NCBI RefSeq assembly: GCF_000158195.2
Contig: NZ_GL987993.1
Location: 213,193 to 273,655, forward strand
DNA from: Fusobacterium mortiferum ATCC 9817
GTDB lineage: Bacteria; Fusobacteriota; Fusobacteriia; Fusobacteriales; Fusobacteriaceae
Length of the DNA stretch: 60,463 nt
Direction: 5' to 3'
A program made the translations under genes and the position numbers. Shown here piece after piece: positions 1 to 60,463 of the stretch; the stretch's first letter is position 1, and each line of letters opens with the position of its first letter. Under the pieces are notes generated by a model, which saw only the letters and a program-made list of their open reading frames with translations, had not been told where the DNA came from and made no database searches.

Positions 1-216
<216 letters not shown>

Positions 217-346
217 ATCTATATAACTCAGCAAAATTTACTGATTATTTTACACCAATTTATTGTTGTGTTTGCATTAATTGTCTTTCTCTATTCTGTT
301 GCTAATGTCCTTATTCATCAGTTCCGCTCTCTCGCGGACAAGGTAT
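217..346 (-). other. rRNA operon leader (left copy)
   Basis: This is the transcribed leader between the rRNA promoter and 16S. It is identical to the leader at 60241-60370. Near its start it can form a small GC-rich hairpin, TCCGC pairing with GCGGA around a GAGAGA loop, at 323-338. No protein-coding signal is convincing here. Confidence 0.7.
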
Positions 347-375
347 ATATTACCACAAATAATATTTTTCGTCAA
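347..375 (-). promoter_or_regulatory. rRNA operon promoter (left copy)
   Basis: On the minus strand, TTGACG (375-370) and TAATAT (352-347) are separated by exactly 17 bases. This is a near-consensus vegetative promoter firing into the leftward rRNA operon. Confidence 0.85.
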
Positions 376-432
376 TACTTTTTTTCATCTTTTTAAAAAA
401 AATTTGAATTTTTATTTTAAGCTAATATTTCT

Positions 433-461
433 TTGTAAAAGTTTAAATAAAATGATAAAAT
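433..461 (+). promoter_or_regulatory. Probable promoter of the M20 hydrolase operon
   Basis: TTGTAA and TAAAAT are separated by 17 bases, about 40 bases before the start codon. It is divergent from the rRNA promoter. The stretch 376-501 holds nothing else that I can name. Confidence 0.5.
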
Positions 462-501
462 ATAAAAGTATTTTTATTTTTCTAAAAAAGGGGATTTATT
501 T

Positions 502-1761
502 ATGAATGATTTTAAAGAAACCTTATCTCTAGCTGAAGAGATTTATTACAATCCTGAACTAGGATTTAAAGAGTTTAAAACTTCTAAACTAATAGAGAAT
601 TTTATAAAAAAGTATTTTCCACAAGAGAAAATTACTAAATTTTCTGAAACAGGTATTAAATTTAATTTAGGAGAAAAAAAATCTCTACATATTGCACTTA
701 TTGCTGAAATGGATGCTGTATATACACCATCACACTTTTATGCTAACAAAGAAACTGGTGCAGCCCACAACTGCGGTCATTATTCACAAGTTGCAATAAT
801 GCTTGATCTTTTAAAAAGACTTTCAACTGATAATGAATATAAATCTTTTGATTTTTCTCTTGGATTTGTTTTTACTCCTGCTGAAGAGTATTTAGATTTG
901 GAATTTAGAAAAAAGATGAAAGAAAATAATAGAATTACATATTTGGGAGGAAAACCTGAAGCTATAAAATTAGGTATTTTTAATGAATTTGATTTTGCTA
1001 TTGCCATACACTCTATGGGAGGAGAACCAACAAGAAGAAGTATTGAATTAAACTGTAATTTAGCTGGTTTTTTATATAAGTATTATACTTTCTTAGGAAA
1101 ACCTGCTCATGCTGGATTTGCTCCACAAGCTGGTATCAATGCTTATAGTATCTCCACTCTTTTCAATACCGCATTAGGACTTTTTAGGCAACAAATTGAT
1201 GAAAAATATATGGTAAGAATAAATCCTGTTATCTTAGATGCGCCTATGGGAACAAATGTAATTCCAGATAAAATAAAAATTGGGACAGATATTAGAGCAC
1301 ATTCTGTTGAATATATGTTAGAACTTTCTGAAAGACTAGATACTATAGCTCAATGTTCTGCCAAAGCTTTAGGTGGAGATGTTAAAATAGAAACAGAAAT
1401 GGGGTATCTACCTTTTTTACAATCCCATTATCTTTCTAATTTTGTTAGAGAAACTTTTAAAAATTTTCCAGAAATTGAGTATTGTAAAGAAAATTCCCCT
1501 GTAAGTGCAGCTGGGGATATTGGTGACTTATCGTATATTCTTCCTTGTATCCAAATTGGATATAATGGTTTTTCTGGAACTTTTCATGGAACAGATTTTA
1601 TACATAAAGATAATGAATATATTTTCTCAATATTCCCAAAATTTTTAATGAAAGTTCTTAAAGATATGAGTGGTAAAATTGATAAATCTAAGTTATATAA
1701 AAAAACTTATGAAGATTATAAAAAAATAATTGAAAAACTGGGAGGAGAAAATGAAAAATAA
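502..1761 (+). CDS. M20-family amidohydrolase/peptidase
   Basis: A 419-residue cytoplasmic metallohydrolase of the M20 family, probably the M20D group that removes acyl or aminoacyl groups from amino acids and includes the AbgA/AbgB subunits. The family signature AHNCGH is at residues 88-93 with candidate metal ligands Cys91 and His93. FTPAEE (about 124-129) supplies the acidic catalytic pair, and His170 and a late FHG motif complete the metal site. AGGGGA lies before the ATG. The next two genes overlap it or nearly so, so it is read with two membrane proteins. This suggests that an imported amide or peptide-like compound is hydrolysed. The substrate cannot be told from sequence. Confidence 0.85.
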   Translation: MNDFKETLSLAEEIYYNPELGFKEFKTSKLIENFIKKYFPQEKITKFSETGIKFNLGEKKSLHIALIAEMDAVYTPSHFYANKETGAAHNCGHYSQVAIMLDLLKRLSTDNEYKSFDFSLGFVFTPAEEYLDLEFRKKMKENNRITYLGGKPEAIKLGIFNEFDFAIAIHSMGGEPTRRSIELNCNLAGFLYKYYTFLGKPAHAGFAPQAGINAYSISTLFNTALGLFRQQIDEKYMVRINPVILDAPMGTNVIPDKIKIGTDIRAHSVEYMLELSERLDTIAQCSAKALGGDVKIETEMGYLPFLQSHYLSNFVRETFKNFPEIEYCKENSPVSAAGDIGDLSYILPCIQIGYNGFSGTFHGTDFIHKDNEYIFSIFPKFLMKVLKDMSGKIDKSKLYKKTYEDYKKIIEKLGGENEK

Positions 1762-2548
1762 AAATTTGCCTTATTTGATTATATTTTCTGTAATAGTAAT
1801 TTTAATTGCTGAACTTATTGGTTTTAAAGTACTTTCTATTGGAAAGTTTAAAATTGGTTTACTACCATTATTATTTGCTCTAATTATCACTATGATTTTA
1901 GCATTTAATATCTTCAGAAAAGGTATTTTAGAAAAAGTCTATAATGAAGAAAATGTTAATTTTGCTGGAAAATATTTAATAATTATAATGTTACCTCTTA
2001 TGGCTAAATATGGTGCTGATGTAGCTCCAAGATTAAAAGAAATAATATCTATAGGATGGATATTTTTAATTCAAGAATTAGGAAACGTAGGTACTGTAAT
2101 TATAGGGCTTCCAATCGCACTACTTATAGGACTTAGAAGAGAGGCTATCGGTTCTACTCTTGGGCTTGGTAGAGAAGGAGAACTTGCTTATATCTCTGAA
2201 AAATATACTTTAAACTCTGACGAAGGACGTGGTGTTCTTTCTATGTATATCTTCGGTACTCTTTTTGGAGCTATATTTTTTAGTGTTATCGCTCCTATAT
2301 TTTTAGAGATTGGTTTTAGAGTAGAAGCTCTTGCTATTGCTTCCGGAATGGGTTCTGCTAGTATGATGACTGCTGCTAGTTCAGCTCTTGCTGCTATTCA
2401 TCCTGAAAAAGCTGAAATAATAAGAGCTTATGCTGCTGCCAGTCAATTATTAACAAGTTTTATTGGAACATTTACTATGGTATTTATTGCCGTTCCTCTA
2501 CAAAGATTTATGTATAACAAGTTAACTGGAGGTAAAAAAAATGACTAA
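1751..2548 (+). CDS. DUF3100-type membrane protein
   Basis: A hydrophobic protein of about 265 residues with roughly seven membrane spans and small-residue-rich segments (GMGSASMMTAASSALAA) typical of transporters. I place it with the DUF3100 family from memory; no reaction is established for it. A longer reading could start at a TTG at 1730. The ATG at 1751 is preferred because GGGAGGAG sits just before it, giving an 11-base overlap with the M20 gene. Translational coupling with that gene suggests uptake or efflux of the hydrolase substrate or product, which is inference only. Confidence 0.75.
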   Translation: MKNKNLPYLIIFSVIVILIAELIGFKVLSIGKFKIGLLPLLFALIITMILAFNIFRKGILEKVYNEENVNFAGKYLIIIMLPLMAKYGADVAPRLKEIISIGWIFLIQELGNVGTVIIGLPIALLIGLRREAIGSTLGLGREGELAYISEKYTLNSDEGRGVLSMYIFGTLFGAIFFSVIAPIFLEIGFRVEALAIASGMGSASMMTAASSALAAIHPEKAEIIRAYAAASQLLTSFIGTFTMVFIAVPLQRFMYNKLTGGKKND

Positions 2549-3035
2549 AAAATTATTTGAAAATTATTTTATAAAAAATCTTTCAATACTAACTCTAAGT
2601 TTATCTTTAATTCTTTTCACTCAATGGATTAAAGTTTTAAAATATGGAGATAAAGGACCTCAAATTACTATTTATACATTCTTAGGATTATTTTGTCTAG
2701 GATTATTTGCTATTATAGGAATAATTTTACAAAGAGTTATGCAAAAAGCTCCTATTAAATTTATAAGAGATTTTCCTATCTTAGGTTGGGTATCTATTAC
2801 TTCTTTATTCTTCTGTATGATAAGTACAGAGGTTATAAAAGCTATTAACTCTGTTGATTTCTTATCTATTACTACCCCAATACTTACTTATGCTGGTATT
2901 TCAGTAGCTAATAAATTAGAAACTTTAAGAAGTTTATCATGGAAAGTTGCAATAACAGGAATTTTCGTATTTATAGGAACTTATCTAGGTTCTGCTACTT
3001 TAGCACAATTTGGATTATTTCTTTCAAATAAATAA
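2541..3035 (+). CDS. Small membrane protein, partner of the DUF3100 protein
   Basis: A 164-residue protein with about four to five predicted membrane spans and no signal peptide or catalytic motif. I do not recognise its family. It overlaps the preceding gene by eight bases and is followed by a terminator, so it is the last gene of the M20 operon. Two adjacent and overlapping membrane proteins of unequal size suggest a two-subunit transporter. Nothing in the sequence shows the substrate. Confidence 0.75.
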   Translation: MTKKLFENYFIKNLSILTLSLSLILFTQWIKVLKYGDKGPQITIYTFLGLFCLGLFAIIGIILQRVMQKAPIKFIRDFPILGWVSITSLFFCMISTEVIKAINSVDFLSITTPILTYAGISVANKLETLRSLSWKVAITGIFVFIGTYLGSATLAQFGLFLSNK

Positions 3036-3040
3036 AAAAG

Positions 3041-3064
3041 TAGGGACCGAGTAATCAGTCCCTA
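3041..3064. terminator. Hairpin between converging transcripts
   Basis: TAGGGAC pairs with GTCCCTA around a ten-base loop, between the ends of the M20 operon and the convergent aminopeptidase gene. The U-run is weak on both sides. Confidence 0.5.
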
Positions 3065-3068
3065 TCTT

Positions 3069-4457
3069 CTATCCTCTCTTATAAAATGCCTTATAAGCTC
3101 TATAAGTTTCATATACATCTAGTTTTGATGATACTTCAAATGGTGAATGCATAGCTAGAAGTGCTGGTCCTATATCTATTGTTCTTATTCCTAAATGAGC
3201 AAGGTACATAGCTACTGTACCTCCTCCACCTTCATCTACTTTCCCTAACTCTCCTATTTGCCAACATACATTTTCTTTATTTAAAATTCTTCTAATTTTT
3301 CCTACATACTCAGCATCAGCATCATTTGTTCCACTCTTTCCTCTAGCTCCAGTATATTTAGTTACAACTACTCCAAAACCTATTTTAGCTGCATTTTGTA
3401 TATCATGTACTCCTTTAAATATAGGGTCTACACCAGCATTTACATCTGAAGATAGAGATTGAGAATTCCAAAGTACTCTTCTCAACATCATTTCATTAAA
3501 ATGACCTTTAGATTTTTCTAAAATATCTCCTGTTATATATACTAAATAATCTGATTTTAGTCCTGTGCTTCCAGAAGAACCAATTTCCTCTTTATCTGCT
3601 AAGAAACAGATAGCTGTTTTGTCAGGAGTCTTTTCTAAATCTGTTATTGCTCTCATAGAAGTATATCCACAGATTCTATCATCTTGTCCATAAGCTCCTA
3701 TCATAGATTGGTCAAATCCTATATCTCTTGCTTTCCCAGCTGGTACTAACTCAAGCTCTGCAGATATAAAATCTTCTTCTATTATTCCATAATCTCTATT
3801 TAAAATCTCTAAAACTGCATATTTTACCTTAGATTTTATCTCCTTATTATCAATTGTAGTAGGAATACTTCCTACTATTATTTGAAGTTCTTCTCCTTTA
3901 ATTACCTCTCCTGTTTTTCTATCTCCTTGTATTTTGGCTGCTAAATGAGGTAAAATATCTGGAATTGTAAATACTGGGTCATTATCTTTTTCACCAATAA
4001 CTATCTCTACTAATTTACCGTTTTCTAAAATTACTACTCCATGAAGTGCTAAAGGGATAGAAGCCCATTGATATTTTTTTATTCCACCATAATAATGAGT
4101 TTTCATATATGCTAGTTCAAACTCTTCATATAATGGATTTCCTTTTAAATCTAATCTTGGTGAGTCTATGTGTGACACTACATAATTTATTCCTTTTTCT
4201 AAATCCTCTTTTCCTATCACCGCTAAAACAAGATTTTTTCCTCTATTTACATAATAGATTTTATCTCCTGGAATAAGTTGATCCTTAGTATCAGCACTCA
4301 CAAATCCTTTACTCTCAATATATTTTATTCCTTCATTTACAAACTCTCTCTCAGTTTTTCCTAAGTCTAAAAACTTTTTATAACCTTCACTGAATTTAAA
4401 AATTTCTGTTAAATTTTTTATTTTTTTCCAACCGTTTTCTATCTTGTATTCCATCAT
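3069..4457 (-). CDS. M18-family aminopeptidase
   Basis: A cytoplasmic zinc aminopeptidase of the M18 (aspartyl aminopeptidase / aminopeptidase I) family that removes N-terminal residues from peptides. The metal-site motifs are visible in order: SHIDSPRLDLKG (His), GQDDRICGY (bridging Asp), DKEEIGSSGS (catalytic Glu pair), DVNAGVDP, and a C-terminal LAMHSPFE (His). The open frame can be extended to a TTG at 4469, but GGAGG overlaps that codon. The tandem ATGs at 4457 and 4454 are correctly spaced from it, giving about 462 residues, normal for the family. It is a single-gene unit with its own extended -10 promoter and fits peptide- and amino-acid-based fusobacterial metabolism. Confidence 0.92.
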   Translation of the reverse strand: MMEYKIENGWKKIKNLTEIFKFSEGYKKFLDLGKTEREFVNEGIKYIESKGFVSADTKDQLIPGDKIYYVNRGKNLVLAVIGKEDLEKGINYVVSHIDSPRLDLKGNPLYEEFELAYMKTHYYGGIKKYQWASIPLALHGVVILENGKLVEIVIGEKDNDPVFTIPDILPHLAAKIQGDRKTGEVIKGEELQIIVGSIPTTIDNKEIKSKVKYAVLEILNRDYGIIEEDFISAELELVPAGKARDIGFDQSMIGAYGQDDRICGYTSMRAITDLEKTPDKTAICFLADKEEIGSSGSTGLKSDYLVYITGDILEKSKGHFNEMMLRRVLWNSQSLSSDVNAGVDPIFKGVHDIQNAAKIGFGVVVTKYTGARGKSGTNDADAEYVGKIRRILNKENVCWQIGELGKVDEGGGGTVAMYLAHLGIRTIDIGPALLAMHSPFEVSSKLDVYETYRAYKAFYKRG

Positions 4458-4493
4458 CTCATCCTCCAAATTGAAATAGTCTTCTCTTTTTCT

Positions 4494-4502
4494 AGTATAG
4501 CA
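4494..4502 (-). promoter_or_regulatory. Extended -10 promoter of the aminopeptidase
   Basis: TGCTATACT on the minus strand is an extended -10 element about 37 bases before the aminopeptidase start codon. No good -35 is seen, which is acceptable for an extended -10 promoter. Confidence 0.45.
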
Positions 4503-4511
4503 TAAAAAAAT

Positions 4512-4547
4512 AAAAATCCCTCTTCATTTTTTGAAAAAGGGATTTTT
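4512..4547 (-). terminator. Intrinsic terminator-like hairpin
   Basis: AAAAATCCCT pairs with AGGGATTTTT, and on the minus strand a long U-rich run follows. It sits upstream of the aminopeptidase promoter, so it probably blocks antisense readthrough from the right. It belongs to no obvious gene. Confidence 0.45.
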
Positions 4548-4666
4548 ATTTTACTAATCTATATAAAATATTTTGGGGAAAGATTTATGATATAGTAATA
4601 CTATTTTTCAATGTCATTTATGTGAAATTTATAAGTTATTTTAGCTGCTTTAATTTAAAAAATAGT

Positions 4667-4695
4667 TTGACTTTTAAGAGTTTTTCATATATACT
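4667..4695 (+). promoter_or_regulatory. Promoter of the queuosine-precursor transporter
   Basis: TTGACT and TATACT are separated by exactly 17 bases. Transcription would start about 30 bases before the riboswitch. Between 4548 and 4660 I see only AT-rich sequence. Confidence 0.75.
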
Positions 4696-4731
4696 ATTTC
4701 TGAAAATTAAATAAACTCTTGTTTAGACAAG

Positions 4732-4771
4732 GAGATGTTCTACACAGACAAACCATCTATAAAAAACTAGG
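4732..4771 (+). promoter_or_regulatory. preQ1-I riboswitch
   Basis: The segment has the class I preQ1 aptamer layout. A short stem is formed by AGATG (4733-4737) and CATCT (4754-4758). The loop begins with the diagnostic TTCTACA, and the A-rich tail TATAAAAAACTAGG folds back as a pseudoknot. It is followed by a terminator hairpin at 4799-4823 and then a Vut-family transporter gene, which is the expected target. Binding of preQ1 should favour termination and lower transporter expression. Confidence 0.9.
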
Positions 4772-4798
4772 CCAAAATTTAAAGTAATTATTTATTTT

Positions 4799-4823
4799 AA
4801 AGAGCAGAGTTTTTCTGCTCTTT
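4799..4823 (+). terminator. Expression-platform terminator of the preQ1 riboswitch
   Basis: A ten-base-pair stem, AAAGAGCAGA with TCTGCTCTTT, is followed directly by Ts. It lies between the aptamer and the transporter start codon, so it works as a conditional terminator. Confidence 0.85.
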
Positions 4824-4874
4824 TTTATTAGTTATTTTATCTTCCTAGTTTTTTAATAAACTTAGGAGGATAGA

Positions 4875-5585
4875 ATGATATTTAGAAATGAATTACTTTG
4901 GTTTTGCATGCTAGTTATTAACTTTGGATTAATACTTTTTGCTTATAAGAAATTTGGAAGAATTGGACTTTATGCTTGGATACCAATTTCAACTATTTTA
5001 GCTAATATTCAAGTTGTTCTTTTAGTTGACTTATTTGGCTTTGGAACTACATTGGGAAATATTCTATATGCAGGAGGATTTTTAGTTACAGATATTTTAG
5101 CTGAAAACTATGGAAGAAAAGAAGCTCAAAGAGCTGTATATTTAGGATTTTTCTCTCTTATTGCAATGACTTTAATTATGCAGATAGCTGTATCTTTTAC
5201 ACCTTCTAATATTGAAGAGGGAATTATAACATTCAATGGTGTTAAAAGAGTATTTGATTTTATGCCAAGAATAGTAATAGCTTCTCTTATCTCATACCTT
5301 ATCTCTCAAACTCACGATATTTGGGCTTATGAGTTTTGGAAAAAAAAATATAGTGAACCAAAACATATTTGGATAAGAAATAATGCTAGTACTATGGTTA
5401 GCCAACTTATAGATAATGCTTGTTTTACTTTAATAGCTTTCTATGGAGTTTATCCAAAAGAGGTATTAATTGAAATTTTCCTAACTACGTATTTTATGAA
5501 ATTCTTAGTAGCTGTATGTGACACTCCATTTGTATATATAGCTCACTACTTAAAAAAGAAGAATTTAATAGAACAAGTTATATGA
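4875..5585 (+). CDS. yhhQ: Queuosine precursor transporter (YhhQ/Vut family)
   Basis: A 236-residue inner-membrane protein with about six spans, of the Vut_1/YhhQ family that imports queuosine precursors such as preQ1 or preQ0. Typical stretches are the GGFLVTDILAENYGR segment near residues 77-91 and a late membrane segment with Asn-Ala-Cys-Phe. It starts at an ATG five bases after AGGAGG. The preQ1-I riboswitch and terminator directly upstream support the substrate independently of homology. It is transcribed alone and ends at the hairpin at 5594-5617. Confidence 0.92.
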   Translation: MIFRNELLWFCMLVINFGLILFAYKKFGRIGLYAWIPISTILANIQVVLLVDLFGFGTTLGNILYAGGFLVTDILAENYGRKEAQRAVYLGFFSLIAMTLIMQIAVSFTPSNIEEGIITFNGVKRVFDFMPRIVIASLISYLISQTHDIWAYEFWKKKYSEPKHIWIRNNASTMVSQLIDNACFTLIAFYGVYPKEVLIEIFLTTYFMKFLVAVCDTPFVYIAHYLKKKNLIEQVI

Positions 5586-5593
5586 TTATAAAA

Positions 5594-5617
5594 AAGAGGA
5601 GCAAAATTGCTCCTCTT
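5594..5617. terminator. Bidirectional terminator
   Basis: A ten-base-pair stem, AAGAGGAGCA with TGCTCCTCTT, is flanked by A-runs and T-runs. It serves both the rightward transporter and the leftward CofE-like gene. Confidence 0.85.
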
Positions 5618-5623
5618 AATTTT

Positions 5624-6817
5624 TTATTCATCTATATAGTTATCAAAATATCCTTGAATTAAGATAATAGGTGTTCCTTTATCTCCACTTCCAGAAGTTA
5701 AGTCACAAAGAGATCCTATTAAGTCAGTTAATCTTCTTGGAGTAGTTCCTTGAGTTATCATTTGTCCTTTTAAATCAGAATCTTTACTCTTAATAGCTTC
5801 AGTTACAGCTTTTTGTAATTCTTCTCCTTTTAAATCAGCTAAATCATTATCAGCTAGATATTTTAATTTTATTTCATTTGGAGTTCCCTCTAATCCATCA
5901 GTATATCCTGGTGAAACAACAGGGTCAGCAAGTTCCCAAATCTTTCCAACTGGATCTTTAAATGCTCCATCTCCATAAACCATAACTTCAATATTTTTTC
6001 CAGTTTTATCTTTTAACATTTTTTGGATTTTTACAACTAACTCTTTACAATCGCGAGGGAATAATTTTACACTATCCTCAGTTGCTTTATTTGAACCTAA
6101 TAATCCATAATCAGAGTTATATCCAGAACCATTTACAGAAGTAGTTAAGATTTCATCCATTCCATAAACTATTTTAGCTCCAGCTTTTTTTAGTAATTTT
6201 TTAGTTCTCACACGAGTGTGAATATCACAGTTTAATACACAATCAGTATATTTTAAGATAGCAGTAGGATTATTAGCAAAAATAACTTCAACTTCTGCCC
6301 CTTGCTCTCTAATTAATTGTGAATAATACTCTATATAGTTTACTCCTGTAAATACATGAATTGGATTTCCAAATTTTTCCGTAAACTCAGCTTCAGTTAA
6401 AATATCTGTCCAAGGATTAACTCCTTTTTCATCTAGTAAATCATAATCTATAAAGTGGTTTCCAACTTCATCAGAAGGATAGCTAAACATTAAAACTATT
6501 TTTTTAGCTCCTCTTGCAATTCCTTTTAAGCAAACAGAAAATCTATTTCTACTTAAAATTGGAAATATAAGTCCTATTGTATTCTCTCCATATTTCTCTT
6601 TTACATCAGCTGCAATATCATCAATTGTAGCATAGTTTCCTTGAGCTCTAGCTACTATTGATTCAGTAATAGCCACTACATCTCTATCTCTTAATACAAT
6701 ATTTTCTGATTCAGCAGCAGCTAAAACAGCATCTACTGTAAATACAGATATATCATCTCCTTGCTTAATAATTGGTGCACGAAGTCCTCTTGATATAGTT
6801 CCTACTAATCTTCCCAT
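5624..6817 (-). CDS. CofE-like F420-0:gamma-glutamyl ligase family protein
   Basis: A 397-residue soluble protein whose first half carries hallmarks of the CofE family (amide-bond formation between F420-0 and glutamate in archaea and actinobacteria). Examples are the DRDVVAITESIVARAQGN segment near residues 43-60 and later a GDGAFKDPVGKIWELADP segment. No other F420 gene is visible here, and fusobacteria are not known to make F420. The actual substrate is therefore unknown and may be another amide ligation. It stands alone between terminators. The ATG at 6817 has a weak AAGGAG-like site. The family call is firm and the reaction is not. Confidence 0.8.
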   Translation of the reverse strand: MGRLVGTISRGLRAPIIKQGDDISVFTVDAVLAAAESENIVLRDRDVVAITESIVARAQGNYATIDDIAADVKEKYGENTIGLIFPILSRNRFSVCLKGIARGAKKIVLMFSYPSDEVGNHFIDYDLLDEKGVNPWTDILTEAEFTEKFGNPIHVFTGVNYIEYYSQLIREQGAEVEVIFANNPTAILKYTDCVLNCDIHTRVRTKKLLKKAGAKIVYGMDEILTTSVNGSGYNSDYGLLGSNKATEDSVKLFPRDCKELVVKIQKMLKDKTGKNIEVMVYGDGAFKDPVGKIWELADPVVSPGYTDGLEGTPNEIKLKYLADNDLADLKGEELQKAVTEAIKSKDSDLKGQMITQGTTPRRLTDLIGSLCDLTSGSGDKGTPIILIQGYFDNYIDE

Positions 6818-6924
6818 ACTCTTACTCCTTTTTTATTTATTTAGAATTTTTACAAGAGTATTATATCATATTTTTTGAAAAAATATTATTAAAAATTAAA
6901 AAAATAAAAGAAAAATAAGTTATT

Positions 6925-8535
6925 TTAATTATTATAATTTTTAAATCCTCCAGAGAGATTATATACATCAAATCCATAATTTAATAATATGTTTTGAGCA
7001 ACATTTCCAGTTGTCCCTTTATTACAATGAACAACTATTTTTTTATCTCTAGGTAACTCATTTAATTTTTCCCTCAATTTTTCTAAAGGAATATTTATTG
7101 CTCCCTCTATATGAGCTGAATTATATTGATTTTCTGAACGAGTATCAATTATTAAATATTCAGAAAAATTAGCCTTTAGTTCTTCTGGAGTTATTATTTT
7201 ATTTCTTCCATTTATAGCATTATCTAAAATCATTCCTGTATAAGTAACAGGGTCTTTAGTAGTAGAAAAAGGTGGAGCATAAGCTAAATCTATATGAAAT
7301 AATTGATCCACAGTTGCCCCAAAAGTTAAAAGAGTAGCAAATACATCTAATCTCTTGTCCACTCCATTTTCTCCAACTATCTGTACTCCTAGTAATTTAC
7401 CTGTTTTTCTATCTGCAATAGCTTTTATCATCATCTCTCTTGAGCTTTCTAAATACTCAGTTTGATTTGGCTTTATATTATGGATAATTTCAATATCATA
7501 TCCTCTAGCTTCTGCTTCCTCTTGAGATAATCCAGTTTTTCCAACTACAAGATTAAAAACTCTAAATATTGAAGTTCCTAAAACACCTTTAAACTCTAAA
7601 TTTCCACCTGTCAATCTATCTCCTAAGATTCTTCCCATCTTATTAGCTGTTGACCCCAAAGGTAGATATATTTCCTCTCCAGTTATACCTGAATAGACCA
7701 AAGCACAATCCCCAGCTACATATATATCTTTTATATTAGTTTCAAGATATTTATTAACTTTTATAGCTCCCTCTCTACTAACTTCTATTCCTGTTTCCTG
7801 TAAAAACTCTGTATTTGGAATCACTCCTATAGCTCCAATTATAAGCTCTCCCTCAATCTCTTTTCCACTAATAGTTTTTATCCTATTTTTTTCAATAGTT
7901 TTAATAGAATCCTTTAAAATTACTTCTATTCCTTGTTTTTTCAGATATTTTTCTAACATTCTACTGATGTCTTTATCTAATTTTCCACCTATTCTATCCT
8001 CTTGTTCTATAAGAGTAGTTTTTATTCCTCTAGAAGTAAGATTTTCTAACATCTCTAACCCTATAAAACCTCCTCCTATAACAAGAGTACTCTTAGGATT
8101 ATTTTTATCTATAAACTCTTTTATTCTATCTCCATCTTCAACATTTCTAACATAGAAAATATTTTCCCCTTTATACTCTAGCTCTCTTGCTCTAGCACCA
8201 CTTGTAATCACTAATTTATCATAGGTATCTAAAAATTCCTCTCCAGTAATCTCATTTTTAACTAGAATTTTTTTCTCTTCTACAATTACTTTCTCAACTT
8301 TATGAGCTGTAAAAATATCCACATTAAACCTATCCTTAAACCATTTTACATCTCTAGGTGTTAAGTTTTTTCTCGATATATAATCCTCTCCTACATAATA
8401 GGGTATTCCACATCCAGAATAACTTATATCTCTTCCTGCTGTATAACAAACTATCTCCACTTCTTCACTATTTCTTCTAGCTTTTGCTATTACAGAAGTT
8501 CCTGCTGCAACAGCTCCAATAACTACTATTTTCAT
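6925..8535 (-). CDS. CoA-disulfide reductase-type flavoenzyme with C-terminal rhodanese domain
   Basis: A 536-residue fusion. Residues 1 to about 440 form an FAD/NAD(P)H pyridine-nucleotide-disulfide oxidoreductase: an N-terminal dinucleotide fold GAVAAGTS, the single redox cysteine Cys42 in SYSGCGIPY, a second nucleotide fold VIGGGFIGLE, and FAD motif YVAGDCA. Residues about 450-536 are a rhodanese domain with active Cys near 504 in VVHCNKGTTGN. This layout is known for CoADR-Rhd proteins that reduce CoA disulfide, persulfide or polysulfide. It is the last gene of the ArsR-headed operon, 13 bases after the permease, suggesting reduction of sulfur or metalloid-bound thiols. Confidence 0.88.
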   Translation of the reverse strand: MKIVVIGAVAAGTSVIAKARRNSEEVEIVCYTAGRDISYSGCGIPYYVGEDYISRKNLTPRDVKWFKDRFNVDIFTAHKVEKVIVEEKKILVKNEITGEEFLDTYDKLVITSGARARELEYKGENIFYVRNVEDGDRIKEFIDKNNPKSTLVIGGGFIGLEMLENLTSRGIKTTLIEQEDRIGGKLDKDISRMLEKYLKKQGIEVILKDSIKTIEKNRIKTISGKEIEGELIIGAIGVIPNTEFLQETGIEVSREGAIKVNKYLETNIKDIYVAGDCALVYSGITGEEIYLPLGSTANKMGRILGDRLTGGNLEFKGVLGTSIFRVFNLVVGKTGLSQEEAEARGYDIEIIHNIKPNQTEYLESSREMMIKAIADRKTGKLLGVQIVGENGVDKRLDVFATLLTFGATVDQLFHIDLAYAPPFSTTKDPVTYTGMILDNAINGRNKIITPEELKANFSEYLIIDTRSENQYNSAHIEGAINIPLEKLREKLNELPRDKKIVVHCNKGTTGNVAQNILLNYGFDVYNLSGGFKNYNN

Positions 8536-8548
8536 ATATCTCTCCTCA

Positions 8549-9562
8549 TTATATTATAAATTGTTGGATAGCATTAAAAAAGTATCCCACTATAATTATT
8601 CCCACAGTACAAATTCCTATAAATACTTTTAAAAATTTAGGTTTTATAGCTTTACGTAACATTACTAAAGATGGTAGTGATAAAGTTGTAACAGCCATCA
8701 TAAAAGCTAAAACACTTCCTAAATTTGCTCCCTTTGTAAATAATGCCTCAGCTATAGGTATAGTTCCAAAAATATCAGCATAAATAGGAACTCCTATTAA
8801 AGTAGCTAAGATTACACCAAAAGGATTTTTACTTCCTAATATTCCTATAATCCATCTTTCTGGTATCCAGTTATGAATAGCAGCTCCTATTCCAACTCCA
8901 ATAATTATATATGGAAAAACCTTTTTAAAAGTTTCTATCATCTGCTGTTTTGCATATCTTATTCTATCTCCTACACTTAATTCTGGAATATCTAAATCTA
9001 TACTTTCAACACCTTTAACGTTACGGATAAAATCCTCTATCTCATCTTCTAATTTTAATTTTTCTATTATTGTACCACCAATTACAGCAATTACAAGTCC
9101 CAATACTACATACCATATAGCAATTTTTATTCCAAATATACTCATTAACAATAATAAAGAACCTAAATCTACCATAGGAGAAGATATAAGAAAAGAAAAA
9201 GTTACTCCTAAAGGTAATCCAGCTGAAGAAAAACCTATAAATAGAGGAATAGATGAACAACTGCAAAAAGGAGTTACAGTTCCTAACAGTGCTCCTACTA
9301 TATTTGCCCATATTCCATGGAATCTTCCTAAAATTTTCTTACTTCTTTCTGGTGGAAAATAACTTTGAATATAACTGATAAAAAATATTAAAGAACAAAG
9401 CAATATTATTATCTTAATTACATCATAAAAAAAGAATTGAACTCCTCCAAAGAAATGAGTATCTCTATCCATTCCAAACTTTACTAATATATCTCCCACT
9501 AACACATTTAACCATTTCATTCCTAGAATTTGAGTTTGTATAAATTCCCATATTTTTATCAT
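8549..9562 (-). CDS. ArsP/YraQ-family permease
   Basis: A 337-residue membrane protein with about eight spans, of the permease family that includes ArsP (efflux of trivalent organoarsenicals). The signature TPFCSCSSIPLF lies at residues 97-108 with the cysteine pair Cys100/Cys102. A soluble loop (about 160-210) separates two membrane halves. Its place between a Cys-rich thioredoxin and a CoA-disulfide reductase, under an ArsR regulator, fits export of a thiol-reactive metalloid or a sulfur compound. The substrate is not shown by sequence. Confidence 0.85.
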   Translation of the reverse strand: MIKIWEFIQTQILGMKWLNVLVGDILVKFGMDRDTHFFGGVQFFFYDVIKIIILLCSLIFFISYIQSYFPPERSKKILGRFHGIWANIVGALLGTVTPFCSCSSIPLFIGFSSAGLPLGVTFSFLISSPMVDLGSLLLLMSIFGIKIAIWYVVLGLVIAVIGGTIIEKLKLEDEIEDFIRNVKGVESIDLDIPELSVGDRIRYAKQQMIETFKKVFPYIIIGVGIGAAIHNWIPERWIIGILGSKNPFGVILATLIGVPIYADIFGTIPIAEALFTKGANLGSVLAFMMAVTTLSLPSLVMLRKAIKPKFLKVFIGICTVGIIIVGYFFNAIQQFII

Positions 9563-9583
9563 ATTTTAATCTTACTCCTTTAT

Positions 9584-9599
9584 ATCGATATATATCAAT
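9584..9599. promoter_or_regulatory. Candidate ArsR operator before the permease
   Basis: ATATCGATATATATCAAT spans this site and is a nearly perfect palindrome. It resembles the palindrome in front of the arsR gene (10413-10428). It lies in the thioredoxin-permease gap and may mark a second regulated promoter inside the operon. Confidence 0.4.
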
Positions 9600-9617
9600 C
9601 TATTTTTCTTAATAAAA

Positions 9618-9648
9618 GGAACTGCTTTTAATAGATTTAACAGTTCCT
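9618..9648 (-). terminator. Internal hairpin between thioredoxin and permease genes
   Basis: AGGAACTG pairs with CAGTTCCT around a 15-base loop. On the minus strand a moderate T-rich stretch follows. It may partly terminate transcription or set the ratio between thioredoxin and permease. Confidence 0.5.
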
Positions 9649-9657
9649 AAATTTTAT

Positions 9658-10032
9658 TTATAATTTTTTTAATATTTCTTTTATCTCATCTTTTGGTAAA
9701 ACCTTCCCATAAGAAACTATTTTTCCATCTATCCATAATCCAGGAGTAGACATAATTCCATATGTTGCTATTTCTGCAAAATCTGTAACATGTGTTAATT
9801 TTGCATCTAATCCTAACTCATTCACTGCTTCTAAAGTATTCTTTTCTAGAGTATGACAATTTTTACACCCTGGTCCTAAAACTCTAATCTCCATTTTATT
9901 TCTTTCAACTATTCCTTCACAATTTCCTCCGCAAGAACAAGTTGTTTCTTGAACTTTAGGCTCTTCTTTTACCTCTGTTCTACAAGAACATCCACACTCT
10001 TTCTTCCCAAATAACTTATTAAATATACTCAT
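9658..10032 (-). CDS. Small thioredoxin-fold redox protein with Cys-rich N-terminus
   Basis: A 124-residue protein. Residues about 47-124 form a small thioredoxin fold of the redox-active disulfide protein 2 / thioredoxin_3 type, with active site GPGCKNCHT (Cys56, Cys59) and a cis-proline segment MSTPGLWI. The first 40 residues are unusual: two clusters, Cys13-Cys15-Cys17 and Cys32-Cys34-Cys38, in a charged linker look like a metal- or metalloid-binding tail. Second gene of the arsR operon. A role as thiol carrier or metallochaperone for the permease is inference. Confidence 0.82.
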   Translation of the reverse strand: MSIFNKLFGKKECGCSCRTEVKEEPKVQETTCSCGGNCEGIVERNKMEIRVLGPGCKNCHTLEKNTLEAVNELGLDAKLTHVTDFAEIATYGIMSTPGLWIDGKIVSYGKVLPKDEIKEILKKL

Positions 10033-10092
10033 CTTTATACCTCCATTTTTATATTTATATATTTAAATTTATCAATGTATTTCTTAAATTTT

Positions 10093-10362
10093 TTATATCA
10101 TACTATCAATAATACCTTTTATATCTTCTAATTTTTCTTTATTAATTGAATAGTGAGTCCACTTACCATATTTTACTCTATTTATAATTCCAGAATCACA
10201 AAGTATTTTCATATGATGAGAAAGTGTAGGTTGACCTATATTTAATTGCTCTAAAAGTTTACAAGCACATTGTTCTCCATCTTTTAGTATTTCTAAAATC
10301 ATTAATCTATTAGGATCACAAAAAGCTTTGAATATTTTAGCTGCTTCCTCAAATTTATTCAT
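10093..10362 (-). CDS. ArsR/SmtB-family repressor
   Basis: An 89-residue winged-helix repressor. The recognition region is NIGQPTLSHHMKIL (about 42-55), followed by a wing and C-terminal helix. Cys32 and Cys34 in EQCACKLL sit at the start of the DNA-binding helices, where ArsR of the ELCVCDL type binds As(III). A further Cys15 could be a third ligand. It heads the operon with thioredoxin, permease and flavoenzyme genes, which it probably represses. Sensing of a trivalent metalloid or reactive sulfur is the likely trigger; the cysteine pair supports this but does not prove it. Confidence 0.88.
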   Translation of the reverse strand: MNKFEEAAKIFKAFCDPNRLMILEILKDGEQCACKLLEQLNIGQPTLSHHMKILCDSGIINRVKYGKWTHYSINKEKLEDIKGIIDSMI

Positions 10363-10397
10363 CTTTATCTCCTTTTCATATCGATAATTATAAATTT

Positions 10398-10428
10398 ATT
10401 ATACATCATCACATTGATAATTGTCAAT
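10398..10428 (-). promoter_or_regulatory. arsR operon promoter with overlapping palindrome
   Basis: TTGACA (10427-10422) and TATAAT (10403-10398) lie 18 bases apart on the minus strand. The -35 box is embedded in the palindrome ATTGATAATTGTCAAT (10413-10428), a good candidate operator for autorepression by ArsR. Confidence 0.7.
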
Positions 10429-10440
10429 ATATTTAAAATA

Positions 10441-10468
10441 AAAAAGGTGGCAAAAGCCACCCTTTTTT
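10441..10468 (-). terminator. Terminator of pgk
   Basis: GGTGGC pairs with GCCACC around AAAA, flanked by A-runs and T-runs, just after the pgk stop codon on the minus strand. Confidence 0.88.
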
Positions 10469-10482
10469 ATTACATAGTTAAA

Positions 10483-11682
10483 TTATTTATCAGAAATAGA
10501 TTCTACTCCTGGTAATACTTTTCCTTCTAAGTACTCTAATGAAGCTCCTCCACCAGTAGAGATGTGAGTAAATTTGTCAGCATATCCTAAGCTTATAGCT
10601 GCAGCAGCTGAGTCTCCTCCTCCAATAATAGTTGTAGCTCCTGTTAAGTTAGCTATAGCTTCACAAACTCCGATAGTTCCTTTTGCAAAGTTAGGCATTT
10701 CAAATACTCCCATTGGTCCATTCCATACAACTGTTTTTGCTCCAGCAATTTCTTTAGCAAATAACTCTACAGTTCCTTGTCCAACGTCTAATCCCATTTG
10801 GTCAGCTGGAATTTCATCGACTGATACAGTTACATGAGCTGCATCATTGTTAAATTCTTTAGCTACTACTGTATCTATTGGAAGAACTAATTTTCCATTA
10901 GCTTTAGCTAACAGTTCTTTTGCTAATTCTATTTTATCTTCTTCAACTAATGAAGTTCCTGTATTTTTTCCTAAAGCTCTTAGGAATGTGAACATCATTG
11001 CTCCTCCTACTAGAACTTTATCAGCTTTTACTAAAAGATTTTCAATAACTCCTATTTTATCAGATACTTTAGCTCCTCCTAAGATAGCAACTAAAGGTCT
11101 TTCAGGATTATCTACTGCCCCTCCTATGAATTTAATCTCTTTTTCCATTAAGAATCCTGCAGCAGTTTTTCCTTCTCCTATGTTAGCAGCTATTCCAACA
11201 TTTGAAGCATGAGCTCTGTGAGCTGTTCCAAATGCGTCGTTTACAAATAGATCTCCTAAAGATGCCCAGTATTTTCCTAATTCAGGATCATTTTTAGATT
11301 CTTTTTTACCATCAAGATCTTCGAATCTTGTATTTTCGAACATCATGATTTCTCCATCTTTTAATTCAGCTACAGCAGCTTCTAATTCTACTCCTCTTGT
11401 AGCTGGAACAAATTTAACTGGTTGTCCTAATAATTCAGCTAATCTTTCAGCAACTGGTCTTAAAGATTTTTTAGCTAAATCTTCTTCAGTTTTAACTTTT
11501 CCTAAGTGAGAGAAAGCTATTACTCTTCCTCCATTTTCTAGTACATATTTTATAGTAGGTAAAGCAGCAACTATTCTGTTTTCATCTGTTATTTTTCCAT
11601 CTTTCATAGGTACGTTAAAGTCAACTCTCATTAATACTTTTTGTCCTTTAACGTTTAAATCTGTAACTATTTTTTTAGCCAT
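10483..11682 (-). CDS. pgk: Phosphoglycerate kinase
   Basis: A 399-residue cytoplasmic glycolytic enzyme converting 1,3-bisphosphoglycerate and ADP to 3-phosphoglycerate and ATP. The N-terminal substrate-binding motif RVDFNVPM is near residue 19, and the substrate site includes FSHLGK. The C-terminal nucleotide lobe has [10 protein letters not shown] and the GGGDSAAA loop near residue 352. Length is standard. It follows gapA on the same strand with a terminator-like hairpin between, so it may be read both from gapA and from its own promoter. Codon use is more regular than in neighbours, as expected for a highly expressed gene. Confidence 0.98.
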
Positions 11683-11715
11683 TTAGATTGCCTCCCGTTA
11701 ATATCTTTTCTTAAA

Positions 11716-11743
11716 AATAGCGGAACCTAAAAGTTCCGCTATT
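11716..11743 (-). terminator. Hairpin terminator between gapA and pgk
   Basis: An 11-base-pair perfect stem, AATAGCGGAAC with GTTCCGCTATT, is followed by TTTTTAAG on the minus strand. It probably gives partial termination after gapA. Confidence 0.8.
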
Positions 11744-11777
11744 CTATTTCTATTTAGTTAATCTCAAATTCAGGTAA

Positions 11778-12785
11778 TTATTTAGATAATTCTACGAATT
11801 TTTTAAGAGTTCTGATTAATTGAGAAGTATAAGACATTTCATTGTCATACCAAGCAACAGTCTTAACTAATTGTTTATCTCCTACTGTCATAACTCTTGT
11901 TTGAGTAGCATCAAATAATGATCCATAGTTGATTCCGATGATATCAGATGACACTAACTCTTCTTCTGTATATCCAAATGACTCGTTTGAAGCAGCTTTC
12001 ATAGCAGCATTGATTTCTTCTACAGTTACTGGTTTAGCTAAAACTGATACTAGCTCAGTTATTGATCCAGTAATTACAGGAACTCTTTGAGCAGCTCCAT
12101 CTAATTTTCCTTTTAATGAAGGGATTACTAATCCAATAGCTTTTGCAGCTCCAGTTGTGTTAGGAACGATGTTAGCAGCAGCAGCTCTAGCTCTTCTTAA
12201 GTCTCCTTTTCTGTGTGGACCATCTAATGTGTTTTGGTCGTTTGTATAAGCGTGGATAGTTGTCATTAATCCTTCTACGATTCCGAAGTTATCCTCTAAA
12301 ACTTTAGCCATAGGTGCTAAACAGTTAGTTGTACAAGAAGCTCCTGATATAACTGTTTCAGTTCCATCTAATATATCGTGGTTTACGTTGTAAACTACAG
12401 TTTTAAGATCTCCAGTTGCTGGTGCAGAAATAACTACTTTTTTAGCTCCTGCTTTAATGTGAGCTTCTGCTTTTTCTTTCTTAGTGAAGAATCCAGTACA
12501 CTCAAGAACTACGTCTACTCCTAATTCTCCCCAAGGTAATTCTTCTGGGTTAGCTTTTGCAAAAGTTTTGATTTCTTTTCCGTTTACTACGAAAGCATCT
12601 TCTTTAACTTCGATTGTTCCTTCGAATCTTCCTTGAGCTGAGTCATATTTGAATAAGTGAGCTAACATGTGAGCATCTGTTAAGTCATTGATTGCCACTA
12701 CATCAAACTCAGGGTTTCCTACCATTAATCTTAATGCTAATCTTCCGATTCTTCCGAATCCGTTAATTGCTACTTTAACTGCCAT
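11778..12785 (-). CDS. gapA: Glyceraldehyde-3-phosphate dehydrogenase
   Basis: A 335-residue NAD-dependent enzyme oxidising glyceraldehyde 3-phosphate to 1,3-bisphosphoglycerate. The N-terminal NAD fold is GFGRIGR (9-15), and Asp34 in AINDL favours NAD over NADP. Catalytic Cys151 lies in [11 protein letters not shown]. The C-terminal motif WYDNEMSY is present. It is the first gene of a glycolytic pair with pgk, so substrate-level ATP formation is encoded together. A strong promoter at 12851-12879 precedes it. Confidence 0.98.
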
Positions 12786-12850
12786 TTCTATTCCTCCTAA
12801 ATTTTTATTTAACTATGTAAATTATTTTATGTTTTTTATTATCTACATAA

Positions 12851-12879
12851 AATATATAACAAGTTCAACGCTTTGTCAA
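12851..12879 (-). promoter_or_regulatory. gapA promoter
   Basis: TTGACA (12879-12874) and TATATT (12856-12851) are spaced by 17 bases on the minus strand, about 65 bases before the gapA start. Confidence 0.75.
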
Positions 12880-12994
12880 TTAAGTCTTTTCTAATAATTT
12901 TATTAGAGTTAAATTTCATCTTTTTACGATTATTTTTTAATCAGTTATAGCTGTTTATTTTATATATCTGTTCTATTTTTTCTCACGTCAAATA

Positions 12995-13861
12995 CTATTC
13001 TAATAATTTTTTCATATCTTCTGGAAGTTCAACTTCTATACTTTTTAAATCTCCTGTTTCTACATCTGAAAATTCTGTTTTATATGAATGTAACATCTGT
13101 CTATCTGCTCTATTATCAGCTCCACCATAAAGCTCATCTCCCAAAAGTGGATAACCTTCTAATGCCATATGTGCTCTTATCTGATGTGTTCTTCCTGTTA
13201 AAAGCTCAGCTTCTATAAGAGTTAAATTTTTTTCTTGAAATCTTTTCAAAACTTTTACTTTAGTTTGGGCAATTTGCCCTCCATCTTCTGGTTGAAGTTC
13301 AACTCTTCTAAGCTCATCACCTATTTTTCCAATAGGTCTATCTATTAAAAACTCATCTTTTTCTACAATTCCTAATACTATTGCTTGATAAAATTTATTT
13401 ACAATTCCCTTCTCTTGAAGATAAGATTGAGCATAGGCATTCTTAGTTACAATTATTATACCAGAAGTATTCATGTCAAGACGATTATAAAACCTTGGCA
13501 CCATAACTTTTCCAGTTGTTTTTAAAAAATAATTTACTACTCCATTAGCTAAAGTTTTATCTACTTTTTTCTGAGTAGGATGTACTATTATATATGGGTC
13601 TTTATTTATCAAAAGTAAATTTTTATCTTCATAAGCTATTTTTATAGGGATATCCATAGGTTTTATCCCTGTTTCTTTCTCTTTTTCTCTAATATGTAAT
13701 CTATTTAATTTCCTTACTTTTTTACTATTATTTTTTACTCTTTTTCCATTTAGATATATTTCTAAATTTCTTAATCCTCTTCCTGAATATCCTTTTGTTT
13801 CTTTAAGATATGTTCCTATCTCGTATCCATCATATTCTGGTTCGATTATATATTTTTTCAT
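12995..13861 (-). CDS. RluA-family pseudouridine synthase
   Basis: A 288-residue RNA-modifying enzyme. Residues 1 to about 65 resemble an S4 RNA-binding domain and the rest is the RluA catalytic domain. The catalytic aspartate is in NRLDMNTSG (Asp near 129), with the later GRTHQIRAH motif. The ATG at 13861 follows AAAGGAA; an in-frame TTG just before it is less likely. Homologs modify 23S rRNA (RluC/RluD) or other RNAs, and I cannot tell the site. It is a single gene; the 269 bases upstream (13862-14130) are extremely AT-rich and show no recognisable element. Confidence 0.9.
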   Translation of the reverse strand: MKKYIIEPEYDGYEIGTYLKETKGYSGRGLRNLEIYLNGKRVKNNSKKVRKLNRLHIREKEKETGIKPMDIPIKIAYEDKNLLLINKDPYIIVHPTQKKVDKTLANGVVNYFLKTTGKVMVPRFYNRLDMNTSGIIIVTKNAYAQSYLQEKGIVNKFYQAIVLGIVEKDEFLIDRPIGKIGDELRRVELQPEDGGQIAQTKVKVLKRFQEKNLTLIEAELLTGRTHQIRAHMALEGYPLLGDELYGGADNRADRQMLHSYKTEFSDVETGDLKSIEVELPEDMKKLLE

Positions 13862-14130
13862 CAATTATATTCCTTTCAAAATTTTAATAATTATATCTAT
13901 TATATTTTACTATAATTACTATAAAAAGTTAACCTTTTATTTTTTCTTTATAAACTCATAAAACAAATATATTATATTTATAAAAAGTATTAATATCTAT
14001 TTAATAAAAATATTCTTAAATATATTATTATTCTTAATTTTTATTAGATTATATTATATAATATTATCATACTTAAATATCTAAAAATAAAATAATATTT
14101 ATTAATATAATTTAGAAAGGACAATATTTT

Positions 14131-15030
14131 ATGAAGAAAAAAATAGTTATCGGAAGTAGAGGAAGTATCTTAGCTCTTGCTCAAAGCGAAATAGTTAAAC
14201 AACAACTTGAAAAGAATTTTCCAGAGTATGAGTTTGAAATAAAAAAAATAGTTACTAGTGGAGATAAAGATTTAGTTAGTAACTGGAATAATAGTGATAA
14301 ATCTCTTAAAAGTTTTTTTACTAAAGAGATTGAAGTAGAACTTTTAAACGAAACTATTGATTTAGCAGTACACTCTATGAAAGATATGCCTAGTATTTCT
14401 CCTGAAGGATTAATTTGTGGAGCTATTCCCGATAGAGAAGACCAAAGAGATGTTCTTATTTCTAAAAATGGTAAAACATTGATGGAACTTCCTAAGGGAG
14501 CTATAGTTGGAACTAGCTCATTGAGAAGAACTATGAATATAAAAAGTTTAAGACCTGATTTACAAATAAAACAACTTAGAGGAAATATTCATACTAGATT
14601 AAATAAATTAAAAACAGAAGATTATGATGCCATATTACTTGCTGCTGCTGGCTTAAAAAGAGTAGGATTAGAGAATGAAATTACTGAATATCTCGACCCT
14701 AAAATTTTTCTTCCTGCTCCTGCTCAAGGAGTATTACATATACAATGTAGGGAAAATGATGAAGAAATTAAAAATATTTTAAAAACTATTCATAAAGAAG
14801 ATATTAAAAAAATAGTAGTAATTGAGAGGGAGTTTTCTAAAATATTTGATGGTGGTTGCCATACACCAATGGGTTGTTATTCAGAGGTAAATGGAGATAA
14901 AATCACTTTTTATGGAGTATATTTTAAAGATAATCTAGGTTATACAGCCTCTATCACTGAAAAACTTAGTGAAGGAATTAGAGTAGCACAAAAACTTGCT
15001 GATACTATAAAGGAGAAAATTCATGAATAA
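14131..15030 (+). CDS. hemC: Porphobilinogen deaminase (hydroxymethylbilane synthase)
   Basis: A 299-residue cytoplasmic enzyme that joins four porphobilinogens into hydroxymethylbilane. The signature VHSMKDMP holds the catalytic Asp near 85. GTSSLRR and QLRGNIHTRL bind the growing chain, and Cys243 in GGCHTPMG carries the dipyrromethane cofactor. An AGAAAGGA site precedes the ATG. The next gene overlaps it by eight bases, giving an operon for uroporphyrinogen III and siroheme/corrin precursors. Genes for earlier steps (hemA, hemL, hemB) are not in the window. Confidence 0.97.
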   Translation: MKKKIVIGSRGSILALAQSEIVKQQLEKNFPEYEFEIKKIVTSGDKDLVSNWNNSDKSLKSFFTKEIEVELLNETIDLAVHSMKDMPSISPEGLICGAIPDREDQRDVLISKNGKTLMELPKGAIVGTSSLRRTMNIKSLRPDLQIKQLRGNIHTRLNKLKTEDYDAILLAAAGLKRVGLENEITEYLDPKIFLPAPAQGVLHIQCRENDEEIKNILKTIHKEDIKKIVVIEREFSKIFDGGCHTPMGCYSEVNGDKITFYGVYFKDNLGYTASITEKLSEGIRVAQKLADTIKEKIHE

Positions 15031-16489
15031 AAAAGGAAAAGTATATATAATGGGAGCTGGTCCTGGAGATGCTGAACTTCTCACTTTAAAAGGAAAAAGA
15101 GCTGTTGAAGAAGCTGATTGTATTGTATATGATAGACTTATCAATAATCATATTTTAAATTATGCTAAAAAAGATGCCGAAATGATATATTTAGGAAAAG
15201 GAAACTGTGAGGGTGGAGTTATACAAAGTGAAATCAATAATACAATTGTAAAAAAAGCTCTTGAAGGAAAAATAGTAGCCAGAGTTAAAGGAGGAGATCC
15301 TTTTGTCTTTGGTAGAGGTGGAGAAGAGATACAAGCTCTTCTTGAAAATGAAATAGAATTTGAGGAGATTCCAGGTATAACTTCAGCTATATCTGTTCCT
15401 GCATATGCTGGTATTCCTGTAACACACAGAGGTATAGCTAAATCTTTTCATGTATTTACAGGACATACTATGGCTGATGGTTCTTGGCATAATTTTGAAA
15501 CTATTGCTAAATTAGATGGTACATTAGTTTTTCTTATGGGAATAAAAAATCTTCCAATTATAGTCAGTGACTTAATAGTTAATGGAAAAGATCCTAAAAC
15601 TCCTATTGCTATTATTGAAAAAGGAGCTACTGCTGAACAAAGAGTTACTACTGGAACTCTTGATAGTATAGTAGAGATAGCTAAAGAGAAAAAAATTGTA
15701 CCTCCTGCTATTACAATAATAGGAGAAGTAGTAAATCTTAGAGATACTTTTAAATGGTTTGAAAATACTCAACTTTTTGGGAAAAAAGTTTTAGTAACTA
15801 GAGATAAAAGACAAGCTAGAGAATTTTCTGATAAGATAGAAAAAATAGGTGGATTTGCTATAGAGCTTCCATTTATTAAAATAGAATCTACCCTTGATAA
15901 AATAGATAGAGAGATGTTAAAATCTTATTCTACTCTACTTTTTAACTCTCCTAATGGAGTTAGAGAGTTTATGAATAAAATTGAAGATATTAGAGATATA
16001 GCTCATCTTAAAATAGGAGCTGTTGGAAGTAAAACTAAAGAATTATTAGAAAGATATAAAATAAAAGCTGATTTTATCCCTAAGGAATACTTAGTTGAAA
16101 AACTTGCTAAAGAAGCTATTCACTACACAGCAGTTGAAGAGAAAATTCTAATTATAACTTCTGATATCTCTCCTTGTGATACAAAAAAATTAAATTCTAT
16201 TTATGATAGACATTTTGATAAAATAGTTGCCTATAAGACTAAAAAAATAATAAGAGATAAAGAAGAAGTACTAGATACTTTAAAGAAAGTAGAAATAGTT
16301 ACTTTTCTGAGTTCTTCTACAGTTGATGCTTTTATGGAAAGTATAGAGTATGACATAGAATCTGTAAAAAATATTAAATTTGCTTCAATAGGTCCTGTTA
16401 CAAGTGAAACTATAAAAAAATATGGATTAACAGTAGACTTTGAAGCAAAAGTTTATGATGCTAATGGAATTATTGAAGCTATCAAATAA
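15023..16489 (+). CDS. cobA-hemD: Fused uroporphyrinogen-III methyltransferase / uroporphyrinogen-III synthase
   Basis: A 488-residue bifunctional protein. Residues 1 to about 245 are the SAM-dependent methyltransferase making precorrin-2: GAGPGDAELLTLKG at the N-terminus, then VARVKGGDPFVFGRGGEE and PGITSA. Residues about 255-488 are a HemD-type synthase closing hydroxymethylbilane into uroporphyrinogen III. The fusion makes uroporphyrinogen III and passes it to methylation, so the route points to siroheme or cobalamin rather than heme. It overlaps hemC by eight bases. Confidence 0.95.
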   Translation: MNKKGKVYIMGAGPGDAELLTLKGKRAVEEADCIVYDRLINNHILNYAKKDAEMIYLGKGNCEGGVIQSEINNTIVKKALEGKIVARVKGGDPFVFGRGGEEIQALLENEIEFEEIPGITSAISVPAYAGIPVTHRGIAKSFHVFTGHTMADGSWHNFETIAKLDGTLVFLMGIKNLPIIVSDLIVNGKDPKTPIAIIEKGATAEQRVTTGTLDSIVEIAKEKKIVPPAITIIGEVVNLRDTFKWFENTQLFGKKVLVTRDKRQAREFSDKIEKIGGFAIELPFIKIESTLDKIDREMLKSYSTLLFNSPNGVREFMNKIEDIRDIAHLKIGAVGSKTKELLERYKIKADFIPKEYLVEKLAKEAIHYTAVEEKILIITSDISPCDTKKLNSIYDRHFDKIVAYKTKKIIRDKEEVLDTLKKVEIVTFLSSSTVDAFMESIEYDIESVKNIKFASIGPVTSETIKKYGLTVDFEAKVYDANGIIEAIK

Positions 16490-16510
16490 TCTTAATTTTG
16501 GAGTTAATAA

Positions 16511-16969
16511 ATGAATAAAAATTTTTTCCCACTATTTATAGACTTAAAAAATAAAAATATATTGGTTATTGGAGCTGGAAAAATAGCTTTTAGAAAGGTA
16601 GAAACACTACTTAAATATAGTGCTAAAATAACTATTATTACTAAAGATATTAAAGAAGAAAAATTTTTAACTCTTAAAAATATAAATATTAAAATAGGAG
16701 AGTTTGAAGAAACTCTCCTAGAAGATAAGTTTTTAGTTGTAGCTGCTACTGATAATCCAGAGTTTAATAGATATATCTATGAGCTTTGTAATTCTAAAAA
16801 TATATTGGTTAACAATATTACCTCTAAAGAAGAGATGAATTGTCGTTTTGCTAGTATTCTAGAAACTGAAGATTATCAAATAGGTATATCTGCTAAAGGA
16901 AATCCTAGTAAATCTAAGTCTTTGAAAAATAAATTAAAAGAGATATTAGAAAAAAAAGCTGTTGATTAA
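16511..16969 (+). CDS. Precorrin-2 dehydrogenase (CysG/Met8 N-terminal domain type)
   Basis: A 152-residue NAD-binding protein with GAGKIAFRKVETLL near residues 21-34, matching the CysG N-terminal or Met8/SirC domain that oxidises precorrin-2 to sirohydrochlorin. The usual C-terminal dimer domain is short, and ferrochelatase activity may be absent. It is the last gene of the operon after cobA-hemD. Its stop codon lies in the loop of the terminator hairpin. Confidence 0.9.
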   Translation: MNKNFFPLFIDLKNKNILVIGAGKIAFRKVETLLKYSAKITIITKDIKEEKFLTLKNINIKIGEFEETLLEDKFLVVAATDNPEFNRYIYELCNSKNILVNNITSKEEMNCRFASILETEDYQIGISAKGNPSKSKSLKNKLKEILEKKAVD

Positions 16970-16981
16970 CAACAGCTTTTT
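16953..16981 (+). terminator. Terminator of the hemC operon
   Basis: An 11-base-pair stem, AAAAAGCTGTT with AACAGCTTTTT, has the stop codon of the preceding gene in its loop and runs into Ts. Confidence 0.88.
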
Positions 16982-16984
16982 TCT

Positions 16985-17977
16985 TTAAATAATATTATAT
17001 TTTTTTAATATCCCTTCTATTCTTTCTTCAATATCTTTAGTCAATGTCCAAGAAGTACTTTCCACATTTTCTTCAATTTGCTCTGGAGTCTGTGCACTAC
17101 AAATTACAGGTCCTATTTCTTCTTGGTTTACTAACCAATTAATACTTATTTGTGATAATGGCTTTCCAATTTCTTTTGCTATCTCTTTTAATTCCTCTAC
17201 AATTTTATAATAAAATTTATATGTATCTGAATTTAATTTAGGATTTTTTGCTCTATCATCATTTTTATCAAAATTATTTTCTAATTTAAAACATCCTGTT
17301 AAAAGTCCTTGAAATAATGGACTGTATGCTAAAAATGCCATTCCTCTCTCTTTACATATTGGCAAAATTTCTTTTTTACTTCTATATTCTAATTTCTTAT
17401 GATGATATATTTCAGAGTTTGGTTCTAATAAATTATAAAGTCCTTGATATGTTGCAATTTCAGTTTTTGAAAGACAATACTCTAAATCTTTCTTTGAAAA
17501 ATTAGATAATCCAACATATCTTATTAATCCCTTTCTTTTCATCTCTTCAAATGTCTCTATTGCCTCATCTATTTGCATATTTTCAAATGGCCAGTGTATT
17601 CGATATAAATCTATATAATCAGTTCCTAATCTTTTTAAAGAAGCATTTAGTTCTCTATATAAGCTTTCTCTACTTATACTTTTTGTTACTATTTTTTCTG
17701 AAGAATTATCATCCCAAACTAATCCACATTTAGTTGCTATAAATAATTTTTTTCTATCATATCCCTCTATAGCTTTTCCTAAAATTTCTTCTGAATGCCC
17801 CATTCCATAGACAGGTGCTACATCAAAGAAATTAACTCCCAAATCTATTGCTTTCTTTATTGTTTCTATCGATTTTAAATCATCACTATTATTCCAAGTT
17901 CCTCCTATTGCCCAACACCCATATCCAATAGCAGAAAGTTCTTCATTATTTAAAGTTTTAAATTTTTTATATATCAT
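16985..17977 (-). CDS. Aldo/keto reductase
   Basis: A 330-residue TIM-barrel oxidoreductase using NADPH. The catalytic tetrad region is visible: FDVAPVYGMGHSEE (Asp and Tyr), KLFIATKCGL (Lys) and YRIHWP (His). The C-terminal cofactor segment includes a CSAQTPEQIEEN stretch. It follows the family 4 glycosidase gene by ten bases on the same strand, so it belongs to the first alpha-glucoside PTS operon. There it may reduce a keto-sugar product of a disaccharide; this is inference. Confidence 0.88.
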   Translation of the reverse strand: MIYKKFKTLNNEELSAIGYGCWAIGGTWNNSDDLKSIETIKKAIDLGVNFFDVAPVYGMGHSEEILGKAIEGYDRKKLFIATKCGLVWDDNSSEKIVTKSISRESLYRELNASLKRLGTDYIDLYRIHWPFENMQIDEAIETFEEMKRKGLIRYVGLSNFSKKDLEYCLSKTEIATYQGLYNLLEPNSEIYHHKKLEYRSKKEILPICKERGMAFLAYSPLFQGLLTGCFKLENNFDKNDDRAKNPKLNSDTYKFYYKIVEELKEIAKEIGKPLSQISINWLVNQEEIGPVICSAQTPEQIEENVESTSWTLTKDIEERIEGILKKYNII

Positions 17978-17987
17978 AATTTCCTCC

Positions 17988-19316
17988 TTATTTTAATTCT
18001 GGCCAATATCCTTTATTTGCTTCAATAAGTCTATCTAATATTTCTTTTGCTTTTTGTGAAGATGATACAGTTTTATTTAAAGTAAATGCCATTAAAGCCT
18101 TTACATAAGAATTTTCCATATATGCATCAACTAAACATTTTTCTGATGCTAATTGTTGTTCTATCATTCCTTTATAAAAAGTAGGTATTTCTAAACCATG
18201 ATATGTTGCTACTGGTCCATCTTTTGTTATATAACATGGAATTTCTACCATTGCATCATCAGGTAAATTTTTAATAGCACCTTTATTTTCAACAATTACT
18301 AAATATTTTTTCTTCATATCATTTGCTAAAGAATTTGCTACATCTACAATAAATAAACCATGAGCCCCTACGTGAAAAGCTTCTTTATCATATTTTCCAG
18401 TTTTTTCATATTCATCTATCACTTTGAAAAGTGTAGCTTCTCTTCCATCCATAACTTCATTTGCTCTTGTATATTCTTTATTTAATTGTTGTAGTATTAA
18501 ATCTCCTAAAAGATAATATTGCATATAAGTATTTGGAATATATTCTTCAAATAAATTCATCATATACTTCATATTTTTATAAGTTTTTTGCCAAGATGCA
18601 TCTTTATGTTGTAAATCATAATTATTTTTAGGAAATAGTCCATTTTCTTTTATAAAATCTTTCATTTCTTGAGTTCTATCTATTCCTTTAACTTTTAAAC
18701 TTGTAAACCATCCAAAGTGATTTAATCCAAAATATTCAGGCTCTATATCTTCATATTCACACTTAAATACATCTGTCATTTTTTGCATCATACCAACAGG
18801 CATATCACAAATATTCAATACTTTAGAGTTTGGTCTAATTCTTCTCATAGCTTCTGCTACAATTGAAGCTGGATTTGAATAATTAATCATCCAACAATTT
18901 GAATTTGAATATTTTTCCATATAATCAACAATTTCAATCATAGGTTCAATTGTTCTTAAAGCATAAGCCATTCCTCCTGGTCCACAAGTCTCTTGTCCAA
19001 TAGTATTTAAACTTAAAGGAATTTTTTCATCCAATTCTCTCATAGGATATTTCCCAACTCTAATTTGAGCAAAAACAAAATCAGCATTTTCAAATGCCTC
19101 TTTAGGCTCAGTATGTTGAGAAAATTTTAATCCTGAATCCATTTCATCAACAACACTTTTAGTTATAATAGAAACTTTTCTTTGTCTCTCTGCATCATTA
19201 TCATATACTCTTAATTCTTTTAATTTAAATTCATTTTTCTTAGTTAGTAAAGCTTTAACAACTCCAGGAGTAAATGTACTTCCTCCTCCAGCTATAACTA
19301 CAATATACTCTTTCAT
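17988..19316 (-). CDS. Family 4 glycoside hydrolase (6-phospho-glucosidase)
   Basis: A 442-residue NAD- and Mn-dependent glycosidase of GH4. The N-terminal NAD fold is [18 protein letters not shown], the metal-binding CDMPVG (Cys near 171) and GLNHFGWF (His near 200) are all present. It is closely related to the second GH4 enzyme at 22865. The adjacent glucoside EIIC and EIIB genes say it cleaves a 6-phosphorylated disaccharide. Alpha rather than beta linkage is likely from its similarity to MalH, but not certain. It starts just downstream of EIIB. Confidence 0.92.
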   Translation of the reverse strand: MKEYIVVIAGGGSTFTPGVVKALLTKKNEFKLKELRVYDNDAERQRKVSIITKSVVDEMDSGLKFSQHTEPKEAFENADFVFAQIRVGKYPMRELDEKIPLSLNTIGQETCGPGGMAYALRTIEPMIEIVDYMEKYSNSNCWMINYSNPASIVAEAMRRIRPNSKVLNICDMPVGMMQKMTDVFKCEYEDIEPEYFGLNHFGWFTSLKVKGIDRTQEMKDFIKENGLFPKNNYDLQHKDASWQKTYKNMKYMMNLFEEYIPNTYMQYYLLGDLILQQLNKEYTRANEVMDGREATLFKVIDEYEKTGKYDKEAFHVGAHGLFIVDVANSLANDMKKKYLVIVENKGAIKNLPDDAMVEIPCYITKDGPVATYHGLEIPTFYKGMIEQQLASEKCLVDAYMENSYVKALMAFTLNKTVSSSQKAKEILDRLIEANKGYWPELK

Positions 19317-19331
19317 AAATTTCCTCCTTAA

Positions 19332-19568
19332 TTACTCTTCTGAATTATCTAAATTTAATTTTTTATTTACTGCTATTTTTATTTTTGGAACTGAAAGTCC
19401 ATAAATTATTTGTACTCCATCTTTAGTTTTTACTATCCCAGAACATTCAGTTTGATTAAGTATTTCTTCATTTATTTTTGTTGTATCTACTAATTGAACT
19501 CTCAATCTCGAAAAACAATTTGTTACAACTTTTATATTCTCTTTATTTCCTAATCCTTGAATTATCAA
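19332..19568 (-). CDS. PTS EIIB component, glucose/glucoside family
   Basis: A 78-residue phosphotransfer domain with the phosphocysteine in VTNCFSRLRV (Cys18) and the typical GLSVPKI ending. In the neighbouring MalB protein this domain is fused to EIIC; here it is a separate gene overlapping the EIIC gene by four bases. No EIIA is present, so a general EIIA(Glc) elsewhere would have to serve it. Because the EIIC gene upstream is frameshifted, this EIIB may lack its membrane partner. Confidence 0.9.
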   Translation of the reverse strand: MIIQGLGNKENIKVVTNCFSRLRVQLVDTTKINEEILNQTECSGIVKTKDGVQIIYGLSVPKIKIAVNKKLNLDNSEE

Positions 19569-20931
19569 TTCAACTTTTTTTCTAAATCTATATCTTTCCC
19601 TTTTTCATGAGCTTCATTATACTCACCTTTTGTATAAAGTTTTGTTGCATTTCCTCTTCCAGGAGTTTTTAAATTTAATTTTGTAATTAAAAATCTAAAA
19701 ATATAGTAATAAATAACAATTTGAACTATTCCTACAATAATAAATTTAATAGTATCTCCCTTAGCCCCTACAGGTAACATCATTGCTAAAAATTCTATTC
19801 CTCCTGAAACTGCTATTACTCTTATATCTAATATAGCAACTATTGCCATTCCTATTCCAGCTAAAATAGCATGGACTACAAATAATATAGGAGCAGTGAA
19901 TAAAAATGAGAACTCTAATGGTTCTGTTACTCCTGCTGTTACAGCAGCTCCTACTGCTGGTATTAGTAAAGCTTTTACTTTTGTTTTATTTTCTTCATCA
20001 GCACATTTATATATTGCATAAGCAGCTCCAACTAACTCAAACATTTTACTCATAGCTTTTGTTAAATATACAGCTCCTGGTCCTAATCTATCTACATTAC
20101 TAGAAGCTAATTCCGCCATTGCTATATTTCTAACTCCTTCTAAATAAACTCCATCAACAACGCCACTACCACTAACTGAAGATAATTCAACAGGAACCCA
20201 TAACAAATGATGTAAACCAGTTGGTATTAAAATTCTTTCTAAAAACCCATATAAACCTACTCCAAAAGACCCTGTAGATACAATTAAATTAGTCATTTTT
20301 GAGATTCCTGTTTGAATTAAAGGCCAGCTATATGTTAAAATTATTGATAAAATTATTACAATTGGAATTCCTATTAATAAAGCTAAATTTGCTCCTCCAT
20401 ATAATCTCATAGCTCCATTAAATTCTATACCAAAATATTTATTATGAATAATTGCTGTCAATACTCCTAAAATAATTCCTAAGAATACACCCATATCTAA
20501 TATTTGAACTCCTAAAATATTCCCTTGTCCTGTTCCACTTAAATTTCCATCAATTAACAAGCTATTTAATTTCATAAAAGAGTTCATTGAATAAATAAAT
20601 ATAAAAAATAAAACTATTGCATTCAAAGCAGCATTTCCTTTTTTACTTTTTGCCATTCCTGCTGCTATTCCTACACAAAATACTGGCGATAAATTTATAA
20701 AGATGCTTAAAACAGAATTTTTCAATATAGTTCCAAACTCAAAAATTTTTTCTATATTTGCTAAAGGAATAGCTTTATTTGTCAGTAAAACACCAAAAGC
20801 TAGTAAAATTCCTACAATCGGTAATATAAATACTGGAATTAATATTCCTTTAGAAAATTCTTCTCCAAATCTCGTTCTTCTCCAAATCTCGATAGTTTTG
20901 TTCTAATTAATTTACTTTCGTTGTTTTTCAT
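19565..20931 (-). pseudogene. PTS EIIC, glucoside family, frameshifted by a 17-bp tandem duplication
   Basis: The gene should start at the ATG at 20931-20929 after a GGGGGA site and encode an EIIC of about 450 residues. The first 18 codons read as expected, ending KLSRFGEE. An exact second copy of 17 bases (units at 20858-20874 and 20875-20891) then shifts the frame into a stop nine codons later. Removing one unit restores a continuous frame reading RFGEEFSKGILIPVFILP. The remaining open frame (from a TTG near 20725) has all later membrane segments and the GLHHLLW and TEPLEF motifs. Loss of one copy by slippage would restore the transporter, so this may be an off-switch or a recent mutation. 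Confidence 0.88.
20858..20891. repeat. 17-bp perfect tandem duplication inside the EIIC gene
   Basis: The unit TTCTTCTCCAAATCTCG occurs twice back to back. Seventeen is not a multiple of three, so it breaks the frame. The identical copies point to a recent or unstable event. Confidence 0.95.
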
Positions 20932-20957
20932 TTAATCCCCCTTATATTTTTAAATTG

Positions 20958-20965
20958 GTATATAC
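20958..20965. promoter_or_regulatory. Candidate GntR operator
   Basis: GTATATAC, a perfect palindrome in the context TTGGTATATACTGA, lies between the EIIC gene and the divergent GntR regulator. It resembles the GGTATATACC-type sites of HutC-like GntR repressors. Confidence 0.4.
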
Positions 20966-21078
20966 TGATTTTTTAACTAATTTAAGAATACTCCTTTTTT
21001 TTATTTGTCAATATATTTTTATTGATTTTTTTTTTTTTATTTTTATAATGAAAATATAATAAAATCTAGGAGTAAAAA

Positions 21079-21777
21079 ATGAAAAAACCTATTTATTTAA
21101 CAATTGCTAATGATATTGAAAAAAAAATATTTAATAATGATTATCCTAAAAATGAAAGATTACCTTCTGAAAGAAATCTAGCAGAAGAATATGGTGTTAC
21201 CAGAATGACAATAAGAAACTCAATTGAATACTTAGTTTCAAAGGGATTATTAGAAAAAAGATTAGGAAGTGGAAATTATGTAAAAAGAACTTCTTTGAAT
21301 TTAAATTTAAATGAACAGCTTAGTTTTAGTGAAAAAAGTCACTTTTCTGATAAAACTTCAAGAACAGAGGTTATTGAGTTTGAAAAAATTTATAATTCAA
21401 AAATTAGTAAAATCTTTAACCTAGATAAAGATAAAGAATTTTTTAAAATAAAAAGATTACGTTACTTAGATGAAGAAGTTGTAAATATAGAAATAACATA
21501 TCTTCTTTGTGAAATGTTTCCTGATATTTCTATAGAAATCATGGAAAAATCTAAGTATGATTATGTTGAAAATTTCATTACAATAAAAGAAAGTTTTAAT
21601 AAAATCATCCCAATTATTCCAGATATGGATACTCAAAAAATATTTCATATTGATTCTAATACTCCAATATTTTATAAAACATCTTTAGGTCTTACTACTA
21701 AAAATATTATATTTGAATACAGTGAACTTTATTTTAATCCTAAAATATATGAATTTTCATTCATTAGTAAAAGATAA
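21079..21777 (+). CDS. GntR/HutC-family transcriptional regulator
   Basis: A 232-residue repressor with an N-terminal winged helix (about residues 5-70). Its recognition part is LPSERNLAEEYGVTRMTIRNSIEYL, here shown by the core EEYGVTRMTIRN. A C-terminal UTRA effector domain (about 90-230) binds small ligands, usually sugar phosphates. It is divergent from the EIIC-EIIB-GH4 operon, its probable target. AGGAG lies before the ATG. The RpiR regulator follows 51 bases later on the same strand. Confidence 0.9.
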   Translation: MKKPIYLTIANDIEKKIFNNDYPKNERLPSERNLAEEYGVTRMTIRNSIEYLVSKGLLEKRLGSGNYVKRTSLNLNLNEQLSFSEKSHFSDKTSRTEVIEFEKIYNSKISKIFNLDKDKEFFKIKRLRYLDEEVVNIEITYLLCEMFPDISIEIMEKSKYDYVENFITIKESFNKIIPIIPDMDTQKIFHIDSNTPIFYKTSLGLTTKNIIFEYSELYFNPKIYEFSFISKR

Positions 21778-21828
21778 AATAATTATTTTTTATATTTAAA
21801 AAATATAAAATTTACAGGAGAATATACT

Positions 21829-22554
21829 ATGGAATTTGGAATAAATATTGATATTTATAAGTTAGGTGAAAAATATCATCTTACTGAATCAGAAGAGTTA
21901 GCTCTTAAATATATTGTTAATAATTTTGAAAAATCTCTAGAGATTGGAGTAAGAGGAGTGGCTAAAAATTGTTTTGCTTCAACTTCTGTTGTTATGAATC
22001 TTGCAAAAAAATTAGGCTATAAAGGTTTTGTTGACATGGTATATCGTTTAGAATTTAGTATAAAGAATTCTCTTTCTAATTCTAACTCATTAAATAATTA
22101 TTGTACTAACTTAGATGATGAAAAACTAAAATATTTTAAAAATTTAATAAGTAATACAACTAGACCAATTTTTATTCATGGAACAGGTTTTTCAGGAGCT
22201 GTAACAAAATATATGGCAGACAAACTTATGGTACTTGGGTATTATAGTTCTAGATCAGAATATATGGAAACTATGGAACCTAAATACCATCAAAAAGCTA
22301 TATTATTAGTTGTCTCTAAATCTGGAGAAACTTCTCAAATTATCATGTTATGTGAAAAAGCTAATTTGAGAAATGTTCCAATTGTCTTATTTACAGGTAC
22401 ATCTAATTCTACACTTGAAAACTTAGCTGACCTTACTTTTATAATTAAAGATTCTAATCCCATTGATGATAGAAATCTTAAGGAAAATGATTTTTTTGGA
22501 AATACAATTCTTTTTTTTGAATATCTTTTATCAGTAACTAAAAATAATAATTAA
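21829..22554 (+). CDS. RpiR/MurR-family regulator with SIS domain
   Basis: A 241-residue regulator. Residues 1 to about 77 form the RpiR helix-turn-helix (GVAKNCFASTSVVMNLAKKL holds the recognition helix). Residues about 105-235 form the sugar-isomerase (SIS) domain with SKSGETSQI for phosphosugar binding. It follows GntR and precedes, on the opposite strand, the SemiSWEET and malH-malB genes. It probably senses a sugar phosphate made by one of the two PTS systems. Confidence 0.9.
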   Translation: MEFGINIDIYKLGEKYHLTESEELALKYIVNNFEKSLEIGVRGVAKNCFASTSVVMNLAKKLGYKGFVDMVYRLEFSIKNSLSNSNSLNNYCTNLDDEKLKYFKNLISNTTRPIFIHGTGFSGAVTKYMADKLMVLGYYSSRSEYMETMEPKYHQKAILLVVSKSGETSQIIMLCEKANLRNVPIVLFTGTSNSTLENLADLTFIIKDSNPIDDRNLKENDFFGNTILFFEYLLSVTKNNN

Positions 22555-22808
22555 ATTTTTTTCTCTTTTACTTTGTAATAAAGTATTATTAAGGCTAACA
22601 TTTCTGTAATACTATTAGCTAATACTATTGGCATATTATTAGTACTTAATCCATAAAATATCCAAAGAGCTGTTCCTATGACAAAAATACTATACATTTT
22701 TAAAGAAATACTTTTAGTATCTTTCGTTTTTATAACCATTAAAACTTGTGGTAAGAAAGAACTTGTTGTTAAACATGCTGCTATTAATCCAATTATTTCT
22801 ATTTTCAT
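22551..22808 (-). CDS. SemiSWEET-type sugar transporter
   Basis: An 85-residue protein with three membrane spans and the PQ-loop motif in TTSSFLPQV (about 14-22), the layout of bacterial SemiSWEETs, which dimerise to pass sugars down a gradient. It lies downstream of malH beyond a terminator and overlaps the end of the convergent RpiR gene by four bases. The sugar setting suggests export or uptake of free glucose or a disaccharide beside the PTS route. Confidence 0.88.
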   Translation of the reverse strand: MKIEIIGLIAACLTTSSFLPQVLMVIKTKDTKSISLKMYSIFVIGTALWIFYGLSTNNMPIVLANSITEMLALIILYYKVKEKKI

Positions 22809-22829
22809 TCTGTTCTCCTATATTTTATT

Positions 22830-22856
22830 AAAAAGGGGGCTTTAAAGCCCCTTTTT
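22830..22856 (-). terminator. Terminator after malH
   Basis: GGGGCTTTAAAGCCCC with flanking A- and T-runs, between malH and the SemiSWEET gene on the minus strand. Confidence 0.85.
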
Positions 22857-22864
22857 AATAATTT

Positions 22865-24193
<1,329 letters not shown>

Positions 24194-24249
24194 TTATTCC
24201 TCCTAATATTAATTTAAATATAGTTATATTAATTTTATATTTATTATAC

Positions 24250-25833
24250 TTAATTTTGTTCCATTAAATTTTCAAAACTCTCTCTAACTTGTGGTACTGA
24301 AAGTCCTACTATAACTTGAAAAGCTTTTCCATTTCTTACAACTCCATGTGCTCCTGCTGCTTTAAATTGAATATCTGGTCCAACTTTTTTTTCATCTTTA
24401 ACACTTATTCTAAGTCTTGTAGCACAATTGTTTACTTGTTCTATATTATCTTTACCACCAAAAGCTTCTAAAAATGCTTTAGCTTTTCCTGAATATAGAT
24501 CTGAACTATTTGTCTCTTTCCCTTCTCCATTTTTAGCTTTCCAATCTGCCTTAGTATATAGCTTAGTTTCCTCTTCTTCATCTTCTCTTCCAGATGTTTT
24601 TACATTATATTTTTCAATTAAAAATTTAAATACCAAATAATATATTCCTATAAAAACTACTCCAATTGCTAATTGTGTAAACATTACTCCTGAGTGATTT
24701 TTCATGAGAGGTAACCAGTTAAGTGCTGCTATTTCTATAATTCCCGAACCCATATTTCCAACTACCCCAAAAGCATACATTACAGCTGCCATAGTTGCCG
24801 CTAGTACTGCATGAACTACAAATAAAAATGGTGCTATAAATAAGAATGTAAATTCTAATGGTTCTGTTATTCCTACAAGTGCTGCTGTTAATGCTGCTGG
24901 AATTAATAACCCTGATACAATTTTTTTCTTTTCTGGACGAGCTGTTTTATACATAGCTAGTGCTATTCCAATACATCCAAAAATTTTACTATTACCATGT
25001 AAAGCAAATCCTCCTTGTGGAAATAACTCTTTTAATGGTTGAGTTGAGTTTGCAAAATTTAACAAATTTTCTGCCCAAGCTACTTGAATACCTGTATCAA
25101 CTACTGCTGGTCCAAATATAAAAGGTCCATAAATAAAATGGTGTAAACCTGTTGGAATTAATATTCTTTCTAAAAAAGTATATAACCAAACTCCAAATGT
25201 TCCAGATGTAACCATTAAAGCTTGTAATGATGAAATTCCCATTTGAATTTTTGGCCAAACAAGACATGTTATGTAAGCACAAGGTATCATTACTACAAAA
25301 GCTATCGCACTTACTAATGTTGTTCCTTGGAAAGTTCCTAGAAAATCTGGTAATTTTGTATCAAAAAACTTATTATGAATATATATTGTTATTCCTGAAA
25401 TTACTATTGCTCCTACAATACTTGTGTCTAATGTTTTTATTCCTGCAATTGTAGTAAGTCCACTAACTCCTCCTACATTTTGTGTAAAATCAACCCCAAA
25501 ACTTGGTCCCCAAAATGTTAAAATTGCACTGATAAAATAGTTGTAAGTTAAATATGTTGCTAAAACTGCTAAACAAGCTCTAGGATGTGCTTTTTTAGCA
25601 AGTCCTATTGGTAACCCTATAGCAAATATTAAAGGTAATTGTCTAAATACAGTCCATCCTCCCTCTTCAATAACTGTAATCATTTTATAAAAAGTCCCAT
25701 TTGTATTAGCAAGTTCTCCTACAAAATCTGGATTTTTTAAAATGATTGTTAAAGCTACTACTAACCCCGCAAAAGGAAATAGCAATACTGGTGCAAATAA
25801 TGCTCCTCCTAATCTTTGAAAATGTTTTAACAT
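24250..25833 (-). CDS. malB: Alpha-glucoside-specific PTS EIICB
   Basis: A 527-residue transporter. Residues 1 to about 430 form the EIIC membrane domain (start MLKHFQRLGGALFAPVLLFP; GLHHFIYGP and TEPLEFTF motifs). After the TSGRED linker, the EIIB domain (about 445-527) has phosphocysteine motif NNCATRLRI. A longer frame starts at 25848, but the GGAGGT it contains is correctly spaced for the ATG at 25833, so the shorter form is real. It imports and phosphorylates maltose-type disaccharides for MalH. No EIIA domain is present. Confidence 0.93.
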   Translation of the reverse strand: MLKHFQRLGGALFAPVLLFPFAGLVVALTIILKNPDFVGELANTNGTFYKMITVIEEGGWTVFRQLPLIFAIGLPIGLAKKAHPRACLAVLATYLTYNYFISAILTFWGPSFGVDFTQNVGGVSGLTTIAGIKTLDTSIVGAIVISGITIYIHNKFFDTKLPDFLGTFQGTTLVSAIAFVVMIPCAYITCLVWPKIQMGISSLQALMVTSGTFGVWLYTFLERILIPTGLHHFIYGPFIFGPAVVDTGIQVAWAENLLNFANSTQPLKELFPQGGFALHGNSKIFGCIGIALAMYKTARPEKKKIVSGLLIPAALTAALVGITEPLEFTFLFIAPFLFVVHAVLAATMAAVMYAFGVVGNMGSGIIEIAALNWLPLMKNHSGVMFTQLAIGVVFIGIYYLVFKFLIEKYNVKTSGREDEEEETKLYTKADWKAKNGEGKETNSSDLYSGKAKAFLEAFGGKDNIEQVNNCATRLRISVKDEKKVGPDIQFKAAGAHGVVRNGKAFQVIVGLSVPQVRESFENLMEQN

Positions 25834-25859
25834 ATTCCCAACCTCCATCTTTTAACTTT

Positions 25860-25894
25860 AATGTGATTATACATTATTTTTAATCCTATTTCAA
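25860..25894 (-). promoter_or_regulatory. malB-malH promoter with inverted repeat
   Basis: TTGAAA (25894-25889) and TATAAT (25871-25866) are 17 bases apart on the minus strand. The inverted repeat AATGTGATTATACATT (25860-25875) covers the -10 box and could bind the RpiR or GntR regulator. A second perfect palindrome, TAACATGTTA, lies upstream at 25931-25940. Confidence 0.65.
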
Positions 25895-25990
25895 TACTTT
25901 AAAGATTAAAAAAACACATTATAATTTAGGTAACATGTTATGTTTTTATGAGAAAAGAAAAAATTATTGATAAAAATTTCTCTTTTATCT

Positions 25991-26311
25991 TTAATTTTCC
26001 TGTCCCCATTTATGCATAAGATTTAAAATCTCCATTAATCCCATTCCTTTTTCTGTTATTGAATACTCTACTTTAGGTGGTACTTGAGGATATTCTTTTC
26101 TAATAATTAAATTATCATCTGCCAATTCTTTTAGTTGTTGAGCTAACATCTTATGAGTAATCCCATCTAATTTTCTTTTTAATTCTCCATATCTATGTAT
26201 CCCCTCTGTTCCTAGATGCCAAAGAATTATTGGCTTCCATTTTCCACCCATAAAAGATAATGTATATTCTATTGAACACTTATATTTATTTTTTCTTTCT
26301 AAATCAATCAT
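25991..26311 (-). CDS. HxlR-family (YodB/HypR-like) redox regulator
   Basis: A 106-residue winged-helix regulator of the HxlR family: FMGGKWKPIILWHL near residues 20-33, GITHKMLAQQLKELADDNLI for recognition, and PPKVEYSITEKG in the wing. Cys12 in YKCSIEYT is at the position of the sensing cysteine of YodB and HypR, which react with quinones, diamide or aldehydes. It is divergent from a glyoxalase-fold gene and a broken nitroreductase, typical YodB-type target genes. It probably represses them and itself through the repeat at 26327-26355. Confidence 0.87.
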   Translation of the reverse strand: MIDLERKNKYKCSIEYTLSFMGGKWKPIILWHLGTEGIHRYGELKRKLDGITHKMLAQQLKELADDNLIIRKEYPQVPPKVEYSITEKGMGLMEILNLMHKWGQEN

Positions 26312-26326
26312 AACAACTCCTTACTT

Positions 26327-26355
26327 ACTTTTTAGATAGTATATTACTAAAAAGT
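26327..26355. promoter_or_regulatory. Candidate HxlR operator
   Basis: A perfect nine-base inverted repeat, ACTTTTTAG (26327-26335) and CTAAAAAGT (26347-26355), with a further TAGTATATTACTA symmetry inside. It lies between the HxlR gene and the divergent VOC gene and has the size and AT character of YodB-type operators. Confidence 0.6.
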
Positions 26356-26430
26356 GCATACTTAACTTTTTTATAGAAATATTATATGCTATATTCATGC
26401 ACTGTACTACTTATTTTTTAGGAGGTAAAT

Positions 26431-26922
26431 ATGTATCCAAGAAATTTTTCACATATTGGAATATCTGTTCCTGATATTCAAAAAGCAGTTGATTTTTATA
26501 AAAATATTATGAACTGGTATGTTATTATGAAGCCTACTTTAGTTAAAGAAGAAAAAGATACAGCAATAGAAATAATGTGTATAGACGTATTTGGTGAAGG
26601 TTGGGGAGAGTTTAAAATAGCCCATCTTTCAACTGGTGATGGAATAGGAATTGAAATATTTGAGTTTCCTCAAAATAATAAATCTAAACATGAGTTTAAT
26701 CCATATCCTACTGGTGTTTTCCATTTTTCAGTAAAAGACCCTAATATTGAGGAATTAACTAAAAAGATTGTAGAAGCTGGTGGAAAGCAAAGAATGCCTA
26801 TCAGAGAATATTATCCTGGTAAAAAACCTTATAAAATGGTTTATTGTGAAGACCCTTTTGGAAATATTATAGAAATATATACTCATTCCTATGAGTTACA
26901 CTATGGAAGTGGAAGTTATTAG
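26431..26922 (+). CDS. VOC-superfamily (glyoxalase-like) protein
   Basis: A 163-residue vicinal-oxygen-chelate protein with paired beta-alpha-beta-beta-beta modules: FSHIGISVPDIQKAVDFYKN at the start, GVFHFSVKDPNIEEL in the middle and CEDPFGNIIEIYTHSYE at the end. His8, His about 92 and a late Glu are plausible metal ligands. Such proteins act as lactoylglutathione-lyase-like, dioxygenase or resistance enzymes; the reaction here is not shown. AGGAGG precedes the ATG. Under the divergent HxlR regulator it is likely part of an aldehyde or quinone response. Confidence 0.85.
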   Translation: MYPRNFSHIGISVPDIQKAVDFYKNIMNWYVIMKPTLVKEEKDTAIEIMCIDVFGEGWGEFKIAHLSTGDGIGIEIFEFPQNNKSKHEFNPYPTGVFHFSVKDPNIEELTKKIVEAGGKQRMPIREYYPGKKPYKMVYCEDPFGNIIEIYTHSYELHYGSGSY

Positions 26923-26924
26923 GA

Positions 26925-27289
26925 GATAATATTCTAGAAATTATATTCAAAAGAAAAAGTATCCGAAATTATTTAAATAAAAAAGTTGAAAATGAAAAAA
27001 TAGAAAAAATATTAAGAGCTGCTATGCAGGCTTCAACAGCTGGTAATCAACAAGAATGGGAATTTATTGTAATTGATGATAAAGAAATTCCTCACTCTTT
27101 AGCTAATATAAGCCCTTATTCTAGTTTTTTAAAAAATGCTTCGTTTTAGGAAATAAAGATAGAATGATTTATCCTGAAAATTTAATTCCTTTTTCAATTA
27201 TAGGAATAGGTTATTCAGCAAAAGAAATAAATAGTATTAATAATAGATTTAGATTTGATTCAACTAAAGTTCATTTTAACAAATTATAA
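26925..27289 (+). pseudogene. Nitroreductase-family remnant
   Basis: Translation after an AGGAGA site gives a typical nitroreductase N-terminus (IFKRKSIRNYL, then AAMQASTAGNQQEWEFIVI), but no start codon is present. The frame stops after NASF at about 27149. In another frame the family's C-terminal piece follows (YPENLIPFSIIGIGY, RFDSTKVHFNKL, then TAA at 27287-27289). About 60 middle residues carrying the FMN-binding centre are missing. The gene is dead by internal deletion, loss of frame and loss of its start. It once formed an operon with the VOC gene. Confidence 0.85.
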
Positions 27290-27311
27290 AAGGGAACTTA
27301 ATGTTCCCTTT
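27289..27311. terminator. Bidirectional terminator
   Basis: AAAGGGAAC pairs with GTTCCCTTT around a five-base loop. It starts at the last base of the nitroreductase remnant's stop codon and faces the end of the convergent NCS2 permease gene. Confidence 0.85.
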
Positions 27312-27315
27312 ATTT

Positions 27316-28677
27316 TTATTTATTCTCTTCTTTAGGTAAAATAATATTTAGTAATAAGGCTAGTAATGTAGACATTACAACACTTGAACCAAATATTAAT
27401 TTTATAAATTGAGGAAATTGAGCAATAGCTTGTGGAACTTGTCCTATACCAGCTCCTATTGCTACTGATAATCCAACTATTACCATTGTTCTACCTGTGA
27501 TTCCACTTTTACTTATTATTTGAATACCTGTCATTGTTATCATTGAGAATACTGTAATTGTTCCTCCTCCAATTACTGCTGAAGGAATTGTATTTATAAT
27601 AGCACCAAACTTTGGCACAAATCCTGCTACTAATAAAACAGTTGCTGCTATCCCTATTACGTATCTACTTACAACCTTAGTTAAAACTACAAGACCTACA
27701 TTTTGAGAATAAGTTGCAGTTGGAAAAGAGTTTAATACTGCTGACATTATTGCTGCCACTCCATTTCCTATTACTCCACCTGATAGCTCTTTATCTGTTA
27801 CTTCTCTATTTATTCCTCCTAAAGTAATAGCTGATAAATCTCCCACAGCCTGAATAGCTGTAACTAGATACATTATTATCATTGCTACCATAGAACCTAC
27901 TTCAAATTTAGGAGTTCCAAATATGAAAAATTTTGGAAAAGCAAACCAAGCTGCTTCTTTTACTGGTGCAAAGTTAACTATTCCTAAACAAACTGAAATT
28001 ACATATCCTACTACTATTCCTATTAAAATCGATGATAATTTAGTAATACCTTTAGTAAATTGATTAAAGAATAATACTGTTGCTAATACAATTAAACTGA
28101 TAGTCCAGTTTTGATAAGAACCATATGTAGGTGTTCCTACTCCTCCAGCCATATAGTTAATACCAATTGGAAATAGTGATAATCCTATTGAAAATACAAC
28201 AGTTCCTGCTACTAATGGTGGAAAATATTTTCTTATTTTTTTTAGATAAGCTCCTATTAATATTGAAGCTACCCCCCCTACTATTTGTGCTCCAAATAAA
28301 ACTGGTAAATTTACTGAGTTTCCTCCTAATATAGCCAACACTGTTGGTAAAAATCCAAAGCTTGTTCCCATTACTACTGGTAATTTAGAACCAATTCTTA
28401 ATCCAGCAAAAAGTTTTATTGGATAAATTTGTAAAAATGTTGCTACTCCTGCTGCTAACATAGCACATTGAATTAAAATTGTTGTAACACTTGGGTCTAA
28501 TTTTGCAACTCTAGAAATTATCAAAATAGGAGCTACATTTCCTACAAACATAGCTACAATATGCTGAAAAGCTAGCGGTAAAGCTTCTATAAAAGCTGGT
28601 CTACCATCAATCTCAAACAACTCTTTAGCATCTCTTGAAACTCTCTCTTGTTTTAACTCTTTTTCTTTTACTAACAT
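27316..28677 (-). CDS. NCS2-family xanthine/uracil-type permease
   Basis: A 453-residue inner-membrane symporter with about 12-14 spans of the nucleobase:cation symporter-2 family. The family signature appears as SQNVGLVVLTKVVSRYV (about residues 320-336), preceded by the conserved QAVGDLSAITLGG segment with its acidic residue. The sequence type is closer to xanthine/urate carriers (PbuX, XanP) than to UraA, but the substrate is not certain. It is a single gene. No purine riboswitch is visible upstream. Confidence 0.9.
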   Translation of the reverse strand: MLVKEKELKQERVSRDAKELFEIDGRPAFIEALPLAFQHIVAMFVGNVAPILIISRVAKLDPSVTTILIQCAMLAAGVATFLQIYPIKLFAGLRIGSKLPVVMGTSFGFLPTVLAILGGNSVNLPVLFGAQIVGGVASILIGAYLKKIRKYFPPLVAGTVVFSIGLSLFPIGINYMAGGVGTPTYGSYQNWTISLIVLATVLFFNQFTKGITKLSSILIGIVVGYVISVCLGIVNFAPVKEAAWFAFPKFFIFGTPKFEVGSMVAMIIMYLVTAIQAVGDLSAITLGGINREVTDKELSGGVIGNGVAAIMSAVLNSFPTATYSQNVGLVVLTKVVSRYVIGIAATVLLVAGFVPKFGAIINTIPSAVIGGGTITVFSMITMTGIQIISKSGITGRTMVIVGLSVAIGAGIGQVPQAIAQFPQFIKLIFGSSVVMSTLLALLLNIILPKEENK

Positions 28678-28827
28678 TTTTCCTCCCTAAAATATTATGA
28701 TTTTTATCACAATTTTTCACTGTGATATTCTAGCATGATTGGGATATAAAATCTAGTAAAAAAATTTTTTCAAATTCAATATATACATTTTTGATATTTT
28801 TCTGTTTTTTCTCTTAGCATTTTAACA

Positions 28828-28859
28828 AAAAAATGGAGAAAATAATTTCTCCATTTTTT
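28828..28859 (-). terminator. Terminator of the mfd-to-spoVG operon
   Basis: A 14-base-pair stem, AAAAAATGGAGAAA with TTTCTCCATTTTTT, just after the spoVG stop codon on the minus strand. Confidence 0.88.
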
Positions 28860-28872
28860 AGCATCTTCCAAA

Positions 28873-29154
28873 TTACTCTTCTACTACCTCTTCAGGTTTT
28901 GCTTCATTATACTTGGCAATTACAGTATCAGTAATCTCTTTTCTCAACTCAGGAGTAATAGGATGAACTATATCTTTATACTCTCCATCTGGCATTTTTC
29001 TAGATGGCATAGCTACAAACATTCCTTTTTGTCCATCAATAATTTTTAACCCATGAATAACAAAACACTCATCAAAAGTTACATCTGCATAAGCTTTTAA
29101 TTTTAGTTCATTTTCTCCTTTTACTGCTCTTAATCTTACATCTGTAATTTTCAT
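28873..29154 (-). CDS. spoVG: SpoVG-family RNA/DNA-binding regulator
   Basis: A 93-residue protein starting MKITDVRLRAV, the standard SpoVG opening, with VTFDECFVIHGLKII and FVAMPSRKMPDGEYKDIVHP. SpoVG proteins bind nucleic acid and modulate several processes in bacteria that do not sporulate. Three starts are possible; the ATG at 29154 is chosen because it gives the family N-terminus, with AAGGTG nine bases ahead. It is the last gene of the mfd-mazG-rqcP-ispE operon. The C-terminus is acidic and probably disordered. Confidence 0.93.
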   Translation of the reverse strand: MKITDVRLRAVKGENELKLKAYADVTFDECFVIHGLKIIDGQKGMFVAMPSRKMPDGEYKDIVHPITPELRKEITDTVIAKYNEAKPEEVVEE

Positions 29155-29185
29155 AATCATGCACCTTCCCTTTTTTATGTAATCA

Positions 29186-30040
29186 TTATAACCCTCTGCA
29201 AAGATGTACTTCACAGTGTTGTAATTGCTCCCTTATTGTCTCTACTTTTTCTTTTCCATTTTCTGTAAAAGCATAGTATGCACTTCCACTCCCAGACATA
29301 AAAAATTTCATGTTAGAAATTTTTCCTAATTTTTTTCTAAATTCTATTATATTAGTATCTTCAAGTAAAAGTCCCTGTTCCAAATTATTTTCTATACTCT
29401 CTTCTATTAAAGAAAGCTTATTATCTTCTAATCCCTCAATTATTTTATCTATATTAGCATCTTTTTTATTTTTGAGCATATACATATTTTTATATGCTTT
29501 AGCTGTTGATACTCCAAAATTTGGCTTAATCAAAATAATATCTTTATCCAAATTATTCTCTAATATCTCTATTTTCTCTCCAATACCTTTCACTCTACTA
29601 GGCTTATTGATTATAAAGAAAGGAATATCTGCTCCAACACTTTTTCCTAACTCTATTAACTCATCTAAAGAAAAGAAGTCTTTATGATATTTATTTAATT
29701 CTTTTAAGAAAAAAGCTCCATTAGAACTTCCTCCACCTAGACCAGCTTCATGTGGAATAACTTTTTCTAAATATATTTTTACTCTTTTTTTTGTAAATCC
29801 ACTTCTCTTATAAAATTTATCATATATTTTCCAAAGAATATTTTCTTTTCCAGTTGGAATACTTGGTTTATTAGTAGTAATCTCTAACTCTCCATCCTCT
29901 TCAAATATCTCTCCTTCAAGTTTATCAGTAAGAGATATTGGTATCATTACCATATCCAATAGATGATAGCCATTAGGTAAAACTCCTGTTACATTTAAAC
30001 CAATATTTATTTTAGCATTTGAATTTAAAGAGAATTTCAT
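29186..30040 (-). CDS. ispE: 4-diphosphocytidyl-2-C-methyl-D-erythritol kinase
   Basis: A 284-residue GHMP kinase of the non-mevalonate isoprenoid route that phosphorylates CDP-methylerythritol. The N-terminal substrate region is NAKINIGLNVTGVLPNGYH, and the ATP loop AGLGGGSSNGAF lies near residue 95. A C-terminal MSGSGSAYYAF glycine motif is also present. Its start codon shares a base with the stop of the S4-protein gene, so the two are translationally coupled. Length is normal. Confidence 0.95.
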   Translation of the reverse strand: MKFSLNSNAKINIGLNVTGVLPNGYHLLDMVMIPISLTDKLEGEIFEEDGELEITTNKPSIPTGKENILWKIYDKFYKRSGFTKKRVKIYLEKVIPHEAGLGGGSSNGAFFLKELNKYHKDFFSLDELIELGKSVGADIPFFIINKPSRVKGIGEKIEILENNLDKDIILIKPNFGVSTAKAYKNMYMLKNKKDANIDKIIEGLEDNKLSLIEESIENNLEQGLLLEDTNIIEFRKKLGKISNMKFFMSGSGSAYYAFTENGKEKVETIREQLQHCEVHLCRGL

Positions 30041-30330
30041 TAAAAAATATCCTCCTCACCATCTATATCCACAGTAATTCCTCTACTTTCTAACACATTT
30101 ATAAGTTCTGAGGTTCTCTCTTTTGCTACATTTCCAGTAGGTACTTCTAATATCTCAAATTTAAAATACTTATTAAAATACTCTAACTCTAATATCTGAC
30201 CTACTTTTACCTCTGTACTTGCCTTTGCTACTTTACCATTAAGCTTAGCTTTTCCACCATCTACCACGATTTTAGCAATAGGTCTTCTTTTAATTATTCT
30301 GCTCACTTTTAAAAATTTATCTAGTCTCAT
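30040..30330 (-). CDS. rqcP: S4-domain RNA-binding protein (RqcP/HslR family)
   Basis: A 96-residue S4-domain protein starting MRLDKFLKVSRIIKRRPIA, matching RqcP (YabO). In Bacillus it works with RqcH on stalled 50S subunits to add alanine tails. The order mfd-mazG-rqcP resembles the Bacillus mfd-yabN-yabO region, which supports the orthology. It ends exactly at the start of ispE. A role in nascent-chain rescue is transferred from the family. Confidence 0.88.
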   Translation of the reverse strand: MRLDKFLKVSRIIKRRPIAKIVVDGGKAKLNGKVAKASTEVKVGQILELEYFNKYFKFEILEVPTGNVAKERTSELINVLESRGITVDIDGEEDIF

Positions 30331-30367
30331 ATCTACTCCTCTTTATACTATATATACTACATTTTTT

Positions 30368-31132
30368 CTATAAGTCAATGGCTTTTTTTGCATTTTGCCA
30401 AAGTTTTTCTAAATTTTCCAATGAAGTTTTTTCAATATCACAGTTTTGTTCAACATATCTAAACCTCTTATCAAATTTTTTTATTGTTCCTTCTAGTGCT
30501 TCAGTTGCATCTATATCTAAAAATCTAGCTATGTTTACAATGGAAAATAATACATCTCCTAATTCATCTTTCATTTTCTCTTTATCTTTTCTCTCTATCT
30601 CAACTTTTAATTCATCTAACTCTTCATAGATTTTATCAAATACTTGTTCTACATTATCCCAATCAAAACCAACTTTTGATGCTTTTTTCTGTATTTTTTG
30701 AGCTTTAGATAGTGCTGGAAGATATTTAGGAACTCCATCTATTACTGATTTTCTATTTTCATGCAACTTCTCTGTCTTTTTTATCTCATCCCAATTAGTT
30801 AAAACCTCTTTTGTAGATATCTCACTATTTTTTTCCTTAAATACATGAGGATGTCTTCTTATTAATTTTTCATTTATCTCATAAGCAACATCTTCAATAT
30901 TAAATTTCCCTTCTTTTTCACGAATATCAGCTTGAAAAACTAAGTTCATTAGAACATCTCCTAATTCTCCCTTATGCTCTTCTATATCTCCTTCCATAGC
31001 CTCTAATAGTTCTGCTACTTCCTCTCTCAAGCAAGGTTTTAAACTTTCTAATGTCTGCTCTCTATCCCAAGGACAACCATTTTCACTTCTTAATATCCTT
31101 ATTATATCTACAAGTCTATCAAACTCTTTCAT
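30368..31132 (-). CDS. mazG: Nucleoside triphosphate pyrophosphohydrolase
   Basis: A 254-residue MazG protein with two tandem all-alpha MazG domains. The first has LREEVAELLEAMEG and ELGDVLMNLVFQADI (metal-binding EExxE and ExxD), the second LDELKVEIERKDKEKMKDELGD. It removes non-canonical or excess NTPs. It sits 17 bases downstream of mfd and 37 bases upstream of rqcP on the same strand. Confidence 0.93.
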   Translation of the reverse strand: MKEFDRLVDIIRILRSENGCPWDREQTLESLKPCLREEVAELLEAMEGDIEEHKGELGDVLMNLVFQADIREKEGKFNIEDVAYEINEKLIRRHPHVFKEKNSEISTKEVLTNWDEIKKTEKLHENRKSVIDGVPKYLPALSKAQKIQKKASKVGFDWDNVEQVFDKIYEELDELKVEIERKDKEKMKDELGDVLFSIVNIARFLDIDATEALEGTIKKFDKRFRYVEQNCDIEKTSLENLEKLWQNAKKAIDL

Positions 31133-31149
31133 AGTATCCCTCCATTATA

Positions 31150-32856
31150 TTATTGTTCATATACATTTAAAAACTCCTCGATTGTTCCGTTATACTCTAT
31201 TGTATCATCTTTTTTCTGATATTTTATTAGTCCTTCTTGTATTAGTTTTAATAAAACATCAAAGTTTACCTTATCACTATTAAATTTTATAATAGACTCA
31301 ACTTTTCCTTTTATCTCAAGAGCATTTTTTATTCCTAATTTTTTAGCTCTAAATTTTAAACCTATATATCTAAAAAATCCTTGTGCCTCTACTGGCATTT
31401 TTCCAAATCTATCTATTAATTCATCTTTTATATTTTCTAATTCAATTATACTCTTTACTTCAGTTATTCTTCTATAGACTTTTATTTTTTCATCTTTTTC
31501 TATATATTCATTAGGTATAAACGCTGGATAATTTACTTTTATCTCTATATCATCTATATCCTCTTCAAACCTTCCTTTTATTTTATCTATCTCCTCTTGA
31601 AGCATCTTCATATATAGAGTATACCCAAAAGTTTCCAATATTCCATGTTGCTTTTCTCCTAGTATCTCTCCAGCTCCTCTTATTCTCATATCCTCCATCG
31701 AAAGTTGAAGTCCTCCTCCATCGATCTCTTCAAGATTCTTTATTGATTCTTCTCTTTCTTTAGCTTTCTTTGTTTGATACTCTTTAGTCAGAAGATAACA
31801 ATAACTTTGTCTATTTCCTCTTCCTACTCTCCCTCTCAATTGATATATTTGTGAAAGTCCTAGCTTATCAGCTCTATCTATAATCATAGTATTAGCATTC
31901 TCTATATCTATTCCATTTTCTATAATTGTAGTAGCTACTAATATATCTATCTCTCCATTTTCAAACTCTTTAATTTTTTCTTTTATATCTCTTGGAGTCA
32001 TCTGACCATGTACAAAATCTATTTTTAAATATTCTGGTAAAATTTTTCTCAACTCTTGAGTCTTTTTTTCTATACCCTTTACTGAGTTAAAAATATAAAA
32101 TACCTGTCCCTCTCTTGCTATCTCCTTCATAATAATCTCTCTTATATTTTTTTCAAGCCCTTCAACAAAAAAAGTATTGATAGGTTTTCTTCCCTCTGGC
32201 GGAGTATCTATCACTGATAAATCTCTTATTCCTAAAAGAGCTAAATTTAAAGTTCTTGGTATAGGAGTTGCAGTTAAAGTTAGTACATCTACTTTACTTC
32301 TTAGTTTTTTTAATTTTTCCTTTGCTTTTACTCCAAATTTTTGTTCCTCATCTATAATTACAAGTCTCAAATCCTTAAATTCAACATCTTCTGACAAAAT
32401 TCTATGAGTACCTATTACTATATCTACTCCCCCTTCTTTTATCTTTTTTAAAGTTTGAGTTTGTTCTTTAGAAGTTAATAAACGACTTAATAATTCTATA
32501 TTTATTGGATAATTTTTCATTCTCTCTGTAAATCTCTCATAATGCTGTTGAGCTAGAACTGTAGTAGGAACCATAAGCACCACTTGTTTCCCTTCAATAG
32601 CTGCTTTAAAAGCTGCTCTTATAGCTACCTCTGTTTTCCCATACCCCACATCTCCACATACTACTCTATCCATTATTCTTGAAGATTCCATATCTCTTTT
32701 TACATCTTCAATAGCCTGTAATTGTGAAGGAGTCTCTTTATATGGAAAACTCTCTTCAAATTCCTCCTGCCATAAATTATCTGGAGCAAAAGAATATCCA
32801 GCTTCTAAATCTCTTCTAGCTTGGATTTCTACTATTTCTTTTGCAAATTGTAACAT
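31150..32856 (-). pseudogene. mfd: mfd, C-terminal part (translocase and TRCF domains), out of frame
   Basis: A 568-codon open frame starting at an internal ATG. It holds the helicase/translocase of the transcription-repair coupling factor: Walker A CGDVGYGKTEVA, IIDEEQKFG, TATPIPRT, QLRGRVGRG, and the C-terminal TRCF domain. The coding frame is open further upstream to about 32876, where it reads REKIAEEM and joins the N-terminal half at 32877-32882 if one base is added. As written, the protein cannot be made as one chain. The intact product would be about 980 residues and would remove stalled RNA polymerase and recruit UvrA. Confidence 0.85.
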
Positions 32857-32864
32857 CTCTTCAG

Positions 32865-34103
32865 CTATTTTTTCTCTTTTTTCCTAAAACCTTTTCTTCC
32901 TAAATTATATATTTCTGGTATCTCTCCATCTATTGATATATACTTTCCTATTTTTCCTATTCCCTCTATTGGAACAAAAAGTTTATCCTCTCCAGCATAT
33001 TTAATTTTTAAATAATCATGCCCATCTATTATTTCAATTCCTAGATATAGACCTACTCCATAATTCTCATGTATAATATAGTTTCCTTCTTGTATTTCTG
33101 TTATATTTTTATATCTTTGAAATCCTTTATCCTTTTTTTCTCTTCTTACTCTAATACCTTTTAATTCTCTATCTGTTAGTACAAGAAGATTCTCCTCTTT
33201 ATATCCTTCAAATAATGGATACTTTTCATATTCAAAATTATAACCTTCGAATATCTCTCTGTATCTTTTTTCTTCATCAGATACTATTTTTATTTTTTGT
33301 AATGGATCTTTACCAATTTTTTTTACATACTCTATACTCTCAAAATTTTGAAGTTCCTCGTGAGTAAATTTATTTATTTCAACTGATTTAGCTATTTTTA
33401 AAAAATTATTATATATTCCTTTTATACTCTTTTCTTTAATCTCACTATTAGAAAGAATCTCTTCTAATTTATAATTTAATAAATCTATATTTTCTATAAA
33501 AATTTTTAAATCATTTCTATTATTTAAAAAATCTAAAAAACTATTTTTCTCTTCTATATTATTGTTTATATACATATAAACTTGATTTTTTTTCTCAACA
33601 CTTTTTTGGGTTTCTATATCAAAATATGCTATTCTCTCTACTTCATTATTAAAACTAAACTCAATTCTAACTGGATACTTACTATTTTTAGGAAAAATAT
33701 CTAATATATCTCCTCTCATACTGTACTGATTTCTTTCTTCTACCATATACTCTTTATTATATCCACTCTCTTCTAAAGAATTTTCTAATTCTTTTATATC
33801 CAAACTTTTTCCTATTTCTATCTCATATCTTTTTCCCTCTAAAAAGTATTCTCTTAAAATAGCTTCTAAAGAAAGTAAAATAATAAAATCTTCTTCTGAT
33901 TTTAGAATTTCTAATAAGTCATAATTATCTTTTTCTAATTCATCCTTTGATTGAGTATTCTCTAATTTTAATATATTTCCACCATATATATCACTTAATA
34001 CATTATAATAATCTTCTATATTTCTATTTGAAGAACAAAGATATAGTATTTTTCCTCCTATTTCTTTCAATAAAAAGGGGATTTTTCCTCTATACTCTTT
34101 CAT
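32865..34103 (-). pseudogene. mfd: mfd, N-terminal part, ends early by frameshift
   Basis: The N-terminal 412 codons of Mfd: a UvrB-like damage-recognition module, then the RNA-polymerase-interacting domain (GNYIIHENYGVGLYLGIE). The frame stops at 32865-32867 just after RKGFRKKEKK, where an intact homolog would read on through REKIAEEM. A run of six Ts at 32877-32882 (As in the mRNA) is one base short. The start at 34103 is preferred over 34115 because GGAGG is five bases before it. It may be a sequencing or assembly slip, a true mutation, or expression rescued by polymerase slippage on the A-run. Confidence 0.85.
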
Positions 34104-34181
34104 TTTTTCCTCCATATTTTTCTTTTACCTATATTTTACCCTTTATTTCTTCACTTTGCAAAAATATATTTTAAATAAAAA

Positions 34182-34222
34182 TGAACTATACAACTTAGTA
34201 AGTTACTAAATCATATAGTTCA
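34182..34222 (-). terminator. Terminator after the serine dehydratase gene
   Basis: TGAACTATA pairs with TATAGTTCA, with further pairing inside (TTAGTAA with TTACTAA), followed by a T-rich run on the minus strand. Confidence 0.75.
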
Positions 34223-34236
34223 TAAATTTATTTTAA

Positions 34237-35460
34237 TTAATCTATAGTTTCATCATTTAAAAACTTATCATAATATTTCGCAAGTCCACCTGTTGAAGTT
34301 TCTTTATAAGCAGAACACATATCTACTCCTGTTTCCTTCATAGTTATTACAACTTGGTCAAAGCTTATTGTATGCTCTCCGTTAGTTGATAGTGCATAAT
34401 CAGCTGTATTTAAAGCTCTTACTGCTACTATTGCATTTCTTTCTATACAAGGAATTTGTACATATCCACCAACAGGATCACAAGTCATTCCAAGATGATG
34501 TTCCATTCCCATCTCAGCTGCATATTCTATTTGTTCTGTTGTTCCTCCTAAGATATATACTGCCATTCCTGCTGCCATAGAGCATGCCGCTCCTATTTCA
34601 GCTTGACATCCACCCTCAGCACCAGATATTGTTGCATTTTCTTTTATTAAATTTCCTATAAGTCCAGCTACTGCTAAAGCTCTTAATGCTGTAGTTTCAT
34701 CTAATTCATACTCTTCTATTAGAGCTCTTAATAATCCTGGAATAACTCCAGCTGCTCCACATGTAGGAGCTGTTACTATTGTCCCTGCACTACTATTTTC
34801 TTCTGATACAGCTAGTGCATAAGCAAATATCTTTTTAGTTATTACTAGATAGTTTCTCTTTTTATCTATCTTATCATAGATTTCTTTTGCTTTTCTTGGG
34901 TATCTTAATTTTCCAGGAAGTACTCCATCTTTTCTAATACCTCTATCTACAGCTGCATTCATTGTATCTAGTATATCTTTTAAATGAGCCCAAATACTTG
35001 GTCCTTCACAATACTCTACATATTCCCAAAGCTCTTTATTATTCTCTTTACACCATGCCATAATATCATCCATCTTAGTTAAATTATAGCATTGTCCAGC
35101 TCCACTTCTCTTATCTGTAAGCTCTTTTATTGTTCCTCCACCAACAGAGAATACCAACCATTCCTTCATAACTTTTCCATCTTTATCTAAAGCTATAAAT
35201 TTCATTCCATTAGTATGATATTCATGAATATACTCTGGCATCCATACTATCTCTGTTTTTGTAGGTTTTAAAGTTTCTTCAATTATCCAATCTGTTAAAT
35301 GTCCCTTACCAGTAGCTGCTAAACTTCCATAAAGCTCAACTATATATAAATTAGCTCCTTCTGTTTCAGCCTTGAATTTCTTAGCTGCTCTTTCTGGTCC
35401 CATAGTATGAGAACTAGAAGGTCCACATCCTATTTTAAATAATTCTTTTAAGCTATCCAT
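34237..35460 (-). CDS. L-serine dehydratase (iron-sulfur type), single chain
   Basis: A 407-residue [4Fe-4S] L-serine ammonia-lyase that deaminates serine to pyruvate. The N-terminal beta domain has CGPSSSHTMGPERA. The alpha domain has TAPTCGAAGVIPG, GGCQAEIGAACSMAAG and GMTCDPVGG, which supply the cluster cysteines. Both domains are in one chain. Its start overlaps the end of the EIIC-like gene, so they are coupled; the pairing hints at uptake and breakdown of serine or a serine-yielding compound. Serine fermentation fits fusobacterial physiology. Confidence 0.92.
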   Translation of the reverse strand: MDSLKELFKIGCGPSSSHTMGPERAAKKFKAETEGANLYIVELYGSLAATGKGHLTDWIIEETLKPTKTEIVWMPEYIHEYHTNGMKFIALDKDGKVMKEWLVFSVGGGTIKELTDKRSGAGQCYNLTKMDDIMAWCKENNKELWEYVEYCEGPSIWAHLKDILDTMNAAVDRGIRKDGVLPGKLRYPRKAKEIYDKIDKKRNYLVITKKIFAYALAVSEENSSAGTIVTAPTCGAAGVIPGLLRALIEEYELDETTALRALAVAGLIGNLIKENATISGAEGGCQAEIGAACSMAAGMAVYILGGTTEQIEYAAEMGMEHHLGMTCDPVGGYVQIPCIERNAIVAVRALNTADYALSTNGEHTISFDQVVITMKETGVDMCSAYKETSTGGLAKYYDKFLNDETID

Positions 35461-36479
35461 TAGTTCTTACCTCTTATCTCTTCTACTGTTTTTATTTTAT
35501 AATTTTTAAATATTATTGATCCTAAGAATCCAGCAAATATTCCAGATGCAGCACACATTAAGGCTACTTTTGTAACTGTTATTGCATCATTAAATCCATA
35601 CATTACCATTAATCCTGCTATTGGTGTAGCTGTTCCTGTTGCATTATTTACAAGACCATAAAGTGCTACTACAACTCCTGCTAATGCTCCACCTATAAAG
35701 TTTGTTATATATACTGGTACAGGATTAGCAGATATTAAGTCAGCTTGTGTTAATGGTTCTATTGCAACTGCTATTGTTGTTTTTCTATCTCCAAATCCCA
35801 TTCTATGGAAAAATACTCCATTCATAAATGAAGAACCCATTACTGAAAGCGCTCCAATTGCCATAGGAACTCCTGTTAATCCCATCATTGCTGTAAGTGC
35901 CATTGATGATAATGGTGCTGTTGCAACAACTGTTATTACTCCTCCTAATATTATTCCCATTAATATTGGGCTTGAATGAGAAGCTGATTCAAGAATTCCA
36001 CCTATATTTAATAGAGTAGAATTTACTATTGGATTAGATGCTGATGCTATTAATCTTGCTAATGGCGAAATAAAACAAATTACAAAAATTAAATCTAATC
36101 CTTGAGGAACTTTTTGCTCTACTTTTGGAATAACAAAAGATAAAATATATCCAGCTAAGAAACCAGGTAATATTCCAAATCCTGCTACTGATACTCCTAC
36201 TAATACTGCATATGTTGGATTTACTCCTAAAGCTATAGGTACTAATATTGCTGAAGCAACTCCTCCCATTGAACCAGCAGCTTTTCCTACTTCTCCTAAG
36301 AAAGGTATTCCAAATAAATCTCCTCCAACGTATAATTGGAAAGCTTCTACTAAGAAACTTGCTGTTGCTGCTCCTGCTAATGCTCCCATTGCTTTCATAC
36401 CCTTTGGAGCTTTCATACTAAATAGTGAAAATCCTCCTAAAACTACAAATAATAAAACTACTCCTTTAATTACGTCCAT
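35460..36479 (-). CDS. EIIC-like membrane protein (PTS_EIIC_2 family)
   Basis: A 339-residue membrane protein with about nine spans of the PTS_EIIC_2 type. It has glycine/alanine-rich helices, a NPIVNSTLLNIGG segment and a VFFHRMGFGDRKTTIAVAIEP segment. No EIIA or EIIB is encoded nearby, so it may work as a secondary carrier rather than a true PTS. It heads the operon with serine dehydratase, with one base shared between stop and start. A substrate linked to serine is inferred from context only. Confidence 0.82.
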   Translation of the reverse strand: MDVIKGVVLLFVVLGGFSLFSMKAPKGMKAMGALAGAATASFLVEAFQLYVGGDLFGIPFLGEVGKAAGSMGGVASAILVPIALGVNPTYAVLVGVSVAGFGILPGFLAGYILSFVIPKVEQKVPQGLDLIFVICFISPLARLIASASNPIVNSTLLNIGGILESASHSSPILMGIILGGVITVVATAPLSSMALTAMMGLTGVPMAIGALSVMGSSFMNGVFFHRMGFGDRKTTIAVAIEPLTQADLISANPVPVYITNFIGGALAGVVVALYGLVNNATGTATPIAGLMVMYGFNDAITVTKVALMCAASGIFAGFLGSIIFKNYKIKTVEEIRGKN

Positions 36480-36896
36480 TTTTTCTCCTTTTTTGTTTAA
36501 TTATACTTAATTAAAATTTAATTTTAATTAACAATATATTACGTTCTTTTTACGTATATTATTGTTATTTTAAATACATCAAAAAGTATAACATAACAAA
36601 TAAAATATTTCAAGAATTTTTTTCACTAAAATGAAATATCATCTACAGAAATATTGAATTTTTCTGTTCTCTACTCTTTTAATTTTATTATATTATTTTT
36701 TAATTTTATTATGTTATTAACTATTTTATTATTTTTTTCATTATACTATATTTATACTTTTTTGAAATTTTTAATTTTTTTTAACTAAACTTAATTTTTT
36801 TGTTATTTATATTTTTTATATTTTATTGAATTTACATTAATTAATCTTTATGGTATAATCATATCAATTAAACTTTTTATGGAGGAACAGCAATTA
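36480..36896. promoter_or_regulatory. Divergent control region with two inverted repeats
   Basis: This 417-base AT-rich gap separates the EIIC/serine dehydratase operon from the XRE-cupin gene. A perfect palindrome of 11-base arms lies at 36507-36531 (arm TTAATTAAAAT, three-base centre). A second inverted repeat spans 36530-36566, with AACAATA...TTACGT facing ACGTATATTATTGTT. Both are close to the EIIC start and are good candidates for binding by the XRE-cupin regulator. A forward promoter, TTTACA and TATAAT 17 bases apart, is at 36831-36859. The middle (36600-36820) shows nothing but A/T runs. Confidence 0.65.
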
Positions 36897-37430
36897 ATGA
36901 AACTAGGGGAAAAAATTAAAACTATTAGAAAAAACAAGGATTATACATTAAAACAACTATCTGAAATTACTGGTCTTTCAATCGGATTTTTAAGTAATAT
37001 TGAACGTGACTTAAATAGCCCTTCAATAAATAACCTTCAGCAAATATGTTCAGCTTTAGGAATTAATCTTATGGAAATTTTGGATGAAGAAATTGCTAGT
37101 AACCTTGTTACAAGAGCTGCAGAAAGAGAAGAAATATTAAAAAATGTTGAAACTAATACAAAAGTTGAAAGTCTTTTAAATAGAAAAGCAAGTTTAAATG
37201 GAATTGCAATAACTATTGAAGAAGAAAGTTCTTTTAGCGATATGTCATGGGGTCATGGATATGACGAAATTGGAATAGTTGTCAAAGGTGAATTAGAAAT
37301 TGAATTAGAAAAAACCCTTTATCATCTCTATGAAGGAGACTCTATATTTATAAAACAAAACACTCCACATAGATATAGAAATCCAGGTTTTACTTCATCA
37401 CTAGTATATTGGGTTTCTAGTAAAAAGTAG
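36897..37430 (+). CDS. XRE-family regulator with C-terminal cupin domain
   Basis: A 177-residue regulator. Residues 1 to about 62 are an XRE helix-turn-helix (LGEKIKTIRKNKDYTLKQLS, then GLSIGFLSNIERD). Residues about 95-175 are a small cupin barrel (DEIGIVVKGELEIELE, then FIKQNTPHRYRNPG) for an amino acid or polyamine-like ligand. A start at 36879 is possible but lacks a ribosome site, while GGAGG precedes the ATG at 36897. It probably controls the divergent serine dehydratase operon and the following metallo-hydrolase. Confidence 0.88.
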   Translation: MKLGEKIKTIRKNKDYTLKQLSEITGLSIGFLSNIERDLNSPSINNLQQICSALGINLMEILDEEIASNLVTRAAEREEILKNVETNTKVESLLNRKASLNGIAITIEEESSFSDMSWGHGYDEIGIVVKGELEIELEKTLYHLYEGDSIFIKQNTPHRYRNPGFTSSLVYWVSSKK

Positions 37431-37438
37431 TTGGTTTT

Positions 37439-38263
37439 ATGAAAATAATAATACTTATAGAAAATGATTTAAGTTGTGATCCAAACTTAGTTAATGAGTT
37501 TGGATTTTCTGTTTTTATCCAAGATGAAGATACTTCTCTCATATTTGATACTGGTCAAAGTGGAATATTTATTAAAAATATTGAAAAACTAAAATTAGAT
37601 ACTAAAAATATTCATACTATAGTACTTAGTCATAATCATTACGATCATGTAGGTGGACTTAAAAATTATATTGAAAAATTTGGAAATAATTTTACTCTTT
37701 ACTTAAATAAAAATTTTTTTGATAAAAGATTTAGTTTTTCAGAACTTTACTCTCGAATCTTAGGAGCTAATTTTTTCCAAGATTACATACTAGATAAAAA
37801 AATTAATTTATCTTTTATTAATGAACATATACATATTCTATCTAAAAATATTACAGCTTTTACAAATTTTGAAAGATTAAACGATTTTGAAGAGATTAAT
37901 CTTTCTTATTACAAGAAAAAAAATTCTACGTTTATTCTTGATAGTATGAGTGATGAAATTGTATTAGGTTTAGATACAAAATTGGGATTTTTTATTCTTT
38001 GTGGTTGCTCACATATTGGAATAGTTAACATTATCAAAAATATTAAAAAATGGACTAATAAAAAAATCGTTGGAATTATTGGGGGCTTACACCTCAGTAA
38101 AAGTAATTCTGAAAGAATTTTAAAAACAATTAATTATCTGAAAAAAGAGGATATAAAATATCTTGCTTTGTCTCATTGTACTGGAAAAAATATTATAAAA
38201 ATTTTTAAAGATTCTGGATTTAATATTCTTCCTACTAATACTGGAAATGTATTAGAATTTTAA
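37439..38263 (+). CDS. Metallo-beta-lactamase-fold hydrolase
   Basis: A 274-residue zinc hydrolase with the HNHYDH motif at residues 65-70, a GCSHIG histidine near 187 and a late LSHCTG histidine. It resembles the MBL proteins annotated as dihydropterin-ribofuranosylaminobenzene phosphate synthase. That name is a family label and the substrate is unknown. Eight bases after the XRE-cupin gene, so co-transcribed. The terminator begins on its stop codon. Confidence 0.85.
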   Translation: MKIIILIENDLSCDPNLVNEFGFSVFIQDEDTSLIFDTGQSGIFIKNIEKLKLDTKNIHTIVLSHNHYDHVGGLKNYIEKFGNNFTLYLNKNFFDKRFSFSELYSRILGANFFQDYILDKKINLSFINEHIHILSKNITAFTNFERLNDFEEINLSYYKKKNSTFILDSMSDEIVLGLDTKLGFFILCGCSHIGIVNIIKNIKKWTNKKIVGIIGGLHLSKSNSERILKTINYLKKEDIKYLALSHCTGKNIIKIFKDSGFNILPTNTGNVLEF

Positions 38264-38298
38264 CATAAAAAGAGAACTATATTGTTCTCTTTTTATGT
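38263..38298. terminator. Bidirectional terminator
   Basis: ACATAAAAAGAGAAC pairs with GTTCTCTTTTTATGT. It terminates both the rightward hydrolase transcript and the leftward rep transcript. Confidence 0.85.
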
Positions 38299-38316
38299 AT
38301 ATAAACAGTAATAATC

Positions 38317-40125
38317 TTAATTTTCCTCTTCTTCTTTCATAACTCTTTCAATATAATCCTTTATTGCTCCAATATAAATTGCCCTTGTCTTAGCCTTCAT
38401 TGCTAATAAGAAATTAATATCAACGCCCATTTCTTTTGAGCAAAGTTCCAATGCTTTCTCTTCTATTTTTAATTTTTCATATTCATCAAAACTTTCAAAC
38501 TCTTCTATCATATCTCTAGGAATATTTGTTTCTTCAACTAAATCTTTTATATTATTTAAAACTGGCTTTTTAACTGTTCTTCTTGCTTGATTAATCAATT
38601 TTTTGCTCTTTAATCCCTTTTCTTTTACAACATTACTAAAAAGAGTTAAATTTTGTTTATTATTTTCTTTATCTGTAATAGAAAGATTCTTTATAATTCC
38701 GTTAATATACTGCACTAAAGTTGTTTTAACATTAGTTGTCAAATTTTTATAGAGTATATTTAAAATTTCCTTTGTTCTTTCTTCTCCCTCTTCTCTATAA
38801 ATCTTCTTAATTTTGGTATCTGTTCTTTTATCCCAAGCTCTCATTACATATATATTTCTCTTAGCTTTCTTTATTCTTTCTAAAATTTCATCTGAAAACT
38901 CAATATTATCCTTACTTTCTTTAATTTTTATCTCTTTTTTAGGAGTTTTTTCTTTAATATTTTTATCTTTAACATTGTCTGCTATAACTTCAATTATTTC
39001 TGCATCTTCAATATCAATATTTCTATCTTTTTTATATCCAATTGAAGCTCTTTCAGCTTTATTTTCTATAAAAGTAGATACATGGCAATCTCCATCTTTT
39101 TCCTTATTGAAAATATAATCTAAATAATAAGTATCTTCACTTTTAACATACTCAGCTTTATAACTTAAAATATATTCTAATTCTACTAATACATCAAAAG
39201 CTTTTTCTACTCTTTTTAATACTTGTTTTAATCTACATAGAACATACTGTTTTACTTCTCCGTTTTTATTAGCTCTTTCTGTTATTTGCTCTGTTTTAAG
39301 AGGAATAACAGCTGCTAATGTTCTTAAATTTATTCTATCTCTATCTTTATCATATCTTATTTTGCTGATATATTTATATATTCTTCCAGCTATTGGATCT
39401 TTTGTTAAAATCTCTAAAAGTGAACGTGAATTATACTTAATATATCTCTTATCTTTTATTTTTTGTCTTATATTTTTATTTAATGTAACTCTATAGAATT
39501 TTTTTCTACCCTTCTCTAACTTTTGATATGTCAATAATTTAAACTCTTCATCTTCAAATTTATAATTCCCAAGTTTTGTATGATTAGATACTACAAATTG
39601 ATACTCTGTATTTTTTAAATTTTTTAAAGCTTGTTCAACTTTAGTATAATAAGTTCTATTCATTTTATTTCCTAAAAAGTTAACAATAAAATCTGAAATT
39701 TCAAACTCTATATAATCATCTGTATTATTCAATTCTTTTTTCAACTCATACATTGAAATTAAATAAGTATATATTTTTTCTTCAAATATAGAAGGTTGAA
39801 ATACTTTATCATTGTTATCTTTAGCTATTAGGGTACAAGACATTGTTACCCCTAAATCCTCAAAAGAATATTGAAAATTTACTCTTTTATTTTGCTTTTG
39901 AGGAGTAAAAAAAGGAAATACAATCATCTCAACAGGAATATTAATAATGTTATCCTTTAAATTTAAAAAATTTCCTGTTTCTTTTATTACAACTTCTTTT
40001 ACTTCTATATCTGGAACTTGATTTAATTTTATTTCTACTTTTTTAATATCTTCAAGTAAAGAACCACTTTTAACAATATTAAAACTATCTAATTCGTCTT
40101 GATTCTCTAAGTTTCCTTTTTTCAT
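38317..40125 (-). CDS. Plasmid-type replication initiator (Rep) at the chromosomal origin
   Basis: A 602-residue protein. Residues about 60-320 resemble plasmid Rep initiators built of two winged-helix domains (RPA / Rep_3 type): an opening VEMIVFPFFTPQKQNKR, EEKIYTYLISMYELKKEL, NRTYYTKVEQALKNL and GRIYKYISKIRYDKDRDRI. Residues about 370-602 are a charged, helical region that I do not recognise. The open frame extends to 40179, but AAAGGAGC is five bases before the ATG at 40125, which is the real start. It is divergent from rpmH and faces seven direct repeats, where dnaA is found in many bacteria. It most likely binds those repeats to start chromosome replication. Family assignment is from memory of motifs and should be tested by structure search. 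Confidence 0.8.
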   Translation of the reverse strand: MKKGNLENQDELDSFNIVKSGSLLEDIKKVEIKLNQVPDIEVKEVVIKETGNFLNLKDNIINIPVEMIVFPFFTPQKQNKRVNFQYSFEDLGVTMSCTLIAKDNNDKVFQPSIFEEKIYTYLISMYELKKELNNTDDYIEFEISDFIVNFLGNKMNRTYYTKVEQALKNLKNTEYQFVVSNHTKLGNYKFEDEEFKLLTYQKLEKGRKKFYRVTLNKNIRQKIKDKRYIKYNSRSLLEILTKDPIAGRIYKYISKIRYDKDRDRINLRTLAAVIPLKTEQITERANKNGEVKQYVLCRLKQVLKRVEKAFDVLVELEYILSYKAEYVKSEDTYYLDYIFNKEKDGDCHVSTFIENKAERASIGYKKDRNIDIEDAEIIEVIADNVKDKNIKEKTPKKEIKIKESKDNIEFSDEILERIKKAKRNIYVMRAWDKRTDTKIKKIYREEGEERTKEILNILYKNLTTNVKTTLVQYINGIIKNLSITDKENNKQNLTLFSNVVKEKGLKSKKLINQARRTVKKPVLNNIKDLVEETNIPRDMIEEFESFDEYEKLKIEEKALELCSKEMGVDINFLLAMKAKTRAIYIGAIKDYIERVMKEEEEN

Positions 40126-40155
40126 AAAAGCTCCTTTATAATTTAACAATATCAA

Positions 40156-40654
40156 TGTATATAATGAATAATATACCATTTTTTATGTATATTGACAATA
40201 ATATTTTTTATTTTTTTTTTAACTTTCATTATTTCTATATTTTTACTTACTTCTTAAATTTATAATAGCTATGAATGCTTTAAATTTCCTATATTTTTCT
40301 ATTGTATATGAACATTAATAACTTTATATTTAATATTTTTTATAAAAAATTAGGAAAACTCTAGTTTTAAATTGTCTATAAACAATAATATTTTTACATA
40401 AACTAGAAAAAATATTCTTTAAATATTTGCTTATAAACAATAATATTATTTTGAATATTAAAATCCTTATTTTATGCAGAGTTATAAAATTATTATTTTT
40501 CTAATACTTGAAAAAATAATAATTCTCCCATTGTCTATTATCAATAATAAAATTATATTATCATAAATACTGATTTTTTCAAAGATAATAAATATTTCTT
40601 CGAAACAATATTCGATAAATACATAACTCTTTTAGTGTATAGTATCAATAATAA
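40156..40654 (+). repeat. Seven direct 19-bp iteron-like repeats
   Basis: All are on the plus strand: 40156 TGTATATAATGAATAATAT; 40186 TGTATATTGACAATAATAT; 40303 TGTATATGAACATTAATAA; 40373 TGTCTATAAACAATAATAT; 40428 TGCTTATAAACAATAATAT; 40532 TGTCTATTATCAATAATAA; 40636 TGTATAGTATCAATAATAA. Bases 1-2, 5-6, 12 and 14-18 are the same in all seven. Start-to-start distances are 30, 117, 70, 55, 104 and 104. Several are near multiples of the DNA turn, as if the sites lie on one face. Same orientation and closeness to a Rep gene are hallmarks of iterons. Confidence 0.85.
40170..40198 (-). promoter_or_regulatory. rep promoter, overlapped by two repeats
   Basis: TTGTCA (40198-40193) and TATATT (40175-40170) are 17 bases apart on the minus strand. 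The -35 lies inside the repeat at 40186-40204 and the -10 overlaps the repeat at 40156-40174. Rep binding would therefore block its own promoter. Confidence 0.75.
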
Positions 40655-40911
40655 ATTTAATTAAATAATTATTCATAAAGTTTGATTTTTCAATGTTAAA
40701 TAAAATTTTAATTTTTAACTTAGTCTATACATAATACAAAAAACAATATACAAAAAACTACTTAATTTTATTTTAAAGGTTTGTTTTATTTTTTTTAATA
40801 TAAATATTCTTTATGTCTTATTCTAGAAATTTATAATAAATACTTGACAAAATCATAAAAATAATATAAAATCTTTATCTGAAATATAGAATTTTTTCGG
40901 AGGTGAAATAG
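40205..40911. other. Probable chromosomal replication origin (oriC)
   Basis: About 700 bases without a gene, between the divergent rep gene and rpmH. It holds five of the seven iteron-like repeats, very AT-rich stretches that could be the unwinding element (40205-40225 and 40680-40840), and the rpmH promoter. Genes for ribosomal protein L34, RNase P protein, YidC, Jag, MnmE and MnmG follow, the block that flanks oriC in many bacteria. Both rRNA operons at the window ends point away from this spot. The closest thing to a DnaA box is TTATGCAGA, with two mismatches. Confidence 0.75.
40844..40872 (+). promoter_or_regulatory. rpmH promoter
   Basis: TTGACA and TAAAAT are separated by exactly 17 bases, about 40 bases before the rpmH start codon. 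Confidence 0.8.
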
Positions 40912-41046
40912 ATGAAAAGAACATACCAACCAAATAAAGCTAAAAGAAAGAAAGATCACGGGTTCAGAGCAAGAATGGCTACTAAAAACGGTAGAAAAGT
41001 ATTAAAAAGAAGAAGAGCTAGAGGTAGAAAAGTATTATCAGCATAG
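40912..41046 (+). CDS. rpmH: 50S ribosomal protein L34
   Basis: A 44-residue basic protein beginning [20 protein letters not shown] and ending GRKVLSA, the full length of bacterial L34. CGGAGGTG is a strong ribosome-binding site eight bases before the ATG. It is the first gene of the conserved origin block and is followed by a terminator-like hairpin that probably raises L34 output relative to rnpA. Confidence 0.98.
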
Positions 41047-41075
41047 AACCCGGTGTTTAATATCACCGGGTTTTT
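41047..41075 (+). terminator. Hairpin after rpmH
   Basis: AACCCGGTG pairs almost perfectly with CACCGGGTT and runs into Ts. It is probably a partial terminator between rpmH and rnpA. Confidence 0.75.
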
Positions 41076-41126
41076 ACAAGAACCTTTTATCAGAAAATAA
41101 AGCATTATTTTAGGAGAACAATAATC

Positions 41127-41465
41127 ATGAATAATTTAAAGAAAAATGGAGAGTTTCAAATAATCTACAATTCGGGAAGAAAAAGTTTTGGTTATTACTC
41201 TCTTATTTTTTTTAAGAAGAATGATAATAATTTGAAAAGATGTGGGTTTGTTGTAAGTAAAAAAACTGGAAATGCCGTTTGTAGAAATAGATTAAAAAGA
41301 CTATTTAGAGAATATTATCGTCAAAATGAAGAATCATTAAAAGATGGGTATGATATTATTTTTGTAGCAAAAAAAACAGCTGGAGAAAAATTTAAATTTT
41401 TAAAATTTGGAGATATAAAAAAAGACTTAGATAAAACTCTAAAAAATGTAAAGTTATTTAAATAG
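41127..41465 (+). CDS. rnpA: Ribonuclease P protein component
   Basis: A 112-residue basic protein that supports the catalytic RNase P RNA in tRNA 5' maturation. The RNR motif [14 protein letters not shown] is near residues 50-63, preceded by [14 protein letters not shown]. Length is typical. Follows rpmH as in most bacteria; yidD begins ten bases later. Confidence 0.96.
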
Positions 41466-41475
41466 GAAATTAAAT

Positions 41476-41703
41476 ATGAAAAAAATTATACTTTTATTAA
41501 TAAAACTTTATCAAAAGTATATATCTATATTTTTAGGAAAAAATTGTCGATTTTATCCTACATGTTCAGCTTATACTTATGAAGCAATAGAAAAATTTGG
41601 GATAATAAAAGGGATTTTTTTAGGAATAAAAAGAATAATTAAATGCCACCCTTTTCATCCTGGAGGATATGATCCAGTACCAGAAAAAAGAGATAAAAAT
41701 TAG
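41476..41703 (+). CDS. yidD: Membrane protein insertion efficiency factor
   Basis: A 75-residue membrane-associated protein with the family motif [15 protein letters not shown] and the ending [13 protein letters not shown]. YidD helps YidC-dependent insertion of inner-membrane proteins. The hydrophobic N-terminus likely forms an amphipathic membrane anchor. It sits between rnpA and yidC with short gaps. Confidence 0.96.
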
Positions 41704-41711
41704 GAGGATTA

Positions 41712-42332
41712 ATGAGTTATATTTATGGTTTATTGAAAGGAGCTATTTCAGCTCTATTACATTTAATGTATAGTTTAACAGGAAATTTTGGAGTAGCTAT
41801 TATACTTGCAACTATTGTTATTAAAATTATTTTACTTCCATTGACCTTAAAACAAGATAAATCTATGAAAAGTATGAAAGTACTACAACCAGAAATAGAA
41901 AAAATTAAGCAACAATATCAAAATGACCCTAAAATGATGAATCAAAAAACTATGGAGTTATATCAAAAACATAAAGTTAATCCAATGGGAGGATGTTTAC
42001 CTCTTTTAATACAGCTTCCTATATTATGGGCATTATTTGGTGTTTTAAGAGACCCTGTAACAGTACCTCAAGATTCAACATTTTTGTGGATGCAACTTGT
42101 TAATCCAGACCCTTATTATATATTACCAATACTAAATGGAGTAGTATCATTTTTACAACAAAAAGTGATGGGATCTTCTGATAATCCTCAAATGAAAAAT
42201 ATGATGTATATGTTTCCTTTAATGATGGTATTTATATCATATAAAATGCCAGCAGGATTACAAATATATTGGTTAGCATCAAGTGTTGCAGCAGTAGTTC
42301 AACAATACTTGATTATGAAAAAAGGAGAATAA
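41712..42332 (+). CDS. yidC: Membrane protein insertase YidC, short form
   Basis: A 206-residue YidC/Oxa1 protein with about five membrane spans. TIVIKIILLPLTLKQDKSM holds the conserved hydrophilic-groove Arg/Lys region, and the NPMGGCLPLLIQLPI segment is typical. The large periplasmic domain of proteobacterial YidC is absent and no lipobox signal is seen, so it resembles the minimal insertase core although Fusobacterium has an outer membrane. Seven bases before jag. Confidence 0.95.
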   Translation: MSYIYGLLKGAISALLHLMYSLTGNFGVAIILATIVIKIILLPLTLKQDKSMKSMKVLQPEIEKIKQQYQNDPKMMNQKTMELYQKHKVNPMGGCLPLLIQLPILWALFGVLRDPVTVPQDSTFLWMQLVNPDPYYILPILNGVVSFLQQKVMGSSDNPQMKNMMYMFPLMMVFISYKMPAGLQIYWLASSVAAVVQQYLIMKKGE

Positions 42333-42338
42333 ACTATT

Positions 42339-43070
42339 ATGAAAAATGTTATAGAAATTAAAGCTATGAGTCAGGAGCAAGCTATAACAAGAGCGTTAAA
42401 AATCATGGAAGCAACTCCTGAGCAAGTAGTTAACGTTATAGAGAAACAAAAAAGTAAATCTTTTTTAGGAATTTTTAATAGGGAAGGAGTTTATGAAATA
42501 GAGATAGATAAAACTCCTAAAGAGAAAAAAGAAAGTAAAATTGAAAAAATCAAAGATATAGAAGTAACTGAAAAGAAAAAAGAACATGTTAAAGAACAAA
42601 CTATTGATATTAAAGAAGTAAAAAAAGATAAAAAGGACATATCTGAAACTATTCAAAAGAAAGCTGAAGAACTCTTAGAAAATATTGGTTTAGTGCTAAA
42701 AGTTGAAGTAGATAGATTAAGTGATAGAAATTATCTTGTTAATTTATATGGAGAAGATAATGGAATTATCATAGGTAAAAAAGGAAAAACTTTAAATAGT
42801 TTTGAATATCTTTTAAATTCAATAATGAAAGATTATAGAATTGAAGTAGATGTAGAGGGATTTAAAGCTAAAAGAACTGAAACACTAAGAGAGTTAGGAA
42901 AAAAAATGGCAGAGAAAGCTTTAAAATCTGGAAAACCAGTTAGACTAAATCCTATGCCACCAAGAGAAAGAAAGATAATACATGAGGTTGTAAATAAGTA
43001 TCAAGAGTTAGATACTTACAGTGAGGGAAGAGATCCTAAGAGATATATTGTTATTAAGAGAAAAAAATAG
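42339..43070 (+). CDS. jag: RNA-binding protein Jag/KhpB
   Basis: A 243-residue cytoplasmic RNA-binding protein with three parts. A Jag-N domain lies at residues 1-52, followed by a long Lys/Glu-rich linker (about 55-105). A KH domain ([19 protein letters not shown] near 143-161) comes next, then an R3H domain ([14 protein letters not shown] near 208). It is encoded after yidC as in many bacteria; the role is RNA binding linked to cell envelope or division. Confidence 0.93.
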
Positions 43071-43080
43071 GGAGGCAATC

Positions 43081-44451
43081 ATGCTTTTTGATACTATAGC
43101 GGCTATTTCAACTCCTCGTGGAGAGGGGGGAATTGGTATTGTAAGAATTTCAGGAAGCGATGCTTTTACAATTCTTAAAAAAATTTTTAAACCAAAGTCT
43201 GGTAAAAAAATAGAGGAATTGAGAAATTTTAGTATAAACTATGGACATATTTATGATGGAGAGCAACTGATTGATGAAGTAATGGTATCTATTATGAAAG
43301 CTCCACATACTTATACAAAAGAGAATATTGTAGAGATAAATTGCCATGGTGGATTTGTAATAACTGAAAAACTTCTTGAAACAGTTTTAAAATATGGAGC
43401 AAGACATGCTGAAATTGGAGAGTTTACAAGAAGAGCTTTTTTAAATGGAAGAATTGATTTAACTCAAGCTGAAGCTATAATAGATATAATTCATGGAAAA
43501 ACAGAAAAATCAGTATCTTTATCATTAAACCAACTTAGAGGGGATTTAAAAGAGCAGATAGAACATCTTAAAAAATTAATTTTAGATGTTGCTGCACATA
43601 TTAATGTTGTTCTTGATTACCCAGAAGAAGGAATAGATGACCCATTACCAGAGAATCTAGTAGGAAACCTTCAAGAGGTAGTTGATACAACAGATAGATT
43701 AATTAAGTCTTATGATAAAGGGAAGATGATTAAAGAGGGAATTAAGACTGCCATAGTAGGAAAACCTAATGTTGGTAAGTCAAGCCTTTTAAATTCAGTT
43801 TTACGTGAGGAGAGAGCTATTGTAACTCATATTCCTGGAACAACTAGAGATGTGATAGAAGAGGTTGTAAATTTAAAAGGAATACCATTGATTTTAGTAG
43901 ATACTGCTGGAATTAGAAAAACTGATGACATTGTAGAAAATATAGGTGTAGAAAAATCTAAAAAAATGATAGAGAATGCTGACCTCATATTATTTGTAAT
44001 AGATGGTTCAAGAGAGCTAGAAGAGGAAGATATAAAAATCCATGAAAGTATAAATTCTGAAAAAGTAATTGGTATCTTAAATAAGATAGATATGGAAAGA
44101 AAGGTAGATTTATCAAAACTAACTAAGATAAAGAATTGGATAGAGATTTCAGCTATGAAAAATATAGGTATTGATGAAATGGAAGATAAAATCTATCATC
44201 ATATAGTAGATGGAAATGTTGAAGATAGTTCTCAAAAGATAACAATTACAAATGTTAGACATAAATCTGCTTTAGAGAAAACGAAACAGTATGTAGAAAA
44301 TATTTTTGATACTATACATGCTGGATTACCAATGGATTTAATGGCTGTTGATATAAAAGGAGCTTTAAATTCCCTTTCAGAAGTAACTGGAGAGATTTCT
44401 AGCGAAGATTTATTAGACCATATTTTTAGCAATTTCTGTGTTGGAAAATAA
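43081..44451 (+). CDS. mnmE: tRNA modification GTPase MnmE
   Basis: A 456-residue GTPase that with MnmG adds the aminomethyl group to U34 of certain tRNAs. The N-terminal folate-binding part is [20 protein letters not shown]. The G domain has [20 protein letters not shown] and NKID, and the C-terminal cysteine motif is [12 protein letters not shown] at 43021 lies inside jag; the ATG at 43081 after GGGAGG is the true start. Confidence 0.97.
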
Positions 44452-44456
44452 AAAAT

Positions 44457-44483
44457 GAGGATGCTCAAATTTGAGTAATCCTC
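44457..44483 (+). terminator. Weak hairpin between mnmE and mnmG
   Basis: GAGGAT pairs with ATCCTC around the perfect palindrome CTCAAATTTGAG, followed by CTTTCTT. It is probably a partial terminator or an RNA-stability element. Confidence 0.45.
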
Positions 44484-44513
44484 TTTCTTAATTTATGGAG
44501 TTAGGAGGAGAAG

Positions 44514-46361
44514 ATGAAAAAAATTTATGATGTAATAGTTGTTGGAGGAGGTCATGCTGGAGTAGAAGCAGCACTTGCTTCAGCTAGACTTGGAAAAGAT
44601 ACAGCTATATTTACACTTTACTTAGATACAATTGCAATGATGTCATGTAACCCTTCAATAGGGGGTCCTGGAAAAAGTAATCTTGTGGCAGAGATGGACA
44701 TCTTAGGTGGAGAGATGGGAAAACATACAGATGAGTTTAATCTTCAATTGAAACATCTAAATGAGAGTAAAGGACCAGCAGCTAGAATAACAAGAGGACA
44801 AGCTGATAAATATCTTTATAGAACAGAGATGAGAAAAAAACTTGAGCATACAGATAATCTTCATATGATTCAAGATTGTGTAGAACAAATTATAGTAGAT
44901 GATGGAGAGATAAAAGGAGTTAGAACAAGACTTGGAATCTCTTATTTTGCTAAAGCTGTTGTACTTTGTACTGGAACTTTCTTAAAAGGAAAGATAGTTA
45001 TAGGAGATGTAATTTATTCTGCTGGAAGACAGGGAGAGCAATCAGCTGAGAAACTTTCAGACTCTCTTAGAGACCATGGAATCCATATAGAGAGATATCA
45101 GACAGCTACACCTCCAAGACTTGATAGAAGAAGTATAGATTTCTCTAAAATGGAGGAATTAAAGGGAGAGGAACACCCTAGATACTTCTCAATTTTTACT
45201 AATAAAGAGAGAAACAATGTAGTTCCTACATGGCTTACACACACAACTGAAAAAACAATTGAAGTGGCTAAAGAGATGTTAAAATACTCTCCAATAGTAA
45301 GTGGAATAATAGAGACTCATGGACCTAGACACTGTCCGTCACTAGATAGAAAAGTACTTAATTTCCCAGATAAAACAAACCATCAAATATTTTTGGAGTT
45401 AGAATCTGCTGATTCTGAAGAAATCTATGTAAATGGTTTAACTACAGCTATGCCACCATTTGCTCAAGAAGCTATGATGAGAACTATAGCTGGACTTGAA
45501 AATGCTAAAATAATGAGACATGGTTATGCTGTAGAGTATGATTATGCTCCAGCTTCTCAATTATATCCAAGTTTAGAAAGTAAAAAAATAGCTGGGCTAT
45601 TTTTTGCTGGGCAGATAAATGGAACATCTGGTTATGAAGAGGCAGCTTGTCAAGGATTTATGGCTGGGGTAAATGCTGCTAGAAAATTAGATGGAAAAGA
45701 ACCTGTTATCATAGATAGAAGTGAGGGATATATAGGAGTTCTTATTGATGATATTATACATAAGAAAACTCCAGAACCATATAGAGTATTACCATCTCGT
45801 TCAGAGTATAGACTTACTTTAAGATTTGATAATGCCTTTATGAGATTGTATGAAAAGGCAAAGGAAATAGGACTTTTATCTAAAGAAAAATTAGAGTATT
45901 TAGAGAATGCTATTAATATTGTAAATAGTGAGATAGAGAGACTTAGAGAGATAAGTGTACCTATGGTTAAAGCTAATGAACTTTTAGAAAAATTAGGTTC
46001 TAATCAAAAATTTGCTAAGGGAATAAAGATAGGAGAACTTTTAAAGGTTAAAGAGGTAACTTATGATAGTCTAAAAGATGTTACTGAGATTGGAGATTAT
46101 CCAGAATTTATTAAAAATCAGATAGAAACTATTATAAAATATGACATCTTTATTCAAAGAGAGAATGAGCAAATAGAGAAGTTTAAAAGATTAGAAGAGA
46201 TGAGAATACCTAAAGATTTTGATTTTTCTACAGTAAAAGGAATCTCTAATATTGCTAGAAGTGGATTAGAAGAGATAAGACCACTATCTATAGGAGAGGC
46301 TTCAAGAATAAGTGGAGTTACAGGAAATGATATAGCTCTATTGATAGGATATTTAAAATAA
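44514..46361 (+). CDS. mnmG: tRNA uridine-5-carboxymethylaminomethyl modification enzyme MnmG
   Basis: A 615-residue FAD/NADH enzyme and partner of MnmE. The N-terminal FAD fold is VVGGGHAGVEAALASARLG. CNPSIGGPGKSNLV holds a catalytic cysteine, and FFAGQINGTSGYEEAA and the C-terminal helical GIGEASRISGVT-like region are present. AGGAGGAG precedes the start. It closes the origin-linked housekeeping block. Confidence 0.97.
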   Translation: MKKIYDVIVVGGGHAGVEAALASARLGKDTAIFTLYLDTIAMMSCNPSIGGPGKSNLVAEMDILGGEMGKHTDEFNLQLKHLNESKGPAARITRGQADKYLYRTEMRKKLEHTDNLHMIQDCVEQIIVDDGEIKGVRTRLGISYFAKAVVLCTGTFLKGKIVIGDVIYSAGRQGEQSAEKLSDSLRDHGIHIERYQTATPPRLDRRSIDFSKMEELKGEEHPRYFSIFTNKERNNVVPTWLTHTTEKTIEVAKEMLKYSPIVSGIIETHGPRHCPSLDRKVLNFPDKTNHQIFLELESADSEEIYVNGLTTAMPPFAQEAMMRTIAGLENAKIMRHGYAVEYDYAPASQLYPSLESKKIAGLFFAGQINGTSGYEEAACQGFMAGVNAARKLDGKEPVIIDRSEGYIGVLIDDIIHKKTPEPYRVLPSRSEYRLTLRFDNAFMRLYEKAKEIGLLSKEKLEYLENAINIVNSEIERLREISVPMVKANELLEKLGSNQKFAKGIKIGELLKVKEVTYDSLKDVTEIGDYPEFIKNQIETIIKYDIFIQRENEQIEKFKRLEEMRIPKDFDFSTVKGISNIARSGLEEIRPLSIGEASRISGVTGNDIALLIGYLK

Positions 46362-46720
46362 TATGTATATAGACAAAAATAAAATAAGCTCAGATTGACT
46401 TTTATTTTAAAGCAAGGTATAATCTAAGGAAATTACGAGAATAAAATTATAGAAGGAAATTAAAATGAATAATGTAAAAATAGATGAGCTAAAAAGAAAA
46501 ATGTGCTCTATACAATTGTCAAGATGAAACATTGTATGGAGCTAAAACTGAAAGTATAAAACTTTCCTATTTCATCAAAAATAGTATTGAAAAGATATAT
46601 TTGAGTATATCAATTTTGTGATGTCTATTTTTGAAGAAAGATTTAAAATTAAAGGCTACAGCAATGTTTTGTTGTGGCTTTTATTTTGCTTAAAAATTAA
46701 GAATAGGAAGGTAATAGATT
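46362..46720 (+). promoter_or_regulatory. Leader region of the MFS exporter with small ORF and hairpins
   Basis: A strong promoter (TTGACT and TATAAT, 17 bases apart, 46395-46423) is followed by AGAAGGA and a 20-codon ORF at 46465-46527 (start MNNVKIDELKRKMCSIQLSR). Its end lies inside a 12-base-pair hairpin, GCTCTATACAAT (46505-46516) with ATTGTATGGAGC (46531-46542), the stop codon in the loop. A second small hairpin is at 46550-46566. The rest to 46700 has no clear gene; broken frames suggest a possible decayed gene. A leader peptide plus hairpin before an exporter recalls drug-responsive attenuation, but this is inference. Confidence 0.5.
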
Positions 46721-47914
46721 ATGAAAAATTGGAAAAAAGTAGCAAAGAAATTTATAGTAGCACAATCAATTTCTTTATTTGGCTCATCAATAGTTCAGTA
46801 TGGAATTATATGGTATTTGACATTGGAAACAGGTTCAGCTAAAATTCTAACATTAACAACATTGTGTGGTTTTTTACCACAAATGTTAATATCATTTTTT
46901 TCAGGAACTTTGATAGATAAATATAATAGAAAATCTATTTTAATAGTTTCAGATAGTATTATAGCAATTTCTACATTTCTTTTAGCAATCTCATTTTTTC
47001 TAGGAGAAAGAAATTATAATCTATTGTTTGTAGTATTAATAATTCGTTCATTTGGAACTGGAGTACAGACTCCAACTGTAAATACTATAATTCCTCAAAT
47101 TGTACCTGAGGAAAAATTATTTAGAGTGAATGGAATATATAGCACTATTTCTTCAGTTATAAATTTTTTATCTCCAGTTATAAGTGGAATAGTATTGAGT
47201 TTAAGCACAATAGAGTTTACTTTAATGATAGATATTATTACAGCAATTATTGGAATTTTAATAACAATAACATTGAATTTAAAACTTTTTTCTAGAGAAG
47301 CTAAGAATAAAAAGAATGATTTTTTTATAGAGTTAAAGTTTGGAATAATGTATATAATCAAAAATAAAAGTTTAAAATACCTTTTTTTATATCAGTTTAT
47401 AATACTGTTTTTAATAAGTCCATCAGCATTTTTAAATCCATTATTAGTGAATAGGACCTTTGGAATGGAGGTTTGGAGGTTTAGTTTTACTGAGATGACA
47501 TATAGTTTTGGAATGATATTGGGAGGAATTTTTATAACTAAATTAAAAAAAGATTTAGGATTGAAAATAACACTTTTATCTGGAATAATGTATGGTTTAT
47601 TTATGGTAGGATTAGGAAGTATGAGATATTTTATTTTGTATCTATTGATTAATACTATGATGGGCTTTACTTCTCCATGTTATTCAACACCAATTATAAC
47701 AACTATTCAAAGGAGAGTAGATAATAGTATTCAGGGAAGAGTTTTTAGTTTTTTACAAATAGTAAATACTTGTTCTTTGCCATTGGGAATGAGTTTTTTC
47801 GGTCCAATAGCTGATATTATAAGAATCCAAGATATATTTGTAATTTCAGGAATATTAGTTATAATTTTATCACTTGTATTTCATATAAAAAATATTTTAA
47901 AAATAGAGAGTTAA
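46721..47914 (+). CDS. MFS exporter (macrolide/multidrug type)
   Basis: A 397-residue major-facilitator protein with 12 predicted spans of the drug:H+ antiporter or MefA-like kind. The loop motif GTLIDKYNRKSILIVSD (residues about 61-77) is the conserved MFS motif A. AGGAAGGT lies before the ATG. Nine bases separate it from the downstream ABC-F gene, so both are probably co-transcribed. Exporter plus ABC-F is a common antibiotic-related pairing (as in mef-msr), though neither function is proved here. Confidence 0.85.
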   Translation: MKNWKKVAKKFIVAQSISLFGSSIVQYGIIWYLTLETGSAKILTLTTLCGFLPQMLISFFSGTLIDKYNRKSILIVSDSIIAISTFLLAISFFLGERNYNLLFVVLIIRSFGTGVQTPTVNTIIPQIVPEEKLFRVNGIYSTISSVINFLSPVISGIVLSLSTIEFTLMIDIITAIIGILITITLNLKLFSREAKNKKNDFFIELKFGIMYIIKNKSLKYLFLYQFIILFLISPSAFLNPLLVNRTFGMEVWRFSFTEMTYSFGMILGGIFITKLKKDLGLKITLLSGIMYGLFMVGLGSMRYFILYLLINTMMGFTSPCYSTPIITTIQRRVDNSIQGRVFSFLQIVNTCSLPLGMSFFGPIADIIRIQDIFVISGILVIILSLVFHIKNILKIES

Positions 47915-47923
47915 GGAGAGGAT

Positions 47924-49480
47924 ATGAGTATATTAGATGTAAAAAATGTCAGCCATGGTTTTGGTTCTAGAGTAATATTAGAAGATGCTTCTTTTAGACT
48001 TTTAAAAGGAGAACATATAGGACTTGTAGGAGCTAATGGAGAGGGAAAAACAACATTTTTAAATATAATTACTGGGAATCTTATGCCAGATGAGGGAACA
48101 GTTACTTGGTGTAATCATATTACTACTGGCTATTTAGACCAATATAGTACTTTAGAAAAAGGAAAAACTATTAGAGATATTTTAAAGTCAGCTTTTAATC
48201 ATATGTTTGAATTAGAACAAGAGATGATGGGATTATATGAAAAAATGGGAGATTGTACTCCTGAAGAGATGGATGCTCTTATGGAAGAGGTAGGAGAGAT
48301 TCAAAGTATCTTAGACAGTGGAGATTTTTACTCTTTAGATTCTAAAATAGAAGAGTATGCTAAAGGACTTGGGCTTATGGATATAGGTCTTGAAAGAGAT
48401 GTATCAGAACTTTCTGGAGGACAGAGAGCTAAGATATTACTAGCTAAAGTTTTATTAGAAAATCCAATGATATTAATATTAGATGAGCCTACAAACTTTT
48501 TAGATGAAAATCATATAGAGTGGTTAAAGAACTTCTTACAAAATTATGAGAATGCTTTTATATTAGTATCACATGATATTCCATTTTTAAACTCTGTTGT
48601 AAATGTTATTTATCATGTGGAGAATGCTGTATTGACTCGTTATACTGGAGATTACTATCAATTTAGAGAGATGTATGAATTAAAGAAAAGACAATTAGAG
48701 CAAGCATATAAAAAACAACAGAAAGAGATAGAGCATCTAAAAGATTTTATAGCTCGTAATAAAGCTAGAGTTGCTACTACAAACCTTGCTAAAGATAGGC
48801 AAAGAAAACTGGATAGAATGGAGATTATAGAAATAGCTAAGGAAAAACCAAAACCAACTTTTGGATTTAGTTCAGCTAGAACTCCAAGTAGAGAAGTTAT
48901 AACAGTAAAAGATTTAGTTATTGGATATAATGACCCTCTTACAAAACCTCTTAACTTTACTATTGAAAGAAATCAAAAAATAGCTATTAAAGGTGTAAAT
49001 GGACTTGGAAAATCTACTCTATTAAAAACTTTATTAGGAAAGATAAAACCTATATCTGGAGAAATAGAACATGGACAATTTTTAGAAATTGGATATTTTG
49101 AACAAGAGGAAAAAGCAGGAAATACTACTACAGCTTTAGATGAGATATGGAATGAGTTTCCAAGTATGACTAATGCTGAAGTAAGAGCTGCTCTTGCTAA
49201 ATGTGGTTTAACTACTAATCATATAACAAGTCAGATGCAAGTATTATCTGGAGGAGAAAATGCTAAGGTACGTCTATGTAAACTTATGCTTAGAGAGATT
49301 AATTTGCTTGTTTTAGACGAACCAACTAATCACTTGGATATAGATGCCAAAGAAGAGCTAAAAAGAGCTTTAAAAGAGTTTAAAGGAACAATAGTATTAG
49401 TTAGTCACGAGCCAGATTTTTATATGGATGTAGTAACAGAAGTTTGGAATGTAGAAGATTGGACAACAAAAATAGTATAA
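47924..49480 (+). CDS. ABC-F family ATPase (YbiT/YkpA-like)
   Basis: A 518-residue soluble protein with two ABC ATPase domains and no membrane part, acting on ribosomes. First domain: GANGEGKTTF, LSGGQRAKILLAK and LDEPTNFLDE. A linker of about 80 residues (roughly 240-320) is rich in Lys/Arg and corresponds to the P-site tRNA-interaction motif. Second domain: GVNGLGKSTL, LSGGENAKVRLCK and LDEPTNHLD. Length and linker fit the general YbiT/YkpA group more than dedicated resistance factors, but its pairing with the MFS exporter leaves antibiotic protection open. Confidence 0.92.
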   Translation: MSILDVKNVSHGFGSRVILEDASFRLLKGEHIGLVGANGEGKTTFLNIITGNLMPDEGTVTWCNHITTGYLDQYSTLEKGKTIRDILKSAFNHMFELEQEMMGLYEKMGDCTPEEMDALMEEVGEIQSILDSGDFYSLDSKIEEYAKGLGLMDIGLERDVSELSGGQRAKILLAKVLLENPMILILDEPTNFLDENHIEWLKNFLQNYENAFILVSHDIPFLNSVVNVIYHVENAVLTRYTGDYYQFREMYELKKRQLEQAYKKQQKEIEHLKDFIARNKARVATTNLAKDRQRKLDRMEIIEIAKEKPKPTFGFSSARTPSREVITVKDLVIGYNDPLTKPLNFTIERNQKIAIKGVNGLGKSTLLKTLLGKIKPISGEIEHGQFLEIGYFEQEEKAGNTTTALDEIWNEFPSMTNAEVRAALAKCGLTTNHITSQMQVLSGGENAKVRLCKLMLREINLLVLDEPTNHLDIDAKEELKRALKEFKGTIVLVSHEPDFYMDVVTEVWNVEDWTTKIV

Positions 49481-49517
49481 TTATTACTGCCCGTATACAA
49501 ATTTAAATAAAAATAAT

Positions 49518-49574
49518 AAAAGAGAAAACTATAGAGATAAATTTTATCAAGTTTAAAATATAGTTTTCTCTTTT
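49518..49574. terminator. Long bidirectional terminator
   Basis: Perfect 16-base arms, AAAAGAGAAAACTATA and TATAGTTTTCTCTTTT, around a 25-base loop. It ends both the ABC-F transcript and the convergent ACT-domain gene. Confidence 0.8.
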
Positions 49575-49599
49575 TATTTCAAGTAATAATATTTATTAT

Positions 49600-50037
49600 T
49601 TACTCTAAAGCTACTAGCTTAGATGAAACAACATATTTGACAGTTTTTAGATTGACTAATATCTCTTCTATTGGTGTTTTAGTATCAGAAATATCCATTG
49701 AAATGATGATTGATGCAACTTCATTGATGGGAATATTTTGATTAATAGTAATAATATTACATTCAACAGAGTATAAAAAATTTAAAATTTCAGAAAGAGC
49801 TCCTTTTTTATCTTCAAGCATTATTGAAATAAGTGCTTTTCTTCCAATATTACTATCTGAAGGAGAAAAAACAAAATCTTTATATTTATAATATGTACTT
49901 CTACTTATTCCAACTTCCTTAACAGCTTCACTAACATTTTGAAATTTCCCATCTCTTAGAAGAGTTCTAGCTTCAATAACTTTTTCAAAATAATCTGGTA
50001 AGATAGCTTTATCAACAATTAGATACTTTCCCTTCAT
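49600..50037 (-). CDS. ACT-domain protein (PheB / UPF0735 family)
   Basis: A 145-residue protein. The N-terminal 70 residues include a helix-turn-helix-like part (VSEAVKEVGISRSTYYKYKD). Residues about 70-145 are an ACT domain (LISIMLEDKKGALSEILNFL, then NIITINQN) for amino-acid sensing. It matches the UPF0735/PheB family, possibly a regulator responding to an amino acid. Divergent from the serine/threonine transporter sstT, which it could control. AGGAGGT precedes the ATG. Confidence 0.85.
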   Translation of the reverse strand: MKGKYLIVDKAILPDYFEKVIEARTLLRDGKFQNVSEAVKEVGISRSTYYKYKDFVFSPSDSNIGRKALISIMLEDKKGALSEILNFLYSVECNIITINQNIPINEVASIIISMDISDTKTPIEEILVNLKTVKYVVSSKLVALE

Positions 50038-50198
50038 AAAAGACCTCCTATAAACTTTTATAATCAGAGTATAGCTTTAAAATAATATTTTGTCCATATT
50101 AAAAATAAAAAAAACTTGCATAAAATAAAATATTATGATATATTGTCTTTTATATAAAAACACGTGTTTCTAAAATGAAGACAAAGGAGAGAATTACA

Positions 50199-51446
50199 AT
50201 GAAAGAAATATACATAAAATGGCATAAAATAAGTCTTATTAAAAGAATAATTTTGGGAATTTTTATGGGAATATTGTTGGTTTTAGTAGCTCCAGAAAAA
50301 GCTAGTGGAATTGTTATATTAGGAGATTTATTTGTTGGTGCACTTAAGGCAATAGCTCCTATACTTGTTTTTTTCTTAGTTATGGTAGCAGTATTACAGC
50401 ATAAAAAAGGTCAGAAGTCTAATATGAAATCAATAGTAGTTTTATATCTTTTAGGAACTTTTTTAGCAGCTGTAGTAGCAGTAGTTGGAAGTTTTATTTT
50501 TCCTGTTGAGTTAATTTTAAAAGCTACTGAAGGTTCAATTGCTCCTCCTGAAAATATATATGGAGTTTTAAAAGGACTTCTTATGAATCTAGTAGATAAT
50601 CCTATGAATGCATTACTTAAGGGAAATTATATAGGAATTCTATTTTGGAGTATACTTTTTGGAGGCTTTTTAAGAGATGGAAAAGAGAGTACAAAACAGG
50701 CTTTGATTGATATATCTGAGGTAATTTTAAAAACAGTAAAAACTGTTATTGAGTTTGCACCTTTTGGGATAATGGGACTTATATTTAATTCTATGAAAAC
50801 AAGTGGAATTACTAGTTTATTTGCTTATGGGAAATTAATTATTTTATTACTTGGATGTATGACTTTTGTAACTTTTATTGTAAATCCTTTAATAGCTTGG
50901 ATTATGATTAGACAAAATCCATTTCCATTGGTGTTTAAATGTTTAAAATATAGTGGAGTAACAGCTTTCTTTACAAGAAGTTCTGCAGCTAATATTCCTG
51001 TTAATATGAATTTATGTGAAGAATTAGGATTAGATAAAGATATGTATTCAGTATCAATTCCTTTAGGAGCAACTATAAATATGGCTGGAGCAGCTATTAC
51101 AATATCTGTGTTTACTTTAAGTGCAGCTCATACTTTAGGAATTGAAGTAGATATATTTTCAGCTATACTTTTAAGTGTTCTTTCAGCTATTAGTGCTTGT
51201 GGTGCTTCAGGAGTAGCTGGAGGCTCTCTTTTACTAATTCCTTTAGCTTGTAGTTTATTTGGTATTCCTAATGATATCGCTATACAAGTTGTTGGAGTTG
51301 GATTTATAATTGGAGTTATTCAAGATTCTTGTGAAACAGCTTTAAATTCATCTACTGATGTATTATTTACAAGTATTGCTGAATATGCTAATTGGAGAAA
51401 AGAGGGCAAAACTATAATTTTTAATAAGTTAGAAAGTGTAAAATAG
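50199..51446 (+). CDS. sstT: Sodium/serine-threonine symporter
   Basis: A protein of about 415 residues with eight spans and two re-entrant loops of the DAACS family, SstT branch. Features are [20 protein letters not shown] (serine-rich hairpin loop) and [16 protein letters not shown] (the Asn-Met-x-Gly type signature). The frame can begin at 50175, but AAGGAG is placed for the ATG at 50199. It imports serine and threonine with sodium and fits the serine dehydratase elsewhere in the window. Confidence 0.93.
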
Positions 51447-51449
51447 TAA

Positions 51450-51483
51450 AAAAGAGGAAAGTTATAATTTACTTTCCTCTTTT
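51450..51483. terminator. Bidirectional terminator
   Basis: AAAAGAGGAAAGT pairs with ACTTTCCTCTTTT, between the end of sstT and the convergent symporter gene. Confidence 0.88.
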
Positions 51484-51491
51484 AATTGCAA

Positions 51492-52658
51492 TTATTTAGC
51501 TAAATCTTTTTTAAAAATTCCATTTAACATAAGTGCCAAAGCTCCATCTCCAACTACGTTACAAGCAGTTCCAAAGCTATCTTGTAAAGCAAAAATTGTA
51601 AGCATCAAAGCAACTCCACTGTCGTCAAATCCTAATACAGATATAATGATTCCAAGTGAAGCCATTACTGTTCCTCCGGGAACTCCAGGTGCTCCAACAG
51701 CAAATATTCCTAATAAAATTATAAATAGTACCATAGTTCCTAAAGCTGGTAATTGTCCATATAGAACTTGTGATACAGTCATAACAAAGAATACCTCAGT
51801 TAATACTGAACCACAAAGGTGAACTGTTGATCCTAAAGGAATAGCAAAGTTTGCTATATCATCATCTAAAACTTGTGATTTTTTAGCACAACTTAATGCA
51901 ACTGGTAATGTAGCTGCTGATGACATAGTTCCTACAGCTGTTAAATAAGCTGGTCCATAGAATTTTAATAAACTGAATGGATTTTTTCCTGATACAGCTC
52001 CACCTATAGAGTATAGAACAGTTAACCAAATAAAATGCCCTATTAAAACTATAACTACAACTTTTAAGAATACAGGTAGTTGTTTTGTAATTCCACCTTC
52101 ATAAGCTAATGTAGCAAATGTAGAAGCTATAAAGAATGGTAATATAGGAATAATAATAGCATATACAAGTTTTAACATGATATTATTAAATTCATCTAAT
52201 AATCTTTCAAAGTTCTCAGATTTTGTCCAAACTACAGCAAGTCCTAAGAAAAGAGCTAATACAAGAGCTGACATAACAGAGAATACTGGTGGTATTTCTA
52301 CTTTAAATATCATTTCAGGTAATTCTCTTAAACCTTCAACTGTAGATACAATGTTTAATTTAGGAATTAAAGTATAACCAGCAATCATAGAGAAAAATGC
52401 TGCTCCAACAGATGAAGTATATGCAAGTAATAACATTACTCCTAACATTTTACTAGCATTAGATTTCATCTTAGTTATAGCTGGTGCTATAAATCCTAAA
52501 ATAATTAATGGTACAGTAAAGTTAATTAACTGTCCTAATACAAATTTGATAGATTGGATTACTCCAATTACAGATTCGTTACAGAATAAACCTATAACAA
52601 GACCTGCAATAACCCCTAGAATTAGCTTAATAATTAAGCTATCCTTCATTTTAGCCAT
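51492..52658 (-). CDS. Dicarboxylate/amino acid:cation symporter (DAACS family)
   Basis: A 388-residue sodium-coupled symporter. The serine-rich re-entrant loop is AVGTMSSAATLPVALSCAKK, followed by NFAIPLGSTVHLCGSVLT; later comes FGTACNVVGDGALALM, with the Asp that contacts the substrate amino group. The substrate may be a small amino acid. It is downstream of the cysteine-desulfidase-like gene on the same strand (74-base gap), so it may carry cysteine, cystine, serine or a dicarboxylate; undecided. AGGAGG precedes the start. Confidence 0.9.
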   Translation of the reverse strand: MAKMKDSLIIKLILGVIAGLVIGLFCNESVIGVIQSIKFVLGQLINFTVPLIILGFIAPAITKMKSNASKMLGVMLLLAYTSSVGAAFFSMIAGYTLIPKLNIVSTVEGLRELPEMIFKVEIPPVFSVMSALVLALFLGLAVVWTKSENFERLLDEFNNIMLKLVYAIIIPILPFFIASTFATLAYEGGITKQLPVFLKVVVIVLIGHFIWLTVLYSIGGAVSGKNPFSLLKFYGPAYLTAVGTMSSAATLPVALSCAKKSQVLDDDIANFAIPLGSTVHLCGSVLTEVFFVMTVSQVLYGQLPALGTMVLFIILLGIFAVGAPGVPGGTVMASLGIIISVLGFDDSGVALMLTIFALQDSFGTACNVVGDGALALMLNGIFKKDLAK

Positions 52659-52732
52659 AAAAATTCCTCCTTAAAATTAAATATAACATTAAAATTATTT
52701 AATGACTAGATAGATTCATATAAGTAATGCTA

Positions 52733-54022
52733 TTAGATATTTTTAATCATTATATCTAGTATAACTTCGTCAGTTATTTTCATACCTTCTTGTCCTAATA
52801 TTCCAACATGTTTTATAGTTTTTTCTACATCTTTTCCTACTATTCCTTCTCCAAATTCAAATTTTCTATCTTTTGAAGCTGCATAGTAAGCATCAAAAGC
52901 TGCAGATATTCCACTTGCTATTTTAGTAGCACATGAACTTTTTGCACCATCACAGATTACTCCTGACATAGTTCCTAGTGTAGTTTCAATAGCATATCCT
53001 ATTTGTTTTAATGATAATCCAGATAGAAATGAGATAGCTCCAGCTACTCCAGCACTTGCACAGATAGCCCCACAGTAAGCTGATAATCTTCCTATATTTG
53101 ATTTTATATGAATAGTTGTCATATGAGAGAAGAATAATCCTCTTATCATATCTTCTTTTGATAATCCTTTTTCTTGGCAGAATTTTATTACTGGTAATGA
53201 ACAAGTCATTCCTTGGTTTCCACTTCCACTTGTTGTAACTACAGGTAGAGAACATCCATTCATTCTAGCATCACTTCCAGCACTTGCAAAGCTAGCCATT
53301 TTGTTTCTTAGGTCGTTTCCATAAACTCCCTCTTCCATTCCCTCTTTTATAGTTTTTCCAATAGCTATTCCATAAGTATTAGTTAATCCTTCATTAGCAA
53401 TAGCAGAGTTATAATCTATAACTTTTTGGAAAGTTGCTTCGATTAGAGATAAATCTATTGTTTTAGCAAGATTATAGATTAATTCTACTGATAAGAATGT
53501 TCTATCAGTCATAACATCTTCTGAACAAACTTCATCACAAGAACATCCTTTAATCTCTACACCATTTTTTATAATTTTAGTTATATTAGTATGATAATGT
53601 TGAATTTCAACAGTAGCAGTATCGTTTCCATAAGTTCCTTCTAATCTGATGTATAGTTTGATATCTCCTTCATTTAAGAAAACATTAACTTTTTTATCCT
53701 CTATATATTTTTTTACTTCAGGAAGACGAGATTTATCAACATGTGCTATAACCATAAGCTCTTTAGAAGAATCTCCTAAGATAGCTCCCATAGCTGTAGA
53801 AGCTTCTATTCCTACCATTCCATCAGAGTTAGGTATTTTTACACTTTTAACATTTTTTACTATATTTCCTGAAAGATAAGCATCTATTTTTTCAGGTACA
53901 TTTCCTAAAATATTTGTTAATTTAGCAGCAGCATAAGCTATTGCTATTGGTTCTGTACATCCTTCAGCAGGTACTAACTCTTCTTTTAAAATACTTAAAA
54001 CTTTTTCTGTTATTTTTTCCAT
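52733..54022 (-). CDS. L-cysteine desulfidase-like iron-sulfur protein (CyuA / UPF0597 family)
   Basis: A 429-residue protein related to the alpha chain of L-serine dehydratase. Motifs are VPAEGCTEPIAIAYAAAK near residues 17-34 (Cys22), NGCSLPVVTTSGSGNQG, and ICDGAKSSCATKIASG, the latter supplying cluster cysteines. Members of this family (archaeal desulfidase, CyuA/YhaM) split L-cysteine into pyruvate, ammonia and hydrogen sulfide. Located between a DAACS symporter and AbgT, it is likely part of an amino-acid or sulfur catabolic unit under the sigma-54 activator. Confidence 0.87.
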   Translation of the reverse strand: MEKITEKVLSILKEELVPAEGCTEPIAIAYAAAKLTNILGNVPEKIDAYLSGNIVKNVKSVKIPNSDGMVGIEASTAMGAILGDSSKELMVIAHVDKSRLPEVKKYIEDKKVNVFLNEGDIKLYIRLEGTYGNDTATVEIQHYHTNITKIIKNGVEIKGCSCDEVCSEDVMTDRTFLSVELIYNLAKTIDLSLIEATFQKVIDYNSAIANEGLTNTYGIAIGKTIKEGMEEGVYGNDLRNKMASFASAGSDARMNGCSLPVVTTSGSGNQGMTCSLPVIKFCQEKGLSKEDMIRGLFFSHMTTIHIKSNIGRLSAYCGAICASAGVAGAISFLSGLSLKQIGYAIETTLGTMSGVICDGAKSSCATKIASGISAAFDAYYAASKDRKFEFGEGIVGKDVEKTIKHVGILGQEGMKITDEVILDIMIKNI

Positions 54023-54075
54023 AAATTTTCTCTCCTTTTATTTTATTACTATTAAAATTAAAATTTGTCAATATT

Positions 54076-55626
54076 TTAAATTGAATAAAAAAGTCCTCCA
54101 CCTATTCCAAGAGGTAATCCTAATAAGAACCAAATAATAAGTAATACAATCCAACCTAATAAAAATGCTATTGAATAAGGAATCATTAGAGAAACAAGAG
54201 TTCCCATTCCACTTTTCTTATCGTATTTTTGTGCAAAAGCCACAACTAATGGGAAAAATGGCATAAGTGGTGCAATAACATTTGTACATGAATCTCCAAC
54301 TCTATAAGCTGCTTGAGTTAATTCAGGAGAAAAACCAATTCTCATAAACATAGGTACAAATATAGGTGCCATAATAGCCCATTTAGCAGAGTCAACAGCT
54401 ATAAAAATATTTATAATAGCAGTCATAACAATAAAAGCAAATATTAAAGGAATACCTACAAAACCTGTATTTTGTAAGAATTCAGCTCCTTTAACTGAAA
54501 GTATTATTCCTAAATTTGAATAGTTAAAGAATACTACAAATTGAGCTGCGAAGAAAATAAGTACCATAAATCCAGATAAATTATTTATAGACTTTGTCAT
54601 AAGCTCTATTACATCTTTATCAGATTTTATTTTTCTAGAACCTATTCCATAGAATATACCAGGTATCATAAAGAATAAAGACATTAAAAATACAATACCA
54701 CTCATAAAAGGCGAACGTAATAATTCTCCAGTTTGTGGATTTCTTAAAAGTGCATTTTCAGGTAAAACTAATAATCCAACAACAATAAAAAATACAATTA
54801 AACTAATTAAAGCAAATTTCATACCTCTTTTTTCATCTAGAGATATATCATTAACTTTTACTTCTTCTTCAGGAATATATTTTCCAAGTCTAGGTTCAAT
54901 AATCTTTTCTGTAACTAGTGTTCCAATAAATGTAATTAAGAAAGTAGAAGCAACCATAAAATACCAGTTTCCAGTAGGAAGAACAGTATATGTTGGATCA
55001 ATCATTCTAGCAGCTTCAGTAGACATTCCAGCAAAAACAGGGTCATTTGTTCCTATTAAAAGATTTGCACTCCAACCACCAGAAACTCCTGCAAAAGTAG
55101 CCGCAAGTCCTGCTATTGGATGTCTTCCAAAACTCATAAATAGAATAGCTCCTAAAGGAACTAGCATAACATAACCAGTTGATGAAGCAACGTTTGACAT
55201 TATTCCTAAAAAAATGACAGTAGCAGTTACAGCTTTTTTAGGTGTTATAGCAACTATTTTTTTTAGAACAGCTTCCATAAATCCACTTCCATCAGCAACT
55301 CCAACTCCCATAATAATAGTAAATACAGTTCCAAGAGCTATAAAGCTAGTAAAGTTATTAATAATAGAAGTATACATATATCTAATACTATCAGCTGATA
55401 AAAGATTAACTGCTATTGTTTCCTTTGTAATTAAAGTTTTAGTAGCAGTATCATAAGTTTCATAAGAAACCTTTAATCCAGCTTTAGCTGCTAACCAAGA
55501 TATAATAATTAAAACAAGAGTAAATATAATAAACATAGTTGTTGGATGAGGTAAACCATTTCCTATTTTTTCAACTTTGTCTAAAGCTTTGAGAATAAAT
55601 CCTTCTCTTTTGCTTTTATTTGTCAT
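54076..55626 (-). CDS. AbgT-family transporter
   Basis: A 516-residue membrane protein with about nine spans and two re-entrant hairpins. Family landmarks are GNGLPHPTTMFIIF at the N-terminus, ANLLIGTNDPVFAGMS (Asn-Asp region) and DSCTNVIAPLMPFFPLV near the C-terminus. The family imports p-aminobenzoyl-glutamate or exports sulfonamide-like compounds, and members may take other acylated amino acids or dipeptides. It is the first gene downstream of the sigma-54 promoter at 55672-55687, followed 53 bases later by the CyuA-like gene. Confidence 0.92.
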   Translation of the reverse strand: MTNKSKREGFILKALDKVEKIGNGLPHPTTMFIIFTLVLIIISWLAAKAGLKVSYETYDTATKTLITKETIAVNLLSADSIRYMYTSIINNFTSFIALGTVFTIIMGVGVADGSGFMEAVLKKIVAITPKKAVTATVIFLGIMSNVASSTGYVMLVPLGAILFMSFGRHPIAGLAATFAGVSGGWSANLLIGTNDPVFAGMSTEAARMIDPTYTVLPTGNWYFMVASTFLITFIGTLVTEKIIEPRLGKYIPEEEVKVNDISLDEKRGMKFALISLIVFFIVVGLLVLPENALLRNPQTGELLRSPFMSGIVFLMSLFFMIPGIFYGIGSRKIKSDKDVIELMTKSINNLSGFMVLIFFAAQFVVFFNYSNLGIILSVKGAEFLQNTGFVGIPLIFAFIVMTAIINIFIAVDSAKWAIMAPIFVPMFMRIGFSPELTQAAYRVGDSCTNVIAPLMPFFPLVVAFAQKYDKKSGMGTLVSLMIPYSIAFLLGWIVLLIIWFLLGLPLGIGGGLFYSI

Positions 55627-55671
55627 AAAAACCTCCTAAAAATATAAAATAAGTTCATATATCATAAAATA

Positions 55672-55687
55672 AGCAAAAAATATGCCA
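55672..55687 (-). promoter_or_regulatory. Sigma-54 (-24/-12) promoter of the abgT operon
   Basis: On the minus strand TGGCATATTTTTTGCT matches the sigma-54 consensus: TGGCA at -24, TTGCT at -12, with exactly ten bases between the invariant GG and GC. It is about 45 bases before the AbgT start codon. A sigma-54 activator gene lies directly upstream. Confidence 0.88.
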
Positions 55688-55748
55688 AATAAAAAATTAT
55701 AAAATTCTTAAAATATAGAATAAGAGTATAAATTATTAAGTATTTTAA

Positions 55749-55804
55749 TTTTCAAAATGAAAATTTTTTCAAAATGAAAAAAGAGTAATTTTTCAAAATG
55801 AAAA
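55749..55804. promoter_or_regulatory. Three enhancer-like repeats for the sigma-54 activator
   Basis: The 15-base inverted repeat TTTTCAAAATGAAAA occurs perfectly three times, at 55749-55763, 55766-55780 and 55790-55804. These lie about 60 to 130 bases upstream of the sigma-54 promoter, a normal place for activator binding. The last copy touches the stop codon of the activator gene. Confidence 0.85.
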
Positions 55805-55805
55805 A

Positions 55806-57572
55806 CTACTCAATTCCAAATCTTTTTAATTTTCTATATAATGTTGTTAAACCTATTCCTATTTTTTCAGAAATAATTTTTTTCCCTTCAGTTGTATTTC
55901 CAAATTTTTCTAATCCTTGTAAAATATAGTTTTTTTCAATAATATCAAAATTTTCAAAATCATCAGAAGGATTTTTTATTATTATTTGTGAACTTTTAGG
56001 AGGATTTGATACTGATTTTTTAGAAATATTCTCTGGAAGAAGGGAACTATTTAGGATACTACTATTTCCACTAATGTTAAACATTAACTCAATAACATTT
56101 TCTAATTCACGTACATTACCAGGCCAATCGTATGAAAGAAAGGCTTGCTTTACTTCATCATCAATAGAAATAATATTTTTTCCAGAGATACGATTATATT
56201 TTTTTATTAATTTTTCAATTATTGGTAGAATATCCTCTTTTCTTTCTCTTAAAGGTAAAAGTTTAAAAGGAATAACATTCAATCTATAGTATAAATCACT
56301 TCTAAATTTTTGTTCTTTAATTTTTTCTTCTAGATTTACATTTGTTGCAGCAATTATTTTTATGTCTAAATCAATACTTTTATTAGAACCAATTCTTTCT
56401 ATTTTTTTCTCTTGAATAACTCTTAAAATTTTAGCTTGTAAGTATAATGGCATGTCACCTATTTCATCTAAAAATATTACTCCAGTATTAGCTAATTCAA
56501 ATTTTCCTATTCTTCCATTATTATTAGCACCAGTAAAGGCACCTTTTACATATCCAAACAATTCACTTTCTAGTAATGAATCTGGAATAGCAGAACAATT
56601 TATAACAACAAAAGGTTTATTTTTTCTATTACTATGTGAGTGTAACGAACGAGCTACTAATTCTTTACCTGTACCACTTTCACCAGTTATAAGAACAGTG
56701 GAAGAAGTATCTGCTATTTTTAAAATATTTTCTTTTAATTTTTTTGTAGCTTCAGAATTTCCATATATATCATTTAATGAGATAACATTGTTGTTAGTAA
56801 TTTCAGCAATATTTTCATTTATTTTTTTTATATCTTCAAATATAAAAGCAGAATTTTTTCTATTATCAAAGGAAGTTAAAGATATTTTTTTCCCAACAAC
56901 TGTAAAATCTTTATTATTAATAGAAAGCTTAAATACTTCTTCATTCATTAGATAATCATTTTGAGTAATGATTATAATTTTTTTTCCAACACATTGAAAT
57001 TTAAGATTAAGCTTTTCAATAGCGATTGGATTTATACTTACTATTGTATTATCCTTATCTATAATAATTACACCTTTGTTAATATTTTCTAAGATAGTTT
57101 TTAATGTATTTTCTTGGTCTTTTTGTAAAAGATTTTCTTGATATTCAAAAAATTTTATTCCGATAAACTCTGCAATTTGTTTTGTAAAATGAAGATAGGA
57201 TTCACAATTTGCTAAAATCTTATTTTTTTGCTCATCATTAAAACAAACTAATCCTAGTACTCCTATAATTTCTTTGTGACAATAGATAGGAGTAGAGATT
57301 TCTAATTTCTCTTTACAATTTTTCTTATCTTTACATTGAGTACATAGAGTATGTAATCTTGGGTTTTCAATAATATGGGTTTTACCAGTTTCTAAAGTAT
57401 TTTTATAAACACTTCCTAAAGCATAAACACCATCAATGTTTTTATAAAGACCAGTTCCAGTAACTCTAAACATATTTTTATCAACTACCCCAACATCAAC
57501 ATTTAATAAATTTGAAATAATATTTATATATCTATTGACATCTTCTTTGATATTTAGTAAAGAAACCTCCAT
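55806..57572 (-). CDS. Sigma-54-dependent transcriptional activator
   Basis: A 588-residue enhancer-binding protein. Residues 1 to about 150 are a GAF-like sensor with a cysteine group (CTQCKDKKNC near 80-89). Residues about 155-260 are a PAS-like domain. Residues about 270-500 are the AAA+ domain with GESGTGKELVAR, the sigma-54 contact loop GAFTGA, and LDEIGDMP (Walker B). The C-terminus is a Fis-type helix-turn-helix (KIGIGLTTLYRKLKRFGIE). The ATG at 57572 follows GGAGG by five bases, better than 57584. It should activate the abgT operon through the three repeats. Confidence 0.93.
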   Translation of the reverse strand: MEVSLLNIKEDVNRYINIISNLLNVDVGVVDKNMFRVTGTGLYKNIDGVYALGSVYKNTLETGKTHIIENPRLHTLCTQCKDKKNCKEKLEISTPIYCHKEIIGVLGLVCFNDEQKNKILANCESYLHFTKQIAEFIGIKFFEYQENLLQKDQENTLKTILENINKGVIIIDKDNTIVSINPIAIEKLNLKFQCVGKKIIIITQNDYLMNEEVFKLSINNKDFTVVGKKISLTSFDNRKNSAFIFEDIKKINENIAEITNNNVISLNDIYGNSEATKKLKENILKIADTSSTVLITGESGTGKELVARSLHSHSNRKNKPFVVINCSAIPDSLLESELFGYVKGAFTGANNNGRIGKFELANTGVIFLDEIGDMPLYLQAKILRVIQEKKIERIGSNKSIDLDIKIIAATNVNLEEKIKEQKFRSDLYYRLNVIPFKLLPLRERKEDILPIIEKLIKKYNRISGKNIISIDDEVKQAFLSYDWPGNVRELENVIELMFNISGNSSILNSSLLPENISKKSVSNPPKSSQIIIKNPSDDFENFDIIEKNYILQGLEKFGNTTEGKKIISEKIGIGLTTLYRKLKRFGIE

Positions 57573-57645
57573 TTTTTCCTCCATAAAATAGTAGTATATT
57601 ACATTTTACCATAAACTCTAAATAAAATAAATAGTAGAAAGCTTA

Positions 57646-57674
57646 TTGACAAAATTAAATAAAAATAGTACTTT
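57646..57674 (+). promoter_or_regulatory. Promoter of the HAD phosphatase gene
   Basis: TTGACA and TACTTT, 17 bases apart, about 30 bases before the start codon. The -10 is weak. Confidence 0.5.
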
Positions 57675-57704
57675 TAGAATAGAAAAAAGATGATGGAGGA
57701 GAGT

Positions 57705-58496
57705 ATGAAATTAATAGTTACAGATTTAGATGGAACTTTATTATCAGATGAAAAGAAAGTATCAGAATACAATATAGAAATTTTAAATAGAGCAGTAAAA
57801 GAGAAAGAGATAGAATTAGTAGTAGCTTCTGGAAGAGATATCTATAGTATAAAAAACTTAACTAAAGATTTAAAAATAAAATACTATATTTGCTTTAATG
57901 GAGCTAAAATTTATAATGATGATAAACTTATTTATAAAGAGGCTATTGATGAAAAGATTTGTGAAGATATATTAAAAAAAGGAATGGAATTAAATTTAAA
58001 GTTTAGTGCAACATCAGAAAATGAAATACATTATACAAAGATGGACAATGAATATACAAGATTGGAAAATGGAAAAGATAAATTAAAGTCTTTTTATTTA
58101 AAAAGTAAGGAGGATATTAAACAAAGAAATTTTGAAAAAATAGTATTTGTAGGTTTAGAAGTAGAACTTACACAATTAAGAAATTATGTTGAAAAAAAAT
58201 ATGGCAATAAAGTAAATACATTTTATTCAGGAAGTGGTGTGCTTGATATAGTAAATAAAAAATGTAGTAAAGGAACAGCAGTAGAAGAAATAGCAACTCT
58301 TTTAAATATAGATAAATCTAAAATAATAGCTTTTGGTGATAATGAAAATGATATTTCAATGTTAGAATTAGTTGGACATCCAGTGATAATGGAAAATTCT
58401 AGAGAAGATTTAAAAAAGAAAAAATACTATAAAACAGTTTCTAATAACAATGATGGAGTAGGTAAATATATAAATGATAATATTTTAAATAAATAA
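57705..58496 (+). CDS. HAD-superfamily phosphatase, Cof type
   Basis: A 263-residue Cof/YidA-type HAD hydrolase. Motif I is DLDGTLL with the nucleophile Asp near residue 7; motif II is VVASGRD. A cap domain lies between about 80 and 185. The late GDNENDISMLELVGHPVIM motif binds magnesium. Such enzymes dephosphorylate sugar phosphates, flavin or pyridoxal phosphates. Frame extension to 57690 is possible, but GGAGGA is placed for the ATG at 57705. It lies beside a PTS gene, so a sugar phosphate substrate is plausible. Confidence 0.9.
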   Translation: MKLIVTDLDGTLLSDEKKVSEYNIEILNRAVKEKEIELVVASGRDIYSIKNLTKDLKIKYYICFNGAKIYNDDKLIYKEAIDEKICEDILKKGMELNLKFSATSENEIHYTKMDNEYTRLENGKDKLKSFYLKSKEDIKQRNFEKIVFVGLEVELTQLRNYVEKKYGNKVNTFYSGSGVLDIVNKKCSKGTAVEEIATLLNIDKSKIIAFGDNENDISMLELVGHPVIMENSREDLKKKKYYKTVSNNNDGVGKYINDNILNK

Positions 58497-58582
58497 TCAT
58501 CATTTATAATATTAAAATTGAACATATAGTTAATAAAAAAGATGGAAAAACGAAAATAAATATAGAAAAAAATAAAAAGTTG

Positions 58583-58591
58583 TGCTATAAT
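58583..58591 (+). promoter_or_regulatory. Extended -10 promoter before nagE
   Basis: TGCTATAAT is an extended -10 element about 70 bases before the start codon. No strong -35 is seen. Confidence 0.5.
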
Positions 58592-58661
58592 TCAAGTAAT
58601 GAAAAAAAATTTCGTAGTACTTAAAACTTATTGAAATATAAATGAAAAAGGAGGAAGTTTT

Positions 58662-60122
58662 ATGTTTAGTTACTTACAAAAAATTGGTAAAGCTTTAATG
58701 GTTCCAGTAGCAGTATTACCAGCTGCAGCTATTCTAATGGGAATAGGATACTGGATTGACCCAGTAGGTTGGGGAGCAAATAGTCAGCTTGCAGCATTTT
58801 TAATAAAAGCAGGAGCTGCAATAATAGATAATATGCCTATTTTATTTGCTGTTGGTGTTGCATTTGGACTTTCAAAAGATAAAAATGGTGCTGCTGCATT
58901 AGCAGGATTAGTAGCTTTTGAAGTTGTTACTACTTTACTTTCAGTTGGAGCTGTTGCACAAATGACAGGTGTTCCAGCAGATCAAGTTTCTCCAGCATTT
59001 GGAAAAATAAACAACCAATTTATAGGAATACTTTGTGGAGTTGTAGCAGGAGAGTTATACAATAAATTCCATACATTAGAATTACCTAAATTCTTAGCTT
59101 TCTTTAGTGGAAAAAGATTTGTTCCAATTATAACATCAGTTGTAATGTTAGTAGTTTCATTTATTTTATTATATATTTGGCCAATTATTTATGCTGGACT
59201 AGTAGGATTTGGAATATCTATCGCTAAATTAGGACCAGTAGGAGCAGGAGTTTATGGATTCTTCAACAGACTATTAATTCCAGTAGGATTACACCACGCA
59301 TTAAACTCAGTATTCTGGTTTAACGTTGCTGGTATCAATGATATAGGAAGATTCTGGGGAGATCCAGCAGCAGCTTATGCAGGATTACCAGAAGCTGTAG
59401 AGGGAGCTTACCATGTAGGAATGTATCAAGCAGGATTCTTCCCAATTATGATGTTTGGATTATTAGGAGCATGTTTAGCATTTATAAAAACAGCAAAACC
59501 AGCTAATAAAGAAAAAATAAAATCTATAATGTTAGCAGCAGGGTTTGCTAGTTTCTTTACTGGAGTAACAGAACCAATAGAGTTTGCATTTATGTTTGTT
59601 GCACCAGGATTATATTTATTACATGCAGTTTTAACAGGAATATCAGTATTTTTAGCTGCATCTTTAAACTGGATGGCAGGATTTGGTTTCTCAGCAGGAT
59701 TAGTAGACTTCGTATTATCATTACGTAATCCAAATGCTAATAGTCCAATAATGTTAATAGTTTTAGGAATTGTATTTTTCGTAATTTACTATGTAGTATT
59801 TACATTTGTAATTAATAAATTTAATGTAAAAACTCCAGGAAGAGAAGATGAAGAACTAGTAGAAGTAGTAGCAGAAGGTGGAGTAAATGCACATACAGCA
59901 GTAGCAGTAGCATTGTTACCATTATTAGGAGGAAAAGAAAATCTAGTAACAATAGATAACTGTACTACAAGATTAAGATTAGAGGTTGCTGACAGTTCAA
60001 AAGTAAATGATGCAGAAATTAAAAAGATAGCAGCAGGAATTATTAAAAAAGGAAATGCAGTACAAGTAATAATAGGGCCACATGTAGAATTTGTTGCAAC
60101 TGAATTAAAAAAATTAGTATAG
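58662..60122 (+). CDS. nagE: PTS EIICB, N-acetylglucosamine type
   Basis: A 486-residue transporter. The EIIC domain (residues 1 to about 385) has FSYLQKIGKALMVPVAVLP, SGKRFVPIITS, LHHALNSVFWFNVAGINDIG and TEPIEFAFMF. These are closer to NagE/NagP than to glucose carriers, and the FGFSAGLVDF stretch also fits NagE. After TPGREDEE, the EIIB domain (about 405-486) has the phosphocysteine in DNCTTRLRL. No EIIA domain. A strong AAGGAGGA ribosome site precedes it. GlcNAc is the best guess; glucose is possible. Confidence 0.88.
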   Translation: MFSYLQKIGKALMVPVAVLPAAAILMGIGYWIDPVGWGANSQLAAFLIKAGAAIIDNMPILFAVGVAFGLSKDKNGAAALAGLVAFEVVTTLLSVGAVAQMTGVPADQVSPAFGKINNQFIGILCGVVAGELYNKFHTLELPKFLAFFSGKRFVPIITSVVMLVVSFILLYIWPIIYAGLVGFGISIAKLGPVGAGVYGFFNRLLIPVGLHHALNSVFWFNVAGINDIGRFWGDPAAAYAGLPEAVEGAYHVGMYQAGFFPIMMFGLLGACLAFIKTAKPANKEKIKSIMLAAGFASFFTGVTEPIEFAFMFVAPGLYLLHAVLTGISVFLAASLNWMAGFGFSAGLVDFVLSLRNPNANSPIMLIVLGIVFFVIYYVVFTFVINKFNVKTPGREDEELVEVVAEGGVNAHTAVAVALLPLLGGKENLVTIDNCTTRLRLEVADSSKVNDAEIKKIAAGIIKKGNAVQVIIGPHVEFVATELKKLV

Positions 60123-60156
60123 TATTTTAAGTAAAAATTATTATTTAAAAGTAGAT

Positions 60157-60183
60157 AAAAGAAGGGGAAAAGCTCCTTCTTTT
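60157..60183 (+). terminator. Terminator of nagE
   Basis: AAAAGAAGG pairs with CCTTCTTTT and is followed by a T-rich run, just before the rRNA promoter. Confidence 0.85.
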
Positions 60184-60211
60184 ATTTTTTATAAATTTTT
60201 TAAAAAAAGTA

Positions 60212-60240
60212 TTGACGAAAAATATTATTTGTGGTAATAT
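60212..60240 (+). promoter_or_regulatory. rRNA operon promoter (right copy)
   Basis: TTGACG and TAATAT with a 17-base spacer, identical to the left copy in inverted orientation. Confidence 0.88.
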
Positions 60241-60370
60241 ATACCTTGTCCGCGAGAGAGCGGAACTGATGAATAAGGACATTAGCAACAGAATAGAGAA
60301 AGACAATTAATGCAAACACAACAATAAATTGGTGTAAAATAATCAGTAAATTTTGCTGAGTTATATAGAT
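60241..60370 (+). other. rRNA operon leader (right copy)
   Basis: Transcribed leader with the small TCCGC/GCGGA hairpin near its start, identical to the left copy. Confidence 0.7.

Positions 60371-60463
<93 letters not shown>

What the first reader, a model, noticed from the sequence alone, without database searches (positions are those of the whole stretch)
38317..40911. Chromosomal origin that appears to use a plasmid-type Rep protein and iterons instead of dnaA and DnaA boxes
Seen: a gene-free AT-rich stretch of about 700 bases with seven direct 19-bp repeats, beside a divergent 602-residue Rep-like initiator and next to rpmH-rnpA-yidD-yidC-jag-mnmE-mnmG. Known: that block flanks oriC and dnaA in many bacteria, while iterons plus a winged-helix Rep are the plan of plasmids and of Vibrio chromosome II. 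Inferred: this fusobacterial main chromosome starts replication from an iteron origin captured from a plasmid. No good DnaA box was found by eye. The outward direction of the two rRNA operons fits replication diverging from here.
Basis: partly seen in the sequence, partly recalled or inferred. Interest (0 to 1): 0.92.

Follow-up and report, generated by a model that had tools for sequence, protein, structure and literature searches.

The report
Chromosome origin running without DnaA
The bacterial family Fusobacteriaceae (which includes Fusobacterium nucleatum) appears to have lost DnaA, the near-universal starter protein of bacterial chromosome replication, and to start its main chromosome with a plasmid-type Rep protein and repeat array sitting exactly where dnaA used to be.

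Summary
The window has a 786-bp, 85% AT gap with seven co-oriented 18-bp repeats (TGTMTATNNNCAATAATA) between a 602-residue Rep and rpmH. No DnaA passes the curated cut-offs in this 99.9%-complete genome or in any of 61 Fusobacteriaceae genomes; 36 of 37 other Fusobacteriota have it. The Rep is nearly the mirror image: a chromosomal-type copy in 57 of 61 Fusobacteriaceae, none on chromosomes elsewhere (dnaA+ Haliovirga has a homolog on a 298-kb plasmid). In dnaA+ outgroups the order is rpmH <-> dnaA-S4-recF-dciA-gyrB-gyrA; in many Fusobacteriaceae it is rpmH <-> Rep-S4-recF-dciA-gyrB-gyrA, so Rep replaced dnaA in place. GC skew flips at this gap, genome-wide in four sampled chromosomes and locally in every genus checked. 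The repeats are conserved family-wide, mostly 104-105 bp apart (about ten helical turns); extra copies cluster around the origin. The Rep core folds like RctB domains 2-3 and RepE/pi. Fifty-three chromosomal Reps form one clade apart from plasmid paralogs. I found no report of this in the searchable literature. Initiation itself is inferred, not shown; marker-frequency and Rep-binding experiments would settle it.

The parts
38317..40125 (-). Rep initiator gene, 602 aa: winged-helix core about residues 62-345, low-confidence linker 353-407, helical C-terminal part 410-602
   Evidence: ORF; SD AAGGAG; PF10134 E 5.5e-6, just under cut-off; AF2 model and fold match to RctB, RepE and pi
40126..40911 (.). 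Proposed chromosomal replication origin, gene-free, 85% AT
   Evidence: Seven iterons, GC-skew minimum 40879, no DnaA box
40156..40173 (+). iteron 1 (1 mismatch), next to the Rep start
40186..40203 (+). iteron 2 (perfect)
40303..40320 (+). iteron 3 (1 mismatch)
40373..40390 (+). iteron 4 (perfect)
40428..40445 (+). iteron 5 (2 mismatches)
40532..40549 (+). iteron 6 (perfect); 104 bp from its neighbours 5 and 7
40636..40653 (+). iteron 7 (1 mismatch)
40654..40850 (.). AT-rich stretch (about 88% AT) between last iteron and rpmH; candidate unwinding element, position inferred
   Evidence: stability scan; skew minimum at 40879
38296..38313 (+). isolated iteron just past the Rep stop codon; also present at the Rep 3' end in G025, G026 and G019
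33557..33574 (-). dispersed perfect iteron inside the mfd N-terminal ORF
31148..31165 (-). dispersed perfect iteron at the end of the mfd C-terminal ORF
29467..29484 (-). dispersed iteron, 1 mismatch, in ispE-like ORF
37816..37833 (-). dispersed iteron, 1 mismatch, in metallo-beta-lactamase-like ORF
46364..46381 (+). dispersed iteron, 1 mismatch, just past mnmG
47349..47366 (+). dispersed iteron, 1 mismatch, in transporter ORF
40912..46361 (+). rpmH-rnpA-yidD-yidC-jag-mnmE-mnmG, the classical dnaA/oriC neighbour block

Best explanation
This is the replication origin (oriC equivalent) of a Fusobacterium chromosome whose lineage has lost dnaA. A plasmid-type, two-winged-helix Rep, encoded beside the origin, binds the seven iterons. 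It melts the AT-rich stretch towards rpmH and, probably with DciA, loads the replicative helicase for bidirectional replication. An ancestral Fusobacteriaceae chromosome took the Rep and iterons from a plasmid replicon, and they replaced dnaA in place, upstream of S4-recF-dciA-gyrB-gyrA; the block later broke up in some lineages, this one included. Iterons next to the Rep start probably give autoregulation. The cluster of extra iterons within tens of kb probably titrates or handcuffs Rep to limit re-initiation, as incA does in plasmids. Shown by sequence: absence of DnaA, presence of Rep, in-place swap, iteron conservation and spacing, skew switch, predicted fold, single clade. Inferred: binding, melting, helicase loading, autoregulation, titration.
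For: DnaA C-terminal domain (PF08299): 0/61 Fusobacteriaceae against 36/37 others, with controls ringing. Full DnaA model (TIGR00362): 0/61 over cut-off. The weak AAA+ hits read in the own genome are short, DnaC-like and beside phage-like genes. Rep in 59/61 Fusobacteriaceae by any match, 57 with a clear chromosomal-type copy, and on no dnaA+ chromosome. In-place swap of dnaA by Rep. Iterons in every Rep upstream region scanned, 3-10 copies, nearly all co-oriented, spacing mode 104-105 bp. dnaA+ origins carry 3-4 DnaA boxes (one of four carries none) and 0 iterons; Rep origins carry 0-1 boxes and 3-9 iterons. Genome-scale skew flips at Rep in G016, G025, G037 and F. vincentii SB055, minimum 96,072 between rpmH and Rep. 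Local minimum in the same gap in 12 genomes. Fold: RctB Z 15.8, RepE about 11.6, pi 11.1. Chromosomal clade 100/99. Iteron clustering near ori, P 1e-6 to 2e-16 at 50 kb.
Against: No experiment shows initiation here or Rep-iteron binding. GC skew also follows gene strand, and one arm of F. vincentii and of G025 is noisy. Two draft Fusobacteriaceae genomes (G039, 93%; G045, 70%) show no Rep at all, G060 only a plasmid-type copy and G051 only a fragment. Iteron spacing is unlike classical 20-22 bp arrays. The C-terminal part has no recognisable fold.
Confidence: 0.9

Rival explanations
1. The locus is the old oriC and replication starts here, but Rep is a regulator or relic; initiation is done by another factor (for example a DnaC-like AAA+ protein, or PriA/recombination-dependent initiation as one might propose for DnaA-free bacteria).
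For: The region keeps the ancestral oriC position. DnaA-free bacteria with other initiation modes exist (PMC7198777). Phage-type DnaC-like genes are common in these genomes.
Against: DnaA-free cyanobacteria have irregular skew and often multiple origins (PMC7198777), whereas skew here flips sharply at one place. No other candidate was seen to co-distribute with the loss. Rep with iterons is conserved as a pair across all genera, and the Rep fold is that of an initiator. DnaC-like hits sit at scattered places and are missing above threshold in 30 of 61 genomes.
Confidence: 0.05
2. An integrated plasmid or dormant plasmid replicon happens to lie beside oriC; the real initiator is a very divergent DnaA that models miss.
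For: A 2007 F. [quoted passage not shown]
Against: Three DnaA models find nothing over cut-off or only DnaC-like proteins. The gene directly upstream of recF is the small S4-domain ORF in every locus read, and the ORF beyond it is Rep or an unrelated gene. DnaA boxes are absent from the gap. The Rep is vertically inherited family-wide, which a chance integrant would not be.
Confidence: 0.03
3. Ordinary: an iteron plasmid or chromid was mis-binned or mis-assembled as chromosome.
For: PLSDB lists a 2.1-Mb F. vincentii replicon carrying this Rep as a plasmid, and the window's scaffold has N gaps.
Against: In the window, without gaps, Rep lies beside rpmH-rnpA-yidD-yidC-jag-mnmE-mnmG and between two rRNA operons; in single-contig chromosomes of 1.7-3.8 Mb the same neighbourhood holds.
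Confidence: 0.01

Closest known systems
RctB / ori2 of Vibrio chromosome II
   Same: Best fold match (domains 2-3, Z 15.8, rmsd 4.5 over 242 residues); large plasmid-derived initiator driving a chromosome-size replicon through repeats beside its own gene.
   Different: Vibrio keeps DnaA for chromosome I; here no DnaA was found in the cell and the main chromosome is driven. No GATC in the window origin, whereas ori2 activity needs Dam methylation (PMC6284228). Repeat sequence and spacing differ.
RepE (mini-F), pi (R6K), RepA (pPS10) iteron plasmids
   Same: Two winged-helix core (Z about 11-12; 8.2 for the RepA N-domain); multiple co-oriented iterons next to the rep gene.
   Different: Twice the length with an extra C-terminal part; iterons mostly 104-105 bp apart instead of about 20-22 bp (general knowledge); no DnaA boxes; no Pfam Rep_3 hit.
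PF10134 RPA (Replication initiator protein A)
   Same: Main profile family matched: 24 of 38 relatives at E<=0.01, best 6.8e-9.
   Different: The window protein scores 26.6 against a cut-off of 27.
DnaA-free free-living cyanobacteria
   Same: dnaA lost in free-living bacteria (PMC7198777).
   Different: There irregular skew or multiple origins and no known replacement initiator; here one sharp origin with a clear replacement candidate.
Natural single-chromosome Vibrio cholerae strains NSCV1/NSCV2
   Same: A plasmid-type origin on a main chromosome (PMC6284228).
   Different: ori1 with its DnaA boxes remains and stays active; strain-level, not family-level.

Membership tests
DnaA/oriC chromosomal origin | dnaA gene in the genome | tested here: not met
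   0/61 Fusobacteriaceae with PF08299 or over the TIGR00362 cut-off
DnaA/oriC chromosomal origin | cluster of DnaA boxes | tested here: not met
   0 boxes at <=1 mismatch in the gap; three of four dnaA+ outgroup origins have 3-4
DnaA/oriC chromosomal origin | oriC gene neighbourhood and skew switch | tested here: met
Iteron-Rep replicon (RepE/pi/RctB type) | initiator with two winged-helix domains | tested here: met
   predicted model: Z 15.8 to RctB, about 11.6 to RepE over about 200 residues
Iteron-Rep replicon (RepE/pi/RctB type) | several direct repeats beside the rep gene | tested here: met
   7 copies, shuffles 0.1; conserved family-wide
Iteron-Rep replicon (RepE/pi/RctB type) | repeats about two helical turns apart (20-22 bp), as in classical plasmid arrays | tested here: not met
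   mode 104-105 bp; this fails classical plasmid iteron arrays, not the wider working plan
Iteron-Rep replicon (RepE/pi/RctB type) | Rep binds the repeats and opens the origin | not testable with these tools
   needs purified protein
Iteron-Rep replicon (RepE/pi/RctB type) | Rep represses its own promoter | not tested
   iterons 1-2 lie 31-78 bp from the start codon; suggestive only
PF10134 RPA family | score over the curated cut-off | tested here: inconclusive
   26.6 against 27 bits; 24/38 relatives match at E<=0.01
RctB/ori2 (Vibrio chromosome II) | Dam GATC sites in the origin | tested here: not met
   0 GATC in 40126-40911; >=3 in only 2 of 53 family origins
RctB/ori2 (Vibrio chromosome II) | crtS-type trigger site on another chromosome | not tested
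   -

The most novel reading that the evidence does not exclude
A whole family of free-living and host-associated bacteria replaced DnaA, in its own operon slot, by a plasmid Rep protein whose iterons are set about ten helical turns apart and are backed by a halo of titration sites over tens to about 100 kb. This would be a second, independent natural solution to starting and timing a main bacterial chromosome; in Ilyobacter both chromosomes and the plasmid would then run on paralogs of one Rep family without any DnaA.
Probability: 0.8. Interest if true: 0.95.

Novelty: new variant of a known kind. Interest (0 to 1): 0.93.

Why it matters
DnaA is treated as the near-universal bacterial initiator, as a drug target and as the coordinate zero of genomes. 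A family that includes F. nucleatum and F. mortiferum without it would be, to my knowledge, the first free-living family whose main chromosome is started by a plasmid-type Rep. It makes a fixed, natural case of integrative suppression testable, asks how once-per-cycle control works without ATP-DnaA, and may explain mis-set genome starts and a 2.1-Mb F. vincentii replicon deposited as a plasmid. Rep would be a family-specific target, and the 786-bp gap plus Rep a basis for laboratory vectors.

Tried and rejected
Mis-binned plasmid: rejected by single-contig chromosomes. Hidden divergent DnaA: rejected by three profile models and by reading the recF neighbourhood. Origin upstream of recF away from Rep, as guessed in 2007: in F. 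vincentii SB055, where recF sits next to Rep, the skew minimum is on the rpmH side of Rep. De novo 19-mer counting with 5 mismatches was swamped by AT-rich low complexity and gave nothing usable; the fixed consensus with shuffles worked. Solved-structure search by sequence gave only chance winged-helix hits (Ets, cullin). NCBIfam and PHROGs: nothing useful. C-terminal part: no fold match over Z 8, so its role in helicase loading is untested. Strict 10.5-bp phasing of all spacings was not distinguished from neighbouring periods; only the 104-105 bp mode is clear. Literature searches found no report of DnaA absence in Fusobacteriaceae; most papers of subscription journals are not covered.

Full report
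What is in the window. The stretch 38317-40911 holds a 602-residue ORF on the minus strand, with AAGGAG eight bases before its ATG, and a 786-bp gene-free, 85% AT gap that ends at rpmH. Seven copies of TGTMTATNNNCAATAATA lie in the gap, all on the plus strand. The window holds 13 sites at up to one mismatch against 0.07 expected, and none of 100 shuffles reached 13. DnaA boxes are at chance in the window and absent from the gap. The cumulative GC-skew minimum of the window is at 40,879. The rpmH-to-mnmG block follows on the plus strand, and 16S genes point outward at both ends of the window.

No DnaA. PF00308 finds only three weak hits in this 99.9%-complete genome; they are 261-288 residue DnaC-like proteins beside phage-like genes. 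PF08299 finds DnaA in 36 of 37 non-Fusobacteriaceae Fusobacteriota and in 0 of 61 Fusobacteriaceae (Fisher P 5e-26, which does not correct for shared ancestry). TIGR00362 gives 0 of 61 over its cut-off, with controls ringing.

Rep takes its place. The window Rep matches 59 of 61 Fusobacteriaceae by sequence and by profile. My count of clear chromosomal-type copies is 57; G051 has a fragment, G060 only a plasmid-type copy, G039 and G045 nothing, all of them drafts. The one hit outside the family is Haliovirga abyssi, which keeps dnaA on the chromosome and carries the Rep homolog, next to parA-parB, on its 297,551-bp plasmid.

In-place replacement. In four dnaA+ outgroups the order is mnmG-mnmE-jag-yidC-yidD-rnpA-rpmH, divergent from dnaA-S4-recF-dciA-gyrB-gyrA, with a few genes not detected in two of them. 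In Fusobacteriaceae genera g2, g6, g7, g8, g9 and g11, Rep stands where dnaA stood, on the same strand. The same is seen in F. vincentii SB055, and Rep lies beside recF in two close relatives of the window genome, G025 and G026. In the window's own assembly recF is about 130 kb away on a gapped scaffold, so that distance is uncertain.

Skew. Sampled 20-kb pieces of single-contig chromosomes G016, G025 and G037 change sign at Rep. F. vincentii SB055 has its minimum (within the first 147 kb read) at 96,072, between rpmH (its start at 96,038) and Rep (starts 96,677), and pieces sampled around the rest of the replicon are positive to the right and mostly negative to the left. The local minimum falls in the rep-rpmH gap in all 12 Rep genomes tested and in the dnaA-rpmH gap of three outgroups. 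Gene orientation contributes to local skew, and some arms are noisy, so this is support rather than proof.

The iterons. They occur upstream of Rep in every genus tested, 3-10 copies, almost all in one orientation, against about one or fewer on average in shuffles. Neighbouring copies are most often 104 or 105 bp apart, near ten helical turns. The dnaA+ origins instead show 3-4 DnaA boxes in three of four cases, and no iterons. Plasmid paralogs carry their own repeats, visibly different in sequence, ahead of their rep genes (read by eye). Extra chromosomal copies cluster near the origin: in single-contig G025, 16 of 34 non-origin sites lie within 50 kb (expected 1); in G026, 11 of 35. One copy lies just past the Rep stop codon in several species. 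Some dispersed copies are inside genes, so part of their conservation may be coding. I read them as titration or handcuffing sites; this is inference.

The protein. The AlphaFold2 model has mean pLDDT 71. Residues 62-345 match RctB domains 2-3 (Z 15.8), RepE (about 11.6) and pi (11.1). The C-terminal 200 residues have no clear match. In a maximum-likelihood tree 53 chromosomal Reps sit on one side of a branch with support 100/99 and 10 plasmid paralogs on the other; the long plasmid branches make their internal order unsure, and the root is not fixed. This fits one acquisition at the base of the family. In Ilyobacter polytropus the chromosome, the 961-kb second chromosome and the 124-kb plasmid each carry a member.

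How it most likely works. Rep binds the iterons, opens the AT-rich stretch near rpmH and helps load the helicase. DciA, in the operon next to recF, is a candidate partner (DciA as helicase operator, PMC5109545). Iterons near the Rep start suggest autoregulation. These steps are inferred by analogy with RepE, pi and RctB.

Known or not. Full-text searches found no report that Fusobacteriaceae lack DnaA or use a Rep. The 2007 F. [quoted passage not shown] NCBI calls two of the plasmid relatives hypothetical proteins. Known relatives in function are Vibrio chromosome II, iteron plasmids and DnaA-free cyanobacteria; each lacks at least one of the three features seen here together: main chromosome, no DnaA, Rep with iterons.

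Noticed in passing
NZ_CP084075.1 (L241-L253): The 2.1-Mb F. vincentii SB055 replicon is deposited as plasmid pSB055A though it carries rpmH-mnmG, gyrAB, recF and this Rep: evidently the chromosome.
   Followed up: yes
G041 C1, C2, C3 (Ilyobacter polytropus): Both chromosomes and the plasmid carry paralogs of one Rep family, with different repeats, and no DnaA was found in the genome.
   Followed up: partly
window 31150-34115: mfd is split into two ORFs 8 bases apart (568 and 416 aa): frameshift, pseudogene or sequence error.
   Followed up: no
G000:C7 scaffold: Scaffold with 100-N gaps on both sides of the window; GC skew of C7:1-213 kb is opposite to the left part of the window, suggesting a wrong join or an rRNA-mediated inversion.
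   Followed up: partly
window 46496-46542: uup RNA (RF03060) upstream of the transporter gene at 46721, with an ABC-F type ATPase gene at 47924.
   Followed up: no
L237 and L172 (pILYOP02): About ten TTCTCCGNAAGTGTGATG-like direct repeats ahead of the plasmid rep gene, roughly 50-70 bp apart.
   Followed up: no
L230 (G054), L229 (G050), L232 (G017): The recF-gyrBA block is not next to Rep in several lineages, so the old dnaA operon seems to have broken up repeatedly after the swap.
   Followed up: partly
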